This document shows, piece by piece, positions 1 through 64,000 of a DNA stretch of 64,000 nucleotides. Made by a program: the position numbers and the translations under genes. The DNA comes from Agaricus subrufescens (Eukaryota > Basidiomycota > Agaricomycetes > Agaricales > Agaricaceae). Numbering within the stretch: the stretch's first letter is position 1; each line of letters starts with the position of its first letter. The notes under the pieces are model-generated. The model worked only from the letters and a program-made list of their open reading frames with translations, made no database searches and was not told the DNA's origin. The stretch is from contig CM057059.1 of NCBI GenBank assembly GCA_029945375.1, positions 3,596,001-3,660,000 on the forward strand. Reading direction: 5' to 3'.

Positions 1-898
1 CTAACCAATATTTGATATATAGCAGTATGCACGTACGGTTGTTTTCCCGGGAAAGGCAGCATCCGTATAATTGTTCAAGGTTTTGCAATAGTCATAATTC
101 GAAGATTTCGCATTCAGAGAATGACGATCGAAATCGTCAAGAACTGCAAAAGTGAATGCAGTTGCTGGAAGGTCGAGGGTTGGAGGGAAAAGTTGGTGAC
201 GGACAAGTTGAAGGGCCTTATCTTGCCGACGATAGAGAGGTTGACAGTGACAGTAGAGGATTTTGCATTCGTGAGTTCCATTTGTGTGTACCACAATGAA
301 ATTGTTGGGACCGTTGATGTTTCTTGGACAACGATCGCCTTGATGACCCAAACATAAGACATACCCTAAATCACATAATGCTATGTTCTTGAAGAAACGT
401 CCTGTCCATCTTTGAATACGATGAAAGGGTTGGTCACGGTGGCATTTTACTATGCAATCAGAGCAGAGGGCCGTGTGGGTGAAACATTCGAGACATCGGT
501 AGATAGCATTCGGCTTGCCACTAGCAATATCGCCTTTCACCTGACTAAGACATGCGACGCAGTGCTTCTCTATCGCGTTGTCGGTTTCGAGAGACAAAAT
601 CTCGTCCTGGATTTCTTTCAATACTTCAGGCGTGAAAGGTTGCATTTTGGTTGACGCTCCCTAGAAGAGCAATCAGGTAACGCACAAAGGACAGACTGCT
701 ACTTACTTGTGGTTCAGGACCATGTGCAGCTTTGGTATTTTGCAGGTCAATTTCTGGCGCGGGCTCAATATTGTCGGTGTTGGTCGTGTATTCAAGTTCC
801 TCAAGGAAGGTCTTTAGAAATTTTGCCGATGGTAGAGGTTCTAAAACCTTGAGAGGGACAATCCCCGATTGCAGTCGTTTGCGCTTTTGGCCTGGCAT
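1..898 (-). CDS. KDZ-type transposase, N-terminal exons (runs off left edge)
   Basis: This is the 5' end of a Kyakuja-Dileera-Zisupton (KDZ) transposase gene. Exon 1 is 898-707 (64 codons, starts MPGQKRKR, basic). A GTAAGT..CTAG intron (706-661) follows, then exon 2 from 660 to about 37, where a GTACGT donor sits at the expected place after FPGKTT. Exon 2 carries the CxC2-like cysteine cluster found next to KDZ transposase cores: CVAC, YRCLEC, CSDC, KCH and the signature RIQRWTGRFF followed by LCDLGYVLCLGH. In this family the cluster binds zinc and probably DNA. The DDE catalytic core lies outside the window, so I cannot say whether the element is active. The visible exons have no stop or frameshift. 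Confidence 0.85.
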
Positions 899-993
899 AA
901 TGTCGAGAGGTATCAGAGTATGGGACGACACAATGGGTTTGAAACAAAATTGATTGAACAAAAAAAAATGCTTTCAACGACTTACAAAATCCA

Positions 994-2142
994 TCAAGAT
1001 GCTAAGGCTAATTCAACAGTTGAGACCGATCGTGTCACCTTTCCCTTGTTCCAACCCTGGTAAGTGGTAACGCTGCACTCAGTATTCCCAGACGATACAG
1101 CGGGAACCGAAATGCCGATCTTCGGATAGTCAGAAAACGTAACCATAAACTTGCGTGGATAGGCGGGCAATGCATAGAGATAAGGCACTAAGATCATGCC
1201 TTTCCCCGGAAATTAGACCGGGACATTTGCGCCATCAAGGCCTTTATAAGTTCCGATTTGATTGTCCCATTTGCCGTCATCAAATTATCCACCACTTCGG
1301 ACCGTTATTCGGAGGCCACCAAATGAATCCCTATGTTCTAACCTTACCAACCAGAAGTCAGGTGCTACGCAAGACATTAATAATTCATTAAGAGCACGAG
1401 AAGGTGGCGCCACTTACGAATGGCTGGTGGAGCGACCTCGGGCGAGATTAGGGGCCAAAGTCCGAGAGCATCGGGTACTCCAGCCTCATTGTCAGGCGGC
1501 GGTGCCAGAGATCGTCGATTGACATGCGCCTCTCTGAGTATCAAGCAGTCATGTGGAATGCCATCGACGCGATGCAGGGATGTGTCGTTTTTGTCCTTCA
1601 TCTCAAACCGAAATGATATTAGGATTGGGAGGCGGGGACGCCAGCTGGAAATGGTCAGCAAGTTCGACATTAATATAAGATATTGTCAAATGCTAGAGAT
1701 GATTATGAGAGTATGATGGTCATATATGAAACAATAGCATACTGTAGCACTAGAATTACAAATGACCATCTGATCTAATAGATCATCAAGCTTCGCGATG
1801 TAGCCTGTGGATCCAGCCGATTCACCAAACTTGACCCGAACATTATCGCCAATCTTGAAGTGGCGATGAACGAAATGGCTGGGAACCTGTATTGATTTCG
1901 GGTAGACTTGGACCCGAGCGGTCACTGAGGTGTAGATAGATGTGAGTATCAAGAACAGCTTTGACCTCACCAACTTGACCGGCATGTTCTGATACAACAA
2001 TCATGACTTGATCCCCTATTTGAAGTCGGCAGCTCTCGACACAACGAAAGGCCTTCTTTGGCGTCGATAGATATTGATATATTGTTTGCGAATAATTTGA
2101 CTTGAGAGACATTGGGGGATACGTCAGTAGAGTAATAGTCAT
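994..2142 (-). pseudogene. Decayed KOW-repeat (Spt5-like) gene
   Basis: The minus strand holds several collinear pieces of one protein. Two resemble KOW-type beta-barrel repeats: one around RLQIGDQVMIVVSEHAGQVG (about 2030-1960) and one around FKIGDNVRVKFGESAGSTG (about 1855-1800). A later piece (1670-1412) ends at a good intron (GTAAGT..CGTAG, 1411-1353). The following exon begins PPDFWLVRLEHRDSFGG and ends GWNKGKVTRSV near 1030. That exon is interrupted by two in-frame TAA codons, both read as TAATTT, where CAA (Gln) would fit. Repeated KOW units are known from Spt5-like proteins, which are numerous in Agaricomycetes, so the assignment is by pattern only. The stops and missing joins argue for a pseudogene. 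It lies upstream of the KDZ gene in the same orientation. Confidence 0.45.
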
Positions 2143-3631
2143 CAGCTTGAGAGTGAGTAATAGATAGCCAGAAGAATCAAATACGCGTTGACGGTAGCGA
2201 TATTTCGCAGAGGGACCGGTTCCTTCAACCTGAAAACAACGACCTGACTCGGCATACCATTAGTTAGGTATTGTTATTATTGTTCTTGGTAGTTCACAAC
2301 GCTCAGGAAGAATAAGTAAGTCGATTGTTGGCGGGTGTACTGATAGTGACGAGTTCAGGTTACTAGTGATATCCTATTGTGATCGAGAATGTTCTGCCTC
2401 CTACAATTTAGGGTCGGCTGGATTTAATCAGGTGTAGCGATTATTGTGGGAACCTTTGCCCATAATAACACCAGGGTGGTTCGTTGGGTGTGAGAGCGTA
2501 TTTCCATAATGGCTGCCGCTGTGTAGCACTTTTAAGAAATTTGAGTAATGATAATTTTCGTTCATACACAACACCTAAGTCCTTATGAACTAGACTGGAA
2601 GTTTTACCACTCCATTAGCCTCCAAAACCTCTGAACCTTCTCCCTGACCTCTCCCTGACCTTTGAATTGTGCCACTCACCAATGATCTCTAGCAGTGATA
2701 GCATATTTGCTGATGTTTCAGTTCATGAACCCATACTCCGTGGGTGCAAAGGAGGCGTAACCACAAAATTTGAGATGTTCTAGTCTGACAGTTGTTCCTG
2801 ATTGGTGTTGATTGGTAAGCATCCTTTCACAGATTGGAATTGAAGTTCATTGCAATCTTCTCAATATGTCTAGTCAGTTCACACTAATCTACTCAATATG
2901 TCTAGTCTTTTGGCAGCGACACTTAAAAATCACTCTCGCAACTAGAGCCATCAAGGACTGAACTGCGAAAATTTTCTTGATAAGAATTAAGATCTGAATA
3001 CACCGGGCCATACAGAGAGTTTTTTTTCTGATTACAATCAAGAGGTTGCTAGATTTGACTCAACATGTCTAGTACTTCTTTCGTAAAGCGGCGCTCGGAG
3101 CTTTACTTACCCTTTATACTTCCGCTGACTTACAGTACAACGTTTGAACTGGGCCTATATACCACACACGGGGATACTCTAGTGGAAAGGATATGTGAAA
3201 AGATTACCCCTATCTAAGATCATGTACGTGTCTTTCGAAAACTTTCATCGCCCTAAATAATTTGGACAGATCTCATCTGGATGTATCGTTTGCTCTTGGC
3301 TCACCATGTATATACATCACCGACGCGAACAAATTAATTGTATTCATCTGCGAATCTTTCGATCACAGGAATATGACATAGCTCATTATTCAAACTGGTA
3401 AAAGTTACACACCCTTTAATTCCTTCATTGAATTGATCTCTCTTAATACGCGTCAAGTACGACTTAAGTCAGCATTTATATTGCAAACTGTCACAATCAA
3501 GGTTGGGAAATGGAACACCACTAATGACAAGAAGGTGAAATCGAATGATAGTTGTATAGATAACGGAACGAGCGGATTAAACGGGGATCTAACAATAGAC
3601 AGAGTATGGATTGCATACCGCTAATGCAAAA
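2143..3631. other. Gene-free stretch
   Basis: No convincing coding region. Open frames are short and lack splice partners. A short phrase, TCAATATGTCTAGTC, occurs near 2858 and 2892 and, with one change, near 3060. It is too short to name as an element. Confidence 0.5.
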
Positions 3632-4740
3632 CTAATTGTCTATAACAACGATCGGGTCATCAAACGTATCGCCACTGCCTCCCTTGTAAAACTTCATAAC
3701 CTTTGTTGGTGGCCCCGAAACTTTACCCTCGATAGCATCAGCATCGTGCTTGCGCTTCACTCCCGTCACCGCTTCATCGATAGTTTGAATGTCTTGATCG
3801 ATGTATACAGCCACCGCTTCAGTGATAGTTTGAATGCCTTGATCGATGTATACAGGACATTCAATTGAAGGCGAGGCGCGAAGGGGGACTTGAGTGGATG
3901 GAAAGGGCATCTGAGTGAATGATGGGGTCCTAGCTATCTGTTGGCGCCAGGTGGTATGACAATTCTCATCCATAGACATAGCGTCAATAGGATCGCCAAG
4001 GTTCTTGATGAGATTTTCAAGATTAGGACAATCCTCGTCGCCCAGCCCTTCCTCCCTAAGGATCAAATACCTCTCCCAGTCATGTTGTCGCCAATATGCG
4101 GTAGGAGGTAGGCTGACGAAATTGCCTATCATAGTGTCATACACTTCGAAGGGGTGCGTAACGACGCGAGTTTGCCGAAGGAATAAGTGGCTGTTGAGGA
4201 GCGAGAAGAAACCATTGGTTGACGGTATTATAAAGTGCTTCGGACCTTCGCCCGCCTGTTATAGTGGGTGGTCAGGTGGATGAGTAAATCTGAGGTGCGT
4301 AAACATACCTTGGAATATGAATATACATAGCTGGGAGGTGACTCTCCTTGAGGCAATTCTCCTTCCAGTGGGACACGCTTGTCATCAGGGGCAGGAGATG
4401 AAAAAGGAGAAGACTTGGGAAGAGGCGAGGTGCTGTTGTCTCTGAGCGATCGCCTCTGTTTGTCGTTATCCAACAACTCGCTCACGCTAGGGAAGTCAGG
4501 AGAGGACAGAGGAGATGGAAGAGACGAGATATCATCATCACTTGGTGGAACCAAAATTTCTGCCTCTTTGTCGGTGATGGTGAGCAGGACCTGCTCAGCC
4601 TGAACGACAGAAGGACGTTGAACGGGGGGCGCGATTTCGTTTCCAAGGAGGATGAAGTGCATTGCAGGAGACAGAAATTTACCGAGAGTGTCTTTCATAT
4701 AGGCAACTATATTATTTACAAGTAGAGTAACATACTTCAT
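3632..4740 (-). CDS. Uncharacterised two-exon protein, about 351 aa
   Basis: Exon 1 is 4740-4309, the intron 4308-4256 (GTATGT..AACAG), exon 2 4255-3632; the junction keeps phase 0. The product is low in complexity: a Ser/Pro/Asp-rich middle (VPPSDDDISSLPSP) and a C-terminal basic patch, GVKRKHDADA. Near the end an imperfect duplicated unit reads VYIDQGIQTITEAVA then VYIDQDIQTIDEAVT, visible in the DNA as a direct repeat at about 3760-3855. I recognise no domain. The start is uncertain: the ATG at 4740 is followed by a possible tiny intron, and the next in-frame ATG is 14 codons downstream (near 4698). An open frame further upstream (about 4815-4745) could be an earlier exon. The gene is divergent from the one starting at 4917. 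Confidence 0.5.
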
Positions 4741-4916
4741 TGAATCTTGTAAATCTGGGCTGTTATCCTAGAAAGTAATGACCGCTGACCCTGCACAAAA
4801 TTTTTCTCCAGCATGATGTACGACAAATCGAGTTTTTTGAACAGAAATCTAGGTATAGGCAATTGAATAGAAAAAATTTAGCCTAGGCGCGGGGCTTTAT
4901 ATTAAAGTTATACTGC

Positions 4917-5699
4917 ATGAAGATTCGCCCTATGCAGTGCTCCATGTCAAATCGGAAAAGCGTTACCGTCTTGCGGGAGGAGAATGAAGCCAAAATCTTC
5001 AAGTTCCTGCAAGATCGTGCTGGACCGCCTCCTACCGCTTCTCTATGCTCTAAACATTCAGTCAGGTCTAAAAAACTGTGTACCAGCAGAACGGATCCTC
5101 TATTGACAAATGCTGGAAGATGGTACTCGTTTGTAAGTTACTCATAAATTTTCTTCATATCCTTTGGATGACCTGAAATCCCTAGTGCAAACCATGCAAC
5201 CGGATGTACTTCTCAAGAGGATTGATACATGCTCAAGAGCTTGCTGCAACCAACGAGGAATTCGGAGTTCTCATCGCAAGACGCCATGCTCTAAGCCCCA
5301 AGCCGAGGCCAAAACGGACTGAGAGGGACGCCAGCTCGGTTACCATTCGGGCGCCTCAGGAAAGCTATCCCACCATGAAGATTTTTGTGTTTTGGACAGA
5401 GGTATGAACACATAGTCTGTATCGATTACCAGCTCAACATTTAACAGTCTGGCAAATATCCGGCCGACATCGCTTTCCTCTGTAGCGGTAACAATCATTT
5501 CCGTCTTGTGGATCACCGGAAGTCATTGGAAGAAAAAGGTATCAAGTATGGGCAGGAAGTCGAGGTATTTGATACCTTGGCCAGACTGTGGATACCTCTG
5601 AGATGGCGCGCAGAGTATTCCTGTGGAGAGCAGGAGAATGTACTGCTGAAGTATGCTGAAGTAGATACTGTTACCGGTTTTGGAATGTACTTTTCCTAA
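4917..5699 (+). CDS. Small protein with a GRF-like zinc motif, 227 aa
   Basis: Three exons, 4917-5132, 5186-5401 and 5448-5699, of 72, 72 and 84 codons, joined in phase 0 by introns GTAAGT..CCTAG and GTATGA..AACAG. Residues 44-80 read LCSKH..KLC..NAGRWYSFC.PCNRMYF: C44, H47, C55, the GRWY phrase at 67-70, then C73 and C76 followed by aromatic residues. This is the layout of GRF-type zinc fingers, which bind single-stranded nucleic acid in DNA repair factors. The fit is by eye and the spacing is slightly unusual. The remainder (EVFDTLARLWIPLRWRAEY) is not recognised. The equal exon sizes and clean frames argue that the gene is real. Confidence 0.6.
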
Positions 5700-5979
5700 T
5701 ACGGCAATAGTGATTAAAATTGCTTTTCCGTATTCCGTATTTTACATTCGTCAGCCAGCCCACGCGAATTCTTCCAGATGGAGGATTGACACTTTGTACT
5801 GTGTAAGATCCAATATCTGATTTAGGTACACTGCCAGAAATGGACAACGAGAAAATTTTCGATCTATTAATTGACATTGAAGTACGGTCCTGCAGATTAG
5901 ATCAGGAACAAGCACAGACAACTAGGCATACTTTCAGATCTCTGAGACGATTAGATTCTAACACGCGATTCCGGCAATT

Positions 5980-6440
5980 CGATTAAAAATTTCACCACTC
6001 ACGGCATGTGTCAGTTTCAAGTGAATCATTAGGAAACAATCGGTGGCGGCAAGTTTAGACAAGCAGCTCCGGATGCAGCCAGAAGGAGTTGCTGAATTTA
6101 TCAATATTCATAGCGATCTCTCATGTACACTACCGAAAACAAATGGCGGCGTTGTAGAATTGATATTAGATTCCCAATTTTTGATTAGCAATACCGGGAG
6201 GTAGAGGAAAATTTTAAGACTTGTGTTCACGTCTGACATATGCTAGTGCCTCCCTACAAACACCGGGACCAATCGGCGGCGATGAGTGTTCATTCATCCA
6301 GTAGATCTTGAGTAACTTCCAGATTTTTTAGTCAGTGATATCAGCAGATGGAGGAAAATTTTAGGATTCATTTTCACCTCTGACGCACACTTATGTCCCA
6401 AACCAAACACCGGGAGCAATTGGCGGCAATGGGTAGGCTT
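5980..6440. repeat. Diverged direct repeats in a gene-free stretch (5700-6640)
   Basis: Two imperfect copies of a unit of about 88 bp lie at roughly 6200-6285 and 6350-6435. Both begin GGAAAATTTTA, pass through a TCTGAC core and end in CACCGGGA(C/G)CAAT(C/T)GGCGGC. Shorter echoes (AAACAATCGGTGGCGGC near 6035, ACAAATGGCGGCG near 6138) give a spacing of about 100-155 bp. No open frame spans them. They look like an old tandem array; I cannot name the family. Confidence 0.5.
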
Positions 6441-6648
6441 GATTATCTATGGGATCTCGAACTTAGGTAATGAGCCTGCATCCGATCGGCTTGTAAAAGC
6501 TACTTGTAAGGATTACTTGGGATTACCTTAGTGTTCCTTACACCCCCACCACCACTCATTCCTGTACTTTGACGTTGCCCCTATATTTTGCCGTCTCGGC
6601 GCGTGTCTACTTTCTGCTAACCGTTCTTCCCTTCAAGCGTGCAATTCC

Positions 6649-8528
6649 ATGGGCCGGAATAACAGCAAGGGCATTGCAGCCCTCACTACCGATGATACTG
6701 CCGTACTCGCCGAACTACTGGATGCGTGTTTTGAAACACGTATTGCGGTCGACGCAAGGTCTGGGGCCTCGTTGTATACCCATCTCACCAAGTGGGTTGA
6801 AGCCGTCGCCATTCCGCACTTTCATAAAAAGCACGCCACTACCCCAGATGAGGACAAGGTACGTGTTAGTCATACCATGATTCAGTTTTACAACCTAACA
6901 AGTTGTGGTAGCAAATTCAAAATTGGTACAAGAACCAGTGCAAGAAGCGCGGGATTACAATCCCACGGAAACCTGTGGAAGATACACGCCTGGGCGCTGC
7001 TAACAACTCAAGCATAGCTCCTTCGGTCAGAAAACTTGTCGTCGATAAATATAAAGGAGAGATTTCTCAGTCAGCAAAGGAGGCTAATGGAAGCACACAG
7101 GACAATTATATCAGAAGATGGAATCAAGCACTGTCGGAGAAAGTAGCCCAATTATCTCAGACGGAACGTGAAGCCTTGCAGGCTTTGGTCGACGCAGAGA
7201 TCGCAAGACGGGCCAGCCCTCCCACACGGGAGGAAGTGCTTCAGTGAGTTCATTTAACTACCACCTATCCTTCTGCGTAGTGACACATCACAAAGGATGC
7301 AAGAGGAATTGGGCTCCCAAGCTATCAGTGCTGTCCGTGCTCTTCTCGGATGGGGACGCAGGCAGTACGGTGACGCCATTTGTTTTATGACAATAGCGTA
7401 TCGAGATAGCTCAAACGAAGTACAAGAACAAATGTAAGCTATCTTTACTACTAATCAGCATCACCCCTAATCAAATCAGTTTTTTGGCGAGCAACGAAAG
7501 GGACTACCTCGCGTATTGCGATCATTTCACTGAGCGATATAACACCTATATGAGCGGTCACCTCAGAATGGCAGCCGATGTGTCTCTCCCAAGTAAGCAA
7601 GGCATAAATACCTAAGACTAATATGATCTCACTACTTTGTAGAACATGATATTGCTACACATCACCTGGACGACACCTCTTCGACACCCACCATAAAGTA
7701 AGTCCTGATTCAATCTTGATTTATGTGCGTTCTAATATTACAGTAGCAATGAAGCCACTATATTACAGTTTCAACCACCACCGGTCACTTCTACTATTCA
7801 GCCTCAAGCAACACCCCCCAGCCAACCTCCTTCTCTTGTTCCCCCCTCTTATCCTGCTCCTCCGGCCTCGCTTGTTCCTCCGCATCCAGCCTCTCCTGTT
7901 CCTCCGCCTCAGGCCTCTCCTGTCCCCCCGGCTTCTCCCATTCCTCCGGCCTCTCCTGTTCCTCCGCCTCAGGCCTCTCCTGTCCCTCCGGCCTCTCCTA
8001 TTCCTGTGCCTTACGCTGTTACTCCGCCTGCAGCCTCTATCCCTCCACCTCTAGCCTTTCCTGTCCCTCCGGCTTCCCCCGTCCCTCCTGTTGCTGAGGC
8101 TTCGACTCTGCTAGGTGACCCTAACCAGAGTCCGCATCACGAATGCGGGTCTCCCACGATCCCTAGGGATGGCGTCTCCCAGGGTTTATTGGTTCAGCCC
8201 CAGCCCCCATCAAATGCAGCGGCTAACACTGAGCCTCTTTCCCATGTCACGCCTCCAAGCTTACCAACGAAGAAACCACGTCAAAAACGTCATGCTGCCG
8301 GCACTCAACCAGCTCGGGCTTCAACTCGCTCTAGAAACCCGCCAAAGCAAAGTGGGCCCCTCACTGATAAAAACCAGAAACCACGAGCAAAGTGAGTTTA
8401 AGCTTTATTAGATGTATCAATTCTCAAGATATTACTTTAGAATCCCTGTCAGTCAGCGTTGGGGATATGTATCAGAAGAGGAGAGTCCCCAGCCTGCGCA
8501 GAAGAAGTCCCGCCGTGCGCTTGGCTGA
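6649..8528 (+). CDS. Lineage-specific protein with Pro-rich repeats, 532 aa
   Basis: Seven exons join in phase throughout: 6649-6858, 6912-7243, 7281-7433, 7480-7592, 7643-7697, 7744-8391 and 8441-8528. The N-terminus ends in a helix-like block with QIQNWYKNQCKKR (residues 71-84), a pattern common in a large basidiomycete-only family of possible DNA-associated proteins. Exons 3-4 (WGRRQYGDAICF, NERDYLAYCDHF) are not recognised. Exon 6 encodes a tandem Pro/Ser/Ala tract built on ASPVPP and ASPIPP units, written as repeats of about 27-30 bp near 7880-8070. A basic tail (KKPRQKR, STRSRNPPK) may be a nuclear signal. Without the last intron the protein would stop 28 residues early at 8393. Function unknown. 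Confidence 0.65.
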
Positions 8529-8639
8529 TCAGCTATCAGCTATGCTAGTTTTGGCATACTTAATCAAGTATGTATTGAATTTGAGACAGAGTATTTTAAA
8601 TATGATTACTTAATTTGCTTCATCTGGGTGAATAAGTTA

Positions 8640-9420
8640 GTCGATAATCGTGATTACCAAGTCTGGATAATCACGGTTATCCATGCATCAGGTAGCAGGT
8701 ACGGACGTCGGACACACTCAGAAGCTCACGGATCACGATTACTTTAATCGTGATTTGTCCAAACAACAATCTAAAGAAGTACACAACACAAATCATGATT
8801 AGTTCGTAATCATGATTTTCCCTCAACATATCTATAAGCCTTCAAGTATAAATACATAATCACGATTTTGTTTTGCGCAGCACTACGCGCAAGTCACCCA
8901 TAAACATGATTATTGACTTGTGCATGGTGCTGCGCAAAATGTAATCGTGTCTATCGCGATTATATAATCACGGTTATACTTAGTATTTAACATGGCGAAG
9001 TACAATCGTGACTTAATCGTGATTATAGTAGCTTGCACATAGTGTTGTGCAGTCTGTAATCACGATTATCAATCTATAATCGTGATTATAGTAGCTTGCA
9101 CATAGCGCTGCGCAGTTTGTAATCACGATTATCAATCTATAATCGTGATTATAGTAGCTTGCACATAGCGCTGCGCAAGATATAATCGTGATTATAGTAG
9201 CTTCATGATACACTGACACCAACCGATTCTGAATACTATAATCACTGTTATCATGATTATTAGGCATTAATTAATCATGATTAAAATAAGCACGATTAAT
9301 ATACATGATCCACTGATGCTGCATCTGACGGCCAATAATCGCGATAATCACGATTATTGGTCCTTAATCGCGATTCGCGACGGCTTCCGTCGAGGATTAA
9401 TCGCGGCTTATTCCACCGAT
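8640..9420. repeat. Palindromic AATCGTGATTA repeat field
   Basis: The 11-mer TAATCGTGATT, or its complement AATCACGATTA, recurs many times here, often with the two orientations facing each other. From 9014 a 63 bp unit runs in tandem: 9014-9076, 9077-9139, then shortened copies from 9140 and 9183. Each full unit contains the motif, a CATAGCGCTGCGCA core and the inverted motif. At 8871-8896 and 8914-8939 a 26 bp inverted repeat beginning TTTTGCGCAGCAC encloses a 17 bp loop. The frame on the minus strand (9013-9267) reads a repeated peptide only because of the tandem array. No gene is supported. It could be a satellite or a decayed miniature element. Confidence 0.75.
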
Positions 9421-10990
9421 GCTATAACTCATGCAGACGGTTATGACACACTTCTGAAAGCTTGCCAGTTGAATCATATTTCCATAGACGTTTTTTACCT
9501 TCAACTAAAAGCTAAGTTTACTGACAACGAGGCCTAGTTCCTTCTTCTTAGGTCACATGCTATGGGAATGAGAAGTTGAAGCCGTGGGAGTGAGTCGCCC
9601 TACCACCGTTTGCTGGAGACTCTCACCTGAGCGCCCCCAACAAGGACCTGTAAGCGTACACGTCTTTTGAAGTTGGCCTCACCGCAGTACTTCAGAAACA
9701 TTGTATGCAAACAGATCCTCGAAGTTTTATAACTTACCACATTAATCCCCCCACAGTCGGATGGAGCCACTGGAAACCTTCTTTCGTCAGTATGAGTGGT
9801 TCACTTATTGGCCTGGGCAATCTGCCTCGGCCCAATTCCAGCGGCTACGCAAGGAAGCGCGGTGGCTTAGAGGAGATGAAGAAAATGAGAGGGCTTGGCA
9901 GTCTTATCGAACTGCCTTGGTTAGGCAGTTTAATGCGGCGTACTCGGTTGATGAGAATGACCTTGCCGCATGGCATGCTCTTCTCCGTCATATCGGTATC
10001 AACAATCCTCCTCCAACAGTTGCGGAATGTAAGAGGGTACGCTCTTACTACTCTCGAAGTGAGGCCTTCAGTTGACACTACTCAACCAGCTTATCAGCGG
10101 GAAATTCATTAACTTGATTGATCTCGTCGACGCGAGACATGATCCCGATGTTAAGATCGTACATTTCGCTACTGAACCACAACTGAGTGACTATACTCTT
10201 GAGAACAACAAGATCTTTCCCCGTGACCACGGAGAAGCTGGTACTTTGTTGAGGTATCTACTCCGCCACATTATGAACCCGGATCCAGATCGGCGCGACC
10301 CAACACAATTCAAGAGGAAGAAGAAGAAACAAACATACTCTCACAATAAAACCACCAATCAGCCACAAGTCCCAACGAAAAAAAAGAAAGAGGCTACGAA
10401 GAAAAGGCATAATGCGAGAAAAAATATTCTGGGCCAGACGCCAAAGCAGAAAAAGGGAAAGAAGAAAGGGCACCGAAAAGCAACCTAGGTTTGAAGATTC
10501 AGATACTTCGAAATGAGTGAGCTGCTTTTCTTCATTTGCGATTCCTACTTCCATTCATATGCGACAGTGACTTACGTATGGCCCCTTTCATGGCCGTTAG
10601 TGAAATGCTTTTCTCGGTACCAATCAAAGTGTGCATACTGTAGGCTTAGGCTGAGCTTGTGGCGAAAAATAAAGTTCGATAGCGAATTTCATGTTTTTGG
10701 TTTGATCAAGGTTCTCCGGAAGATATGTGGATATGGTTAAAATTTGAGAGCTGTGACTGATGTTCTCTCTGCTCATATCAGGTGGAATGTACACTAGCTT
10801 CAAATTGCCCTTTGAGTGAAAGTGGGCCCCTCTAACACCAGGATACCTTTATTACACTAATCTGATATTGTCTAGATTTCTACCCCGCACAATTTTCTTT
10901 CCCCCATGGTACTGATAAGGATTAAAACCTTATCCTATATATCTATCAACGATTTGATATCGGGTATCAGAATATACTACTCTTTATCGT
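9400..10990. repeat. Segmental duplication, intact copy (partner 42250-43400)
   Basis: Block-wise comparison by eye shows the same sequence in reverse orientation at about 42250-43400. Anchors: CTCATGCAGACGGTTATGAC (9428-9447) against GTCATAACCGTCTGCATGAG; the GAGACTCTCACCTGAGCG area; GCGGAATGTAAGAGGGTACG (10022-10041) against its complement near 42735; and CTAACACCAGGATACC (10831) against its complement near 42391. Similarity appears to run from about 9400 to about 10990. I see no terminal inverted repeats, so I call it a duplication rather than a named transposon. Confidence 0.75.
9761..10488 (+). CDS. Basidiomycete-specific YGTDxxDL family protein, 224 aa
   Basis: Exons 9761-10036 and 10090-10488 join in phase 0 (GTACGC..CCAG). 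The protein follows a family I know only from Agaricomycete genomes: an N-terminal FF.QY block, a W-x-R helix, a QFN..Y(G/S)xDxNDL.AWH..L core (here FNAAYSVDENDLAAWHALL), an ECK.. turn, then (V/I)NL(V/I)DLVD, a phrase ending KIFPRDHGEAG and LLRYLLRHI. No biochemical role is established. The C-terminus (from about residue 165) is extremely Lys-rich (KRKKKKQ, KKKKEATKK), suggesting nuclear localisation. A two-domain relative lies at 18930-20031, and a deleted inverted copy of this locus lies at about 42250-43400. Confidence 0.7.
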
Positions 10991-11600
10991 CTAGCCTAGG
11001 AGTATTGGTATATATAAGCCTCTGACGGCAGAAGCCGACGTCCCACTTGAGCCGCATACGCCCGATAATCATAGCGCTATTCGCATTTAAGCTCTGATGC
11101 TCGACCTGGCTGAAACAAGCATATATTCCATCTGAAGTCGTTTATCCTCACTGGATCGAGGTGGCTTATTCAGGTGTATAAGCTGATCGCAACATGATCA
11201 ACTCCTTCTTCAGTCTCCGAGAAGATGGAACACCGTGCGAACAACGAGCGCGGTGTGTCTTGGAAGGGCGACCCGTGTGAAAGATGAAGTCGTAATAATA
11301 TGGTGACCCTTGATATAATCTTTGTCTCTCCTCCGTGTACTGAGTGGACGGCACCGCTACCTGCTCGCGATTCCTTTAAAGCCACCTACCCCCAGATGCT
11401 GTTCCAACCTCGGAAAAAACCTCGCAACCAGCTCACAGGAGGAGGCAAAAAAAAAAAAAGAAAGCCCCTTTTACCCGGACAAAAGAATTAAACAGTAACA
11501 TAACAACGACACAGCAGAATCTCCTCACAGACGGAGGCCAAGCGGAAAACCACGGAAGCAAGATGAAGAGGGGGGGAAAGAAGCGACGACTCAGATACGT
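10991..11600. other. Gene-free stretch
   Basis: Past the duplicated block nothing convincing is encoded. A Lys-rich open frame at 11300-11491 precedes the helicase scrap and may be part of its decayed N-terminus. Confidence 0.35.
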
Positions 11601-11706
11601 AACAAGAGAGTTCCAGTCGTTATCGTCTGCGATGAAACCGGTAGCGGAAAGGCAACACAAGTACCCCAATTTCTGTACGAGGCTGGCTTTGGCAATCGTG
11701 ATAGTG
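11601..11706 (+). pseudogene. Fragment of a Dhr1/DHX37-type DEAH helicase (motif I exon)
   Basis: One frame reads [18 protein letters not shown] followed by [14 protein letters not shown] and a GTCAGT donor. This is the Walker A region of DEAH-box RNA helicases. The [10 protein letters not shown] continuation is typical of Dhr1/Ecm16 (DHX37), which acts in 18S rRNA maturation. The usual CGETGSGKTTQ is changed to [11 protein letters not shown], losing the conserved Gly and the first Thr. Upstream the frame dissolves into Lys/Arg-rich sequence with shifts, and no later helicase motif (DEAH, SAT, QRxGR) follows. I therefore call it a captured or decayed exon. Confidence 0.65.
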
Positions 11707-12977
11707 GTCAGTAATCTTAAAATAACCAATTTCTTTGGCCTCGTCGAAGAACGAGACTATCATGCTATACAGTCCCGTATGAATTCAACGAGGTTGAAAT
11801 CTGGCCTTGCCTGAGTCATAACTTTCAGGGCGCTAAGTATTGAGAGTACCTCGAAAAATCAGGCTTTCTTTCCACACTTGTGATTTCTGTACTAGGTGGG
11901 ACTTACGTTTGTCCTCTTTCATAAATTGATTTCATTGGATTCTCCTATCTATATCCGTCACTTTATTTCTGCTTGTTGTCTGCATGTAAGCTGTGGCACC
12001 CGACCTGCACAGGATATAGAATGGTTTTTCGAGTTTGCGTTTGATCGAATATAATATAGTTTTTTATATCGTTATTTTCTGAGCCTATACATGATATTAT
12101 TTTAATTTATATGCTTGTTACGTCTCTATAAGGTTTAGTTCGGAGAAGTAAGGAACAATATTATCGGATAGATGCGTTCGAAGGTTTCTAGTTGTGAGAA
12201 GTTGATGGATGGGTTCTTCTGAATCCTTGACCCTTTGCCTTCTCGAATATCAGCCGTCTTCTCAGACTCTTTGCAGCGGAGGCAGAGGGATTCCGCAAAA
12301 GCCTGTAATAGGTATAAGCTGGGCATGAGACATCCATGGGAGGCTAACCTGGGCTAACATACCTTCATGTTACATGGACAATGAGGTTCTTCCCTTGTTT
12401 CGTCTGATTGCAGTAATCAGGGGAAAGACATGGGTCATCTTCGTGATGGATTCCTTGATCGTATGAATCACTCGAATACAGCACTCCTATCGAAATTGAT
12501 TCCCAGCGCCGAGAAACTGAAAGAGAACGTGGTCCGAATGCACTGGCATGTCCCGGAATGGACAAGCCAGCGCCCATGTGGCGTGCTCAGGTAAGTATTG
12601 ACTCACCCATTACTATCATTACGTCAAACTCCACCACTGCGAACACCTGTTCTACCGTTTCGAGGCATAAACACCACTAACCCTTCTAGTCAATACAAAT
12701 CTCAGGCATAGGCGTACAAGCAGCGGCATACCCGAATCGGAGCCGGCTATTTCCTCCGCTCCGATGACAGCGCCCGAGATTCCCGGTCATAAAGGTTGAA
12801 CGTTGAAACCTTCCTTCCACAGTCGTCTTCCATTAACACCTACCACCAATGAGCATCTAGGCTAAAAGCTTTTCGTCCTCACGATCATTGTTGTTGACCT
12901 CATTCTCAGCTGAATCGACCTCTTAAGTTTCCACGCCTCTCTAAACTCGTTCCTTTACCACTCGACACACAAACAAA
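11707..12977. other. No confident gene; weak Cys-rich exon on minus strand
   Basis: 11707-12130 is AT-rich with no gene. On the minus strand a possible exon pair spans 12577-12135: an intron GTATGT..TTACAG (about 12361-12308) would join a phrase ending PHCPCNMK to AFAESLCLRCKESE. The upstream frame then meets a stop, so I do not annotate a CDS. It may be a relic of a Cys-rich protein gene. Confidence 0.3.
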
Positions 12978-14570
12978 ATGGTAGATACGTCTTTAGCATC
13001 GCCAGTCAAAGACGTTGAGCGGATACTCACTGATCTACGAATCGCTAATGTACGTGGCAGTACATAGTGTTCAATTGGAGACATCTTACAAACAGATGAC
13101 TACAGAATATAAACAGTGGGTAACCCGTCGACGAATCTGTTAGCAAAGCGAGCTTATGGTCAAACACCAACGCTAGTGGCTTGTATCATGGTCATAGTGA
13201 GTCCTCTCATTTGTTGCCCGCAGCCTTGAAATAATGATATAACTGTCAGTACTATGACTGGATCACTATTCTTAATACCGAGATAGCGTTGATATGGAAG
13301 GCAAAGTGGAGTATGCTGACAGTGTCATATCTATCAGCGCGTTATTTGACCCTTGTATACTGTCCTTTGATACTATACTGTGGGTGTTAAGTTTATGATA
13401 AATGCGGTGCACTGACGATTTGCTAGATCAATTCGATCACAGTCTTTCGGAGTCAAGTTGTACGAAACTATACAGCGTCATATTGTGTGAGTTGGTAGTA
13501 CACTCGAGACACCATTGTTTGACATCTCACTAGTAACGACGGCTGTTGCTGTTGTCTGTGCTGCACGTAAGAATTCAAAAGGCTTTCTCTTGTTGTCTAT
13601 GTTTGAATTGATCGCGGGTCATACATCGCAGCAATATTGACAATCCGGACCGTGGCTGTCTGGGAAAGGGGGAAATCGATCACTTATTTTGCGTTTGGGT
13701 TCCTTGCGGTGTCAACTGTATTCCTTTTACTATTCAGTATATTGTCGCTCAGCCACACGGATCGTAGGTGCACCCATGCTTTACTTATGCAGATAGTGAC
13801 ACATTGCCCACTTAGATATGAAACCACTTGAAATCGCCGGCTTAGTAGGATGCGTGCAGACGAATCAAAGTTATCATCTGAGCGCAGTTTTCGTCACTGG
13901 CACTGTTTTTGATACGGGTTCGTCTTTCTGCAAGATGTGAAAGATTCGGCCTTACTGGAATCCATATTGTAGTCAATCTGGGTTTAGTGCTCGCTCGAGG
14001 AACCTCCCTTCGTGAGTTTGACCCTTTGTGGTTATTTACGTCCCCTGAACAACTGACTACAGTCTGGTGGGGACGCAATTCGCGCCTCTTCCGAACGATC
14101 TACGCTGACGGTACGTATTTTATAAGACGACTTTTATATCTGCTAAATAACAGACAGGCATACTGTTCCATGTTTACATGAGTTGTGCGTCAGTCCAACG
14201 CGTAGCTTCCCGGTGATTCTGACTGTTTATTGATAGCCATTTCTATCACAAATCTCGTTTTCATGTTCAGCTCTGTATGTCCTCAGCCTACTATATTGAT
14301 CTCACTGTATCATTAATGACCTACTCACAGAATGAATTCCAGACACTTCTGGTGATGTACATCTACAGATTCAATGTAATAATCTCCGACACTGACACTA
14401 GGCCTGTTTGATTGTTTAGGGTACCTGGAGCCCTTCGTACACTTCTGGCTACTCGAGTGGTGCTACACATTCGAATGCACCACGACGTACCGCCAATGAT
14501 AGGAATGTCAGAAGATACCTTAGCTGCCCACCAGACCAAATTGAGTGTTCTTGAGTTCCGGACGGTATAG
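12978..14570 (+). CDS. DUF6533 multi-pass membrane protein (copy A)
   Basis: The gene is cut into many small exons. Recognisable blocks, in order: YYDWITILNTEIALIWKAKW (about 13250-13310, the DUF6533 signature); SSCTKLY with conserved Cys; TIRTVAVWERGKSITY (about 13640); TGTVFDT (about 13910); VWWGRNSRLFRTIYADG (about 14060-14110); and the C-terminal exon with RVVLHIRMHHDVPPMIGMSE ending at TAG 14568-14570. DUF6533 proteins are predicted multi-pass proteins hugely expanded in Agaricomycetes; their function is unknown. The ATG at 12978 begins MVDTSLASPVKDVERIL, matching the other copies. I could not make exons 1-3 keep phase in any copy, so the N-terminal join is provisional. Same family as the minus-strand copies at 20.7-46.8 kb. 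Confidence 0.7.
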
Positions 14571-15533
14571 TAGCCAGAAAACAAGCAACTCGATATACCA
14601 CATGGATAGGGTAGCGGCGATAATGACCAACTCTGAGCCACAGTTGAACTACATGATATGACTGGTGGCGATACCAGTGTTGTTTCGGAATAATCGTAGA
14701 AAATAGTAATTCAGCTTTTAGTAGCCACTCACACTGTAAATGTTTAGCCCTATCAGTGATCCCTGGAGTCCAGGGAAAGAAACATCAATTATTGAGGGAG
14801 GGGTATCTCCTAACCATGATCTCTGGAATGCGGTGGTCAGGCTCGAGAGGATGTTTGATGATGAATGGGAATATCATGGAGTGGCATGCATGATTGCTAT
14901 ATTTGGACCACGAGCGGGGTTATCAGTACAGCCAACTAAACCACACGACCACCTTGTGCCTACTCGCGTTGAGATCTCTCGAGTCTATGATAGAGTCATA
15001 ATCATACTTAGCGCGGCTGAACATGGCAGTCTTGAGATTGATTTCTAGGTCGTGGAAATATCTAATTTGGCTGAATACGGTCAGAATCCGATTTTGTTCT
15101 ACATAAACATGGGCTATGCAACGGTTCAAATAGTCACAGATTCTTGATGCCCTCGTGCCCGAACAGTTGGTTGTTTTCCGGTTCTGCTACGAGACCTGAT
15201 CAATTGCTCAGTGACCAGTGATGATGACCCGATGTGTGAATGATGTACATATCAGTGATATCACTGAACAAAATTAAACAATCAAGCCTTCACACAGCAT
15301 TTGATGCAGCACAACGCCCACGCTTTAAGTAGTACCCGAGACAGCTGCTATGGGGATTGGTAAGCCCTTCTTCGTTCTTCCCTTTTTCAACAAGCAGGGT
15401 GAGTGCATTAACGACTTTGTCGAGTAGCCTCTTTATTGATTATTCGTACTATCATTCATACAGGCTCGGGAGCCAGCACTGAATTTACGGTTTGGGCGAC
15501 CCTCTTCATTCCTCTCCCGCATCTCAGGTCACT
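14571..15533. other. Intergenic, one unrecognised ORF
   Basis: A 102-codon open frame (14740-15048, plus strand, starting MFSPISDPW) has no family resemblance that I can see and no clear splice partners. It could be a small gene or chance. Otherwise nothing is seen. Confidence 0.3.
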
Positions 15534-16316
15534 ATGATCTTTGCTACTACTCTCATTTTCATTTCAGCGCTAGTCGCATCTGCAGCTGATTTTAATGTCA
15601 CAGTGGGTGCCAACAATCAGCTTGCATTCAACCCAACTTCAGTCATCGTCCAAAATGGGGACACCGTTTATTTCGAATTGTACTGTAATTGCTCCCTGAT
15701 ATAGAACTCTTCGCTGACATTGCGTTTAAAACAGCGTTTCGAAAAACCACTCCGTCACACAATCCACTTTTGCCAGTCCATGCACCCGGGCGGATGGCGG
15801 TATCGACTCTGGCTTCTTGAGCGTCTCCGACCCCAACGTTCATCCAGTTTGGAGCTTCAAAGTCAACAACGCGAGTGCACCTTTATGGTTCTACTGTGCG
15901 CAGAAGTCTCCTGTGAACCACTGTCAAATGGGTATGGTTTTTGCAGTCAATCCTACTGCTGATAAGTCCTATGGCGCCTTCATAGTAAGCTTGTCCTCAA
16001 CTTCCTGACCTAAGCAATGTTTCCTCACAAAATTTTTTCTCATAAGGCTGCTGCTAAGAACAGTGCTAACGGTACTACAGGAGGCGCCCCTACACAAATG
16101 TCCCCGCCCACCCCGCTTTCTGGCGCTGCACCTGCAGTCACGAATTCAGATATTCCATCTGCTGGACCGGATACTAGCACACCGTCTGGTAGTGGTTTCT
16201 CAACGTCAATTTCCGCAGCTACTGGTATCCCATCATCTGCTTCCCCAAATAATGACGCAGTTAGCGTTTTTACCGTTTCCAGCATACTGGTGGCCATAGC
16301 GGGCTTCGTGATCTGA
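15534..16316 (+). CDS. Secreted, probably GPI-anchored cupredoxin, 221 aa
   Basis: Exons 15534-15679, 15735-15984 and 16047-16316 join in phase. Residues 1-18 are a signal peptide (MIFATTLIFISALVASAA). A plastocyanin-like domain follows: FNPTSVIVQNGDTVYFEF, then H54 in NHSVTQSTF, PCT..GGIDSGF, C103 in WFYCAQ, H111 in VNHC and M116 in QMGM, which supply the His-Cys-His-Met ligands of a type 1 copper site. A Ser/Thr/Pro/Gly/Ala-rich spacer leads to a hydrophobic C-terminus (SSILVAIAGFVI) typical of GPI signals. Such extracellular Ser-rich cupredoxins sit at the fungal surface; redox partners are unknown. The start is the ATG directly before the signal peptide, 14 codons inside the longest frame. 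Confidence 0.85.
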
Positions 16317-16546
16317 CGGCCACCTTCATTTAAGGATGCATGGGTATTCACGTTTGTTGAACATATAGTTCACTACATTGGTTTTAGCCGGTTGGACTTG
16401 ATTGCAATGACATTAGATTGATCATGTAATATCTGAAACACAGTATATACTTTCGTTGAAGCTTCTGCCAAACACGGAATGTGATCGGATGATGAGTAGG
16501 TAGACCGCTAAATGGTGGGAGTCGAAAAAAGCAGGCCCCACGTGAA

Positions 16547-18436
16547 TCAGTTCAAGGGGTATTTTACTTTGCCGCTCTCTATAACCTGAACTTCCAGACC
16601 CCACCATCGCAACTGGTCTAGTTGTTGAATAAGATACGGGCTCATAAAACCATAGACAAGTCCATCGCAGTCAACGGTGACTTCTTTCAGAGTCGAAACA
16701 TCATATTGAGATGGAGGGTATCGACGGGAAGTAATAAATGATAAGAATTCTTGGTCGGAGACGAAGAGTCGACCTTGGAGTTCCAGATAGGTTAGCCTGG
16801 GAATTAAGATCGTAGTTGATGTAGGCAGCTGAGGATGGAGGATACCATTTGCAGCTGGTTGAGGAGGAGAAAGGTCGGACAGTATACCGCCATCGTTAAT
16901 CAATCCGATATCCAACGTCAGTGTTGTCAAAGACTTTGTGTGCGCCAACAACTCCAACAAATGCTGCCGCTCAATCTTCTTACATTGTAGAGTAAGAGAC
17001 TGTAAAGGCGCACAACGGGCGATAAAAGAGAGAATTGTGTCTTGATTCCACTCCAGCTCTCGTGTCGAGATAGCGAGATGAACAAGGTTAGAGGGCGTTA
17101 AATGGGTCAAGAGAGTCTCAGCTCCCAACCCCGAATCGCTTTCAATTTGTATATCAAGGGATGTGATTGCAGGGTGATAAAGATGTGATGACGGTGAGAA
17201 CGGGGCAGGGACGTGGCACTGAGCTCGAAAGGAGACGAGGCTAGGGCAATGCGAAAGAATTTCGAATGCCATATGGACGGGTATTGATCGATTGGCGCCC
17301 GTCATATACAGATCGAGATGGGTCATTTTTTGTCGAGGAAGATTGAGCTGAAGGAATGTAGCATCGTAATCTAGCATTAGCGAGGTGAGGGCCGTAGCAC
17401 TAGAGAGTAGGTCGACCAATACGGCATCGGGTTGTGGCGTATTGTTGGTTTGATCTCGGGGAGGCGTGATGATTGTACAATGCTGCAGCAGGGGTAACGG
17501 AAGTCTTTTGATATTTGAAAATAGTGGCCAATGAACGGTCGGCGACCGTAATACCAGCGATAATTTTTTCCATCTTCTTGAAATATTGATCAACATCCCG
17601 ACAGCTACGTTACGTGAATCTGAGTTAAACGTGGGCGAACGGAGTAGCCGTTCCTCCATGCAAACGTTTAAGGGGTGTTCAGAAGACCTTTCGAGCCACG
17701 TGTGGATCAATGGCAGCCGGCGTGATTCTTGTAGTTCTCCTCGACCTATACGAATTCTGATATTTGACCAGAGCTCGGGCATTCGTAGGGCGTGGTCTCT
17801 CCATCGTTGACATACCTGAGTTAACAGGAGTGGCCCAGTGTTCCTGTCAAAGCTATCAGGTATGTCGGGGACAACGTCGCACCTTGAACCGCGCTCACAC
17901 CGTAAGAATATCTTCGTCATCACATCCGGGGGTATCTTACGAAATGGAGTCAACAGCGCCTTGTGTTCTTCGACCTGATTCAGTAGCTTCTCACGTTCAA
18001 AAGCGAGCATTTGCAGTATTGCTGTTAGACGAGAAATTTCCCAGTCCAGCTTTGCAATGGCTGTCGTGGTGGTATGAAGATACGCATGAATTTTACGTTC
18101 TTCATGAGCGGATGGTGTGGCATTGGTAAAGAGGATGTGGGGGACAGGGGTATCAGGGACAAGGAGCAGACCCGAGGTGATAAGTTGGCCGGAGAGTACG
18201 ACGTCATGAGAGCAATTTCCACACGTTAAAAGCGTAGTGATATCTTGAATCGGTTGACCATCCGATTGGGGATGTGAGTGCCCATGGGGTCCTGGGGTAG
18301 GACTACCAGAAGTAGAGAAGGTGTGGGTGACAGACCCACTCGACCCGCTAGAAGATTCTACCTCCATACGATCATCATCGCGAAAACGTGTGGTGTCGGT
18401 GATGACATAGGAGTATGGGTGCAAGAGGTTGGTCAT
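16547..18436 (-). CDS. F-box protein with LRR-like C-terminus, 629 aa
   Basis: An intronless frame. After a Ser/Gly/Pro-rich N-terminus, a heptad-like segment (about residues 113-160, AIAKLDWEISRLTAILQML) precedes an F-box-like motif, FRKIPPDVMTKIFLRC (about 165-180), continuing LLLTQVCQRWRDHALRMPEL. This coiled coil plus F-box arrangement is the standard form of the large Agaricomycete F-box family, whose members are thought to bind Skp1 and present targets to SCF ubiquitin ligases. The remainder has LRR-like spacing (LTSLMLDYDA, LVSFRAQCHV, LQSLTLQCKKI). The target is unknown. It is convergent with the cupredoxin gene. Confidence 0.8.
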   Translation of the reverse strand: MTNLLHPYSYVITDTTRFRDDDRMEVESSSGSSGSVTHTFSTSGSPTPGPHGHSHPQSDGQPIQDITTLLTCGNCSHDVVLSGQLITSGLLLVPDTPVPHILFTNATPSAHEERKIHAYLHTTTTAIAKLDWEISRLTAILQMLAFEREKLLNQVEEHKALLTPFRKIPPDVMTKIFLRCERGSRCDVVPDIPDSFDRNTGPLLLTQVCQRWRDHALRMPELWSNIRIRIGRGELQESRRLPLIHTWLERSSEHPLNVCMEERLLRSPTFNSDSRNVAVGMLINISRRWKKLSLVLRSPTVHWPLFSNIKRLPLPLLQHCTIITPPRDQTNNTPQPDAVLVDLLSSATALTSLMLDYDATFLQLNLPRQKMTHLDLYMTGANRSIPVHMAFEILSHCPSLVSFRAQCHVPAPFSPSSHLYHPAITSLDIQIESDSGLGAETLLTHLTPSNLVHLAISTRELEWNQDTILSFIARCAPLQSLTLQCKKIERQHLLELLAHTKSLTTLTLDIGLINDGGILSDLSPPQPAANGILHPQLPTSTTILIPRLTYLELQGRLFVSDQEFLSFITSRRYPPSQYDVSTLKEVTVDCDGLVYGFMSPYLIQQLDQLRWWGLEVQVIESGKVKYPLN

Positions 18437-18929
18437 GGCTAGAGGTTGATCAGAAATTAGGGAATCTGGCTGGTCCAGGCGGCCTTACCGTACGGGATAA
18501 GAACGAGCGCGGGCAGAAAAATGCTTGACAAACAACGGTCAACGACCTAGAATGTTCGGGGAACGAAAAAGGCGACAGTCCGTGGAATTCTGTCGCCGGC
18601 ATTTGGCCAGACCTTGTGACAATCAATACTGGATATAAATAACAATGTGCCTGGAGCATGGCATTGAACGTGCAACTTCATTGGTTTTCTCAACCTATTG
18701 TAGCCTTGAAACTGTGGAACTCTCCACGTTTGCAAGATAAGCTACGAGGGGCCTATGGGAGAGCCTTGAGCTGAACCACCAATAGCAGGTTGTGTGACGA
18801 CAACGAACTGATGATTGCATACAATATATCAAATTAACTGGTGAGACGGTGATCATGAGAATGACGAGATGCGAGATCCTTGTTTGGCCTGGCATGCCCG
18901 GGCCTCCGAACCAAATACGAACAAAGTGA

Positions 18930-20031
18930 TCAAAGCTGGAGATACAATAATAAGCCTCCGGCAGACGCATGCTTCCTGGGGAAATACTTCTTTGTTCTCC
19001 CCGTGTATGCGTTCAACGCCGATTTGTCGTCGAAGACGATGACATTCTTTCCCTCCCCGTCGGCCTCGACCAAATCTACGAGGTTGACATTCAAATCTCT
19101 CGCCGCCTAGACTTTCTTCAAGACACCCTGCAAGTACGATGTGTAGATGTCGCACACTCACCGATTTACACTCATCTACTGTGCCTGGTAAAGTGGTCCC
19201 AGGAACCCGCGACAATAATTTATGCCAATTTTCAAGGTCGTTCTCATCAGTGCCAAAGATGCTATTAAACTCCTGTACCAGTGCCATCTGATACTCCTGA
19301 AGGGCGTCGTCCCATAAATATCTTCGCTCTCCCCACCATCGCTCGTGTTTTCTCAGTTTGTTCAACTGAGTCGAGACTGAATCCTTACAGGCACGCTCGA
19401 AGCCAGGATATTTGGCAAAAAATGCATCAAGGTGTCCCCCTGTACTCTCGAGCGACATTTCTGCTATCTGCCGATCAATCGACTGAATGACAGTTGGATC
19501 GTCACCTTGAGGGGGAATCTTGTAGTCGCTGATGAACGCCCATTCAGCGGGAGTCAATTCTTCTTCTTCGTCGTATTCGTTGAATTTCGTAGTATTCTCA
19601 GTGTTTCCGTAGGATGGGTCGAATCTGCGGAATTGAGCCTCTTGCAGCCGCTCCAGAGCTTGTTTGTGTTCGTGTGTTCCCGGAACCCATTCTTTTTCTC
19701 TCGCAAGTTCCTTGAATAGCGCAGCAGGAGCCGCATCAGGATCATAAACAAACCCCTCAAAGCTTTCGAAGAAACTCTGAACAGGGTCTGTCCATGGTGC
19801 CATTGAAATTTGTTGTAGTGTGCTGGAAAGCGTAAGTTCCAATCGTGTGGGAGAAACTGCTAATTGCGCGTACGTTGGCAGGGCCAAGGGATCCACATTT
19901 GGCTTTGTTTTTTCAGAAACATTCCTGCTGCTGTTGCGTGTCATTGGGAAGGATGATTCTGTGCTCGAGACGAATGCAGCAGCCTTATCTATTAGCGACT
20001 CTCTTCTATCGAATTCTTGTTCCATAGTCAT
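18930..20031 (-). CDS. Basidiomycete-specific YGTDxxDL family protein, two-domain, 348 aa
   Basis: Exon 1 is 20031-19162 and exon 2 19106-18930, joined in phase 0 by an intron GTGAGT..GTCTAG. The protein has two related modules. The first starts DPVQSFFESFEGFVYDP (about residue 80). The second starts LDAFFAKYPGFERACKD, continues ALVQEFNSIFGTDENDL and, after the junction, RDLNVNLVDLVEADG, KKYFPRKHASAGG and LLLYLQL. The end of exon 2 matches the family's final block, so the stop at 18930 is natural. It is a relative of the gene at 9761-10488. Without splicing the frame would read on into an unrelated tail. Function unknown. Confidence 0.7.
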
Positions 20032-20686
20032 AGCCGTTCATCCAGAATGTTCTATCACGTTTAAACTTTGTCACACCTCACAGCACGGCGACTGTAGATC
20101 ATCTCACTCCGCATGGAACTTTGGCGAAATTTCTCCCCAAATGCTCTAGACCTTTCTGTGGATTGTAAATGGCGAAAGAACCTTATGGATCGTTACTCTC
20201 AGTCAACCTCTCGAGCGCCGGTACATTGATCCATCCAACATGCACAAGCTCTAGCTAGGGTCTCGTGGCCGGTTCTCGTTCCAGCCCACAGGTAACTTAG
20301 AGCAGTACCACGTAAGTGTTCTATTGCTACGTAACGTAATAAGCTAAGGGCTTAGACGACTAGAGAATCAGAGGACAAAAACCAAGCAAAACATGAATAT
20401 CTTCGTTGAAGTACCAAATATTCTCTACCCTACCGGCAACTAACGAGGACATACAACGGGAATGGGGCTTGATTCTGAGGGAATGTTATGATATGGGACA
20501 CTCCAAAAAGGAAGTCTTTCAAGGAAGCTTCTACATACAGCCACGATGTGACAGGCGGTCTTTGAACGTTTTCTACTGGTGGAAACGAATCTATGGTCAA
20601 AAGAGCAATTATGTGGTTAAAGTAGGGCACACAGCAATTGGAATAATAGAAGGATCGACGGGATGGATTACGCCTCTGTGAGCTAC
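20032..20686. other. Gene-free stretch
   Basis: Only short open frames; nothing recognised between the YGTDxxDL gene and the 3' half of the split DUF6533 gene. Confidence 0.5.
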
Positions 20687-21478
20687 CTATGACATCGGTC
20701 GGAATTGTATGGCGCTCATCTTACTCCGTTGCGCCGTTGTTGCTTCCAGTGACATTCCTATCATTGGGGGACCAGTGCGCTGCATTCGGAGGTGCACCAC
20801 CACTCTACAGGCTAGAAGCGAACAGAGAGCTCCGGGGATCCTAAGTAAACAGAGAATGTTCCGTATTAGTCAGGTAACCTTACGTTGGAAGGATCTAAAC
20901 ATACATCACGAGTACTTGCTTATAGTTATTCTTACCAAGAAAGCGTCAGGGATCAAGCCGATTATCATGTCATATCAAGAACGTACGGAACTGAAAATGA
21001 AAGCGACATTTGCGATGGACATGCCTATCAATAGCGCAATCAGAAAAACTGAGTCACTATTAGTATGAGAATCGGCGTACCACACATGTATACAAAAAAC
21101 AATACCCCTTAACAGCTTTCAGTGAAAGTTGGATATGCTTCACAGGATACACACCATCCCCGTAGATCGTTCGGAAGAGGCGAGATTCACGGCCCCACCA
21201 TACTGTAATGGACAAGCCTTAGTGGATACTAGGTGTAGAAGTGGGTCAAAAAACCTACCCAGTGATACCCCTCGAATGAGTAGCAGGACAAGATTTGCTA
21301 TATTATTACTGATTTAGAGGACGAGGTATCTTTGTCCATGGGCAGAAGGCTGGCTCACCGGTGTCAAAAACGGTACCGGCGATGAAAATGACAGTCAAAT
21401 GGAATGTTTCGAACGTCAAGGTGCATCCAATTGAGTTAGCAATCTCGGGCGGTTTCGTATCTGAATAAGCGGTTAATG
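20687..21478 (-). pseudogene. DUF6533 gene B/C, 3' half (split by transposon)
   Basis: This is the downstream half of a minus-strand DUF6533 gene whose 5' half lies at 33554-34383, beyond the 12 kb element. Reading from 21478, the next coding block contains IGCTLTFETFHLTVIFIAGT then VFDT, followed by a GTGAGC donor. Next come LLLIRGVSLG and WWGRESRLFRTIYGDGV. The final exon gives LLACRVVVHLRMQ and PPMIGMSLEATTAQ, ending FRPMS at 20687. These blocks match copies A, D and F closely and show no stops. The break falls where intact copy F (about 45985-46050) has intron sequence, so the host gene may have been interrupted in an intron. Confidence 0.75.
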
Positions 21479-21488
21479 GGTAGTTCGC
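21479..21488. repeat. Target-site duplication, left copy
   Basis: GGTAGTTCGC directly precedes the left terminal repeat and is repeated exactly at 33544-33553 after the right terminal repeat. Ten bases fits Mutator-type transposition (usually 8-11 bp). Confidence 0.9.
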
Positions 21489-21870
21489 GGGCTACAGCAA
21501 ATACGAGGAGCCCGCGCGCGGACCAGTTTTTCCGCGTTCAGGCGCGTATTGCACGCGGAGTAAGCGCGGGATCACCAAATTTATGCACATAAAAAACCTA
21601 AGAAATACTAGGATCTGTTAGTAGTACACGGTAGATACCGAACGTGCGTATGCCTATATATGCGTTTTAGCGGGCATGAGGACTGTAATTACCCAGCGTA
21701 GGCGCCTCCAATATGTGAAACTTACAACGCGGAAAGGCGAGTGAGCCACGCGGACAGACGCGGACCGGGCGCGGACAGTCGATGGCATTTGGATTTGCAC
21801 GCGGACACGCGAGGGATTACACGCGGACACGCGAGTATTTCACGCGGACTTAGGCGCGGGACCCCTTACA
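21489..21870. repeat. Left terminal repeat and CGCGGAC subterminal array
   Basis: The first 35 bp are identical to the complement of the right end of the small element (41457-41491). The array that follows repeats ACGCGGAC, CGCGGACACGCGAG and similar phrases. Such arrays are typical transposase-binding regions; binding here is inferred. From 21870 to 21988 nothing else is seen. Confidence 0.8.
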
Positions 21871-21988
21871 ATAACTATGAACACAATATATAGCGGCAAG
21901 AGATACCAATACTAGCAGAGACGGGAACCGCAAGATTTAATACTACAAAGGATAACCGAAAATTAAGACAAACTCTCGACACGTCACC

Positions 21989-24714
21989 TTAGACGGGACG
22001 TTCGCTCAACAACTCTTTTGACCATACCTCCACTTTCGCCCATGCTCTTCTAGCGTCTGCTAGTCCTCTCAGTTTGGAACGCCAATCATTTACATTGAGA
22101 GGCACACGTAAATTGTTTTTCACGGTGTCGTTGAGAATAGCGTCTGTCCTTTTGTTCCAGATCGCCTCTGCGTGCTCCGACCACCGACCGACATCCAACC
22201 CACAGCCTTCAAAGATCCAGCATTGAGGATACCAACACAGCTTGACTAGCTTGTGAGCGTGGCCTGTTCGCTTTAAGAAACAGTGCAACAGTATATCAGC
22301 AGAAACTTACCTGTGTACTTATAATATAAACCAGCCAGCATATCGAACTCTGCATCTGAGAGTTCATCATCGACGTACTCGACATCATTTGCATCCTTTG
22401 CTACAAACATGTGACTCCGTTGAACGTATAGACCACAGGGACCTCGAAGTGCCTCCGATACTTTCATGTAACGAAGGGCAATTCGTCTCGCAAAGCCCCC
22501 GCGCATCAACGCAGCACGAGCGCGAGGTGACGCCATTATCTCCTTGCATTGAAACATATAGAAATCATGATCCCTGCAATTGAACTCATGATCTGAAAGC
22601 CGCATTGGCAGGTAGGTTGACGTGGGTGGCTCAGGATCAGCCGGACCCAACGAATCTCGACGAACCACGGTATGAAATCTAACCCCCTCCAGGACCAGCT
22701 CTCGGGCTACAGCCGTTTCATCCAATCTATTCTTCGTCGGTTCATCAAGTTTGTCCATTAAGCGACATACCAGTAGTGCAGTAGCCGCTGTTGGCACAGC
22801 GAGGTTCCATGGGACAGTCTTCCGTGGACCCAAGTCGAACATATACCAAGTCGCATTGTCTCGTGTTACTCTTCGAATGAAGTTGAGCGACCGGCAATTG
22901 AGAACACTAAGGCGATTTTGTTGAGACAAATCCCATTCTGGCGGCGAAGGCCGCTGAACCTCTTTGGCAGCCAAAAGTTTGATGAAGGGAATAGCACTCT
23001 TAGCCAGTGGTGTGTCGAATAGAGGACTTGTGGTGCGCACGGTTTGAAGGCCGAGTACCGCTATTAAAGACTTACGGTCATCTTCAGACATGGATGAATT
23101 ATTAGGTGGTGGCAGGGGTATAGGCGCCACCCAGCCATAATATTCGTACAACAGTCGACGCACTTCTGTCACCAGGCGGTCTGTCAACAAATCCTCGGCT
23201 GTTTTTGCTGGCGGGTCCTCCTCTTCTTCAGGGTCATCTCCCCACTCGCGACAACAATCCCACTCGTTGTCAAACGCGTTATACTTCAACTGGTTGGCAC
23301 TGTAGCTGTTGAGTGTCTCCTCACGTTCATCATTTCTGACACGCGTTCTTACAAACGTGGGAGGCTCGTCATCGTTCCAATCCCAAACGTAAACAGGGCA
23401 CGAAGTCCTGGGAGGCTGCCGGAGACGAGATTCGCGAGCTTGCTTCTGTTTCGTTGTTTCTTTGTCAAGTTTCCTGCGGTGCCTTTCCTGCTGCTTTCTG
23501 AAGAAATCCTCCCAAACTGACCGTCCCGATCCATAGTCAGTTTCTGGAAAGCCTTTGCTGTTGATGAATGTGCGTGGTTTGTTCGCGGTGGGTTCCGAAG
23601 AGCCAGCATTATTGAGAGGAGGTTGCTGTTGCGTTACAGCGACGGTAAAAGGTCCGCGTGACGGAGCTCCGAGTTCATTAAGGCCAGGAAGTTGAGGGGA
23701 AAGAAGTGTAGGGGAGAGGGGTGTGAACTCGTAGCCTGGGGCCTCTCCGGGTCCATCTTCCCTGTCGTCATCGGGAAAATAAGAGTTGGGGTTTGTAGTT
23801 GATAAACCCGGAGCGGGGGAAGTGTATAACCAAGTGGTCGCTGTTTGTAATTGTTCGGGGGTTGGACGGAGAAGGTTAAAATCACGTTGTGTGGAAGAGC
23901 GACCTTCTCTGTCGCCCCATCGATACCACACGGGCACGCTCTGATCTACGAACCACTGTGCCGAGGGCTGAGCAGGGGCGTCAGTGGGGTGGTGCAGAAA
24001 CAAACCTACACGTTCTATCTGCCACCAGTTCTGCAGAAGTTGTGATGTACGGATGGCATCTACATAGGTTCCATTCAAATTCTGAGACCTCTTTAATACC
24101 ACTGTTTTGAACCAATCGGGCGGTGTCATTCCTTCCGCAAAATCAGGACCGTTTGGTATCTTTCTCGTGGACCAATAGAGTAGCCCCAGCCACATCGCAA
24201 ACCAATCGCGACCTTCCGTTATGTGTCGCATTGCCTCCCTCCGTGACGAGAACATCTTGTGATAACCCCAGCGTCGGGGAGGGAATGGAAGGGCGTATGA
24301 TAGATGGTACGAGTCACGAAGAACCTGGCAAGTCTCCCATAGCATTGAGTCGATCTCTAACCATTTTTCGCTATAAAAAGCCGGCAAGCCGTACTCCTTT
24401 TGGTTCTCGCAGAGTAACTTGTTGGGTATGATATTCAAGGGACCGAACCAGACACCTGTATAGGGTACGGGTTGTCTGGGCACAAAACCAAGCCACTCTG
24501 ATCCTTCACTCCACCAACGTGCTTCTTGAAAATCAGTGGCGGTGGAAACCCTCTCTACAAACTTCCACGGTTGTGGCAGAGCTGGGATCGCTGAGACGGG
24601 CCTTCGGCTGTTGGGCGAAAAATAGAGGTCACCATTGATAACTGTGACCAGACCTTCTGGTTCCATCATAGACCACTGCAAGCACGACGAGGGCAACGAC
24701 TTGGAAGATGACAT
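21989..24714 (-). CDS. Transposon-borne companion protein, about 892 aa
   Basis: Exon 1 is 24714-22311 and exon 2 22263-21989; the intron (GTAAGT..GAACAG) keeps phase. The protein belongs to a family I know from many basidiomycete genomes, marked here by PVPYTGVWFGPLN, then SSRREAMRHITEGRDWFAMW and LGLLYW, a variable middle, and a C-terminal block with HDFYMFQCKEIM, RGGFARRIALRYM and RGPCGLYV. No enzyme motif is evident. The chosen ATG (MSSSKSLPSS) lies inside a longer frame. A further ATG at 25102 (MTAKLIKVEDDPDEE) could be the true start if an intron of about 150 bp is removed. Its place in the element, in the same orientation as the transposase, suggests an accessory role in transposition. 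Confidence 0.75.
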
Positions 24715-25757
24715 GCCTTGAAGCCAGCGGGCGATGTTTGTGTATTGAAAGCAATTGATGATCGGAGGAGCTGAGACGAAGGAAGTACACGACTCAGGTG
24801 AAACCCTGTTGTCGCAACAAAAGATTTCACCACGGAGAAGCCCGGTAGTGGGGAAGGAAACACGGCTATGGTCAACCAAGAGAACTACTATAAGGCCATT
24901 CACAGTGAGTGACGCATAGACATGCTGCAATGTGCAATAAGCTTACCCTGGGGCGTGGCTTGGAAAACGGGGTTCGCGTCCCGTACGTCGATGCGGCTTT
25001 CTTGGGCGTAGGAAGTCGAAAAAAAAACCAGGAGACTGTTATTAATAGAAACCCCACCTCTTCATCGGGGTCGTCTTCAACTTTGATTAACTTTGCGGTC
25101 ATGTGCCCACCGTAACACTGTCACAGTCCCATCCCGGCGATCTTTCTCTTCATCACCCACTGTATCGTCTTTCCGTTCATCACCCACTGTATCGCGGCCA
25201 CATGTCGGTGAGAGTTCATATACATATGCGAGCAGAGGCTCTTGCAAACACCGGGGAGACAACTGGGATTCTCCACTGTCATCCTCGTCACTGACCTCTT
25301 ACAGCTCGATATTATTCGCGACAATTGGGTTTCTCCAGTGTCATAACCTCCCTTTTCCGACGATTGGGTTTCACCAGAGTCCTACTTTTACCTCTGCATA
25401 CCACGGTCTCTAAATATACGCGATAAGCCATATCCAACGCGATCGTCTCGATCGTGATCGACAACATCAACACATATTTCATCTACGATCACAGTTTCAC
25501 CTGTTGCTTCAAGTTCGTGGGCGTCCATTGTGGTCGACCTGCATTACATCTTACGGCAAGATGTTAGTGCGCGTCCGCGTCCTCGTCTTGGTCCGCGTGA
25601 TCGTCCTCGTCTTTGTCCGCGTCCTCGTCTTTGTCCGCGTCCTCGTCCGCGCGCGGCATACAAGTAACACACAATAGTCTGGGGAAGTATAGGTATGTAC
25701 TTTCCAAGTATGACAAGTCTACAGTACTTACTTACGGTTGTAGATTTAAAGTCTAGT
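24715..25757. other. Inter-gene spacer of the transposon
   Basis: It contains possible 5' exons of the companion gene (25102-24950, see that entry), two direct copies of TCATCACCCACTGTATCG (about 25153 and 25180) and three loosely repeated CAATTGGGTTTC(T/A)CCAG phrases. A short array of GTCCGCGTCCTCGT units lies at about 25565-25655, echoing the subterminal arrays. No separate gene is supported. Confidence 0.5.
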
Positions 25758-28700
25758 CTACTTACGGTGGCCACGGCCACGGTTACCTCTCCCTCGTCCT
25801 CGGCCTTGCCCGCCTGATTGGGTTTGGGTAGTGGAGGGCTGGCTGTATGGTTGTCCGCGTCCGCGTCCGCGTCCTCGTGTCGGTGCGGGCCTAGGCATAC
25901 TCTCCCAAACCTCTGGATCCGACGACCTCTTGCGCTTTTTCCCCTCCCGGCGGTCCTCGTTTATCTCTTTCTTGACTTCGATCCTTTCCATCACCATTTC
26001 CTCCTTGGCTTCGATACTTTGCTTCAATCTCCCCTCTTCTTCCTCTCCCTTAACCGTTTCCTCTTTTATTCGCCCCTCTTCGTTAAACGGTGTTAACTCT
26101 TTTATAGTTTCCTCTTCCTTCATAATATCATTGCTATCCTCCTCTTTCACCACGTCCGCCTCAAACTTAATCTGTAAAATCTCTTCCTTAACCTTACCGA
26201 ACTTAGTACCATTTTCCACCTGAATATAGTCCCATCCGAGCTATGATGGCCGTGGTGAAATAGGCCGCACTCAGTACGTGAAAAAGACGTACCGTGTCAT
26301 TCAGTGAATCTGGCTCATGGTCTCGAACGATCCAAGAGGAGGGCACGAGAGGGTAGGGATTCCAACCTCCTTGATGATCTCCCAAGTTCAAACCCCACAT
26401 GTAATCACCTGCTGTGCCGGCATGGTTCGAAAACTCAAACATTAACCGTTCCAGTTTGCTTATAGCAATGCGGTTAACATCTTCCCGGATCACCCGCCCT
26501 GTATTTGTCTGCAGTCGCCAAGCTTCTTCTACCCAAGTAACGCCATCGTTCTTTTGCCAACCCCCTCTCTCCAGCTTATACGCAATCCAAAGCGTGCACG
26601 CATGACACATAGTCGGTCCCGTCTGCCATTGGTTACGTTGGGCATCAACTAGATGAACGTGTAACCAATTGGTTATTCCCGCTTGTTCACGTAGCGGTAT
26701 CGCCCCCCGAGCTGCGTCCTTCACTACGTGGTGAAAGCTATTGACTCGTATACCGCGTGTCCTTTCAAGTACAGGTATATCGGTGGCATCCATGGAGTCG
26801 CCCGGCGCCACCAGAGCTTGTAGGGTCATTATATGCGGGTGCAATGCATCGTCTATTGCCGCGGTGTATTCCATGTAGTCGACCTCCGTGAGATAATCCA
26901 ATGTATCCTCTTCCAATTGCGACGCCAGCACCCATCGTCCTAGCTGTCGGAAATAAATAAGGTTGCTCGCACAGACAGCGTCCACTTACCCGAATATTAC
27001 GTCGCGACATAGTCTGGCCCCAGAGGGCATCAGTGATATTCGCTTCAGGCTCGGAGGTTATATCATCCCGTTTCCGCGAAGGGCCATGAGGGAAGAAGTC
27101 ACAACCGCGCCACCACTGGAGGTTCCAGGTGCGACTAGGGGCGTCATAGCCTAGCAACCGCACAGGGTAATGGAAGTCGCCTAATCGACAAAGAGCCCCC
27201 AGACCTGGTCGCAGGCGGTCTCGTAGGGAGTGAGACACGAGCCAAACATTGCTTAACATCCTAGTGCAACTGTCAGCGTCGGGCTTGTGTCCTCGCCATT
27301 TTTAACGTACCGCCGGTGAGTGACCTCCATCTTGGGTCCCGCGATATCAGGTCCTGAACATCGGTAACACAACCAGTTGCGGGAAACAGGCTGCCCATCT
27401 GGTTGACATGCACGATGACTCAACTGCTTGCAACCAGAGCACTCCTGTAGTTGACCCTCGTCGGGCGCCAAGGCGAGGATGTCCACGGGTTCTCCTGTGA
27501 GTCCACAACGACATCGCAACCGAGGAGGGCCCGACTTCTCTGGTTCGGACTTTCCAGCGTCGGACATTGCGTCGGGGTCCGCCAGAGCGTCCACCTCTTC
27601 TATCAATTGAAGGATCTCTCTCCGTTCGAGGGCCTTTCTGTCTGGCTCAGGCTGCAGGGGTGATGGGCTGGGGAAGGGCGGAGGGCGAGGTTGGCGAATT
27701 TTACGAGGTTTCTTGTGCTGAGAGCGAGCTTTACGAGCCTTGGTTTTTTTGGGCGGACGCATGGATTTCTTGGAAGGGGTTTTTTTAGTCGGACGCATGG
27801 ATTTCTTGGATGGAATTTTCTCTGCCACTTGCCACGTGTCAGATGGAGTCCAATCGGCGGGGTTAGAAGGAAGGTCGTCGTCGTCTTGGGGAGACTGCAC
27901 TCGGGCGTACAGTTCTTCTATGGGGGGCGGTTTCGGTGGATTGTTCGTTCCAACTGCTGTATCCTCAGACTCGGCAGGGGGTGGAGTGGCCGCGGCGGCA
28001 TCCAGCAATTTGGCCTCCTGTGTGACCTCTGCATATTCGTTTAAGTGGCAGCGATTCTTCGTACTCTTGATCCAATAACGACAGTGGGATGGTAGTAAGG
28101 CCAATTTTCCGGTATACGAGACAGAGGCTACATTGCAAGGGAACTCTGGTTCCACCGATATCTTAAATTTTTTCTTGAGCGCGGCCAGACGTGTTTGATA
28201 AAAAGCCTGCTGTGCCGCCAAGCCCCCTCTGAGGTAATAAACGGCGTGGTGAACAGCCTGTTGGGTGGGAAGAACCACAGGATAGCCCGCAACATGCTTG
28301 GACAAGACACCATCACGGAGGGACTGTGCCCGGCCACTGTAGAGCATGTCGTTGTACACGTAGACGGCCTTATCCTCGGTGTCATAGAAGCGAGCCGTGA
28401 AATGATTACTTGTGCTATTGTTGGCGACTATGCTCACCCCCACAAGATCATAAACGACGTTGTGTGTCTTGTTGAGCGCAGGCGGAGGAGGGTTCAACTT
28501 TGGTGGTATGTACCACTCCCAGGGTTTCGGCAAATCATCTTGGACGAATTCCACTACAAAAACGACTGGCAATGAAACTATATAGCGTGGATAGTCAGTA
28601 CGCTTCCCCGCACACAGCAGGCCGTCTTTGTCCGTGCTTCTCCAACAGTCGAGACGGGGATGCGCTCGAAGATCCATAAATTCCTTAAACCACGTGGTTA

Positions 28701-31700
28701 GACGACCATTGTACTTTTCATGTTCGGCTGGGCCCAGTTGAATTGTGTATAGCGGCTGAAGAGAAGGCGATATTTCCAGATGGGGCCCATCCGTACTTGC
28801 TCCGCCGGTGCAGTCATGAATATCGCAGTAGAGGGGCAGAAAATACGGAACCGAGCGCGCATGGTCACTTTCAGACTTCGCGGCGAGGACCCGACGAAGA
28901 AGAGACGGTAACCAAGCCTGAGAGATAGGGTAAGAGACATCGTAGACTGTACGCGATACTGGCCACTCACGAACACCATGTCTGGTGATTTCAGGTTCCT
29001 GATTATTTTCTCTTGCAACAAGTATTGGCGAATAAGATCGCGCTGTATATTCAGAGGTTCGCTGATACTCGAGTCTTGCTCCGGGCTGGATTTCTGAGCC
29101 CTAATTCGTTCTATGGCAGCAAACGTCCTTCCCTTTGTTTCGTCGTATGTAAGAGACCCACAAACGTCCACGAACTCATCCCAACCTCTAGAGAGGGCTT
29201 GATCCAGTAACGTCAAGCTAACATCAAGCCAGCAAGAGTTATCTTTCCACTGGAAGTAAATCGATCCGAAGGTGTCGCTGAGTAAAATCCTGGCCTGCTT
29301 GCGTTGTTTTGCCAGAGGCGTTTTTCCTACCAACTTCTTCATGGTGTCCGGTGCGCGGCCGTCATTGACGTAGGCACGTTCAGCATTAGGATCGCGACGA
29401 GGATGTGAGCGCCCGTGTTCCAGGGCCATACGCTTTTCGCGGGTGACAGTGCCATAATGAGTTTTTTGTCCGTCTATGATTCGTACTCAGCCGTCAATCC
29501 GCCGCCAGCAAATAACACTTACTTTTGGCCGCTGACTCGGAGCTTTGGAAGTTGTTCACCACAGCATAGAGTGCCTCCAAGCCCGACAACAGAGAATGAT
29601 CAGTGCCGACCGCTTGATACATGGCCCAGTGGTTGGCTTCTTGCGCGTTTGTGGTGTCAGGTAAGGAGTGCCACAGATCTTCCTCCATTGCCCGCTGACT
29701 CTTCATGATCATACTAGCGATCGACGGTCTTAACCACCAGTGGAGAAACTTGCTGGTACGAGGAAACTCATTCATTAAGCCTCTAGCAATCTCTTCGTAT
29801 TCTTCATATGCTGAAACTTGCGCGAGCTTCAGTGCACGTGTCATGAAGTCGTCGTGCTTCGTCGGATCCACCACAGCATGTTTGACAGCCACTCTGGATA
29901 TCGCCTGTCGGAAATGTTCAGCACACCCTTTGAGTAGAGATTCCGCACGCATCCGAAGCGTTACACGATCGCGATCATCATCCCCAGGGTTGGAGAAGAA
30001 CTCGACGTAAGCGAGTATGAAACCCTCACGCTGGGCTTGACTAAAATCCATCACCTTATCCCTAAAGTGAGTGCAATCCCGTTAATGCTTTAAACCAGGA
30101 CTCACAGAGGCCAGATGTGTTTCCACCTCGCCCTCTCCTCGCGACTGAACAATGTCTGCGATACCTTGAAACAGACTCAAGAAATAAACTTTGAATTCAT
30201 TCGCGCTGTGTCCGTTCATGTACGCCATAAGCACTGGTATCCAACGATCAAGTGCGGTGGAGTATACGGAGGAGACTTGGAGAACGGCTGCCCTGCTCTT
30301 CCAGAAACCATGGGCGCCGTCGGTAACAATACCATTCAGTGAATCGTCCAGTGTCGAGTTGTGAACACTCAGCTCCTTCATCCACGGTGTTTGAAGAACG
30401 ATGACACATTTAGGAAGGACTTGGATAGATTGATACAAGATGAACCCGGGGTATTGGCTGTCAAATTGCTGGAGTTGTTGGATGAAGTCATCGCCTCCCG
30501 ATGGTTGCTTAAACTCGTTTATAATTTTCTTCCGCTGAACAGCCACCCTATCCGTGTTTATATACGCATCAGATATCTCAGAGACCGGTGGTGTTCGACC
30601 TGTCAAAGTTGAGACGCCCACACGGAGCTGCGCCGGAGTCGCGTCTGGATAAGCAACGACGTGTTCCTTGAAACGTTCTGCATCCCATGGGGTTGCCTTG
30701 TTGATGGGGGGACGGTCATGGTCGTGCTTGCCAAAATGTTGGTACAAGCACCCGGCGTGATAGCGCGTCAACTTGTCATACGCTTTGCATTCGATGTAGA
30801 CGAACGGTTGACTGCACAATTCACAGCCCACCTTTGTCTTTTGCTCTTCAATGACTTTGGTATCAACATGAGGGCGAAGGCGATTGGTGCAACCTTTGCT
30901 CGAACAAACGAAGACGCCCCGGCAAGTGCGCTTAGTCGTCACGCCCTCCCTCGGAAGTTCTGCCGTTCGAGTGCCTCGCCTGGAAGTGCCTGGCTTGTTG
31001 GCCCATTGGGACCTCAGCCGCCCCGTCTTGACATATTCTTCCCATGTAAACAGGTGAGTCCAATTGTTGTCGGGCCACCCATCCCAATTGGCTGGTGGCT
31101 TTCGAGTTTTAAGGTCGATAGGAAAGTCCGCAGCAGTGGGTGAATGCTTGCCATCAATTAGAGAAGGTCGGTTTTCCTTCTCGGCCTCGGGTATGGTCAG
31201 AGACAAGGCGATATTGGCTTGGGTGTTGGCCACAGGAGGGGCAGGTTGGGGGGTCTGAGGCACCACGAAGCCCTTGTCGTCGGCAAGAACTTTATATCCA
31301 ATAATTTGGCCTGTAGCAGACCATACTGGTACAAGTTCCCCCAATGCTGGAGGTGCTGTCGCTTCGTTCTGCTGGCGTGCCATCGCTTCGTTCTGCTGGG
31401 CTAATGAAGGAGGTGCCTTCGCTTCATTGTTCTGCTGGGGTAATGAAGGAGGTGCCGTCGCTTTATTCTGCTGGGTTAATGCCCGTGGTGCTGACGCTTC
31501 ATTCTGCTGGGCTAATGCTGGAGCTGGTATCCTCGCGTCCGCCTGGCTGGGTCCATCAGCCCCCGCATCGTTCTGCAGGGTTAATGCTGGAGGTGCCGCC
31601 GCTTCATTCTGCTGGGTTAATGCCCGTGGTGCTGTCGCTCCATCCTGCTGGGTTAATGCTGGAGCTGGTATCCTCGCGTCCGGCTGGCTTGGTCCGTCAG

Positions 31701-31800
31701 GCCGCTCGCGAGTCTCAGATTGTGTTCTGAAGTATTTAACAACGTGCCGGATGAAATCCTGTGCGGCCGTGTACAGTGAGTGATCGCACTTGTGAATCAT
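25758..31800 (-). CDS. Mutator-like transposase fused to USP-like protease and PHD finger, about 1906 aa
   Basis: Seven exons keep phase at every junction: 31800-30106, 30054-29523, 29473-28971, 28917-27311, 27260-26990, 26943-26293, 26219-25758. Residues 35-155 are ALTQQNEA-type repeats. A GCM1/WRKY-like zinc finger has C299, C304, C326, C329 and His around 355-361. The DDE-like core shows D494 (GIVTDGAHGFW), D568 (VMDFSQAQREGF), C609/H612 (KGCAEHF) and E704 (DTTNAQEANHW). A ubiquitin-protease-like Cys box, FQWKDNSCWLDVSL (C823), and a His box, SNHFTARF (H1082), follow. Then come a Lys-rich linker and a complete C4HC3 PHD finger (C1379, C1381, C1403, C1406, H1411, C1414, C1427, C1430). The last exon (from 1754) is Glu/Lys-rich and ends in RGRGRGR repeats. 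Expected roles are cleavage and joining of element ends, with possible deubiquitination and histone-tail reading; the last two are inference. Upstream exons or an extra RG exon near 25600 are possible. Confidence 0.8.
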
Positions 31801-32791
31801 CAGTGTTTAATACCATTTACCGGTGGGACAGATCTATCAAGTCCCTTAGGGTTGATACAGCGGCGGTGTCTTGAAAAAAAAAATTGAAACCCCTGAGTGT
31901 GTTGGGTCAAAGTATTTGGTAATATCTCTCCATTACTCACATCCCTTTTTTGGAGGTAGATTCGGCCGTCGCACCGAAAACTTTGCTCTGCAATGTACAC
32001 ATTGGTAAATAATAAAGTAATGTTTGCGAGGGTAAGACGCGGGCAGACGCGGGCAGACGCGGACGATGCCTGTTTTACACATGGATAGGCGCGGAGTCGA
32101 CGAGGGCTGCACGCGGGGTGCACGCGGACTCAAGAGAGCTCACTAGGACTCACGAGGACTCACGCGGACAGGCGCGGATACAACGAGGACTGCGCGCGGG
32201 CAGACGCGGACCGACGCGGACCAATGAGGATCGACGCGGACATGACGAGGACACACGCGGTAAGTACGAGTACTTCACGCGGGCTAACTGTCGTATGAAG
32301 CCCTCGCGCGGGCTCGACGCGGAATCACATTGAAGGCGCGGGTTCGACGCGGACGTAACTCATATGTTCTTGTTATCCTATCAATCATTATATTAATAGG
32401 TATGTGATCTTCGTTTGATTTGGTAACTAGCTTTCTTTTTTTAGGAGGTACATAGTTTGGGTGCGCAATGGTGCTATGTCCACATATGCGTAGGCCGTAT
32501 CTGAAGTCCAACGCTTGCTATACCTTGTTAAACCAATTGTACACTGATATTTTCCCGATTATCCATGTTCTTGTACGCTGGTATTTGTCCACTTAATATA
32601 TCTCAAGGTGCGTACTTGTTTGTCTCCTTCCCGCCCTTTCCTCACTAACCATTGTTTCATACCACCCATGATATTCCTAGGTCGCTTTTTGTCCGCTATT
32701 GGACCTCCTCTCTGCTCGCTCCCCCACCTTAATCTTATCACACACCCACCCTGTCTCTACCTGTCCCACACAGCTAGCTCCACTCAAACCC
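31801..32791. repeat. Internal CGCGGAC array and spacer of the transposon
   Basis: A dense array of GACGCGGAC, CACGCGGAC and GACGAGGAC phrases occupies about 32030-32355, in the same orientation as the terminal arrays. The rest (31801-32030, 32360-32791) has no gene. The array lies between the promoter side of the transposase gene and the divergent small gene, so it might act on both. Confidence 0.7.
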
Positions 32792-33230
32792 ATGTCCGGA
32801 TCTATCGCCTCAGCAATGCGACTGGAAGCGGAACAGCCGCTTCTAATCGCGTCAAAGAAGTCGATGAAGCAGTTGAGCGGGCCATTATTATCCTTTGGCC
32901 GAAGGTGATCAAATATGCGGCGAAAAAAAAAATCACCGGGCCGCTTTGGGGTCAAATAAGGTACACACAGTTTTATTTAGTATGATCCCCGGATTAATGG
33001 GGGTGGATAGATCGAATTTCCACTCTTCTGGCGCACCGGGCTCGTCATCGAGGGCTTTGCATGCGACGATCCGTGTTTTTGACGACATCGGTAGGCATGT
33101 AGGAGGAATCCATGCCCCGAAGGATCGTGTGATACCTCCATCGTTCCGCGGTGGCATCAACAAGCTGTCGTATCACGGACAGCGTAGGGTTGCAGATAAA
33201 TTTGGTTTCTCAGTGCTGGTTGGTCCGTAG
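32792..33230 (+). CDS. Small transposon-borne protein, 120 aa
   Basis: Exons 32792-32904 and 32981-33230 join in phase (intron GTGATC..TTTAG, 76 bp). The product starts MSGSIASAMRLEAEQPLLIA and continues SMIPGLMGVDRSNFHSSG, then ALHATIRVFDDIGRHVGG and KLSYHGQRRVADKFGF, ending VLVGP. An alternative joins the DEAVERAIIILWPK frame to the same exon 2 through a GTACAC..GATAG intron; both give the same C-terminus. I recognise no domain. It is the only plus-strand gene of the element and lies next to its right end. Confidence 0.5.
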
Positions 33231-33359
33231 GGCCTTTGGGTTTGATTTCTTTCTTCTTTTCTATGAGTTTTCATAGTCTAAATAAACCAATGGCCACTGC
33301 CTCGACTTCTCTGAGATTTTATTTGTATATTCACTAAAAACTACATTTGTGCGCTAACT

Positions 33360-33543
33360 CGAGGGCGGGACATGGGCCAGGGACCAACGCAGACTGCGCG
33401 CGGACTGGCCGCGTACTTCCTGGCTCACGCGGACAATACTGGTCAACGCGGACAATCACGCGTATAATACGCCAACGCGTACAATCACGCGTAAAATAGG
33501 CAGCCCGCGGCCGCGCGCGGGCCCCTCGTATTTCTGGTAGCCC
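33360..33543. repeat. Right CGCGGAC array and terminal inverted repeat
   Basis: Repeated CACGCGGACAA and ACGCGTA(C/T)AA phrases end in the right terminal repeat (33524-33543, complement of GGGCTACCAGAAATACGAGG). The same variant end is found at the left of the small element at 40849. Confidence 0.8.
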
Positions 33544-33553
33544 GGTAGTTCGC
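33544..33553. repeat. Target-site duplication, right copy
   Basis: GGTAGTTCGC, identical to 21479-21488. Confidence 0.9.
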
Positions 33554-34383
33554 CTAATTTAAGTCACTTGCCAACTCACGGGTCGTGTGGCCGAGGGACA
33601 ACACACTGAACACCAGGACGAAAATTGTTACAGTAGCATACATCGAATATGCAATACAGGTGATGCGCTTTCCCCCTTCCCAGACGGCTACAGTGCGAAC
33701 AGTCCAGATCACTGCCCGACAGTATGATTCACAATTGATTTGAACATAGCATGAGCAAATGAATCCTGTGCTTACATGCTGCGCAGTCAGCGACAAAGCC
33801 GATTATCACTGATAGACCAATGACATCAGCTCAAGGAATGATGATCCCGTCAACATAGACTCACAAAGTATAGCATTGTACAGCTTTGTACAAGCAGAGT
33901 CGGAGAGATTGTTTGCAAACTGATCTGTAAACATGTTCGTCATATGCGTACACGACGCTGAAAGCCGGAACAACACGTACAATATAATATCATGAAGTAA
34001 TATGCCAGTGTCAGGTACCGTGTCAGGATATATGACACTGTCAGCCTACTCCACTTCGACTTCCATACTAATTCCACTTCGAGGTCGAGAGTGGTGATCC
34101 AGTCATAGTACTAGTGAACGAATTTTCATCATAAACGAGCCAAGAGAATCGAAGCCAACTTACCATGACCACAAAACAGGCCACTTAGGTTTGGGTGTGA
34201 GCCTCCGCTGACACGTTTACCAATGTTAGACGTACGTACAGTTTATACTCTATTCATTTTTTGTCAATCGTGTTGAACGGCTTAAGGAGAGCAAACAGCA
34301 TTACGCACCCCCGCAACTCGTGTAGCCTTTAGTGTATTGTCAAGTTCTTGGACTATTGGCAAGGTAGAACCTGAGTCGGCCAT
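33554..34383 (-). pseudogene. DUF6533 gene B/C, 5' half (split by transposon)
   Basis: It starts at ATG 34383 (MADSGSTLPIVQELDNTL, matching the first exons of copies A and D). Next come VACFVVM, the signature YYDWITTLDLEVELVWKSKW (about 34115-34055), the SACTKLYNAIL block near 33875 and IWTVRTVAVWEGGKRIT near 33690-33640. Coding stops at the transposon boundary just after LSLGHTTREL. The continuation is at 21478-20687. No other lesion is visible, so removing the element would leave a plausible gene. Confidence 0.75.
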
Positions 34384-35403
34384 TACGGTTGAGTGCTGAG
34401 GAGAGTAATGGTCACAAAGGGCAAGGCAATTTAACGTTTTCCTGAACCGGCGGTCATAAAGGAATCAGAAGACGAAAGACGTGTTTCTGATTGGGGAGCA
34501 AATATATTGGTATGATAGATAGATGGCGGCAGCTTGACTACGAGGATGGGTAGTCCAGATATCGTTGTCTCCTGCAAACCATTTCCACCGGGATCCGCTG
34601 GGAAATACTATGTCACATACATCGGCCATTGTACTGAACTGAGTATTTTCTAGATCTTGGATTATTTTCAGCGCACAGGGGATGTTGGGTTTCGTGAGAG
34701 GATGATAACACTGGCAAATGTTGAAGAGGTCTAGAATGTCCTCTAGTCCGCTGCAGTGACGAGCGTAAGATGCGCTGAACGGTCGGTACAGCCACGGTGG
34801 AGACGAGCCAGTGGAGACGAGTCAGTGCCCCCTGAGGCGTTGGTCTCCGTTTTTATCAATGGGCATGGTGATGGAACAGGGGTCCCATCAAATCCCTCCA
34901 CATTATTTCCACTTTCGCCATGTCGCATCCTTTTTCGTTTAGATCATTGCCAACCGCCCTGCATTGCACGTCACCTCCTTTTTCAGACTCGAGATATCTA
35001 TTGTCGTACTTCAGCGGTGTGAGCGACATCATGTATCGATGCACGAACCTGTGTTCTGTTTGATTTAATCTCTTCAATCTTCACTTTCACTTTCTACTGT
35101 CGATAAATTCTCTTACAGACTTTACGGTTCCGATCTTTAACTATATATTCCTTATTTCCAACTACTTAATTCCCGACTACTCAAATCCTAGTCTAAGATC
35201 GACAGATCGTCCTCCTTCATAAAATACAATCCTTTGACGTGTTTAGGAAGTTGGTGCAGGGGAGAATGAAATAGAGGTTCATAGCTAAGTCTATCTCTGA
35301 GTAGCTGAGGCTGAACAGCCGGTTTTCGATATCAAATCTCGTCAGAGGCTGGAAATTTTTGGATAAAGATGACATTCGATCGAATACTATATATTTTTCG
35401 CTA
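34384..35403 (-). other. Unresolved coding-like sequence
   Basis: On the minus strand an open frame (about 34820-34478) reads WLYRPFSASYARH..GLEDILDLF, NICQCYHPLTKPNIPCALK and DVCDIVFPSGSRWKWFAGDN then DIWTTHPRS. Its composition looks coding. A second frame upstream (35077-34858) starts MKRLNQTEHRFVHRYMM. I could not splice them together and recognise no family. The remainder is non-coding. Confidence 0.35.
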
Positions 35404-36995
35404 CTATGCAGTTCGGAACTCTATTGCGCTAATCCGGCTCTGCGGAGCAGTCGTGTTCTCTTCTGACATGCCTATCATTGGGGGCCCATCACGTCTCATC
35501 CGAAGGTGCAATACAATTCTGCAAGCCAGAAGAGGACAAATGGCCCCATAAGTCCTGAATAAAATGCTCATCAGTCGTAGAATATGAGTTCGCATATAAC
35601 TACAAGTACATGACCAGAAGTGATCGATGGTCAGGCTTCAAGGAGAAGAGATATCAGTGACCGAGTGGGATTAGCCTAGCATAATCAGTACATACAGGAC
35701 CAAAAATGAGTATCAAATTCGCAATGGACATGACTATCAATAATGAATGACAGGTGAACCAATATGCCAATTGACTCACTAGTGACGTATAAGCAAAATG
35801 TTAGGCCTTAGGCGGCTGGTATTTAGCTAGAATAGATAATACTTAGCGTAGTACACACCGTCCCCGTAGATCGTTCTAAAGAGCCGCGAATCGCGTCCCC
35901 ACCACCCTGAAATCGAGGGACCTTAACGGGCATAATCTGTTACAGAGGTAAAACTTACAAAGCGAGACTCCCCGAACCAGTAATAAGCCTAAAGTAACTA
36001 AACCTCATGAGATCAAATGACATGCAAGGCTTCATGGTGAGACATGGGGCCTACCAGTGTCGAATACTGTAACGGCGATGAAGATAATGATCATGTGCAA
36101 TTGATATGAACTCCCAAACTTCTGGATACAACCGGTTGTGTCGGATAATTTGATATCTAATACTAAGATAAGCTGGTATTCTGACAAGGCTCAGGCATTA
36201 CAAGGCTCACGTATCGCGTGCTTGATGGAAATTACACTAAATACCAGCACAAGTGCAAATGCAACAGCATATAATCCATATGCGACGATTTTGGCCCAAC
36301 ACTTGTGTTCCCAGATGGCCACCGTGCGGATGGTTACGATCACTGCCGCACGGTTAATTTGTAGACAGCTTTGAAAAGGGTTTCGGCGTGCTTACGCCAA
36401 GAGAAGAAAGACGTTACTAAGATTGTCACTATTAACAGGCTAAGGGGTTCAGGTGACATTGAAAATACCATTGTAGGCTTACATTTGAGAGAGGCGTACA
36501 GTTTTGTACAAGTGGATACCGAGAGATTGTTTCCAAATTGATCTAAGCTAGTATTAGCGTTGCACATGTTAAGGAGAGCTCGTCAAAAAGGTAAAACATA
36601 CAATATAACACCATGAAAGTATATGTCAGCGCCAAATACCGCGTCAAAAAGTACGATGCAGTCAGTTTGCTCCACTTGGATTTCCATACTAGTTCAACTT
36701 CGAGATCAAGAGTTGTGATCCAGTCGTAATACTGAACATCGTTATCCTGAAGGAACGCATTACAAATGAAGGGTCTTACGATGACAACGAAACAAGCCAC
36801 TTTTGATTCATTATCAGTCATCTACATGGACAGGCTCTCCGAAAGAAGACTTACGATTTATGTTCTGTTACCTAGTGAGTGGTTGCCAACGAGACGCATC
36901 GAGTAAACAATGTCACGCACATGTGCTATTCGTCCATTTCGGAGTGCATCCTCAAGTTTTTTGACTACTGGCAAGGTCAGCGTCGGATCGACCAT
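35404..36995 (-). CDS. DUF6533 multi-pass membrane protein (copy D)
   Basis: Starts at ATG 36995 (MVDPTLTLPVVKKLEDAL). Blocks in order: VACFVVI; YYDWITTLDLEVELVWKSKW (about 36755-36695); TRYLALTYTFMVLYC; NTSLDQFGNNLSVSTCTKLY; VTIRTVAIWEHKCW; FIAVTVFDT; WWGRDSRLFRTIYGDGVYY; and the C-terminal LLACRIVLHLRMRRDGPP then MIGMSEENTTAPQ, ending at 35404. No premature stop is evident, so this is the best preserved minus-strand copy. Exon 2-3 phase is unresolved, as in the others. The predicted membrane location and the absence of a known ligand make any signalling role speculative. Confidence 0.7.
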
Positions 36996-37691
36996 TTTGA
37001 CCAGGCGCGGAGGATACACCGATGGTGCGGGGCTCTGAGCACTTTAAAGTGTCGTTTTACGGGCGGTCATCAAAATGCGCCCGGTTATATGGGTACTTGA
37101 AGCTGATTTGGTTGTTTTACTTCCGAAGTCCGGCGGAAGGTGATGGGACTATAATTGTTTCGTTATGGGCTGTCATTGTCAAGAAAAACCGACATGTTAC
37201 ATACACTGGCCAAACATATCAAATCGGGGACCTTTCGAGGCGTTTTGACAACACATAGGCCTCATTGAGTGTCGGAGGAAGCGATGAGGCCACTGCGAAG
37301 TCTTGAGCACTTTGTAATATCCTTCGATATGTATCAGGTACTTGTCATCAGATGATCAGAAGATGAAACGTTCTGACTTGAATGGAAGCGAAAGACTACG
37401 TTTCGAAGGGGGAGACTAGGAGACAAAGCCACCAGGAGTCCGCGAGGTCAGATAGGAACACGCTATTTTTGATATTAATTATGGGTGGGTGAGACGGGCA
37501 GAGTGGGTCCGATAGGTCCAGGACATTCATCTGAAGTTCCAAGCAGCTTCATCCTAATCAGAGAGATATGCGAAACAGATGACTGTGGAGGCCAGCGCGG
37601 AAACACCTAAAAATGGGTGATTATATAATCGTTTGAAGTACACGCCGCAGCGCTGGCGCTGAACTACCTACGACGTCCAGCCAGCATAGGG
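36996..37691. other. Intergenic
   Basis: No gene recognised. It separates the start of DUF6533 copy D from the CFEM gene, so it should hold two divergent promoters. Confidence 0.4.
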
Positions 37692-38490
37692 ATGCGCCTG
37701 CATTCGCCTCAGACGCTCTTTTTGGCTCTCATTTGTTCTCTGCATACTGCCTGGGCACAGTCTCTGGTCCCACCGTCAAGTTTACCTGATGTGCCAAGTT
37801 CTACATCTATGACGTCGACCGTGTCTTCGTCTGGTGCCAATGCTTCGATTACCAACGCCAGCACTAGCTCCAGAGCCAGCAGTGGCAGTGGGAGCGCGAG
37901 CTCGAGTTTGTCTGCAACTACAACGACTTCGGCTCAATTTCCGAGCTTGAGCGGTGTTTCCGACTGTGGTGCGTCTAATATAGTTGACACGAGGGTGAAG
38001 CTCTTTTTTTACCAACACCTTCTAGTGAGCACCTGTTTGGCAAGTTCCGTTGCAGCCGCCAACTGTGATGATCTCGTCGGCGTCGACTGCTGGTGTCCAA
38101 AGTAAGTTCCCCATCTGCAAATCCTCAACATTCCTCCCTAACGCCAAAAAAACAAATAGTGACAGATTTCCATTAACATACTTCAATTGCGTCGCCAGTG
38201 GTTGTTCCTCCGATCTCTCTACAGCGGAAAACCTCGTCGAACAATTCTGTAAACAGTCAAACGCAACGTTATCAGCAACGTCTATCTCTTTCCCATCTTT
38301 CACAATGACATCAACTTCTCAAAGCACTCCTACTTCGTCATCTGGAACTTCGTCGGGCAGTAGTCCTCCTGCTGCCACTAGTTCCAGCGCCGCTTTTTCA
38401 ACTAGACTGAACGCGGATGGATATATTAGAATGGAGACTTTCTTGGTATGGATAATGATAGCCGTCGGGTCTAGATTATTGGTACGGTAG
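37692..38490 (+). CDS. CFEM-domain, probably GPI-anchored protein, 227 aa
   Basis: Exons 37692-37968, 38026-38101 and 38160-38490 join in phase. There is a signal peptide (MRLHSPQTLFLALICSLHTA), a Ser/Thr-rich stretch, then a CFEM-type domain with eight Cys: SDCVSTCLASSVAAANCDDL, VGVDCWCPNDR, YFNCVASGC and QFCKQSN. A second Ser/Thr/Pro-rich region and a hydrophobic tail (FLVWIMIAVGSRLLVR) follow, fitting a GPI signal though ending in Arg. CFEM proteins are fungal surface proteins, some of them haem binders in iron uptake. Here the order is linker first and CFEM in the middle. Confidence 0.85.
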
Positions 38491-38939
38491 GGAAGCGTTC
38501 GTGGCAGCCTTCCCTTTCGCTATTCTTTCATGTTATCCTACTTTGCTTTCCTTTTCGTTTTGTTTTATTATACGTCGTGCGGCGGTTTCTTCGCAATTTT
38601 CTACCTTCTTTCCAGGACTTAGGTACTTTTATTTATTTATAATTCATTCTAGTAGTAATCGAGACGAGACTATTCATACATGCGCAATCAAGATGTCAGG
38701 CATATGTGTGCGTTATTCGATTCCTCTACGGAATTGAGGAACGCTAGAGGGGCCTCAAAGGAACAAGGTTGAAGTAACACTGTGTGAAGGTATTCCCTCC
38801 GGACTGATTAATCTACAATCCGTATGAAAGCAACTTGTTTCCGATGGCTTCATCATAGTAGATCCCACAGTCTAGTTGACTGCAATTTTATGTATTATCG
38901 GAACTCTAAGGCGGTCATCCCGCTCCGTCGGGCTTCTGT
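38491..38939. other. Intergenic
   Basis: 3' flanks of two convergent genes; no gene seen. Confidence 0.4.
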
Positions 38940-40567
38940 CTACGATGTACCTATCACCGGTGGCCCATGGCGTTGCATTCGCAGATGCAATACAACCTTG
39001 CATCCCAGAATTGAACAGAAGGCCCCGTAAGACCTAATTGTGAACGCGAGGAAAGGAATCATACATCAATCAGTTACAGGAACGTTTTTTCTTTTTGGTA
39101 GATTGTAGTAGTGTGGACGCACATTACTAGAAGTGGCCGCACATCGCCCTTTAAAAGAATTACAGGTCAGTGATAAATTGAACCCATTTGAGACATCAGA
39201 AAACGTACGGAGCTGAAAATAAAGATAACATTTACAATAGAAATGCCTTTGGACAGTTATAAAACCACTGATCGATTTAGCATGCGCACCGACGCACCAG
39301 TGGTGTACACATAAAACAATACACCTTGATAGAATTTAGCAAGGCATAAACCGTGCTTTACAGAATACACACCATCTTGGTATATCGTTCGGATGAGGTA
39401 CGAATCGCGCCCCCACCAGTCTGCAGTTGACGATTTAATGGATACAGACTTTACTACCAGAAAAGTCAAACCCACATATGTTGATCCCTCGAAAGAGCAG
39501 CAAGCCCAGGTTCACTATGTTGTAAATTTACGCAAGGTGAGGCAGTGTTCATAGGCAGAATGGCAAGCCGACCTGTGTCCAGAACGGTACAAGAAATAAA
39601 AAGACCAGCAACATGTAAGCTTCTGTATGCTAGGTTGCATCCGATCACAGGTTTGTTTGTATCTGGTGATTAAGGTCAACGGACAGGCAGTCTGGGTTGA
39701 CTGCTATATCTGTTTGTACTCACGGTTGGTGTGCCCGAATGATAATGCAGTAAAAACTAGCGCAAATATTGCGCCTATGAAATATAATCCGTATAGAATG
39801 TAGGCGATGTGCCGTCGCTGTTCCCAAAGAGCTGCTGTTCGAACGGTCAAGATCACTGAACTCGTTCAAGTTCGAATTTTAAAATAATTATGAGTTTGAG
39901 CCTTGTGGAAAGTGATTTTTTGCACTGACTCGCGGCGCAGAGAGACGTGGCCGCAACCATAACTAATTTATAGAGCAATCAGATGACGCTTATGAGTATA
40001 CACTGTGACCAACTCACTTAGTGTTGCGTTGTACAAATTCGTACACATCGATTTCGACAGATTGTTGCCAAATTGATCTATCGAAGAATAATCGTCATTA
40101 TCGGCTAGTAGTCATGCATGCACATACCAAGAAAATAGCCAAGAAGAAGCACTTACAGTATAACACCACCGGACAATACACAACCATTGAATAACGGGTC
40201 AATATGAAGTAAGAAGTCATTTTACTCCACTTCGTCTTCCATACTAATTCAATTTCTGTGCCGAGCGTAGTAATCCAGTCGTAGAACTGATCAATACATC
40301 CACTATCTTTAACAAGCGCGCAGAAAGGAGAGGGTGGGACGTACTACAACTACGCAACAAGCCACTAGAGGTCAGCAATAAGTCATCTGAACTGATGGAT
40401 TTTACCAAGATGGAACATACAATTTATATTCTATCGGTTTTTCCAAGTAAGTTATCTTCCAACAAGGCACTTTATCTAAGAACAGTGGCACGCACGCCTG
40501 TTATTCGTGCAAAGGTTAACTCCTTTAAAAATTCTTCTGTCCATAGTGGAGCGCTTGAATCTGTCAT
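38940..40567 (-). pseudogene. DUF6533 gene, copy E (premature C-terminal stop)
   Basis: Starts at ATG 40567 (MTDSSAPLWTEEFLKELTFA). The DUF6533 signature region lies at about 40290-40220, the SACTKLY-like block near 40045, the VRTAALWEQR block near 39830 and WWGRDSYLIRTIYQDGVY near 39420-39370. In the last exon SILGCKVVLHLRMQRHGP and PVIGTS are followed by an in-frame TAG (38942-38940), where copies A, B and F continue S-(E/L/Q). The frame beyond still resembles the family end (RRSGMTALEFR). The protein would lose only about 20 residues, so it may still work; pseudogene is my cautious call. Confidence 0.55.
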
Positions 40568-40848
40568 TTAGATCAGGCTTTGGAGTATCGAGGGAGGAAA
40601 GGGCTAATGATTTCCAAAACTTAAGTCGCTTATATGCTGGTTGACAGACAAGATCAGAGGATGAAACGTTTAATTTTGTTTGCGGGAGCAGATTGATATC
40701 ATTATCAGATGAGGGGAAAAACGACACCAAGTTCAATAAGGAATAAGAGATGTCTGATGGTGTACTCCATAACTCCATAATACCATCAGCGCTGATAATA
40801 CTTGATTCTTTTGAAATCACCGTCTTACCCATATAGTGGCCCAGGCTC
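40568..40848. other. Intergenic up to small transposon
   Basis: A 118-codon minus-strand frame at 40476-40832 overlaps the first exon of copy E and has no family resemblance. Nothing else is seen. Confidence 0.3.
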
Positions 40849-41491
40849 GGGCTACCAGAAATACGAGGAGCCCGCGGAGCCCGCCGCGGGCTTTTTTCCC
40901 GCGTTGAGCCCGCGTCAGCCTCTTTTTCCGCGTCTAGTCCGCATCTAGTCCGCGTCGAGTAGAATAACCCACATGATTATAATAATATAAACCTTATAAT
41001 ATTTAAAAAGCATCCTCCCCTCCGTATAGAATCAATTTTATTGTGCTCTATCTTACTTTATGTATGAAATTAGGACCTCAATCTTCCCATTTGTTGCCCA
41101 AATATGGTGGCCTTACTTGTCTAATCTATACACTCCCGCGTCAAGCCCTCATGAGCCCGCGTCTGATCCTCTGATCCCTCCTCGCGTCCTCATTGTTCCG
41201 CGTCGTACACTCGTGATCCTGCGTCATGTTTTCATCAATCCTCATTATTTAGTTATATCTATTGAATATTTGAGTGGTCTACCACCCTTGTCATCTTCTG
41301 GTATAATAAATTAACCCTTCCCCCCACTCCCTGTCTATGTTAGACCCTCCTCTAGCTCATAATTTAACCTTCATCCATTCGCACCCCCTCGTGTTTGTCC
41401 GCGTTTGTCCGCGTGTGTCCGCGTGTTAGTCCGCGTGTAGGCCTTGTCCAGGCCTTGTCCGCGCGCGGGCTCCTCGTATTTGCTGTAGCCC
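40849..41491. mobile_element. 643 bp non-autonomous relative of the Mutator-like element
   Basis: The left end GGGCTACCAGAAATACGAGG equals the right end of the 12 kb element. The right end, read inward, starts GGGCTACAGCAAATACGAGG and is identical to the large element's left end for 35 bp. The element is therefore the same family in opposite orientation. It is filled with GTCCGCGT, CCCGCGT and similar phrases and encodes nothing. CAGGCTC flanks it on both sides (40842-40848, 41492-41498); counting shared bases of the terminus the duplication is CCCAGGCTC, 9 bp. It would need the transposase in trans. Confidence 0.85.
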
Positions 41492-41811
41492 CAGGCTCCT
41501 ACCCAGCCCCTTTTGCGCTTCGGACTTTGCCGTGTAAACACGGACAAATGCAATCTAGTTGCAGTCCTAGCGCAGCAAGGGGCTGGCATTTTATGTCGAT
41601 CGGCCATCACCGATGGCTGTCCTGACTGTCCCAAATCTGACTTCGGTGACGTCACTCAGGGCAGAGAGTAATTAAGAATACTACTCGATACACAACACGA
41701 TGCACATATTCATCTATTCCATGACCATCTCTGTGCTCAGACAAGCTGGTCAAGTTTTGCTTGCTTCAGGGTCAATAGTAATATAGAGAAAGTGAGTTGT
41801 ATCGACTGACA

Positions 41812-42240
41812 GCGGTGGCATGACAGTATGTTTGTTTCATGTGTTGTGGCTGGTGCTAGTGGTAACCAGAGCGATCTTGTTGCACTACCGCAATCAGGTG
41901 CTCGAAACGTCGCTCATTCCTCTAGATCACTGCCTTAACAATATAAATCCTTTTGGCCCAGATTTTGGCAAGTCGGACCACCAAGCCTTTTTCTCTTCCG
42001 AAGATGAGTTAATACTCGATGATGATGATTGGCCTTTGCCACCACGATTTATTGTTTTCGTAGTGTTATTTGATTTTCGTCGTTTGATTACCATAGATAA
42101 GCCCGAACTAACGCCTTTGTGGTCCTTGGGTGTCGACTCTGATTTGCTATCAACGCTTTCGGCTGCTTTAGGGCCCCCACCATACGCGGTATTCGTTAGA
42201 GTCTGGTGCGCGGTATTCGCTTTTCCGTTACTCTTAAGCT
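41812..42240 (-). pseudogene. Duplicated 3' piece of REX4
   Basis: This matches 47906-48335 almost base for base by eye: the last exon of REX4 (KAWWSDLPKSG, VIKRRKSNNTTKTINRGGKG in minus orientation) plus its 3' flank (GCTGGTGCTAG, GGTGCTCGAA, CCTCTAGATCACTGCCT). It starts in the middle of the exon near the codons for KREY and carries substitutions plus small deletions. There is no promoter or upstream exon. At about 42240 it abuts the inverted duplicate described next. Confidence 0.8.
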
Positions 42241-42249
42241 AGAAAAAAC

Positions 42250-43400
42250 TGGGTAGTATGTTTTCATACCAGATATAGGATCATCATTAAGAGAGATATA
42301 GGATAAGGTTCTAACTCTTACCAGTACCGCGGGGGAGGGAAAATTGCGCGTGTTAAAGATATAGACGAAACCAGATTAGTGTAAGAAAGGCATCCTGGTG
42401 TTAGAGGGCCTCGGCCTCACTCAAAGGGGGACTTGAAGCTGGTGTACATTGCACTTGATAAAATCAGAGAGAACCTCAGTCACAGTTCCCAAAGTTTAAA
42501 CATATCTTCTGCAGAACACCGATCAAACCAAACACTTGAAATTCACTATCGAACTTTGTTTTTACCACAAGCTCAGCCTAAGCCTACAGGATACGTACTT
42601 CTAGAACAAAGGCAGGTAGGAACCGTAAACAAAGGAAAACAACTCACTCATGTCGAAATATCTAAATCCTCAAACATAAGTCGCCGTTTGGTGCACTTTA
42701 ATTTCTTCTCCCCTTACTTCAAGTGTAATAAGAACGTACCCTCTTACATTCCGCAATTGTCGGAAGAAGATTGTTGATACTGATATGGCGGAGATGCCAC
42801 ATGGGGATGCCATGCGGCAAGATTGTTCTCGCCAACCGAGTACGCCGCAGTAAACTGCCTAACCAAGGCAGTACAACAAGACTGCGAGTACATCCTACCT
42901 CTTTCGCCTCCCTAGCCCTTCCTCGTATAGCCGCTGAAATCTACTAGAAGCACAGATTGTCCAGGTAGATAGGTGAACCACCCATACCCACGGAGGAAGG
43001 TTTTCAGTGGCTCCATCTGATTGTCGAGACTTAGTCGGATAGGTGAAGTGTTTGAAGATTTGTTGGCATACAGCATTTCTGAAGTAATGCTTTGAAACTT
43101 CGAAAGACGTGTACACTTACAGGTCCTTGTTGGGGATGTTCAGGTGAGAGTCTTCAGCAAACGGCGGTAGGGCGACTCACTCTCACGGCGTGAACTTCTC
43201 ATTCTCACAACATGTAACCAAAGAAGAAGGATTAAGGCTTCGTTACGAGTGAACTAAGCTTTGAATCAAGGGTAGAAAAAGCCTATGGAAACGCGATTCA
43301 ACTAAGCCTTGGGAACTATGTCATAACCGTCTGCATGAGGTATGAGGCTGCTGAATGGCAAGGTGCAGCTTCAAACGACATGCATATCTTTGTTTGATAA
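42250..43400 (-). pseudogene. Deleted inverted copy of the 9761-10488 gene region
   Basis: Reverse complement of about 9400-10990. The end of exon 1 is recognisable (ECK and the GAGGGTACG donor near 42735). The sequence then jumps directly to the 3' flank, so most of exon 2 (about 10075-10470, with the NLIDLVD block and Lys-rich tail) is missing. Flanking blocks align on both sides, including CTCTGACCCGGC-free spacer such as GGTCCTTGTTGGGG (43120) and CCTCATGCAGACGG (43331-43344 complement). A product is not expected. Confidence 0.75.
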
Positions 43401-43423
43401 AGCCTCAGTGTCATAAGGAAGGA

Positions 43424-43858
43424 TTAATCAAGCACAGATCCAGTCGCGAATTGCTTATCACCATAATTACTTAACTGTGGTTGTTCATTATCGCTGTAAT
43501 CTTCCTTATCGCTTCCTTTCCATGTTTTGCGGACAAGACTTTGCTTTAATGTTTTCCGGTCAAATTCGTGGGCATTGCTTCCTATGTAGTCTAGTTTGAA
43601 ACGGCTTTTTAGCTTGTGCATTATTTTGATGGATAAATGGTTTCCATTTCGCGGTCGTTGTTCGGAGACGATTCTCTCGCATCTTGAAATACGAATGAGG
43701 TTCATATATCGTAATATTACCACCTGAAGTAGTCGGGTTTTTCCATTATCTATTTTTAATTTGTTATTTCGTTCAGCTATAATAGGGATGATATCCCTAG
43801 TATTTCTCCAAAGACTGGAGTTGTTCGTGTCCATATTTTTTGTAACACATGGCCGCAA
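43424..43858 (-). CDS. Unrecognised single-exon ORF, 144 aa
   Basis: An open frame starting MRPCVTKNMDTNNSSLWRN, rich in Lys, Arg and Asn, with no domain that I recognise and no splice partners. It lies just outside the duplicated block. The even composition and length make a real small gene possible, but chance in AT-rich DNA cannot be excluded. Confidence 0.25.
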   Translation of the reverse strand: MRPCVTKNMDTNNSSLWRNTRDIIPIIAERNNKLKIDNGKTRLLQVVILRYMNLIRISRCERIVSEQRPRNGNHLSIKIMHKLKSRFKLDYIGSNAHEFDRKTLKQSLVRKTWKGSDKEDYSDNEQPQLSNYGDKQFATGSVLD

Positions 43859-44164
43859 TCAATCATCTCCTCGGTATGTGACGCGGTTCTGGACGGAAAG
43901 ATTAGAGTCAACATGACACAATGAGTAAGATGAATAAAAACAAACTGCTCAACTAGTCCATCATATTGGAAGTCCTGTCAGTGAGACTACCACTAAATCT
44001 GTTATTCCAAAGCCAGCTAAGTTGGACTGCTGAGGGAATAGTTTGCCTACGCCACATGAACTCTCAACTTGATGGCAGACAAAACCACAAGTATATAAGT
44101 GGTTGCTTTTGGTAGACGCAGACAGCACAGAGATCGCAACAGCCTCTCCAAGTCAACCGCCTCA

Positions 44165-44784
44165 ATGTTTTCCAAACCTGTGTGTTGTATAATGTCCCCA
44201 AAGCCATGACCAGCTAACTGTTAGAGTATGTAGTGTCTTGTCATTTGTGCTTTCGCCGCCATTGCCATGGCGCAACTGCCTGCTCCCACTTGCTACTCAG
44301 CCGGTGCTAGTTTCTCCTCTAGCTGCGCCCAGTTCGTCAACAACTTTTGCGACTCCGCGGCCTTAATCCCTGTAAATTGGGGTCTACCATGACTCTGAAT
44401 AGAAACTTACGATGTTATACTAGGCCCGCGTCAGGGACTCCATTGGTCGCTGCTACAACCTACCCAACAACAATGTTTGTGAGTATCAGAAATTCATTCG
44501 TTGTATCGACCCCCCTATTGACTATGTAACATAGGTGACTTTATAGCGTGGAACACGCGCCCTCTTGCTGTAGCACCCAACGCGATTAATTGCAGGAACG
44601 TGTTGAACAATGTTATCGGTAAATGCCCTCGTGTAAAATATATGTACCTACACCGTCACAGAAATGTTACTAACAACGAATCTAGGGAGGATTTGGACAA
44701 GTGCAGAATGGGAATAATGCCTATACGTTCACAGTTGATATTAACCGCGGACAATGTGGACACGATGTCCATGCTGGATCTTGA
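44165..44784 (+). CDS. Secreted Y3-like glycan-binding protein, 134 aa
   Basis: Five exons join in phase: 44165-44179, 44234-44371, 44424-44478, 44535-44632 and 44686-44784. A signal peptide (MFSKPCLVICAFAAIAMA) is completed only after the first intron, which has a clear CTAACTG branch site. The mature protein has eight Cys in the spacing of the Y3 lectin family (first described from Coprinus comatus): TCYSAGASFSSSCAQFVNNF, GRCYNLPNNNVCDFIAWNT, NCRNVLNNVIGKCPRGGFGQ and TFTVDINRGQC. Y3 proteins are small secreted glycan binders. The end GHDVHAGS is slightly longer than usual. No lesion is seen. Confidence 0.85.
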
Positions 44785-45231
44785 GGATACAACAGGCGAC
44801 ATAGGAAATCCCCCAGAAGACTGTTTGATAGTACAGAGTTGTCCCGTGTATGAGATAATAGTGTAAATATAAACACTGTAACCCAGATGAGAAGATGAAT
44901 GTGTGTCATCATGTGTTGAGTAAGTGTAAGTCAAACTTCGCATTGTCTGATCATCAGTGGCGTGCGTCACATATCACGATTTACGACCAATAATCATGCA
45001 TAAATGGTAGGAAGCCGATTTCGATACTTTACTACCCTCTTCTTTCACTCAGCGTTTAGTGATATTGTCCTCTTAAACAACTGTATAGTAGCATCCTTTG
45101 CCAACGTGACTGTATTAGTAGTACATTTTGACAACAATTCTTATAAGACAATAACCCAATATACGTCTGGTTGTGTATACTCAAAAGCGTTAATAAATAT
45201 AGAAAATATGTGGTTCGGTCATACTGCATTA
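44785..45231. other. Intergenic
   Basis: 3' ends of the convergent lectin and DUF6533 copy F genes; no further gene seen. Confidence 0.4.
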
Positions 45232-46848
45232 TTAGTAGCATTGTGTGACTCGGAAGCCTATGGCACTTATCGTGCTCCGTTGAGCAGACATTGTTTCCTG
45301 TGACATCCCCATCATTGGTGGCCGATCATATTGCATCCGCAAGTGCAATACGACTCTACAGGCCAAAAGTGAGGAGAGGACTCCCGAGGCCCTAAATCAA
45401 AAACAGAAGTATCTCATCAGTTGTAAGGCATGATTTTATATCTCATCAGGAAGTACATCACTAGAAGCCCTTGATAGGTACCCTTTGAAAAAGTTGTATC
45501 AGCAACAAAGTGCGGATTGATGTCACACATCAGGATCTTACAGAGCTGAAGATAAACATAAGATTTGCGATGGACAAACCTGTAGATAGCTAATTTCGGA
45601 ACAAGCAGTTCATTAGTGTTGGACGTGGCATACCAGTCATGTACACATAAAACAATATGCCTTGACGGTTCTCAGCAAAAGGTTTTAGACTATGCTATAT
45701 TGAATACTCACCGTCACCATAAATCGTTCGAAAGAGGCGTGAGTTGCGCCCCCACCACACTGGGATCGACAAATTAAACGGGTACGCGACCGAAAGCGAA
45801 TAACTTACAAAGTGAGGTCCCTCGAATGAGTAGTAAACACAGGTTCACTGGATAATAGAGTTAGATGGGAAGAAATTTTGATAATTGAAGGGCGAGCTGA
45901 CTGGTATTAAAGACTGTAAGCGTGATGACAATCACGATTAGATATGACTTTCGAAATGTTTGGGTACATCCTATTAGGTCCGCAATCTCGGGGGTTTTCA
46001 TATCTGAATAAACTCAGATCTATGGTCTGTCAGAGTTAGGTTGTGTGCTTACGACTCGTATGCTTGATGGATAATATTAAGAACACCAAGACCAAGACAG
46101 TTGTCACAATATATGATGCATATGCAATGTAGGTAATCGATCGTCGCTGTTCCCAGACGGCGACAGTGCGAACGGTCATGATTGCTGCAGGTTGTCGCAC
46201 AACAATCAGTTCAATTACTGCATATGAAATTGGAGTTGTTTGCACATACATGCGGCGGAGAAAGACGCAACTGCAGTCATCACTACTGGTAGTCAAGCCG
46301 CTGGTATAACAACTTGGAATACGCCATAAATCAACTCACACTGTATGGCGTTGTACAGTTTTGCACAAATGGGCGGCGGGAGATTGTTGGCGAACTGATC
46401 TAACTATCGGTTAGTTGCCATGGTTTAGCAGAGAGGCAATCGCGCTTACAGTACCATATCAAGATGCAATACGCCAGGGTCAAATATCGTGCCATGAAGT
46501 ATGATACTGTCAGTTTACTCCACTTCGCCCTCCATATTAATTCAATCTCTGGTCCAAGGGTAGTCATCCAGTCATAATACTACCAAGTGCGTCATTATTC
46601 CGAAGACATGGCAATAGATAATGGGAGGCTGACCATGACCACCGAACAGGCCACTTGCATTACAATTCGTTACTACGAGTGTCAGGGTTTGCAAACTCAA
46701 GACCTACGGTTTATATTCTATAACTTTCTTGGTCAACCAACTAGCCACGTCGAGTAAATACAGCATTACTCACATACGTTATTCGTCCAGAACCGAGTGC
46801 CTGTTCAGCTTTTTGGATCATGGACAAGGTCGAAGCTGGGTTTGCCAT
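45232..46848 (-). CDS. DUF6533 multi-pass membrane protein (copy F)
   Basis: Starts at ATG 46848 (MANPASTLSMIQKAEQALGS). Blocks: VACSVVM; YYDWMTTLGPEIELIWRAKW (about 46580-46515); ARYLTLAYCILIWYC; a CTKLYNAI block near 46345; MTVRTVAVWEQRRSITYIAY (about 46180-46120); VFNT-like end of the following exon near 45905; VWWGRNSRLFRTIYGDG (about 45765-45710); and LLACRVVLHLRMQYDRPPMM with GMSQETMSAQRS, ending at 45232. No break is visible. It serves as the intact reference for the split gene B/C. The exon 2-3 phase problem applies here too. Confidence 0.68.
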
Positions 46849-48039
46849 TCGGCCAGTTGTTAGTATGTCCAATGGGGAGATTACAGTTTACGAAGTCTCA
46901 ATTCGCTTTTAAAGACCCTTTCATGTCTTCGTGCCACGTTGTTCATCAAGGATCAGAAGATGAAACACTTACCAATTGTGATTGGATGTAAGAATACAAC
47001 AAATGTGGGTCACTGTAGTATAAATTCAGCAAAGGAAGACCGACTGACTGTAATTGTGTTGTTGTAAACCATGTGTGACATATGGGAACATGATCAAACA
47101 CCTTTTTAAACATCTTTGTCTACTGACAGCATACAATTTACGTGAACCATCCAGTAAGACGCCACTGCTAGCGAATGTCAAAAAAGAGAGCCTACGGTCT
47201 GCTAACGAAGTTTCGAGTAACCGTTGAGACAAGCAGACGGTGGTGGTCGTCATTGCACTAGTCGAGGTTCTAAACGATAGTCTCGGCACCGACTGAATCA
47301 GACGTGCTGTATCCAGTCTGCTGATAACAAGACCTGACAGCGCGGAACGCCATTGTCATCTCATGTTGTAAGATATAACAGTTAAAATTAAATGGAGTTC
47401 TTGCTGTTCATGATTCTGATGCCGGAATGCCCTGGTATCGCCGGATAAGAGTGGAAACGATCAACGATAGGGGGGTTGACAGCCCAGAAGGCCATCAACC
47501 AACTCAAATTATCAAAGTCCGGTTCGCCTAGCAAACATAGCAACTGACCCAGTGCCTCAGCGGCTGGAACATGATACATCAATATATCAATCTCAACATG
47601 ACGCAATAACATCGGCTCCTTTTCCTGTTACCCTAATCCTTTTACGAACAACTGTATCAAGTAGAATCAGAAGCTTTAATGTATAAGTCCGCATAAGAGA
47701 TTGAGGAGAGAAAGATGAATTATATGAATGAACTGCTGTTATACTGGAAGCTTCCGCGATACACACAATCATACATACACGCGTTCTTCTATCTAACGAA
47801 CATCCCCTTGCGCACGTACTAGCTGAATAAGGCTTACTTTCCACATGGTTGAGAGCAATATAAAGCAGTTCAAGTGAGCTGTGTCGGCTAAGCGACGGTG
47901 ATGGAAAGCAGTGGCTTGACAGCAGATTTGTTTTATTTATTGCGGCTGGTGCTAGCGGTGACCATTGCGATCTCGTTGCATTACTGCAATCGGGTGCTCG
48001 AACCAGGAAGAATGCGAAACGTCGCCCGATTCCTCTAGA
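46849..48039. other. Intergenic, no recognised gene
   Basis: Minus-strand open frames at 47026-47289, 47388-47612 and 47593-47844 show no family resemblance and no convincing introns. The last 130 bp are the 3' flank of REX4, duplicated at 41812-41930. Confidence 0.4.
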
Positions 48040-49372
48040 TCACTGCCTGAACCGTATAGATCCTTTTAACCCAGATTTTGGCAAGTCGGACCACCAAGCC
48101 TTTTTCTCTTCCGAAGATGAGTTTATACTCGATGATGATGATTTGCCTTTTCCACCACGATTTATCGTTTTCGTAGTGTTATTTGATTGTCGTCGCTTGA
48201 TTACCGTAGATAAGCCCGAACTAACGCCTTTGTGGTCCTTGGGTGTCGACTCTGATTTGATATCGACGCTTTCGGCAGCTTTAGGGCCCCCGTCGTCAAA
48301 GTCTGGTATGCGGTATTCGCGTTTCCGTTTCTTCGAAGCTCCGGTGAGTTCTAGTGGTTTTGCAACCTTTTCCCACTCCTTTTTATGCATACGGAATACG
48401 GCCATGGTAGCTCGTGCATCCACGACCTTGAAAAGACGTTAGGCAGAGGAAAGTATAGCGGAGGTAGGGGCATACACTGCTGTGTTCACCGTCCTGAATG
48501 GTTATGCCCAGTTGCTCTTGAACTAAGTTTCGAAGAGAGATGAATTTTGATTTTGTTAGATTGAATTTCCGCGCATATATTTGGGTATCTCGTGTTAACT
48601 GATGGGGATGCGATAATAAGAGTGCCTAAAAATCCACAGGTGAATGAAACGCACAGCACTCCTCAATCCAACGTACCTTAAGATCGTTATGTACAGCATG
48701 TCCAACAAGAATTTTGTCTTTCACTAAATCAGACACTTGTTTCTGTACTTCCTCAAATGGCCTGGCTATATGCGCGTGGAATAGAGTTCATCTTGAACCA
48801 AATTGAATGGAGAAAAACGTACCGCTGATCATATCTTTTTCGCGGATACCGCTCCATCTGGTCCGATAATCAACTACTCTTTCGCGTTGTCGTACAAAGA
48901 CATCCAATAAGACGACTCCATACCAATTGACTATACTGACGCGCGCCAAAGAGGACTCGGAGCCATCGATTCCGACTCCGACCATTTCGCAATCGACGGC
49001 TAGATATCGTCCTGGACTTGTTATCATGAGGATAGAGGCGTATGAGGGGGATGGCAGGGACTCACAGGTGCTGGGCAGGTGAGTAGGTGAGTGATCCAAA
49101 AACCATTTTCTTGAGGGCAGAGCGGGTAGGATCGTCGTCTGTAAGGGTGGCAGCGGTTTCAGAAGAGGCAGATTGGCTCGGTGCGGAGGGTGCGGGCGAT
49201 GCGTTCGCCGGAGATGGCCCATGCGCAAGCTTCCTGCGCTTCTTCGGGCGATGTTCCGAGGCTGATACCTAGGATGAGTAAGAGAGTGGCAAAATCGCTA
49301 GCAGCCAGAACACTTGTCCACTTTTTGAAACGCAATCCAGTTTGCAGAAGGTTGGACGGCTTTCTTCGGCAT
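48040..49372 (-). CDS. REX4: RNA exonuclease 4 (REX4), 357 aa
   Basis: Six exons join in phase: 49372-49322, 49268-49066, 49016-48823, 48765-48677, 48625-48476 and 48426-48040. Residues 1-17 are MPKKAVQPSANWIAFQK, as in fungal Rex4. The DEDDh exonuclease fold is complete: D93 and E95 in AVDCEMVGVG, SLARVSIVNWYG, VVDYRTRWSGI, D177 in VGHAVHNDLK and H227-x4-D232 in EHSSVVDARATM, then FRMHKKEWEKV. The C-terminus is basic (KKRKRE) and Ser-rich, ending GSIRFRQ. Rex4 is a nuclear 3'-5' exonuclease linked to ITS processing in pre-rRNA. It is divergent from the next gene with about 126 bp between start codons. The last exon is duplicated at 41.8-42.2 kb. Confidence 0.93.
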
Positions 49373-49498
49373 CGAGAAAGTGCTGGTCAAAGTTGTGATC
49401 GTGGGAAACTGGCGAACCCACAACCCGGCTTGTGATCCCATGACCACATAGTCTCTTGCAGTCGTAGACGGATCTGGGACTCCGTCCTCTTTCAACTC

Positions 49499-51051
49499 AT
49501 GGGCAAATCTAAGTCTAAGAAAGCACAACCCAAGGTCTGTACTTGGTTCCAGGATTTGCTTCCAAGACCTCACACAGCCCAAAATTAGAGATACCCTACG
49601 CCCGCAGATAAATACCTCATAGTCACGGATCCATGGGGAGGCGTCCCCATTTCCGAACCAAACTTCTTCAACAATGTCACCGCTTGGTTCGAGATCATGT
49701 TCAGACCCAAATATCCGGGTGTCAAACCCAGCGCAATATTCTACCAATGGACAGTACGTCGTCTTTACACAAATCATATTGGTATTAATCACGGTTTTGT
49801 GTTAATCAGAATAAAAATATTGTTGTGGAAATTCCGGATCATATCGATGTGGAGCCATATCTCGGAGCTCATTACTGGTCTACATTTCTAGTCCCGCCGC
49901 ACTGTTACAACGTTGGTACTCGCGCAAGTTTTATATATGAATTTGAGACCCAATTCCATGCTATCCCTGTCAACCAAGGTATTGCTTTCTTACGAATCCC
50001 AAAAACGATGCTTCTTTACAATTCAATCTAACCCTTTCTCATTGTCCCTTTGTCGGTTCTCGCGGTTTCTTGCTTGACATATTCAGGTGGTTGGACACCG
50101 GGATACGCTCAATATACCAAAATTCGAGACAACTTCGACGTCAAAGAGCCCTACCCAGATCCTCACCCCGCACCGAACTCAACCCTCCCTTTTGCAAAAA
50201 GATTACCGCAATACAAAGTCGTAGCAGCGAATCTACCGCCCCCATTGCCGTTCAGCGAATCCTCTCCTCCTAAAGAACCAGATATCTCGATGCATCCTCC
50301 ACCTTTACCTGTTCCGACAAAACCCAAATTATCAGGCAAGATGGATCCTTATGAAGAAGGTAACATGAATATTGAATCCATCACATTTTAAACTTAAATC
50401 CGTACTATTATTATTTAGATGAAGCCGCAGCAGCTTCCCTCCTTGATCCGCTTCTAGACTCGGCCTCTTCCTCGCCTCCTTCCAAAAATAGTCGAGTCAA
50501 ACAAGAATTATCAGTATCTTCCAGCTTGAACTTTTCAAGCAATTCGTGTGATGTGAAACCAAGAATCAAAGCAGAAGAACGAGATAAAATCGATGATGAA
50601 GGTTATCAGCCTTCTGAAGAATGGACGCAAACATTTGCATCACTACAGCAGTATGAAGAAGAAGAGGAGGAGAAACCAACGCTATCGAATGACTATGTAC
50701 CCTCAGAGGATCTCTTACAGGCTTTATCCTCGTTACCTGAGGGTATGGTCGAGTTGCATCCTTCATCTTCTTCTAGCAGCATCGTTCGGCCTATAATTAA
50801 GGCTGAACCTCGAGACGATAATTACTTATTATCACAATCACCACCACCCTATTTCTCACAAAGTACGTTCGACGAAATTAACCTTGAATCTCTGATGGAC
50901 CTATATATTATTAGGGAATCTGCGAGAGAGATCTATGACACTCAGAGACGACGAAACTTCGACTTCTTCGAAGAAAGTGAAGAGGGAATGGTCCGACGAA
51001 ACGTACGACCATCCCCCAGAAAAGGTGAAAAAAATAAAATTAGAGCAATAA
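49499..51051 (+). CDS. Uncharacterised, probably nuclear protein, 402 aa
   Basis: Six exons in phase: 49499-49538, 49608-49753, 49810-49978, 50087-50359, 50419-50862 and 50915-51051. It starts MGKSKSKKAQPKVYKYLIVT. A compact N-terminal domain (about residues 14-150: DPWGGVPISEPNFFNNVTAW, KPSAIFYQWTNKNIVVEIP, YWSTFLVPPHCYNVGTRAS) looks folded but I do not recognise it. The rest is disordered: Pro-rich, then acidic with repeated I-K-A-E or V-K-Q-E phrases that resemble sumoylation sites, and a basic end, KKVKREWSDE..EKVKKIKLEQ. The final junction rescues a frame that otherwise reads into a Cys-rich tail. Its bidirectional promoter is shared with REX4. Confidence 0.65.
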
Positions 51052-53212
51052 GATGGACAGGATGGTGTTGCTGCAGAAGGACGTTGTGTTCAATACGACC
51101 CCAAGTCCTAGTTGGTCAAATCCATACATTATACTGTTTACAGTGCTTGTTATCGCTTAATCTTCTTCCCTCAGTACATATGTACCACATTTCCCTCATT
51201 AACATTGACACGTATCACTGACTGAGGCTCCCAAGTTTCTTCCGGGACGGCTAGCAGGTTTGACCGCATTAATGCCTCAGAGTTTCTGTGCATCGAAGCA
51301 CCCTGACCTGTGTATAGGTGTGTGTAAGGACGTAAGTGACTATTTAAAAGCTTGTCTTCCAAACAACAATTCAAGAAATCCGGTTTTTTTTTTAATCAAA
51401 TTTTATATAGCGCTGCCCGATCGCGTAGCGCTCCTGGTCGAAGACCAGGAAAAAGGTATGTAAAACAAAAACCCTAACAACATGAAGATGGAAATAAATG
51501 AAACGGAAACACGAGACACACAGGCACGTAAACACATGATACAAGGCAAAATTTCCAGACTTAAATTCCCGACTTTTGTTTTTCTTATTTGGAACATAGG
51601 GTATTTATTTAACCCTTGACCACAATCCAAAATAAATTGGGATTATAAATAATAATGAACCAATAAGTACAAAAGGGCCGAAGCGACATGTGAGGCTGGC
51701 GTAAAGAGAGACTTAGGTTATACATACATGACCGTATCTGGAGACGCATGTGAGAGAAAAAGGAGGAATAAATGGAATGAGATGGGAAGTTTTGAAATGA
51801 GAAATGAAACGAGAAACGAAACATGTATCTGAAATATGATTGGGTTTCAAATTTCAGGCCCAGAGGTTGCCGCCTCCGGCCTCTCTGTTCACCCGGTCAA
51901 GAAACCCGGTGAGCCGTTTCTACAACTTTATGTAAGGATTAGCCGAGGCTTATTGTCCGATGACTGACTGTCAGTAACTTCAACGAACCCTGACTATTTG
52001 TACGCTTGCGTTTGGCAACACGTAGTCCTAAGATGTCCTCAGAAATAGTAAATTCTTCCAATAGGTGCGGCTCCACATTTGTGGCAGCCGTTTTAAGATG
52101 GCCCAGTATGTATGTAGGGAGGCAATTTTGCGGTGCCGCTTCTTACGTGTATAGCGTCATTTCAAATTCACGGCTCTCCTAGAATCCAAGTCAATAAGCC
52201 ACAAAATGGCCTTCTCGACCTGCCCCTAAACTTGAACGCCGCGCACTAGGTCAAGAGAACCAATCCGGTATGCTACCTCCATTCGTTGTTCGATGACTTG
52301 GCCATCGAGGGCTGCCAGATTTGTGGGCTTCTGTCTATCACAATGCCGCGGAGTTTAGATGGATGCAATTGGAGCTTCTCTGGTGAACAATGGTATAGTA
52401 GTAGTCCCAGTTAGAAGATATGAGGACCCCATTTTATTTATGCTCTATGGCTTCCTAACATCTGAAGATCGCCTTAGCCTGATAATAGCGCGCCTCCAAG
52501 CAGGAAAACCATTTCCTCTTTGGTATGTCAAGTTCAAAGTGATGCTTTCCCTCTCTTAATAACAGTGTATAGATCGCACTCTCAATTGATGATCCTACGA
52601 TTTCCTTGAATTTTTCAAGTCATAGTGAGTCATTTATAAACATTAATGCGCTCTCAAGACAAGAACAGACCCTGGGATATGTCCTGCTGAAAAGGTATTT
52701 CCTTTAATATCACTCACCAGATACCATCGGTCACATGTGCTTAGCTCCAGATGTCTTAGCCTATCGGACGTAGTATCATCTTGAGGCTTCTGGGAGGTCC
52801 CCTGCATTTTTGAATTTGACGCGAAATGTAGGTTTACTGTTCTGTGTCAAGCGTCAAGAGACGCCGCCCCATACAATTCCATCTTAGGATGCTACGCCGA
52901 TACCTTCTCTACCGTATCTTTATCTTTATCAAGTAGTATAATTCACGGATAGGGACAGTAGTTCATGCTTTCTTTCGTGCTACACGTAAAGACCATTTTG
53001 TACTTCTCACCTAAATCTAAAAATGACTTCTATGATGATCCTGTTACCACTGGCGCTGCTGAGTTATATCTATTTTTACCAAGTTAAAGGTACACCCAGT
53101 CTGGAAGATGATATAAAACCAGGTAGAAGGCGGTTTAGTACCCCCTCATACCAGGTTCTTCCTCTCGCCAGTGGGATTTTGGTATTGCGGTATTTGCCTG
53201 AATTTGGAGAAC
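51052..53212. other. Long gene-poor stretch
   Basis: No supported gene. 51350-51840 is AT-rich and has only low-complexity minus frames. A 66-codon plus frame at 52359-52559 is unrecognised. It probably includes the laccase promoter at its right end; I cannot mark elements. Confidence 0.45.
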
Positions 53213-55448
53213 ATGCTCTTGAGATTGCATTTCTCCTTCCTGTTACTTTCTGCTGCCGTCACCTGGGCGACAACGATAGGCCCGACTGGTACTATCGTCC
53301 TCTCCAGCAAAAACATCAGCCCGGATGGATTCACGCGCTCGTAGGTCCTTGCCTTGTGATTCCTGACCATCCACTAACTGTATATTAGGGCGTCAGTGAT
53401 AAGTGGAAGTCATCCCGGACCTGTTATCACCGCGAACAAGGTGCGGTATCATAGATGCCTTGAGAACTTGTTTGTTGACACACGACACACTTGCTTAGGG
53501 TGACAATATCCGGATAAATGTTGTTAACGACCTGACTGATCCAAACCAATTTCTCGGAGCCAGCATCGTAGGTGCTCGTCTTTCTCCGAGCCCGATCTAA
53601 AGTGCTCATTCTGAAGTAGCACTGGCACGGCATGTTCCAGAAGAGTACCAACTTCATGGATGGTGTTGTCGGAGTCACCCAGTGCCCAATCGCACCAAAT
53701 AACTCCTTTGAATATTCGTTCTCTACGGGAGATCAGGCAGGTACTTACTGGTATCATTCGCACTTCAGTAAGTTGTCAGTCGATTAGGAATTGGACGAAG
53801 CACTTAGAATAATCCTAGACGTACAGTATTGCGATGGAGTTCGAGGAGCTTTGATTGTCTATGATCCTGATGACCCATTGAAGAGCATGTACGATGGTGA
53901 GTAAATGTGAATCGTCACACAGAATCATAGACGCTGATGATTTTCTCATAGTCGATGATGGTAAGCAATATTATTAACGCTTTCACCTACTTGACCTGAA
54001 AAACAATATCAGAGTCGACAATCATCTCAATTTCTGATTGGTATTGAGGATTTTTTGAACAATTCTTTCGTAATCTAACCGGTAGCTCTGCAGGTATCAC
54101 GAGCTTGCCTCCGATGTCCGTGTTATTGAGATGTCGGACGCCACCTTGATCAATGGGATAGGACGATCTGCTACTGGACCGCTAGTCGATTTAGCCGTTA
54201 TCAACGTTCAACAGGGCAAACGCTATCGCTTCCGCCTTATATCTATGTCTTGTGACCCAGACTATGTGTTCTCTATCGATGGACACGACCTCACTGTTAT
54301 CGAGGCGGACGGTACCGAAACCGCACCAGAAACTGTGAACTCCATACATATCTTGGCTGGTGAGATATAAATAAGTCTGCTTACTCATGGCTCTGATTAC
54401 GTGCATTATTTATAGGACAACGTTACTCGTTTGTTTTGTACGCCACTCAGGCAGTGGACAACTACTGGATCCGTGCGCTCCCCAACTTGGGTAACGGTCT
54501 CAGTGGATTCGATGGTGGAGTCAACTCCGCTATTCTGAGGTACAGTGGAGCCCCTGTTGCAGAACCGACATCCCAGCAACAAAAACAAACCATCCCCCTT
54601 CTTGAGGACAACTTGCACCCTCTCATTCCAAATCCTGCCCCAGGAGACCCTACCGCTGATGGCGCTGACGCTACATTCACATTCACTCTCCAGGTGGATG
54701 CTGCTGATTTGCAACACACTAAATGGTTCTTCAACCACTCTACGTACATAGAACCCCCAGTTCCCGTTCTATTGCAAATTTTGAGCGGAACAACGGACCC
54801 GTCTCAGCTCCTGCCCAAGGGATCTATATACCACGTGGAGAGGAATAAAACAATTCAACTCAATATTCAGACCGGTCTCGTTGGAGGCCCACACCCATTC
54901 CACTTGCACGGTGTGAGTAAACGACACAGTTAGTGACAAACCGGGAATCTGATATCCTGCAGCACGAGTTCTGGGTTATCAGGGGTGCAGAGAGAAACAT
55001 TACTAATTACTTTGACCCCATCATTAGGGATACTGTTAGTGGCGGTCTGGAAGAGAACGGCTTTTTCTCGATCCGTTTTAGGACTGACAACCCCGGACCA
55101 TGGATTCTCCACTGGTGAGGCTGATAGAATAACCTCATCAGACCTGACTTACGAGCCTCGCCCCTATTCAGTCATATTGACTTCCACCTTCGGGAGTAAG
55201 TCACGACGAATTGATACATATGATCTCAGGCATTAACATTGTATTCAGTGGTCTCGCTATTGTATTTGCTGAAGCCCCTGAAGACACTGCTCAAGCCAAT
55301 GCGAACCCTCCTCGTCAGTGATTCCCTGGCTTCTATTCGGCGTTCTCTTATTCATTGTATTCTAGTCGATTGGGATCAGCTTTGTCCTATTTGGGAAAAT
55401 GAGCCTGCGTCGGTCAAAGACGCTGGGCTGAGGCCTGTACGATTGTGA
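53213..55448 (+). CDS. Laccase (multicopper oxidase), 532 aa
   Basis: Thirteen exons join in phase: 53213-53340, 53389-53440, 53499-53567, 53620-53767, 53819-53896, 53952-53960, 54013-54040, 54094-54359, 54416-54912, 54963-55114, 55172-55195, 55249-55313 and 55366-55448. A signal peptide ([18 protein letters not shown]) is followed by TIGPTG. All four copper signatures are present: HWHG (84-87), YWYHSHF (H129, H131), HPFHLHG (419-425) and CHIDFHLRDG (476-485). The axial position, ten residues after C476, is Leu. The usual HIDWH tryptophan is Phe. Laccases oxidise phenols outside the cell with reduction of O2 to water. The sixth exon is only 9 bp. It is convergent with the barrel protein gene downstream. 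Confidence 0.92.
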
Positions 55449-55676
55449 TTAAAATAAAGTACGAGAGAGGGGTGTTCTAGCTGTAGTGCCTCCCTTAGGT
55501 CTAGTAGTGAATGCTGGTTCAGTAAAATCTTACGGCAATCAAGAAACTTCTGTTTGAGCATGGTGCCGCTGGAAAGGACTCAGAACAGTGATGGGCAAAC
55601 TGCGTGCTCAGGCACGAATGTCAACTACTACTGGGTCTCATATCAGGAATCACAACAGGAAAGACTACATGACTAC

Positions 55677-56320
55677 TCAAATAATGTTCCAACGAACGCC
55701 TTCAACAATACCATCGTCACTACTAGCAAATTGGGTAAAACCGGGTAAAGATAGTCCAACATTGAATGGAACATTGGCATCGGTGAAAAAGTCCACTATG
55801 GGAGCGGCGAGAGTTTTTCCATTATCTTGAAAACATGTTCAATTGAAAATCTAACAAACGGAGGGTAACGCTATCGACTTACATGAGATGGAAGCTTTAT
55901 GTTTGCAGATAGGATTTCTATAATAATGTTCAGAGATTGCATGTGTAGACGATGAACATGATTACATACTTGTTCGGGTTTTTAGTCGCATTCCTGTGGC
56001 AGTCAGGATGAGTACCTCCAAGCGTAGAATTGTAAAACCAAACTTACGGGTAAGTCGTGAAAATTTGTCGCGATACAGAGGCAACTATCTGTGAGGACGT
56101 GTTCGTAAATCCACAAGCCCCTTGTCCGGGGTCAAAAATGAACACTATAAATCGGCCGGCCAGGTCAGATCAAAATCCAGACCAACTCCATATAATTAAA
56201 TAAAAGATACAGACTGGTGCCCGTATACGTCGAGTTAGCAGCACGAGGTATGTTCAAACCTTGTACGGTAGACAATGCCCCAACGAGCGAGAGCACAGAG
56301 ATGAGAGATGCAAGTTGCAT
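55677..56320 (-). CDS. Small secreted double-psi beta-barrel (RlpA/expansin-like) protein, 136 aa
   Basis: Five exons join in phase: 56320-56215, 56144-56048, 55993-55970, 55917-55883 and 55825-55677. A signal peptide (MQLASLISVLSLVGALSTVQG) is followed by a short spacer, then FDPGQGACGFTNTSSQIVAS, VSRQIF, a NPNKNPICKHKASISYNGKT phrase and FFTDANVPFNVGLSLPGFTQ, ending VEGVRWNII. This is the layout of fungal RlpA-like/barwin-related barrel proteins. The Asp of the family's (V/D)-D-x-C segment is present in APIVDFF but the usual C-P-G-C pair is missing. A role at the cell wall is inferred. Plus-strand frames over this locus are shadows. Confidence 0.82.
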
Positions 56321-56975
56321 GTTGAGTTAAAGAAATCCTTCGGTCTCAGACTGTCTCCCTTTTTATCCGTTCTCAAAATGAAAAGGGGCCATTCTAGAAC
56401 GATGGGCGGGAATGAGCTCAGATTGGGTTGGAGCTCAAATATCCTTGATTAAGTTCCATGATGGAATGTAGGTTGAATCCTTATTGATAATTACCGCGAA
56501 GTTAACTTCTTCAATGAGTTCTGGAACCAAGTTTCTTCCTCGTTGTTTCCTCGCGTACATTACTTATAGCAGAGCTTTTTAAAGATCGCGGTGTGTTCAG
56601 GCCGCCGTGAGCCCAAAGTTTGCATGTACAAGCACTAATATAGGAAGTACAATAATAGAGAACATTAGACTTATTACACGTTCATCATCGCTTATACAAC
56701 AAAGAACAGTCCATGAGTTTCAATAAGAAACTGAGCCAAATAATCAAAGTAGAATCACGAACAAGAATGAAGAACGAAGGATGTTTAACATACTATATTT
56801 CACTATAATATAAAATACGCAGTCCAGAAGGTAAAGCGGTAACGGTAAAGCCTCGATGTTGAGGGTTCAACACTTTAAGGAGTGAAAAGGCGAATGTACG
56901 GCAAGTGGAGATTCCGGGAATATAGAAATGATTTGAGGTAATGACTGTAGATTATCGAAAGAGCCAATCTGAATC
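56321..56975. other. Intergenic
   Basis: Promoter side of the barrel protein gene and 3' flank of the membrane protein gene. No gene seen. Confidence 0.4.
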
Positions 56976-58169
56976 CTAGCAAGGACTTTGTACGCTGCCT
57001 CTGTCTGAAACTTCCCGAAGAGTGTCTAAATCCTTCATCTGGGTTGACTTTTTGGCACGGTACCGCCGAGGATATGGCTGGTCAGATCCACCAATGGATT
57101 TGATAGACCCATTACGTTCGATGTGTGATACATGGCTAGCTCCTCGTACAAGTCCACCAGGATTGCGCTCTGCTCTCGCTCTGAGCAGAGTCCCGACAAG
57201 TGAGGTGTCTACTCCATCTTCACGAGGATCTAAGTCTGATGACACAGCTCGGTTCGCTTGTACGGGGATATAAACTGAGCGTGATGGTGAATGCGCAGTA
57301 GTTTGCGAGTAAGCGGATGATGCAGATGATGCGCAGCTGGCGGAGTATTGTGATAGTACTTGTTCTTCAGCTACGGTGGGCGGTATTTGTGGTAGTACGA
57401 ACTTGTCGGTAGATTTCTGAGGTATGATGAGCGGGGGCAGTGAAGGCTGTGCGGGACGGTGGGATAGATAGGGGTTATCGGAGGAAGGGGTTACATCCGT
57501 GCCAGCTAGGCAGAATGATGAGCTGGCAGGTGTATGGTCAGAGCCGCGGCTGGTTGGGCGAGAAATTGGTACGCGATATTGCCCCGTTGGATTATTCGAG
57601 ATTATATCCTCTTCAGTGGTCCTATGTATCGGCACAGGTCTCACTATGTGATCATGCCCGCCGTTTGTCTCTTGAAGCAATGGTTTTGTGCTGGAATCGG
57701 ACGCAATGCGCGAGTGTGATAGGTAATGACTCGAATAACCCCACTCGCTGTTCATCTCAGGTAGAGATGGCCTTGCATCCAATGTAGCTTTGCTGTACGA
57801 AGCCTGAAGATAGTGTGGCGGACGGTACCAACCGCTATTTGCCTCCGGCGGTGAATACGATCGTGTGTTTGCATCGGGTTCGAGGCGCTTGTGTGATGGT
57901 AGAGGTGATGACCGGGGCCAGTCACTGGATATATCTGGTAGCAGAGATGAACTTGCACTGATGTTTGATTTGTGATTGTATGGAGCCATAGGAGGGGCAG
58001 ATCCTTGGTATAAGGTCTGGCGCGAGTGTCGTCTTCTTCTTCGGATAACTATGAAGACTAGCAAGATGCTAGCGAGTAAGGCAAGAATGCCGACGATTAT
58101 CGCGACAACTAAGATGACGGTGTCGTTACTTGATTCGGAACGCCGACTGAGTGCAGCATTGGCCGTCAT
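56976..58169 (-). CDS. Single-pass membrane protein with disordered cytosolic tail, 397 aa
   Basis: A single exon. One transmembrane helix (about residues 17-41, TVILVVAIIVGILALLASIL) is followed by a stop-transfer RRRRRHSRQ. The remaining 350 residues are Ser/Pro-rich and disordered, with repeats of the type SLPEMNSEWGYSSHYLSHSR. The pattern of a short outside part, a helix and RRRRR is common to many basidiomycete Mid2-like surface proteins, but this one lacks the long Ser/Thr ectodomain. An upstream exon supplying it could be missing; the sequence before ATG 58169 shows no obvious one. Function unknown. Confidence 0.65.
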   Translation of the reverse strand: MTANAALSRRSESSNDTVILVVAIIVGILALLASILLVFIVIRRRRRHSRQTLYQGSAPPMAPYNHKSNISASSSLLPDISSDWPRSSPLPSHKRLEPDANTRSYSPPEANSGWYRPPHYLQASYSKATLDARPSLPEMNSEWGYSSHYLSHSRIASDSSTKPLLQETNGGHDHIVRPVPIHRTTEEDIISNNPTGQYRVPISRPTSRGSDHTPASSSFCLAGTDVTPSSDNPYLSHRPAQPSLPPLIIPQKSTDKFVLPQIPPTVAEEQVLSQYSASCASSASSAYSQTTAHSPSRSVYIPVQANRAVSSDLDPREDGVDTSLVGTLLRARAERNPGGLVRGASHVSHIERNGSIKSIGGSDQPYPRRYRAKKSTQMKDLDTLREVSDRGSVQSPC

Positions 58170-58725
58170 GAGGGGAAGGGGGTGAAAGAGATGGGCGATG
58201 TTCCGACATTGCCCACATTATATCGGGTCTCTACTCGCGCTACCCCTAGCTGTTTTTCTGGGAAGCACAGCAATTCAATGGCTGAAACGGAAAGCGGTAA
58301 AGTCATCTTCACGTGATTGGACAACAATCTAATGGCTTGCGGCCCTGCGGGGTCCGGACTCTGGAGCACTCAAGGATTGCTTGAGCACAGAAAGACGATG
58401 TACTCTGGGCCCTAGGTTAAATTGCACTATGAGCCTTTTCAACAGCCTAAAAGCCCGCGGGAGGAAGAATGCTGTTTCGTCAACAAAAGCAACGCCTGGT
58501 AAAAATCAGGTGTAAATCAGGACTCGACAGGGCAACGGATGCGTATGGCCTGTCTGGGTGGGGTTGAATTCATAGATGCTCCAAGATAACGTACCTGATT
58601 GCGTGGGCGGTGTTTGTTTTACTTCATCGCCCAGAATGCAGGGTATTACGTCATCATTTCAACCCGTGGGCGGATGTTTCCGTCGTTGCTGAGACGAGTC
58701 CCGAGCCACCTATATCCTTACCACA
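58170..58725. other. Intergenic
   Basis: Divergent promoter region between the membrane protein gene and CMC4. A TATATCCTTA phrase lies about 15 bp before the CMC4 start. No gene seen. Confidence 0.35.
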
Positions 58726-59045
58726 ATGCCAAGTGTGAGTATGGTCATTACACCAAATTGCGGCTACCAATTTGTTGCATAGGTGCCCGAATGTCAAACA
58801 GAGGGTAAAGTTTGGGACAGTCGCCAAGACAATTACTGATTACGATCGCAGCTTGCGACTTGCAATCGTGTTTAAACAAACATACCTATCACCCGGAAAA
58901 ATGCGATACCCTCCTCCTCCGGCTCTATGAATGCTGCGATAAATTTCAAACTGCCACTTCGGGAAAAGGAGAAACATCCGCCTGCCCCAAACCTTATGTC
59001 GTTCAGCGTTGGCTGAGGAGTCATTCCAGGAGCAGGAACCAGTAG
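58726..59045 (+). CDS. CMC4: CMC4-like twin-Cys mitochondrial protein, 74 aa
   Basis: Exons 58726-58734 (9 bp), 58783-58804 and 58852-59045 join in phase. The product begins MPSVPECQTEACDLQSCLNK and continues HTYHPEKCDTLLLRLYECCD, then GKGETSACPKPYVVQRWL. The Cys positions (EC, AC, SC, KC, ECC, AC) match CMC4/p8-MTCP1, a small protein of the mitochondrial intermembrane space with disulfide-paired helices. Length is close to the family's usual 65-75. The tiny first exon means ATG-based gene finders would probably miss it. Confidence 0.85.
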
Positions 59046-59269
59046 CTACTCCTGCTTACCGGTCTAACGATCATTAGCAACAAAGCGCGAAGTCGATAGT
59101 TGTATACAGTACACGAATTAAACACTATAACGATAGCAAGAAACGACAGCAATTTCACTAATCAGTCCAAAATGACATAGAGATGCATAGAGGGCATAAT
59201 GTGCATAGATGATTATAGTAACACTGAGCGCCAAAAAGACGCACCTACTAGAGTATGAGCATAGAGAAC

Positions 59270-60325
59270 TCAAAAGATATGAATGAGAAATTGATCAACG
59301 AAATAAACGAGGAACAAAAGGAACAAGAGTACAGCCCAGGCTAATAATTTTATGAAACGGCTTCGCCTTGCCGCATAAATGGTAATCCACTCTTCGATCA
59401 AGGGTCCTTCAGTATCCTGTTCAATTGAGTTAGGGGTGCCCAAGCCGAAAGATTGGTAACTGTAAACCCATATGAATCGGCAAATCAAGTTCAATTCCCT
59501 GTTCAGTTCCTTCGCTCGAGAGATAACATCATTACGGTAGTCCACCGCACTGTCATACCACTCGGGAACGGGAATGTATAGCTTGGAGTCGTACCCCCCT
59601 CGAACGAGGAGGCTGTAAAGGCCAAAGACGGAGGAACAGTATATGTCAATACAGAAGAGCCGTATCACCCGCTTCAGCGAAGTATTGAAGGTAGGAATAC
59701 CTTCTGTGATTTGTTATTATAGTTGGTAGGGGTATATTTTAGACAACAGATCTCACCAGTAACGAATATGTGGTTCTGGAGAGCAAGATCATGCACAGCG
59801 AGAGCCGAAAGAAGATTAGGATTTGCAGGTTCAAATATTTTCCACTTCAATGGATGTATAATCTATGGGATAATTTCATATTTTTCGAGCGATCAAAAGG
59901 GAGCATAATACATACGGAAACACCCTCCAAGCCTAATGTTCTCTGGACCAGGATCAAATCCAAACAGCCATTAGGATCAAGTGGAACATCAACCGATACC
60001 TCGGCTTTCGGCCGAGATGTCTTTAAGTCTTCAAGTGTCCACCAGAACAAGACACGGACATGGCTACATGAAAAGAAAAGCAAACAATCAAATATCGGCA
60101 CGATCGACATGAATGAGATTTGATAACTTACTTCGGCGGAGGATATTTCGCCGGCGCGTCACTCCGCCAATAGGGCAATCGAGTCGATCGTACTCTCGTA
60201 GCGTGACGACTTCCCCGTATATGTTCTTCAGGACCCTTCCACCAGATCTTGGGAAATACGAAGTGAGGCCAAGGCTTCGAGTCAGGCGAGTCAGGAGCGG
60301 TAGCGGACGACCTGCTCATTGCCAT
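59270..60325 (-). CDS. Uncharacterised protein with C-terminal membrane anchor, 293 aa
   Basis: Exons 60325-60132, 60063-59916, 59862-59757 and 59703-59270 join in phase. It starts MAMSRSSATAPDSPDSKPWP. Middle blocks read VRVLFWWTLEDLKTSRPKAE, LILVQRTLGLEGVS and LLSALAVHDLALQNHIFVTE. The last 25 residues are a strong helix (LLAWAVLLFLLFLVYFVDQF), so it is probably tail-anchored. The segment WYDSAVDYRNDVISRAKELN is helical. I recognise no family. Confidence 0.6.
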
Positions 60326-60353
60326 AGTGGTAAATGATGGCTGCGAGGGTGAG

Positions 60354-60718
60354 TCAAATTTCCATTTCCAACATCATATAACAGGACGAGAGGCGCTGGA
60401 AACGGTAGCATGACTCCGTTCGTGGGATGAGTGTTCCTCCACGAATACAAGGTTGCAGCGTGAAGTACAAGGCGTTGGTAGACTTAGTCACGATGGGGCA
60501 AAGTACAAGGTCGTCAGTGGCAAGAAGGTTCTCGCGATTGGCAGCTTCCGTGACACGATCTCCATATAAAGTAAGACGAAAGTCTTTGAAGGAATGGAGA
60601 AACCATAGCCTCTTCGAAGTTCCTGTGAAGAGGCGTTGAAGTGTTTGTCAATGTATTTGCACGCACCATTTATGGATCGTTGATCACTGATGACATCAAT
60701 TAGTAAATGCTTCGACAC
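60354..60718 (-). CDS. Uncharacterised gene, 5' end not found
   Basis: Exons about 60718-60667 and 60622-60354 join in phase (GTGCGT..TCACAG). The product reads SKHLLIDVISDQRSIN, then GTSKRLWFLHSFKDFRLTL, TDDLVLCPIVTKSTNALYF and LIPRTESCYRFQRL, ending MLEMEI. The frame is open at its left with no ATG before a stop, so one or more 5' exons are missing or it is a remnant. It lies just upstream of the preceding gene on the same strand. No family recognised. Confidence 0.4.
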
Positions 60719-61093
60719 GGTGGTCTCTTTGTTGGTACCTCATGCAGTTGGCCCACAACATACACCCATACTTCCCCACAACGCTTCAGTAAGTTGGTGC
60801 ACAAATGGATTAAGAGCGCCTGACTCAGTCATTTTCTAAATATACTTAGAGCTCAAGTACGAGCGCTTTAAATATATCAAAGATAAGCAGGCGTACATTG
60901 TTTAAAAGTTCACTGTCTACATAACCACATCTGTATTTGACACACTGGATAACAAATATCCAAACAAACAAAGTGCGATCGATGGAAGTGAAGTGAAGTG
61001 TAACGATAAAAAGAAATAGTGATACTAGTTGATATTGGGAAATCGGTGTAACTGACCACTCTTCCTCAAGGTGGTTTACTATCATGTCCCACT
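60719..61093. other. Intergenic
   Basis: May contain an unplaced 5' exon of the gene at 60354-60718 (a frame reading LNPFVHQLTEALWGS near 60810-60765). Otherwise nothing is seen. Confidence 0.3.
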
Positions 61094-62428
61094 TCATCGG
61101 CCATACGGGAATAGTTGCTTACATCCTTGACCTTTGACCGAAATGTACAAGTATTCCAAATTAAGCTTCAGAGCTTGCAACAACGAGCCAGTCGGGTTGG
61201 GATATAGGTTGCGCACAACGTGATTGACTTGGTATGTGTAATCATCACAGAGGTCGTCCACCTTCTGGGGTGTAGAAAGATCCGGAGTATAAGTGTTGAC
61301 TCCATTTACATTCCCTCCCGGTTGAATTGGGTGAGCGTTGATGAGGAAGATTTTGTTGTCAACCCCAGTCGGGCGAGCGGCTCTGTGGAAGTCCTTGGGG
61401 AAACGACCGGCCTCGAAGAAGGTACGGGCGGCATCGAGGTCGAGCTGTCCGTCGTCTTGGCGTCCGTCAACGAAAAGATTGATGGGAAGGACAGCATCAT
61501 TGTAGGCGGTGAAAAATCGCGGGGCTACTATGGTAAATTTGGGATTTGTGGCGATCGCATCTTTAAACAATCTGAAACGCAACTCGGTAGCAGCGGTGAG
61601 ATTGTATTTTCCGCCACCATACTTGTTACTGTAATCTGTGAACTGTAGAGACATAAGGCGCCTAGCCTGGCAATATATACAATCCAACGTACAAGTTGGA
61701 ACAATGTCTCGTTGAAGTTGTGGTTATCACCCCAAAAGGCGTCCGCTAGAACCCAGATGAGTCAGTAGGTTAACATCACAGTTTTCATTCCCAAGGCTGA
61801 CCTCGAGTCATGCTTGTATCTCCCTCGAAAACACCATGTGTATCCAAACCTCCTGCCGTAGCCGGACTAGGTGGGCTAGAGCCAGTCTTACTGGTCTGCC
61901 CGCCTATACTGATCAAGTTCGTTACGAGATTACCATCGACAAGAAATGCAGCATATGTGGTAAATATTGCCACATTATTGTCCATGTTAAATCCTATTGA
62001 ACTTCAATTGATCAATCCAGCGCAAACAATGAAAGCAACAAACCTTCCATTACTGCAGAGACCATATCTGAGGGGGTCGTAATCCCGTTGTGATTAATAT
62101 ACTGTCGTGTTTAGATTGTGAGCACAGAAAAGTCGCTCGAAAATGAATTACGTACACCATGGGACGCGAGTGCGTTCAAGGCCGGGCACGGTCCACGGAT
62201 GTCTCCTGGCCCTGGAGCAACGTACGGATGCTTTGCATCGTCGATAAGCTTGGTGCCATCGAATTTCAATGGCCCAGGGGGCGGGGGCGGAGTGGAACGC
62301 CTCAGACTGGACATCGCCTGGTCCAACTCATCTCTGGACAATCCAGCTAGAGACTGGTAGGCTGGAAAAGCGCTAACAGTGGTAGCACAAACAAGGGCGA
62401 GAGTGACAAAGTAGACGAAGCAGACCAT
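61094..62428 (-). CDS. Unspecific peroxygenase (haem-thiolate peroxidase), 374 aa
   Basis: Five exons join in phase: 62428-62156, 62101-62044, 61993-61802, 61745-61693 and 61642-61094. A signal peptide (MVCFVYFVTLALVCATTVSA) and a propeptide-like stretch precede the haem-thiolate motif RGPCPALNALASHG (P80-C81-P82). The SIG motif (139-141) and E167-G-D169 in THGVFEGDTSMTR are present. FSNKYGGG-type FTDYSNKYGGGKYNLT, FTIVAPRFFTAYNDAVLPIN and FFEAGRFPKDFHRA follow. EGD rather than EHD, the length, and Cys in DLCDDYTYQ and GQGCKQ suit the long (group II) type. Such enzymes insert oxygen from H2O2 into many substrates outside the cell. Confidence 0.9.
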
Positions 62429-63917
62429 GACTGAGGACTAGATTGTTTTCTTCTACTCTCTTCCGAGATGCTTTTATACATTTCAAGCGTTCACTGTGGT
62501 TGCAAAAAATGTACACAAATCGCTCAGATGATATCATCCGATTGTTCTCAAGTGACCCTAGATGAATGATATATCGCGTAACACTTCTGCATTAATGAAT
62601 AAGAAAAGGGCGAGAATGGAGGAGTGTCCCAGGACATTGTAAAATGTTCGAGTTCCTTGTTGCAAAACAGAACCCTTACCCCGACCCTACCCTTCATCAG
62701 TGCTCGTGTACTAGCCTAGGTCTTTCGATCAGGGTTCGTAAGTTAAACTTTTAGATCTTTACCGTGTTTCCATGCCGTCATCTGAGAGAATGACTGTTTA
62801 GTCCTTTTACAACGGTAACTCGACATATTGTTCATATGTAGTGGAAACACATATGATTGAATACTTGCATAGGCTTGAACCGCAGAACCAATGTCAGCGA
62901 AAGCAGAAGCTAACAGAACTACGTGTGAACCATAGAGGATCTACTCTCGCGACACGTCAGTAATAAATTGCATGTACGACCGTCAACATTTTGAAACGAA
63001 CCGAAGGTCGCCGTAGCGTCCCATGTCACCAAAAATAACACTACCTTCGCTCTATTTTCTTCCATACTGTCGAACTGCGGCCACAAGAATGGTGACAAAT
63101 GATGCCACTCCCTAGTAAACGTAAATTTGTTTCACAATATTAACCGCCCTCATTCGTAGCAGGAGAGGGTTGCTATGAATGCTGACAGGAATATAGCGGT
63201 ATGCCTCCTTTGGAAAGTTGAAATGAAACTCGACGCTATAGAGGCTGGTACTCACAATCGGAAGACGTGAGAGTGGTAGAAGTGAGGTTGTGTCTTCATT
63301 ACCTCTGTCCGCCGTCGGATCTTGTTATTGAAAGGCGAGCGCTAGCTCAACTTCCTCGGAGCGCAGAGCAAAATGAAGGAGACGATACTGCATCGGCTGG
63401 GATTGAATGGGACCGGGGACCCTGGACGCTCGAAGCACTGATAGTCTAAGTTCTCAGTCATTTAGCCAAGGAGAGGGAAACATCGACATGTATATACCCG
63501 ACTACTTGTGCCTCTTCGCTATGAAATAGATCAGTACAGCATAGATCTGGGGCAACGAACCTTAAATTTTGGTCATGATATGGGAGATAATAATAGAACT
63601 GCGCCCAACTAAACGGAGGAACCCCCGGACTGATACAATATTCCGTGTGAGTAAAATTTAAAGATATGCATCTAAAAGGAATACTACGATGTCCCATCTG
63701 TAGCAAGCAAACAGAGTGGTAATTACAAGCTCAAAGGTATCCTTAGTTGCAGCTCAATGGCGGACATCCGAGGAATAACATACATGGCGCGGGGAAGTCC
63801 CCTTGACTAGCCCCACTCTAGAGGGTAACGATCGTCAATCACCAACTACATCCTCTGATATGATCTCAAGACATTCGGTTGATGAGATGTCAAAATTCTC
63901 ATGATTAATATGTTTAC
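62429..63917. other. No confident gene
   Basis: Upstream flank of the peroxygenase gene, then minus-strand frames (63458-63706, reading MGHRSIPFRC and FSWAQFYYYLPYHD) that may be decayed continuation of the edge gene at 63918-64000. I could not splice them. Confidence 0.3.
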
Positions 63918-64000
63918 CTCGCGAGTCACGACCCAATCATAATGGTTGTAGAACTGCGCAACGGTATTGAAATAACACCACAACCCACATTCCCGCAAAC
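63918..64000 (-). CDS. Probable DUF6533 exon at window edge
   Basis: The minus strand reads TVAQFYNHYDWVVTRE and then a GTAAAC donor at 63917. The Y-x-x-YDW-V-T-x-E pattern is that of the DUF6533 start (copies in this window have YYDWITTLDLE). The downstream exon near 63790 (RGLPRAMYVIPRMSA) is only loosely like the family and meets a stop, so this copy may be decayed or a different subfamily. The start lies beyond the window. Confidence 0.4.

What the first reader, a model, noticed from the sequence alone, without database searches (positions are those of the whole stretch)
25758..31800. Transposase fused to a USP-like protease, PHD finger and RG tail
Seven exons join in phase into one protein that combines a GCM1/WRKY-like finger, a DDE core, Cys (C823) and His (H1082) boxes like those of ubiquitin-specific proteases, a complete C4HC3 PHD finger and RGRG repeats. 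A transposase that could remove ubiquitin and read histone tails would be an unusual way to manage chromatin at insertion sites.
Basis: partly seen in the sequence, partly recalled or inferred. Interest (0 to 1): 0.9.

Follow-up and report, generated by a model that had tools for sequence, protein, structure and literature searches.

The report
Jumping gene with built-in deubiquitinase
This is a 12-kilobase fungal jumping gene of the Mutator kind, present here in two identical copies at different places, whose DNA-moving enzyme is likely fused to a domain predicted to fold like a ubiquitin-removing protease, so the element would probably be able to strip ubiquitin from itself or from chromatin while it moves.

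The parts
21489..33543 (-). whole element, 12,055 bp, Mutator/MuDRF-type DNA transposon (both genes on the minus strand)
   Evidence: second copy on contig C5, 100.000% identical over 12,056 aligned bp, match ending at the TIRs; TIRs and duplication
21479..21488 (.). target-site duplication, left copy GGTAGTTCGC
33544..33553 (.). target-site duplication, right copy GGTAGTTCGC
21489..21521 (+). left terminal inverted repeat, GGGCTACAGCAAATACGAGG...
   Evidence: TIR pattern occurs 68 times in the genome, reversed control 0
33511..33543 (-). right terminal inverted repeat, GGGCTACCAGAAATACGAGG...
21489..21870 (.). left subterminal array of CGCGGAC-type repeats
   Evidence: 8 CGCGGRY in 21488-22272, 0.9 expected from 60 shuffles
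32028..33510 (.). right subterminal arrays of CGCGGAC-type repeats
   Evidence: 19 CGCGGRY in 31801-33544, 1.5 expected from 60 shuffles; D3 and D9
25758..31800 (-). gene 1, seven exons, 1913 aa: 31800-30106, 30054-29523, 29473-28971, 28917-27311, 27260-26990, 26943-26293, 26240-25758
30694..30936 (-). GCM domain part found by Pfam, aa 289-369
29545..30483 (-). DDE transposase core, aa 440-735 with D494, D568, E704 (interrupted by intron 1)
28213..29273 (-). USP-type protease domain, aa 810-1145 with C823, H1082, N1099 (interrupted by intron 3)
27358..27513 (-). PHD-type C4HC3 finger, aa 1379-1430
   Evidence: Pfam PHD in homologs
26990..27260 (-). exon 5, conserved domain after the PHD finger (GALCRLGDFHYPVRLL..WWRGC), function unknown
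   Evidence: dN/dS 0.08-0.18 in 8 pairs; no Pfam match; conserved in homologs
25761..25877 (-). RG-rich tail; its RGRGRG stretch is built from CGCGGA units
25573..25651 (.). internal array of the same repeat unit, about 0.1 kb past the gene 1 stop codon
22273..24714 (-). gene 2, single open frame, 813 aa from the Met chosen here, no known domain, under purifying selection
40849..41491 (.). 643-bp non-autonomous relative: same TIRs, 11 CGCGGRY repeats, too short for the genes; flanked by CAGGCTC on both sides

Best explanation
The 12,055-bp stretch at 21489-33543 is a Mutator-type DNA transposon, very likely of the MuDRF branch, and its transposase gene also encodes a protease domain that is predicted to fold and act like a ubiquitin-specific protease, most likely stripping ubiquitin from the transposase complex itself so that the element would escape ubiquitin-dependent clearance while it moves. 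Shown directly: two TIRs, a 10-bp target-site duplication, a second copy identical over 12,056 aligned bp at another locus, seven in-phase exons, and DDE, Cys and His residues kept in the copies. Predicted: GCM fold, ISCth4-like transposase fold and USP fold, each modelled on homologs. Inferred: the GCM domain binds the subterminal ACGCGGAC repeats; the DDE core cuts at the TIRs; the USP domain keeps transposase or transpososome proteins free of ubiquitin; the PHD finger and the conserved exon-5 domain tether the complex to chromatin. Untested: protease activity, substrate and histone binding.
Confidence: 0.45

Rival explanations
1. Chromatin editing: the PHD finger, the exon-5 domain and the RG tail bring the transposase to nucleosomes, and the USP domain removes ubiquitin from histones or repair factors at the donor or target site, opening chromatin or steering repair.
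Against: Fold similarity does not give the substrate. No PHD match was found in the four OTU-bearing Mucoromycota relatives, so the protease slot does not depend on a PHD finger. The exon-5 domain has no Pfam match.
Confidence: 0.27
2. The protease acts on SUMO or another ubiquitin-like protein, like USPL1, and the element uses it in the way other Mutator elements are thought to use ULP1 proteases.
Confidence: 0.15
3. The USP-fold domain has no enzymatic role and serves only as a binding or dimerisation scaffold, as the pseudo-hydrolase PAN2 does.
Against: Cys and His are never substituted in 21 homologs (one gap each) and are kept in 13 of 13 genomic copies read; a pseudoenzyme would be expected to lose them.
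Confidence: 0.1
4. The seven-exon gene is an artefact: adjacent unrelated exons, or separate transcripts for the transposase and the protease.
For: No transcript was available here; a splice-donor-like CGTAAGT overlaps the stop codon, so the 3' end is uncertain.
Against: Same exons, phases and intron places in diverged copies; homologs with DDE and protease in one predicted protein from many Basidiomycota.
Confidence: 0.03

Closest known systems
MuDRF elements (MuDR superfamily; Puccinia striiformis genome paper, PMC3164196; passages read)
   Same: One protein with a GCM DNA-binding domain and a DDE transposase; 9-bp target-site duplications; found in Basidiomycota including Puccinia, Schizophyllum and Coprinopsis, genera in which homologs were found here too.
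   Different: That paper describes only GCM plus DDE in one protein; the words protease, peptidase, hydrolase, PHD and ubiquitin do not occur in its main text. Here there is also a USP-type domain, a PHD finger, an exon-5 domain, an RG tail and a second gene.
Ginger1 transposons (PMC2836005; passages read)
   Same: Transposase with an OTU or ULP1 protease after the catalytic core, in one listed element with PHD too; protease type exchanged between members.
   Different: Gypsy-integrase-like transposase, not GCM/Mutator; OTU or ULP1, not USP.
ULP1-bearing Mutator elements (mentioned in PMC2836005, passages; the name KAONASHI recalled)
   Same: Mutator superfamily with a cysteine protease against a ubiquitin-like modifier.
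   Different: ULP1 fold, SUMO-directed (recalled); no GCM domain recalled.
Trichomonas protein with transposase_11 and Peptidase C19 (mentioned in PMC2836005, passage)
   Same: USP-type peptidase together with a transposase domain.
   Different: A different transposase family (pfam01609); a single mention, no element anatomy seen.
Helitrons with VTD or OTU deubiquitinases (PMC9741609; abstract and passages)
   Same: Transposon-borne deubiquitinase whose class is swapped between elements; VTD activity shown there by experiment.
   Different: Rolling-circle element, different protease family (Asp-x-His active site).
Rehavkus (PMC6446971; passages)
   Same: 9-bp duplication, PHD finger in the transposase, minisatellite near one end.
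   Different: Arthropods and annelids; no GCM domain or protease mentioned in the passages read.

Membership tests
MuDRF | GCM DNA-binding domain in the transposase | tested here: met
MuDRF | DDE transposase of MuDR type | tested here: met
MuDRF | 9-bp target-site duplication | tested here: met
   9 bp in three and 10 bp in three of the 6 copies with both ends seen.
MuDRF | sequence match to deposited MuDRF elements | not testable with these tools
   Repbase is not held; membership rests on anatomy and on homologs from genera named.
Mutator superfamily | terminal inverted repeats and an 8-11 bp duplication (range recalled) | tested here: met
Ubiquitin-specific protease (peptidase C19) | USP fold | tested here: met
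Ubiquitin-specific protease (peptidase C19) | Cys, His and Asp/Asn triad | tested here: met
   C823, H1082, N1099; Cys and His in 20 of 21 homologs with one gap each, Asp in 19 of 21.
Ubiquitin-specific protease (peptidase C19) | profile match above the curated cut-off | tested here: not met
   Pfam UCH 16.6 bits against 23.9 for P0001; 2 of 16 members match at all. So it looks like a USP by fold and triad; formal C19 membership is not claimed.
Ubiquitin-specific protease (peptidase C19) | cleaves ubiquitin | not testable with these tools
   Needs an assay.
USPL1 type (peptidase C98) | SUMO specificity | not testable with these tools
PHD finger | C4HC3 zinc ligands with Trp before the last Cys pair | tested here: met
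   C1379, C1381, C1403, C1406, H1411, C1414, W1425, C1427, C1430.
PHD finger | profile match above the curated cut-off | tested here: inconclusive
   No match for the window protein; P0011 passes, 25 against 24 bits; 5 of 9 members of A1 match at E up to 1.
PHD finger | histone-tail binding | not testable with these tools
   Needs an assay.
Rehavkus | phylogenetic position of the transposase with Rehavkus | not tested
   No Rehavkus sequences were fetched; only the anatomy was compared.

The most novel reading that the evidence does not exclude
MuDRF transposons are a lineage of deubiquitinase-armed transposases spread across fungal phyla, with an exchangeable protease slot behind the linker NDGRAPDT: USP-type in Basidiomycota, OTU-type in Mucoromycota. 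In the mushroom branch the slot is joined to a PHD finger and a second reader-like domain, making the transposase a self-mobilising chromatin deubiquitinase that erases ubiquitin marks on nucleosomes at its own excision and insertion sites.
Probability: 0.22. Interest if true: 0.85.

Novelty: new variant of a known kind. Interest (0 to 1): 0.62.

Why it matters
Proteases against ubiquitin-like modifiers have turned up in Mutator, Ginger and Helitron elements, but why transposons need them is open. Here one transposase lineage seems to carry two unrelated deubiquitinase types in the same slot, both in cis with the catalytic core. That makes the question directly testable: swap or inactivate the protease and measure transposition and transposase stability. 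The window holds an element with a 100% identical second copy and a short non-autonomous relative, which gives a natural two-component assay. It also gives a measurable prediction for the GCM domain: binding to ACGCGGAC repeats.

Tried and rejected
Rejected: acceptor TTTAG at 30062 for intron 1, out of frame and not supported by the other copies. Rejected: self-cleavage of a polyprotein; Pfam showed no ubiquitin-like domain in the protein. Sequence search of the PDB with the protease profile gave only weak Argonaute matches (best E 0.035) over profile positions 113-198, taken as chance; the DDE-to-protease profile gave none at E up to 1. The Pfam MULE family found nothing in the whole genome. 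Pfam found nothing for gene 2 (E up to 1) or for the exon-5 domain (E up to 10). One of the 15 places with the DDE part (C5:3387820) is not among the 17 protease places and may be a deletion derivative; not followed. Copy C6a has stops in exons 4-7 and copy C6e has D494N, so some copies are decaying.

Rows dropped: the 21-homolog alignment A3 holds 21 of the 31 proteins found. Left out were P0005 (near-duplicate of P0004, model without the Cys box), P0016, P0018, P0019, P0021, P0022, P0026 and P0028 (fragments or models without the protease part or without the DDE part), and P0030 and P0031 (OTU-bearing). Both searches were limited to the candidates sharing most words; the answer says that only 7993 were scored. 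4 of the 17 genomic copies were not read.

Literature: a USP-type protease together with a GCM or Mutator transposase was not found in ten searches of an open-access library, of which I saw listings and, for the papers named, passages. Subscription papers and Repbase reports are not in it, so absence from print is not claimed. Two papers asked for by DOI from memory (WRKY-GCM1 natural history; fungal TET/KDZ) and the GCM-DNA structure paper were not held; the GCM site ATGCGGGT is therefore recalled.

Full report
The observation. The only detail to fix is the first acceptor, 30055. The window lies in an unnamed 44.65-Mb genome, which holds 17 places with the protease part (34 matching pieces, two each). 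I read 13 of the 17: the window, ten and two. Six intron places are conserved across 8 of these copies in 45 of 48 cases although the introns differ in sequence. The gene model is therefore sound without transcripts, except for the 3' end, where a donor-like CGTAAGT overlaps the stop codon.

What it belongs to. The gene is part of a larger unit. Inverted repeats at 21488-21521 and 33511-33544 flank 12 kb. A copy on contig C5 is 100.000% identical over 12,056 bp; a comparison that included the flanks shows that the shared stretch ends at the repeats. Both ends were seen in six of the 13 copies, and all six have perfect duplications: window 10 bp, C5 9, C1 9, C6b 10, C6c 9, C11 10 (flanks compared by eye). 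This shows transposition of the whole unit, recently in the case of the window and C5 copies. The TIR pattern occurs 68 times in the genome with no match for the reversed control. Six inverted pairs in that listing lie within about 1.3 kb of each other, one of them in the window at 40849-41491. That one is a 643-bp element with 11 CGCGGRY repeats.

An exchangeable slot. In Phascolomyces and Circinella proteins P0031-P0033 the GCM Cys/His pattern and DDE-type motifs are shared, although P0031 and P0033 have gaps in parts of the core. In these three and in the partial P0030 the NDGRAPDT-type linker is followed, 96-168 residues on, by the OTU-like motif DGNCGWR, 4 of 4. UniRef names P0031-P0033 OTU domain-containing. 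Pfam support is sub-threshold (OTU E 0.028 for P0031; Otubain E 0.012 for P0032, none for P0033). If confirmed, two unrelated deubiquitinase types occupy one slot of one transposase, as in Ginger1 (OTU or ULP1; PMC2836005, passages) and Helitrons (VTD or OTU; PMC9741609, passages). This is my main reason for putting the activity, rather than a chromatin-specific substrate, at the centre of the mechanism.

Chromatin parts. The PHD-type finger has all eight ligands. They are kept in the 12 copies that hold that part, one of which (C6a) has a stop inside it. Pfam PHD passes its cut-off in P0011 and matches 5 of 9 members of A1 at E up to 1. Exon 5 encodes a conserved domain (GALCRLGDFHYPVRLL..WWRGC) under dN/dS 0.08-0.18 in 8 pairs, leaving out the near-identical pair C8a-C6e and four saturated pairs, with no Pfam match. 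Histone binding is inference.

Gene 2. A single open frame, 813 aa from the Met chosen here (22273-24714), has no Pfam match and matches 75 pieces in the genome (51 of 109 candidates scored). Its dN/dS is 0.13-0.17 in five of six computable pairs and 0.37 in the sixth, C6b-C6a; the four pairs with the window had saturated dS. Between the window and copy C1 gene 2 is 61% identical, while gene 1 exons 1-6 are 75-93% identical, so gene 2 seems to be exchanged between elements.

Known or new. The Puccinia striiformis genome paper (PMC3164196, passages) named MuDRF, a MuDR branch with GCM plus DDE and 9-bp duplications in Basidiomycota. The present element fits it. That paper's main text does not contain protease, peptidase, hydrolase, PHD or ubiquitin. 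A 2019 survey of Mutator elements (PMC6446971, passages) mentions neither GCM nor MuDRF in its main text. So the element is a richer anatomy of a known, little-studied branch. I rate it a new variant of a known kind. The anatomy is about 0.9 certain in my judgement. Self-protection by deubiquitination is the best single guess, with chromatin editing the main rival.

Noticed in passing
window 40849-41491: 643-bp non-autonomous element with the same TIRs, 11 CGCGGRY repeats and CAGGCTC on both sides; probably mobilised by the same transposase.
   Followed up: partly
window 22273-24714 and 75 pieces in the genome: Gene 2 of the element belongs to a large family without known domain; its identity to copy C1 (61%) is far lower than that of gene 1 (75-93% over exons 1-6), which suggests exchange between elements.
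   Followed up: partly
window 25573-25651 and 25853-25878: CGCGGAC-type repeats inside and just behind the transposase gene, read as RG in the protein; the same DNA unit as the subterminal arrays.
   Followed up: partly
window 25758-25763: A donor-like CGTAAGT overlaps the stop codon of gene 1; an alternative 3' exon is possible.
   Followed up: no
window 31377-31700: 36-bp and 141-bp tandem repeats in exon 1 coding for a QQNEA.APPAL-type repeat (141-bp unit, 2 copies, 89% matches).
   Followed up: no
copies C6c and C6a (own genome): C6c is inserted 5 bp from a GTAGCCC motif, possibly the end of another copy or chance; C6a carries several stops in exons 4-7 and looks decayed.
   Followed up: no
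P0030, P0031, P0032, P0033: Mucoromycota relatives carry an OTU-like motif in place of the USP-type domain behind the shared linker.
   Followed up: partly
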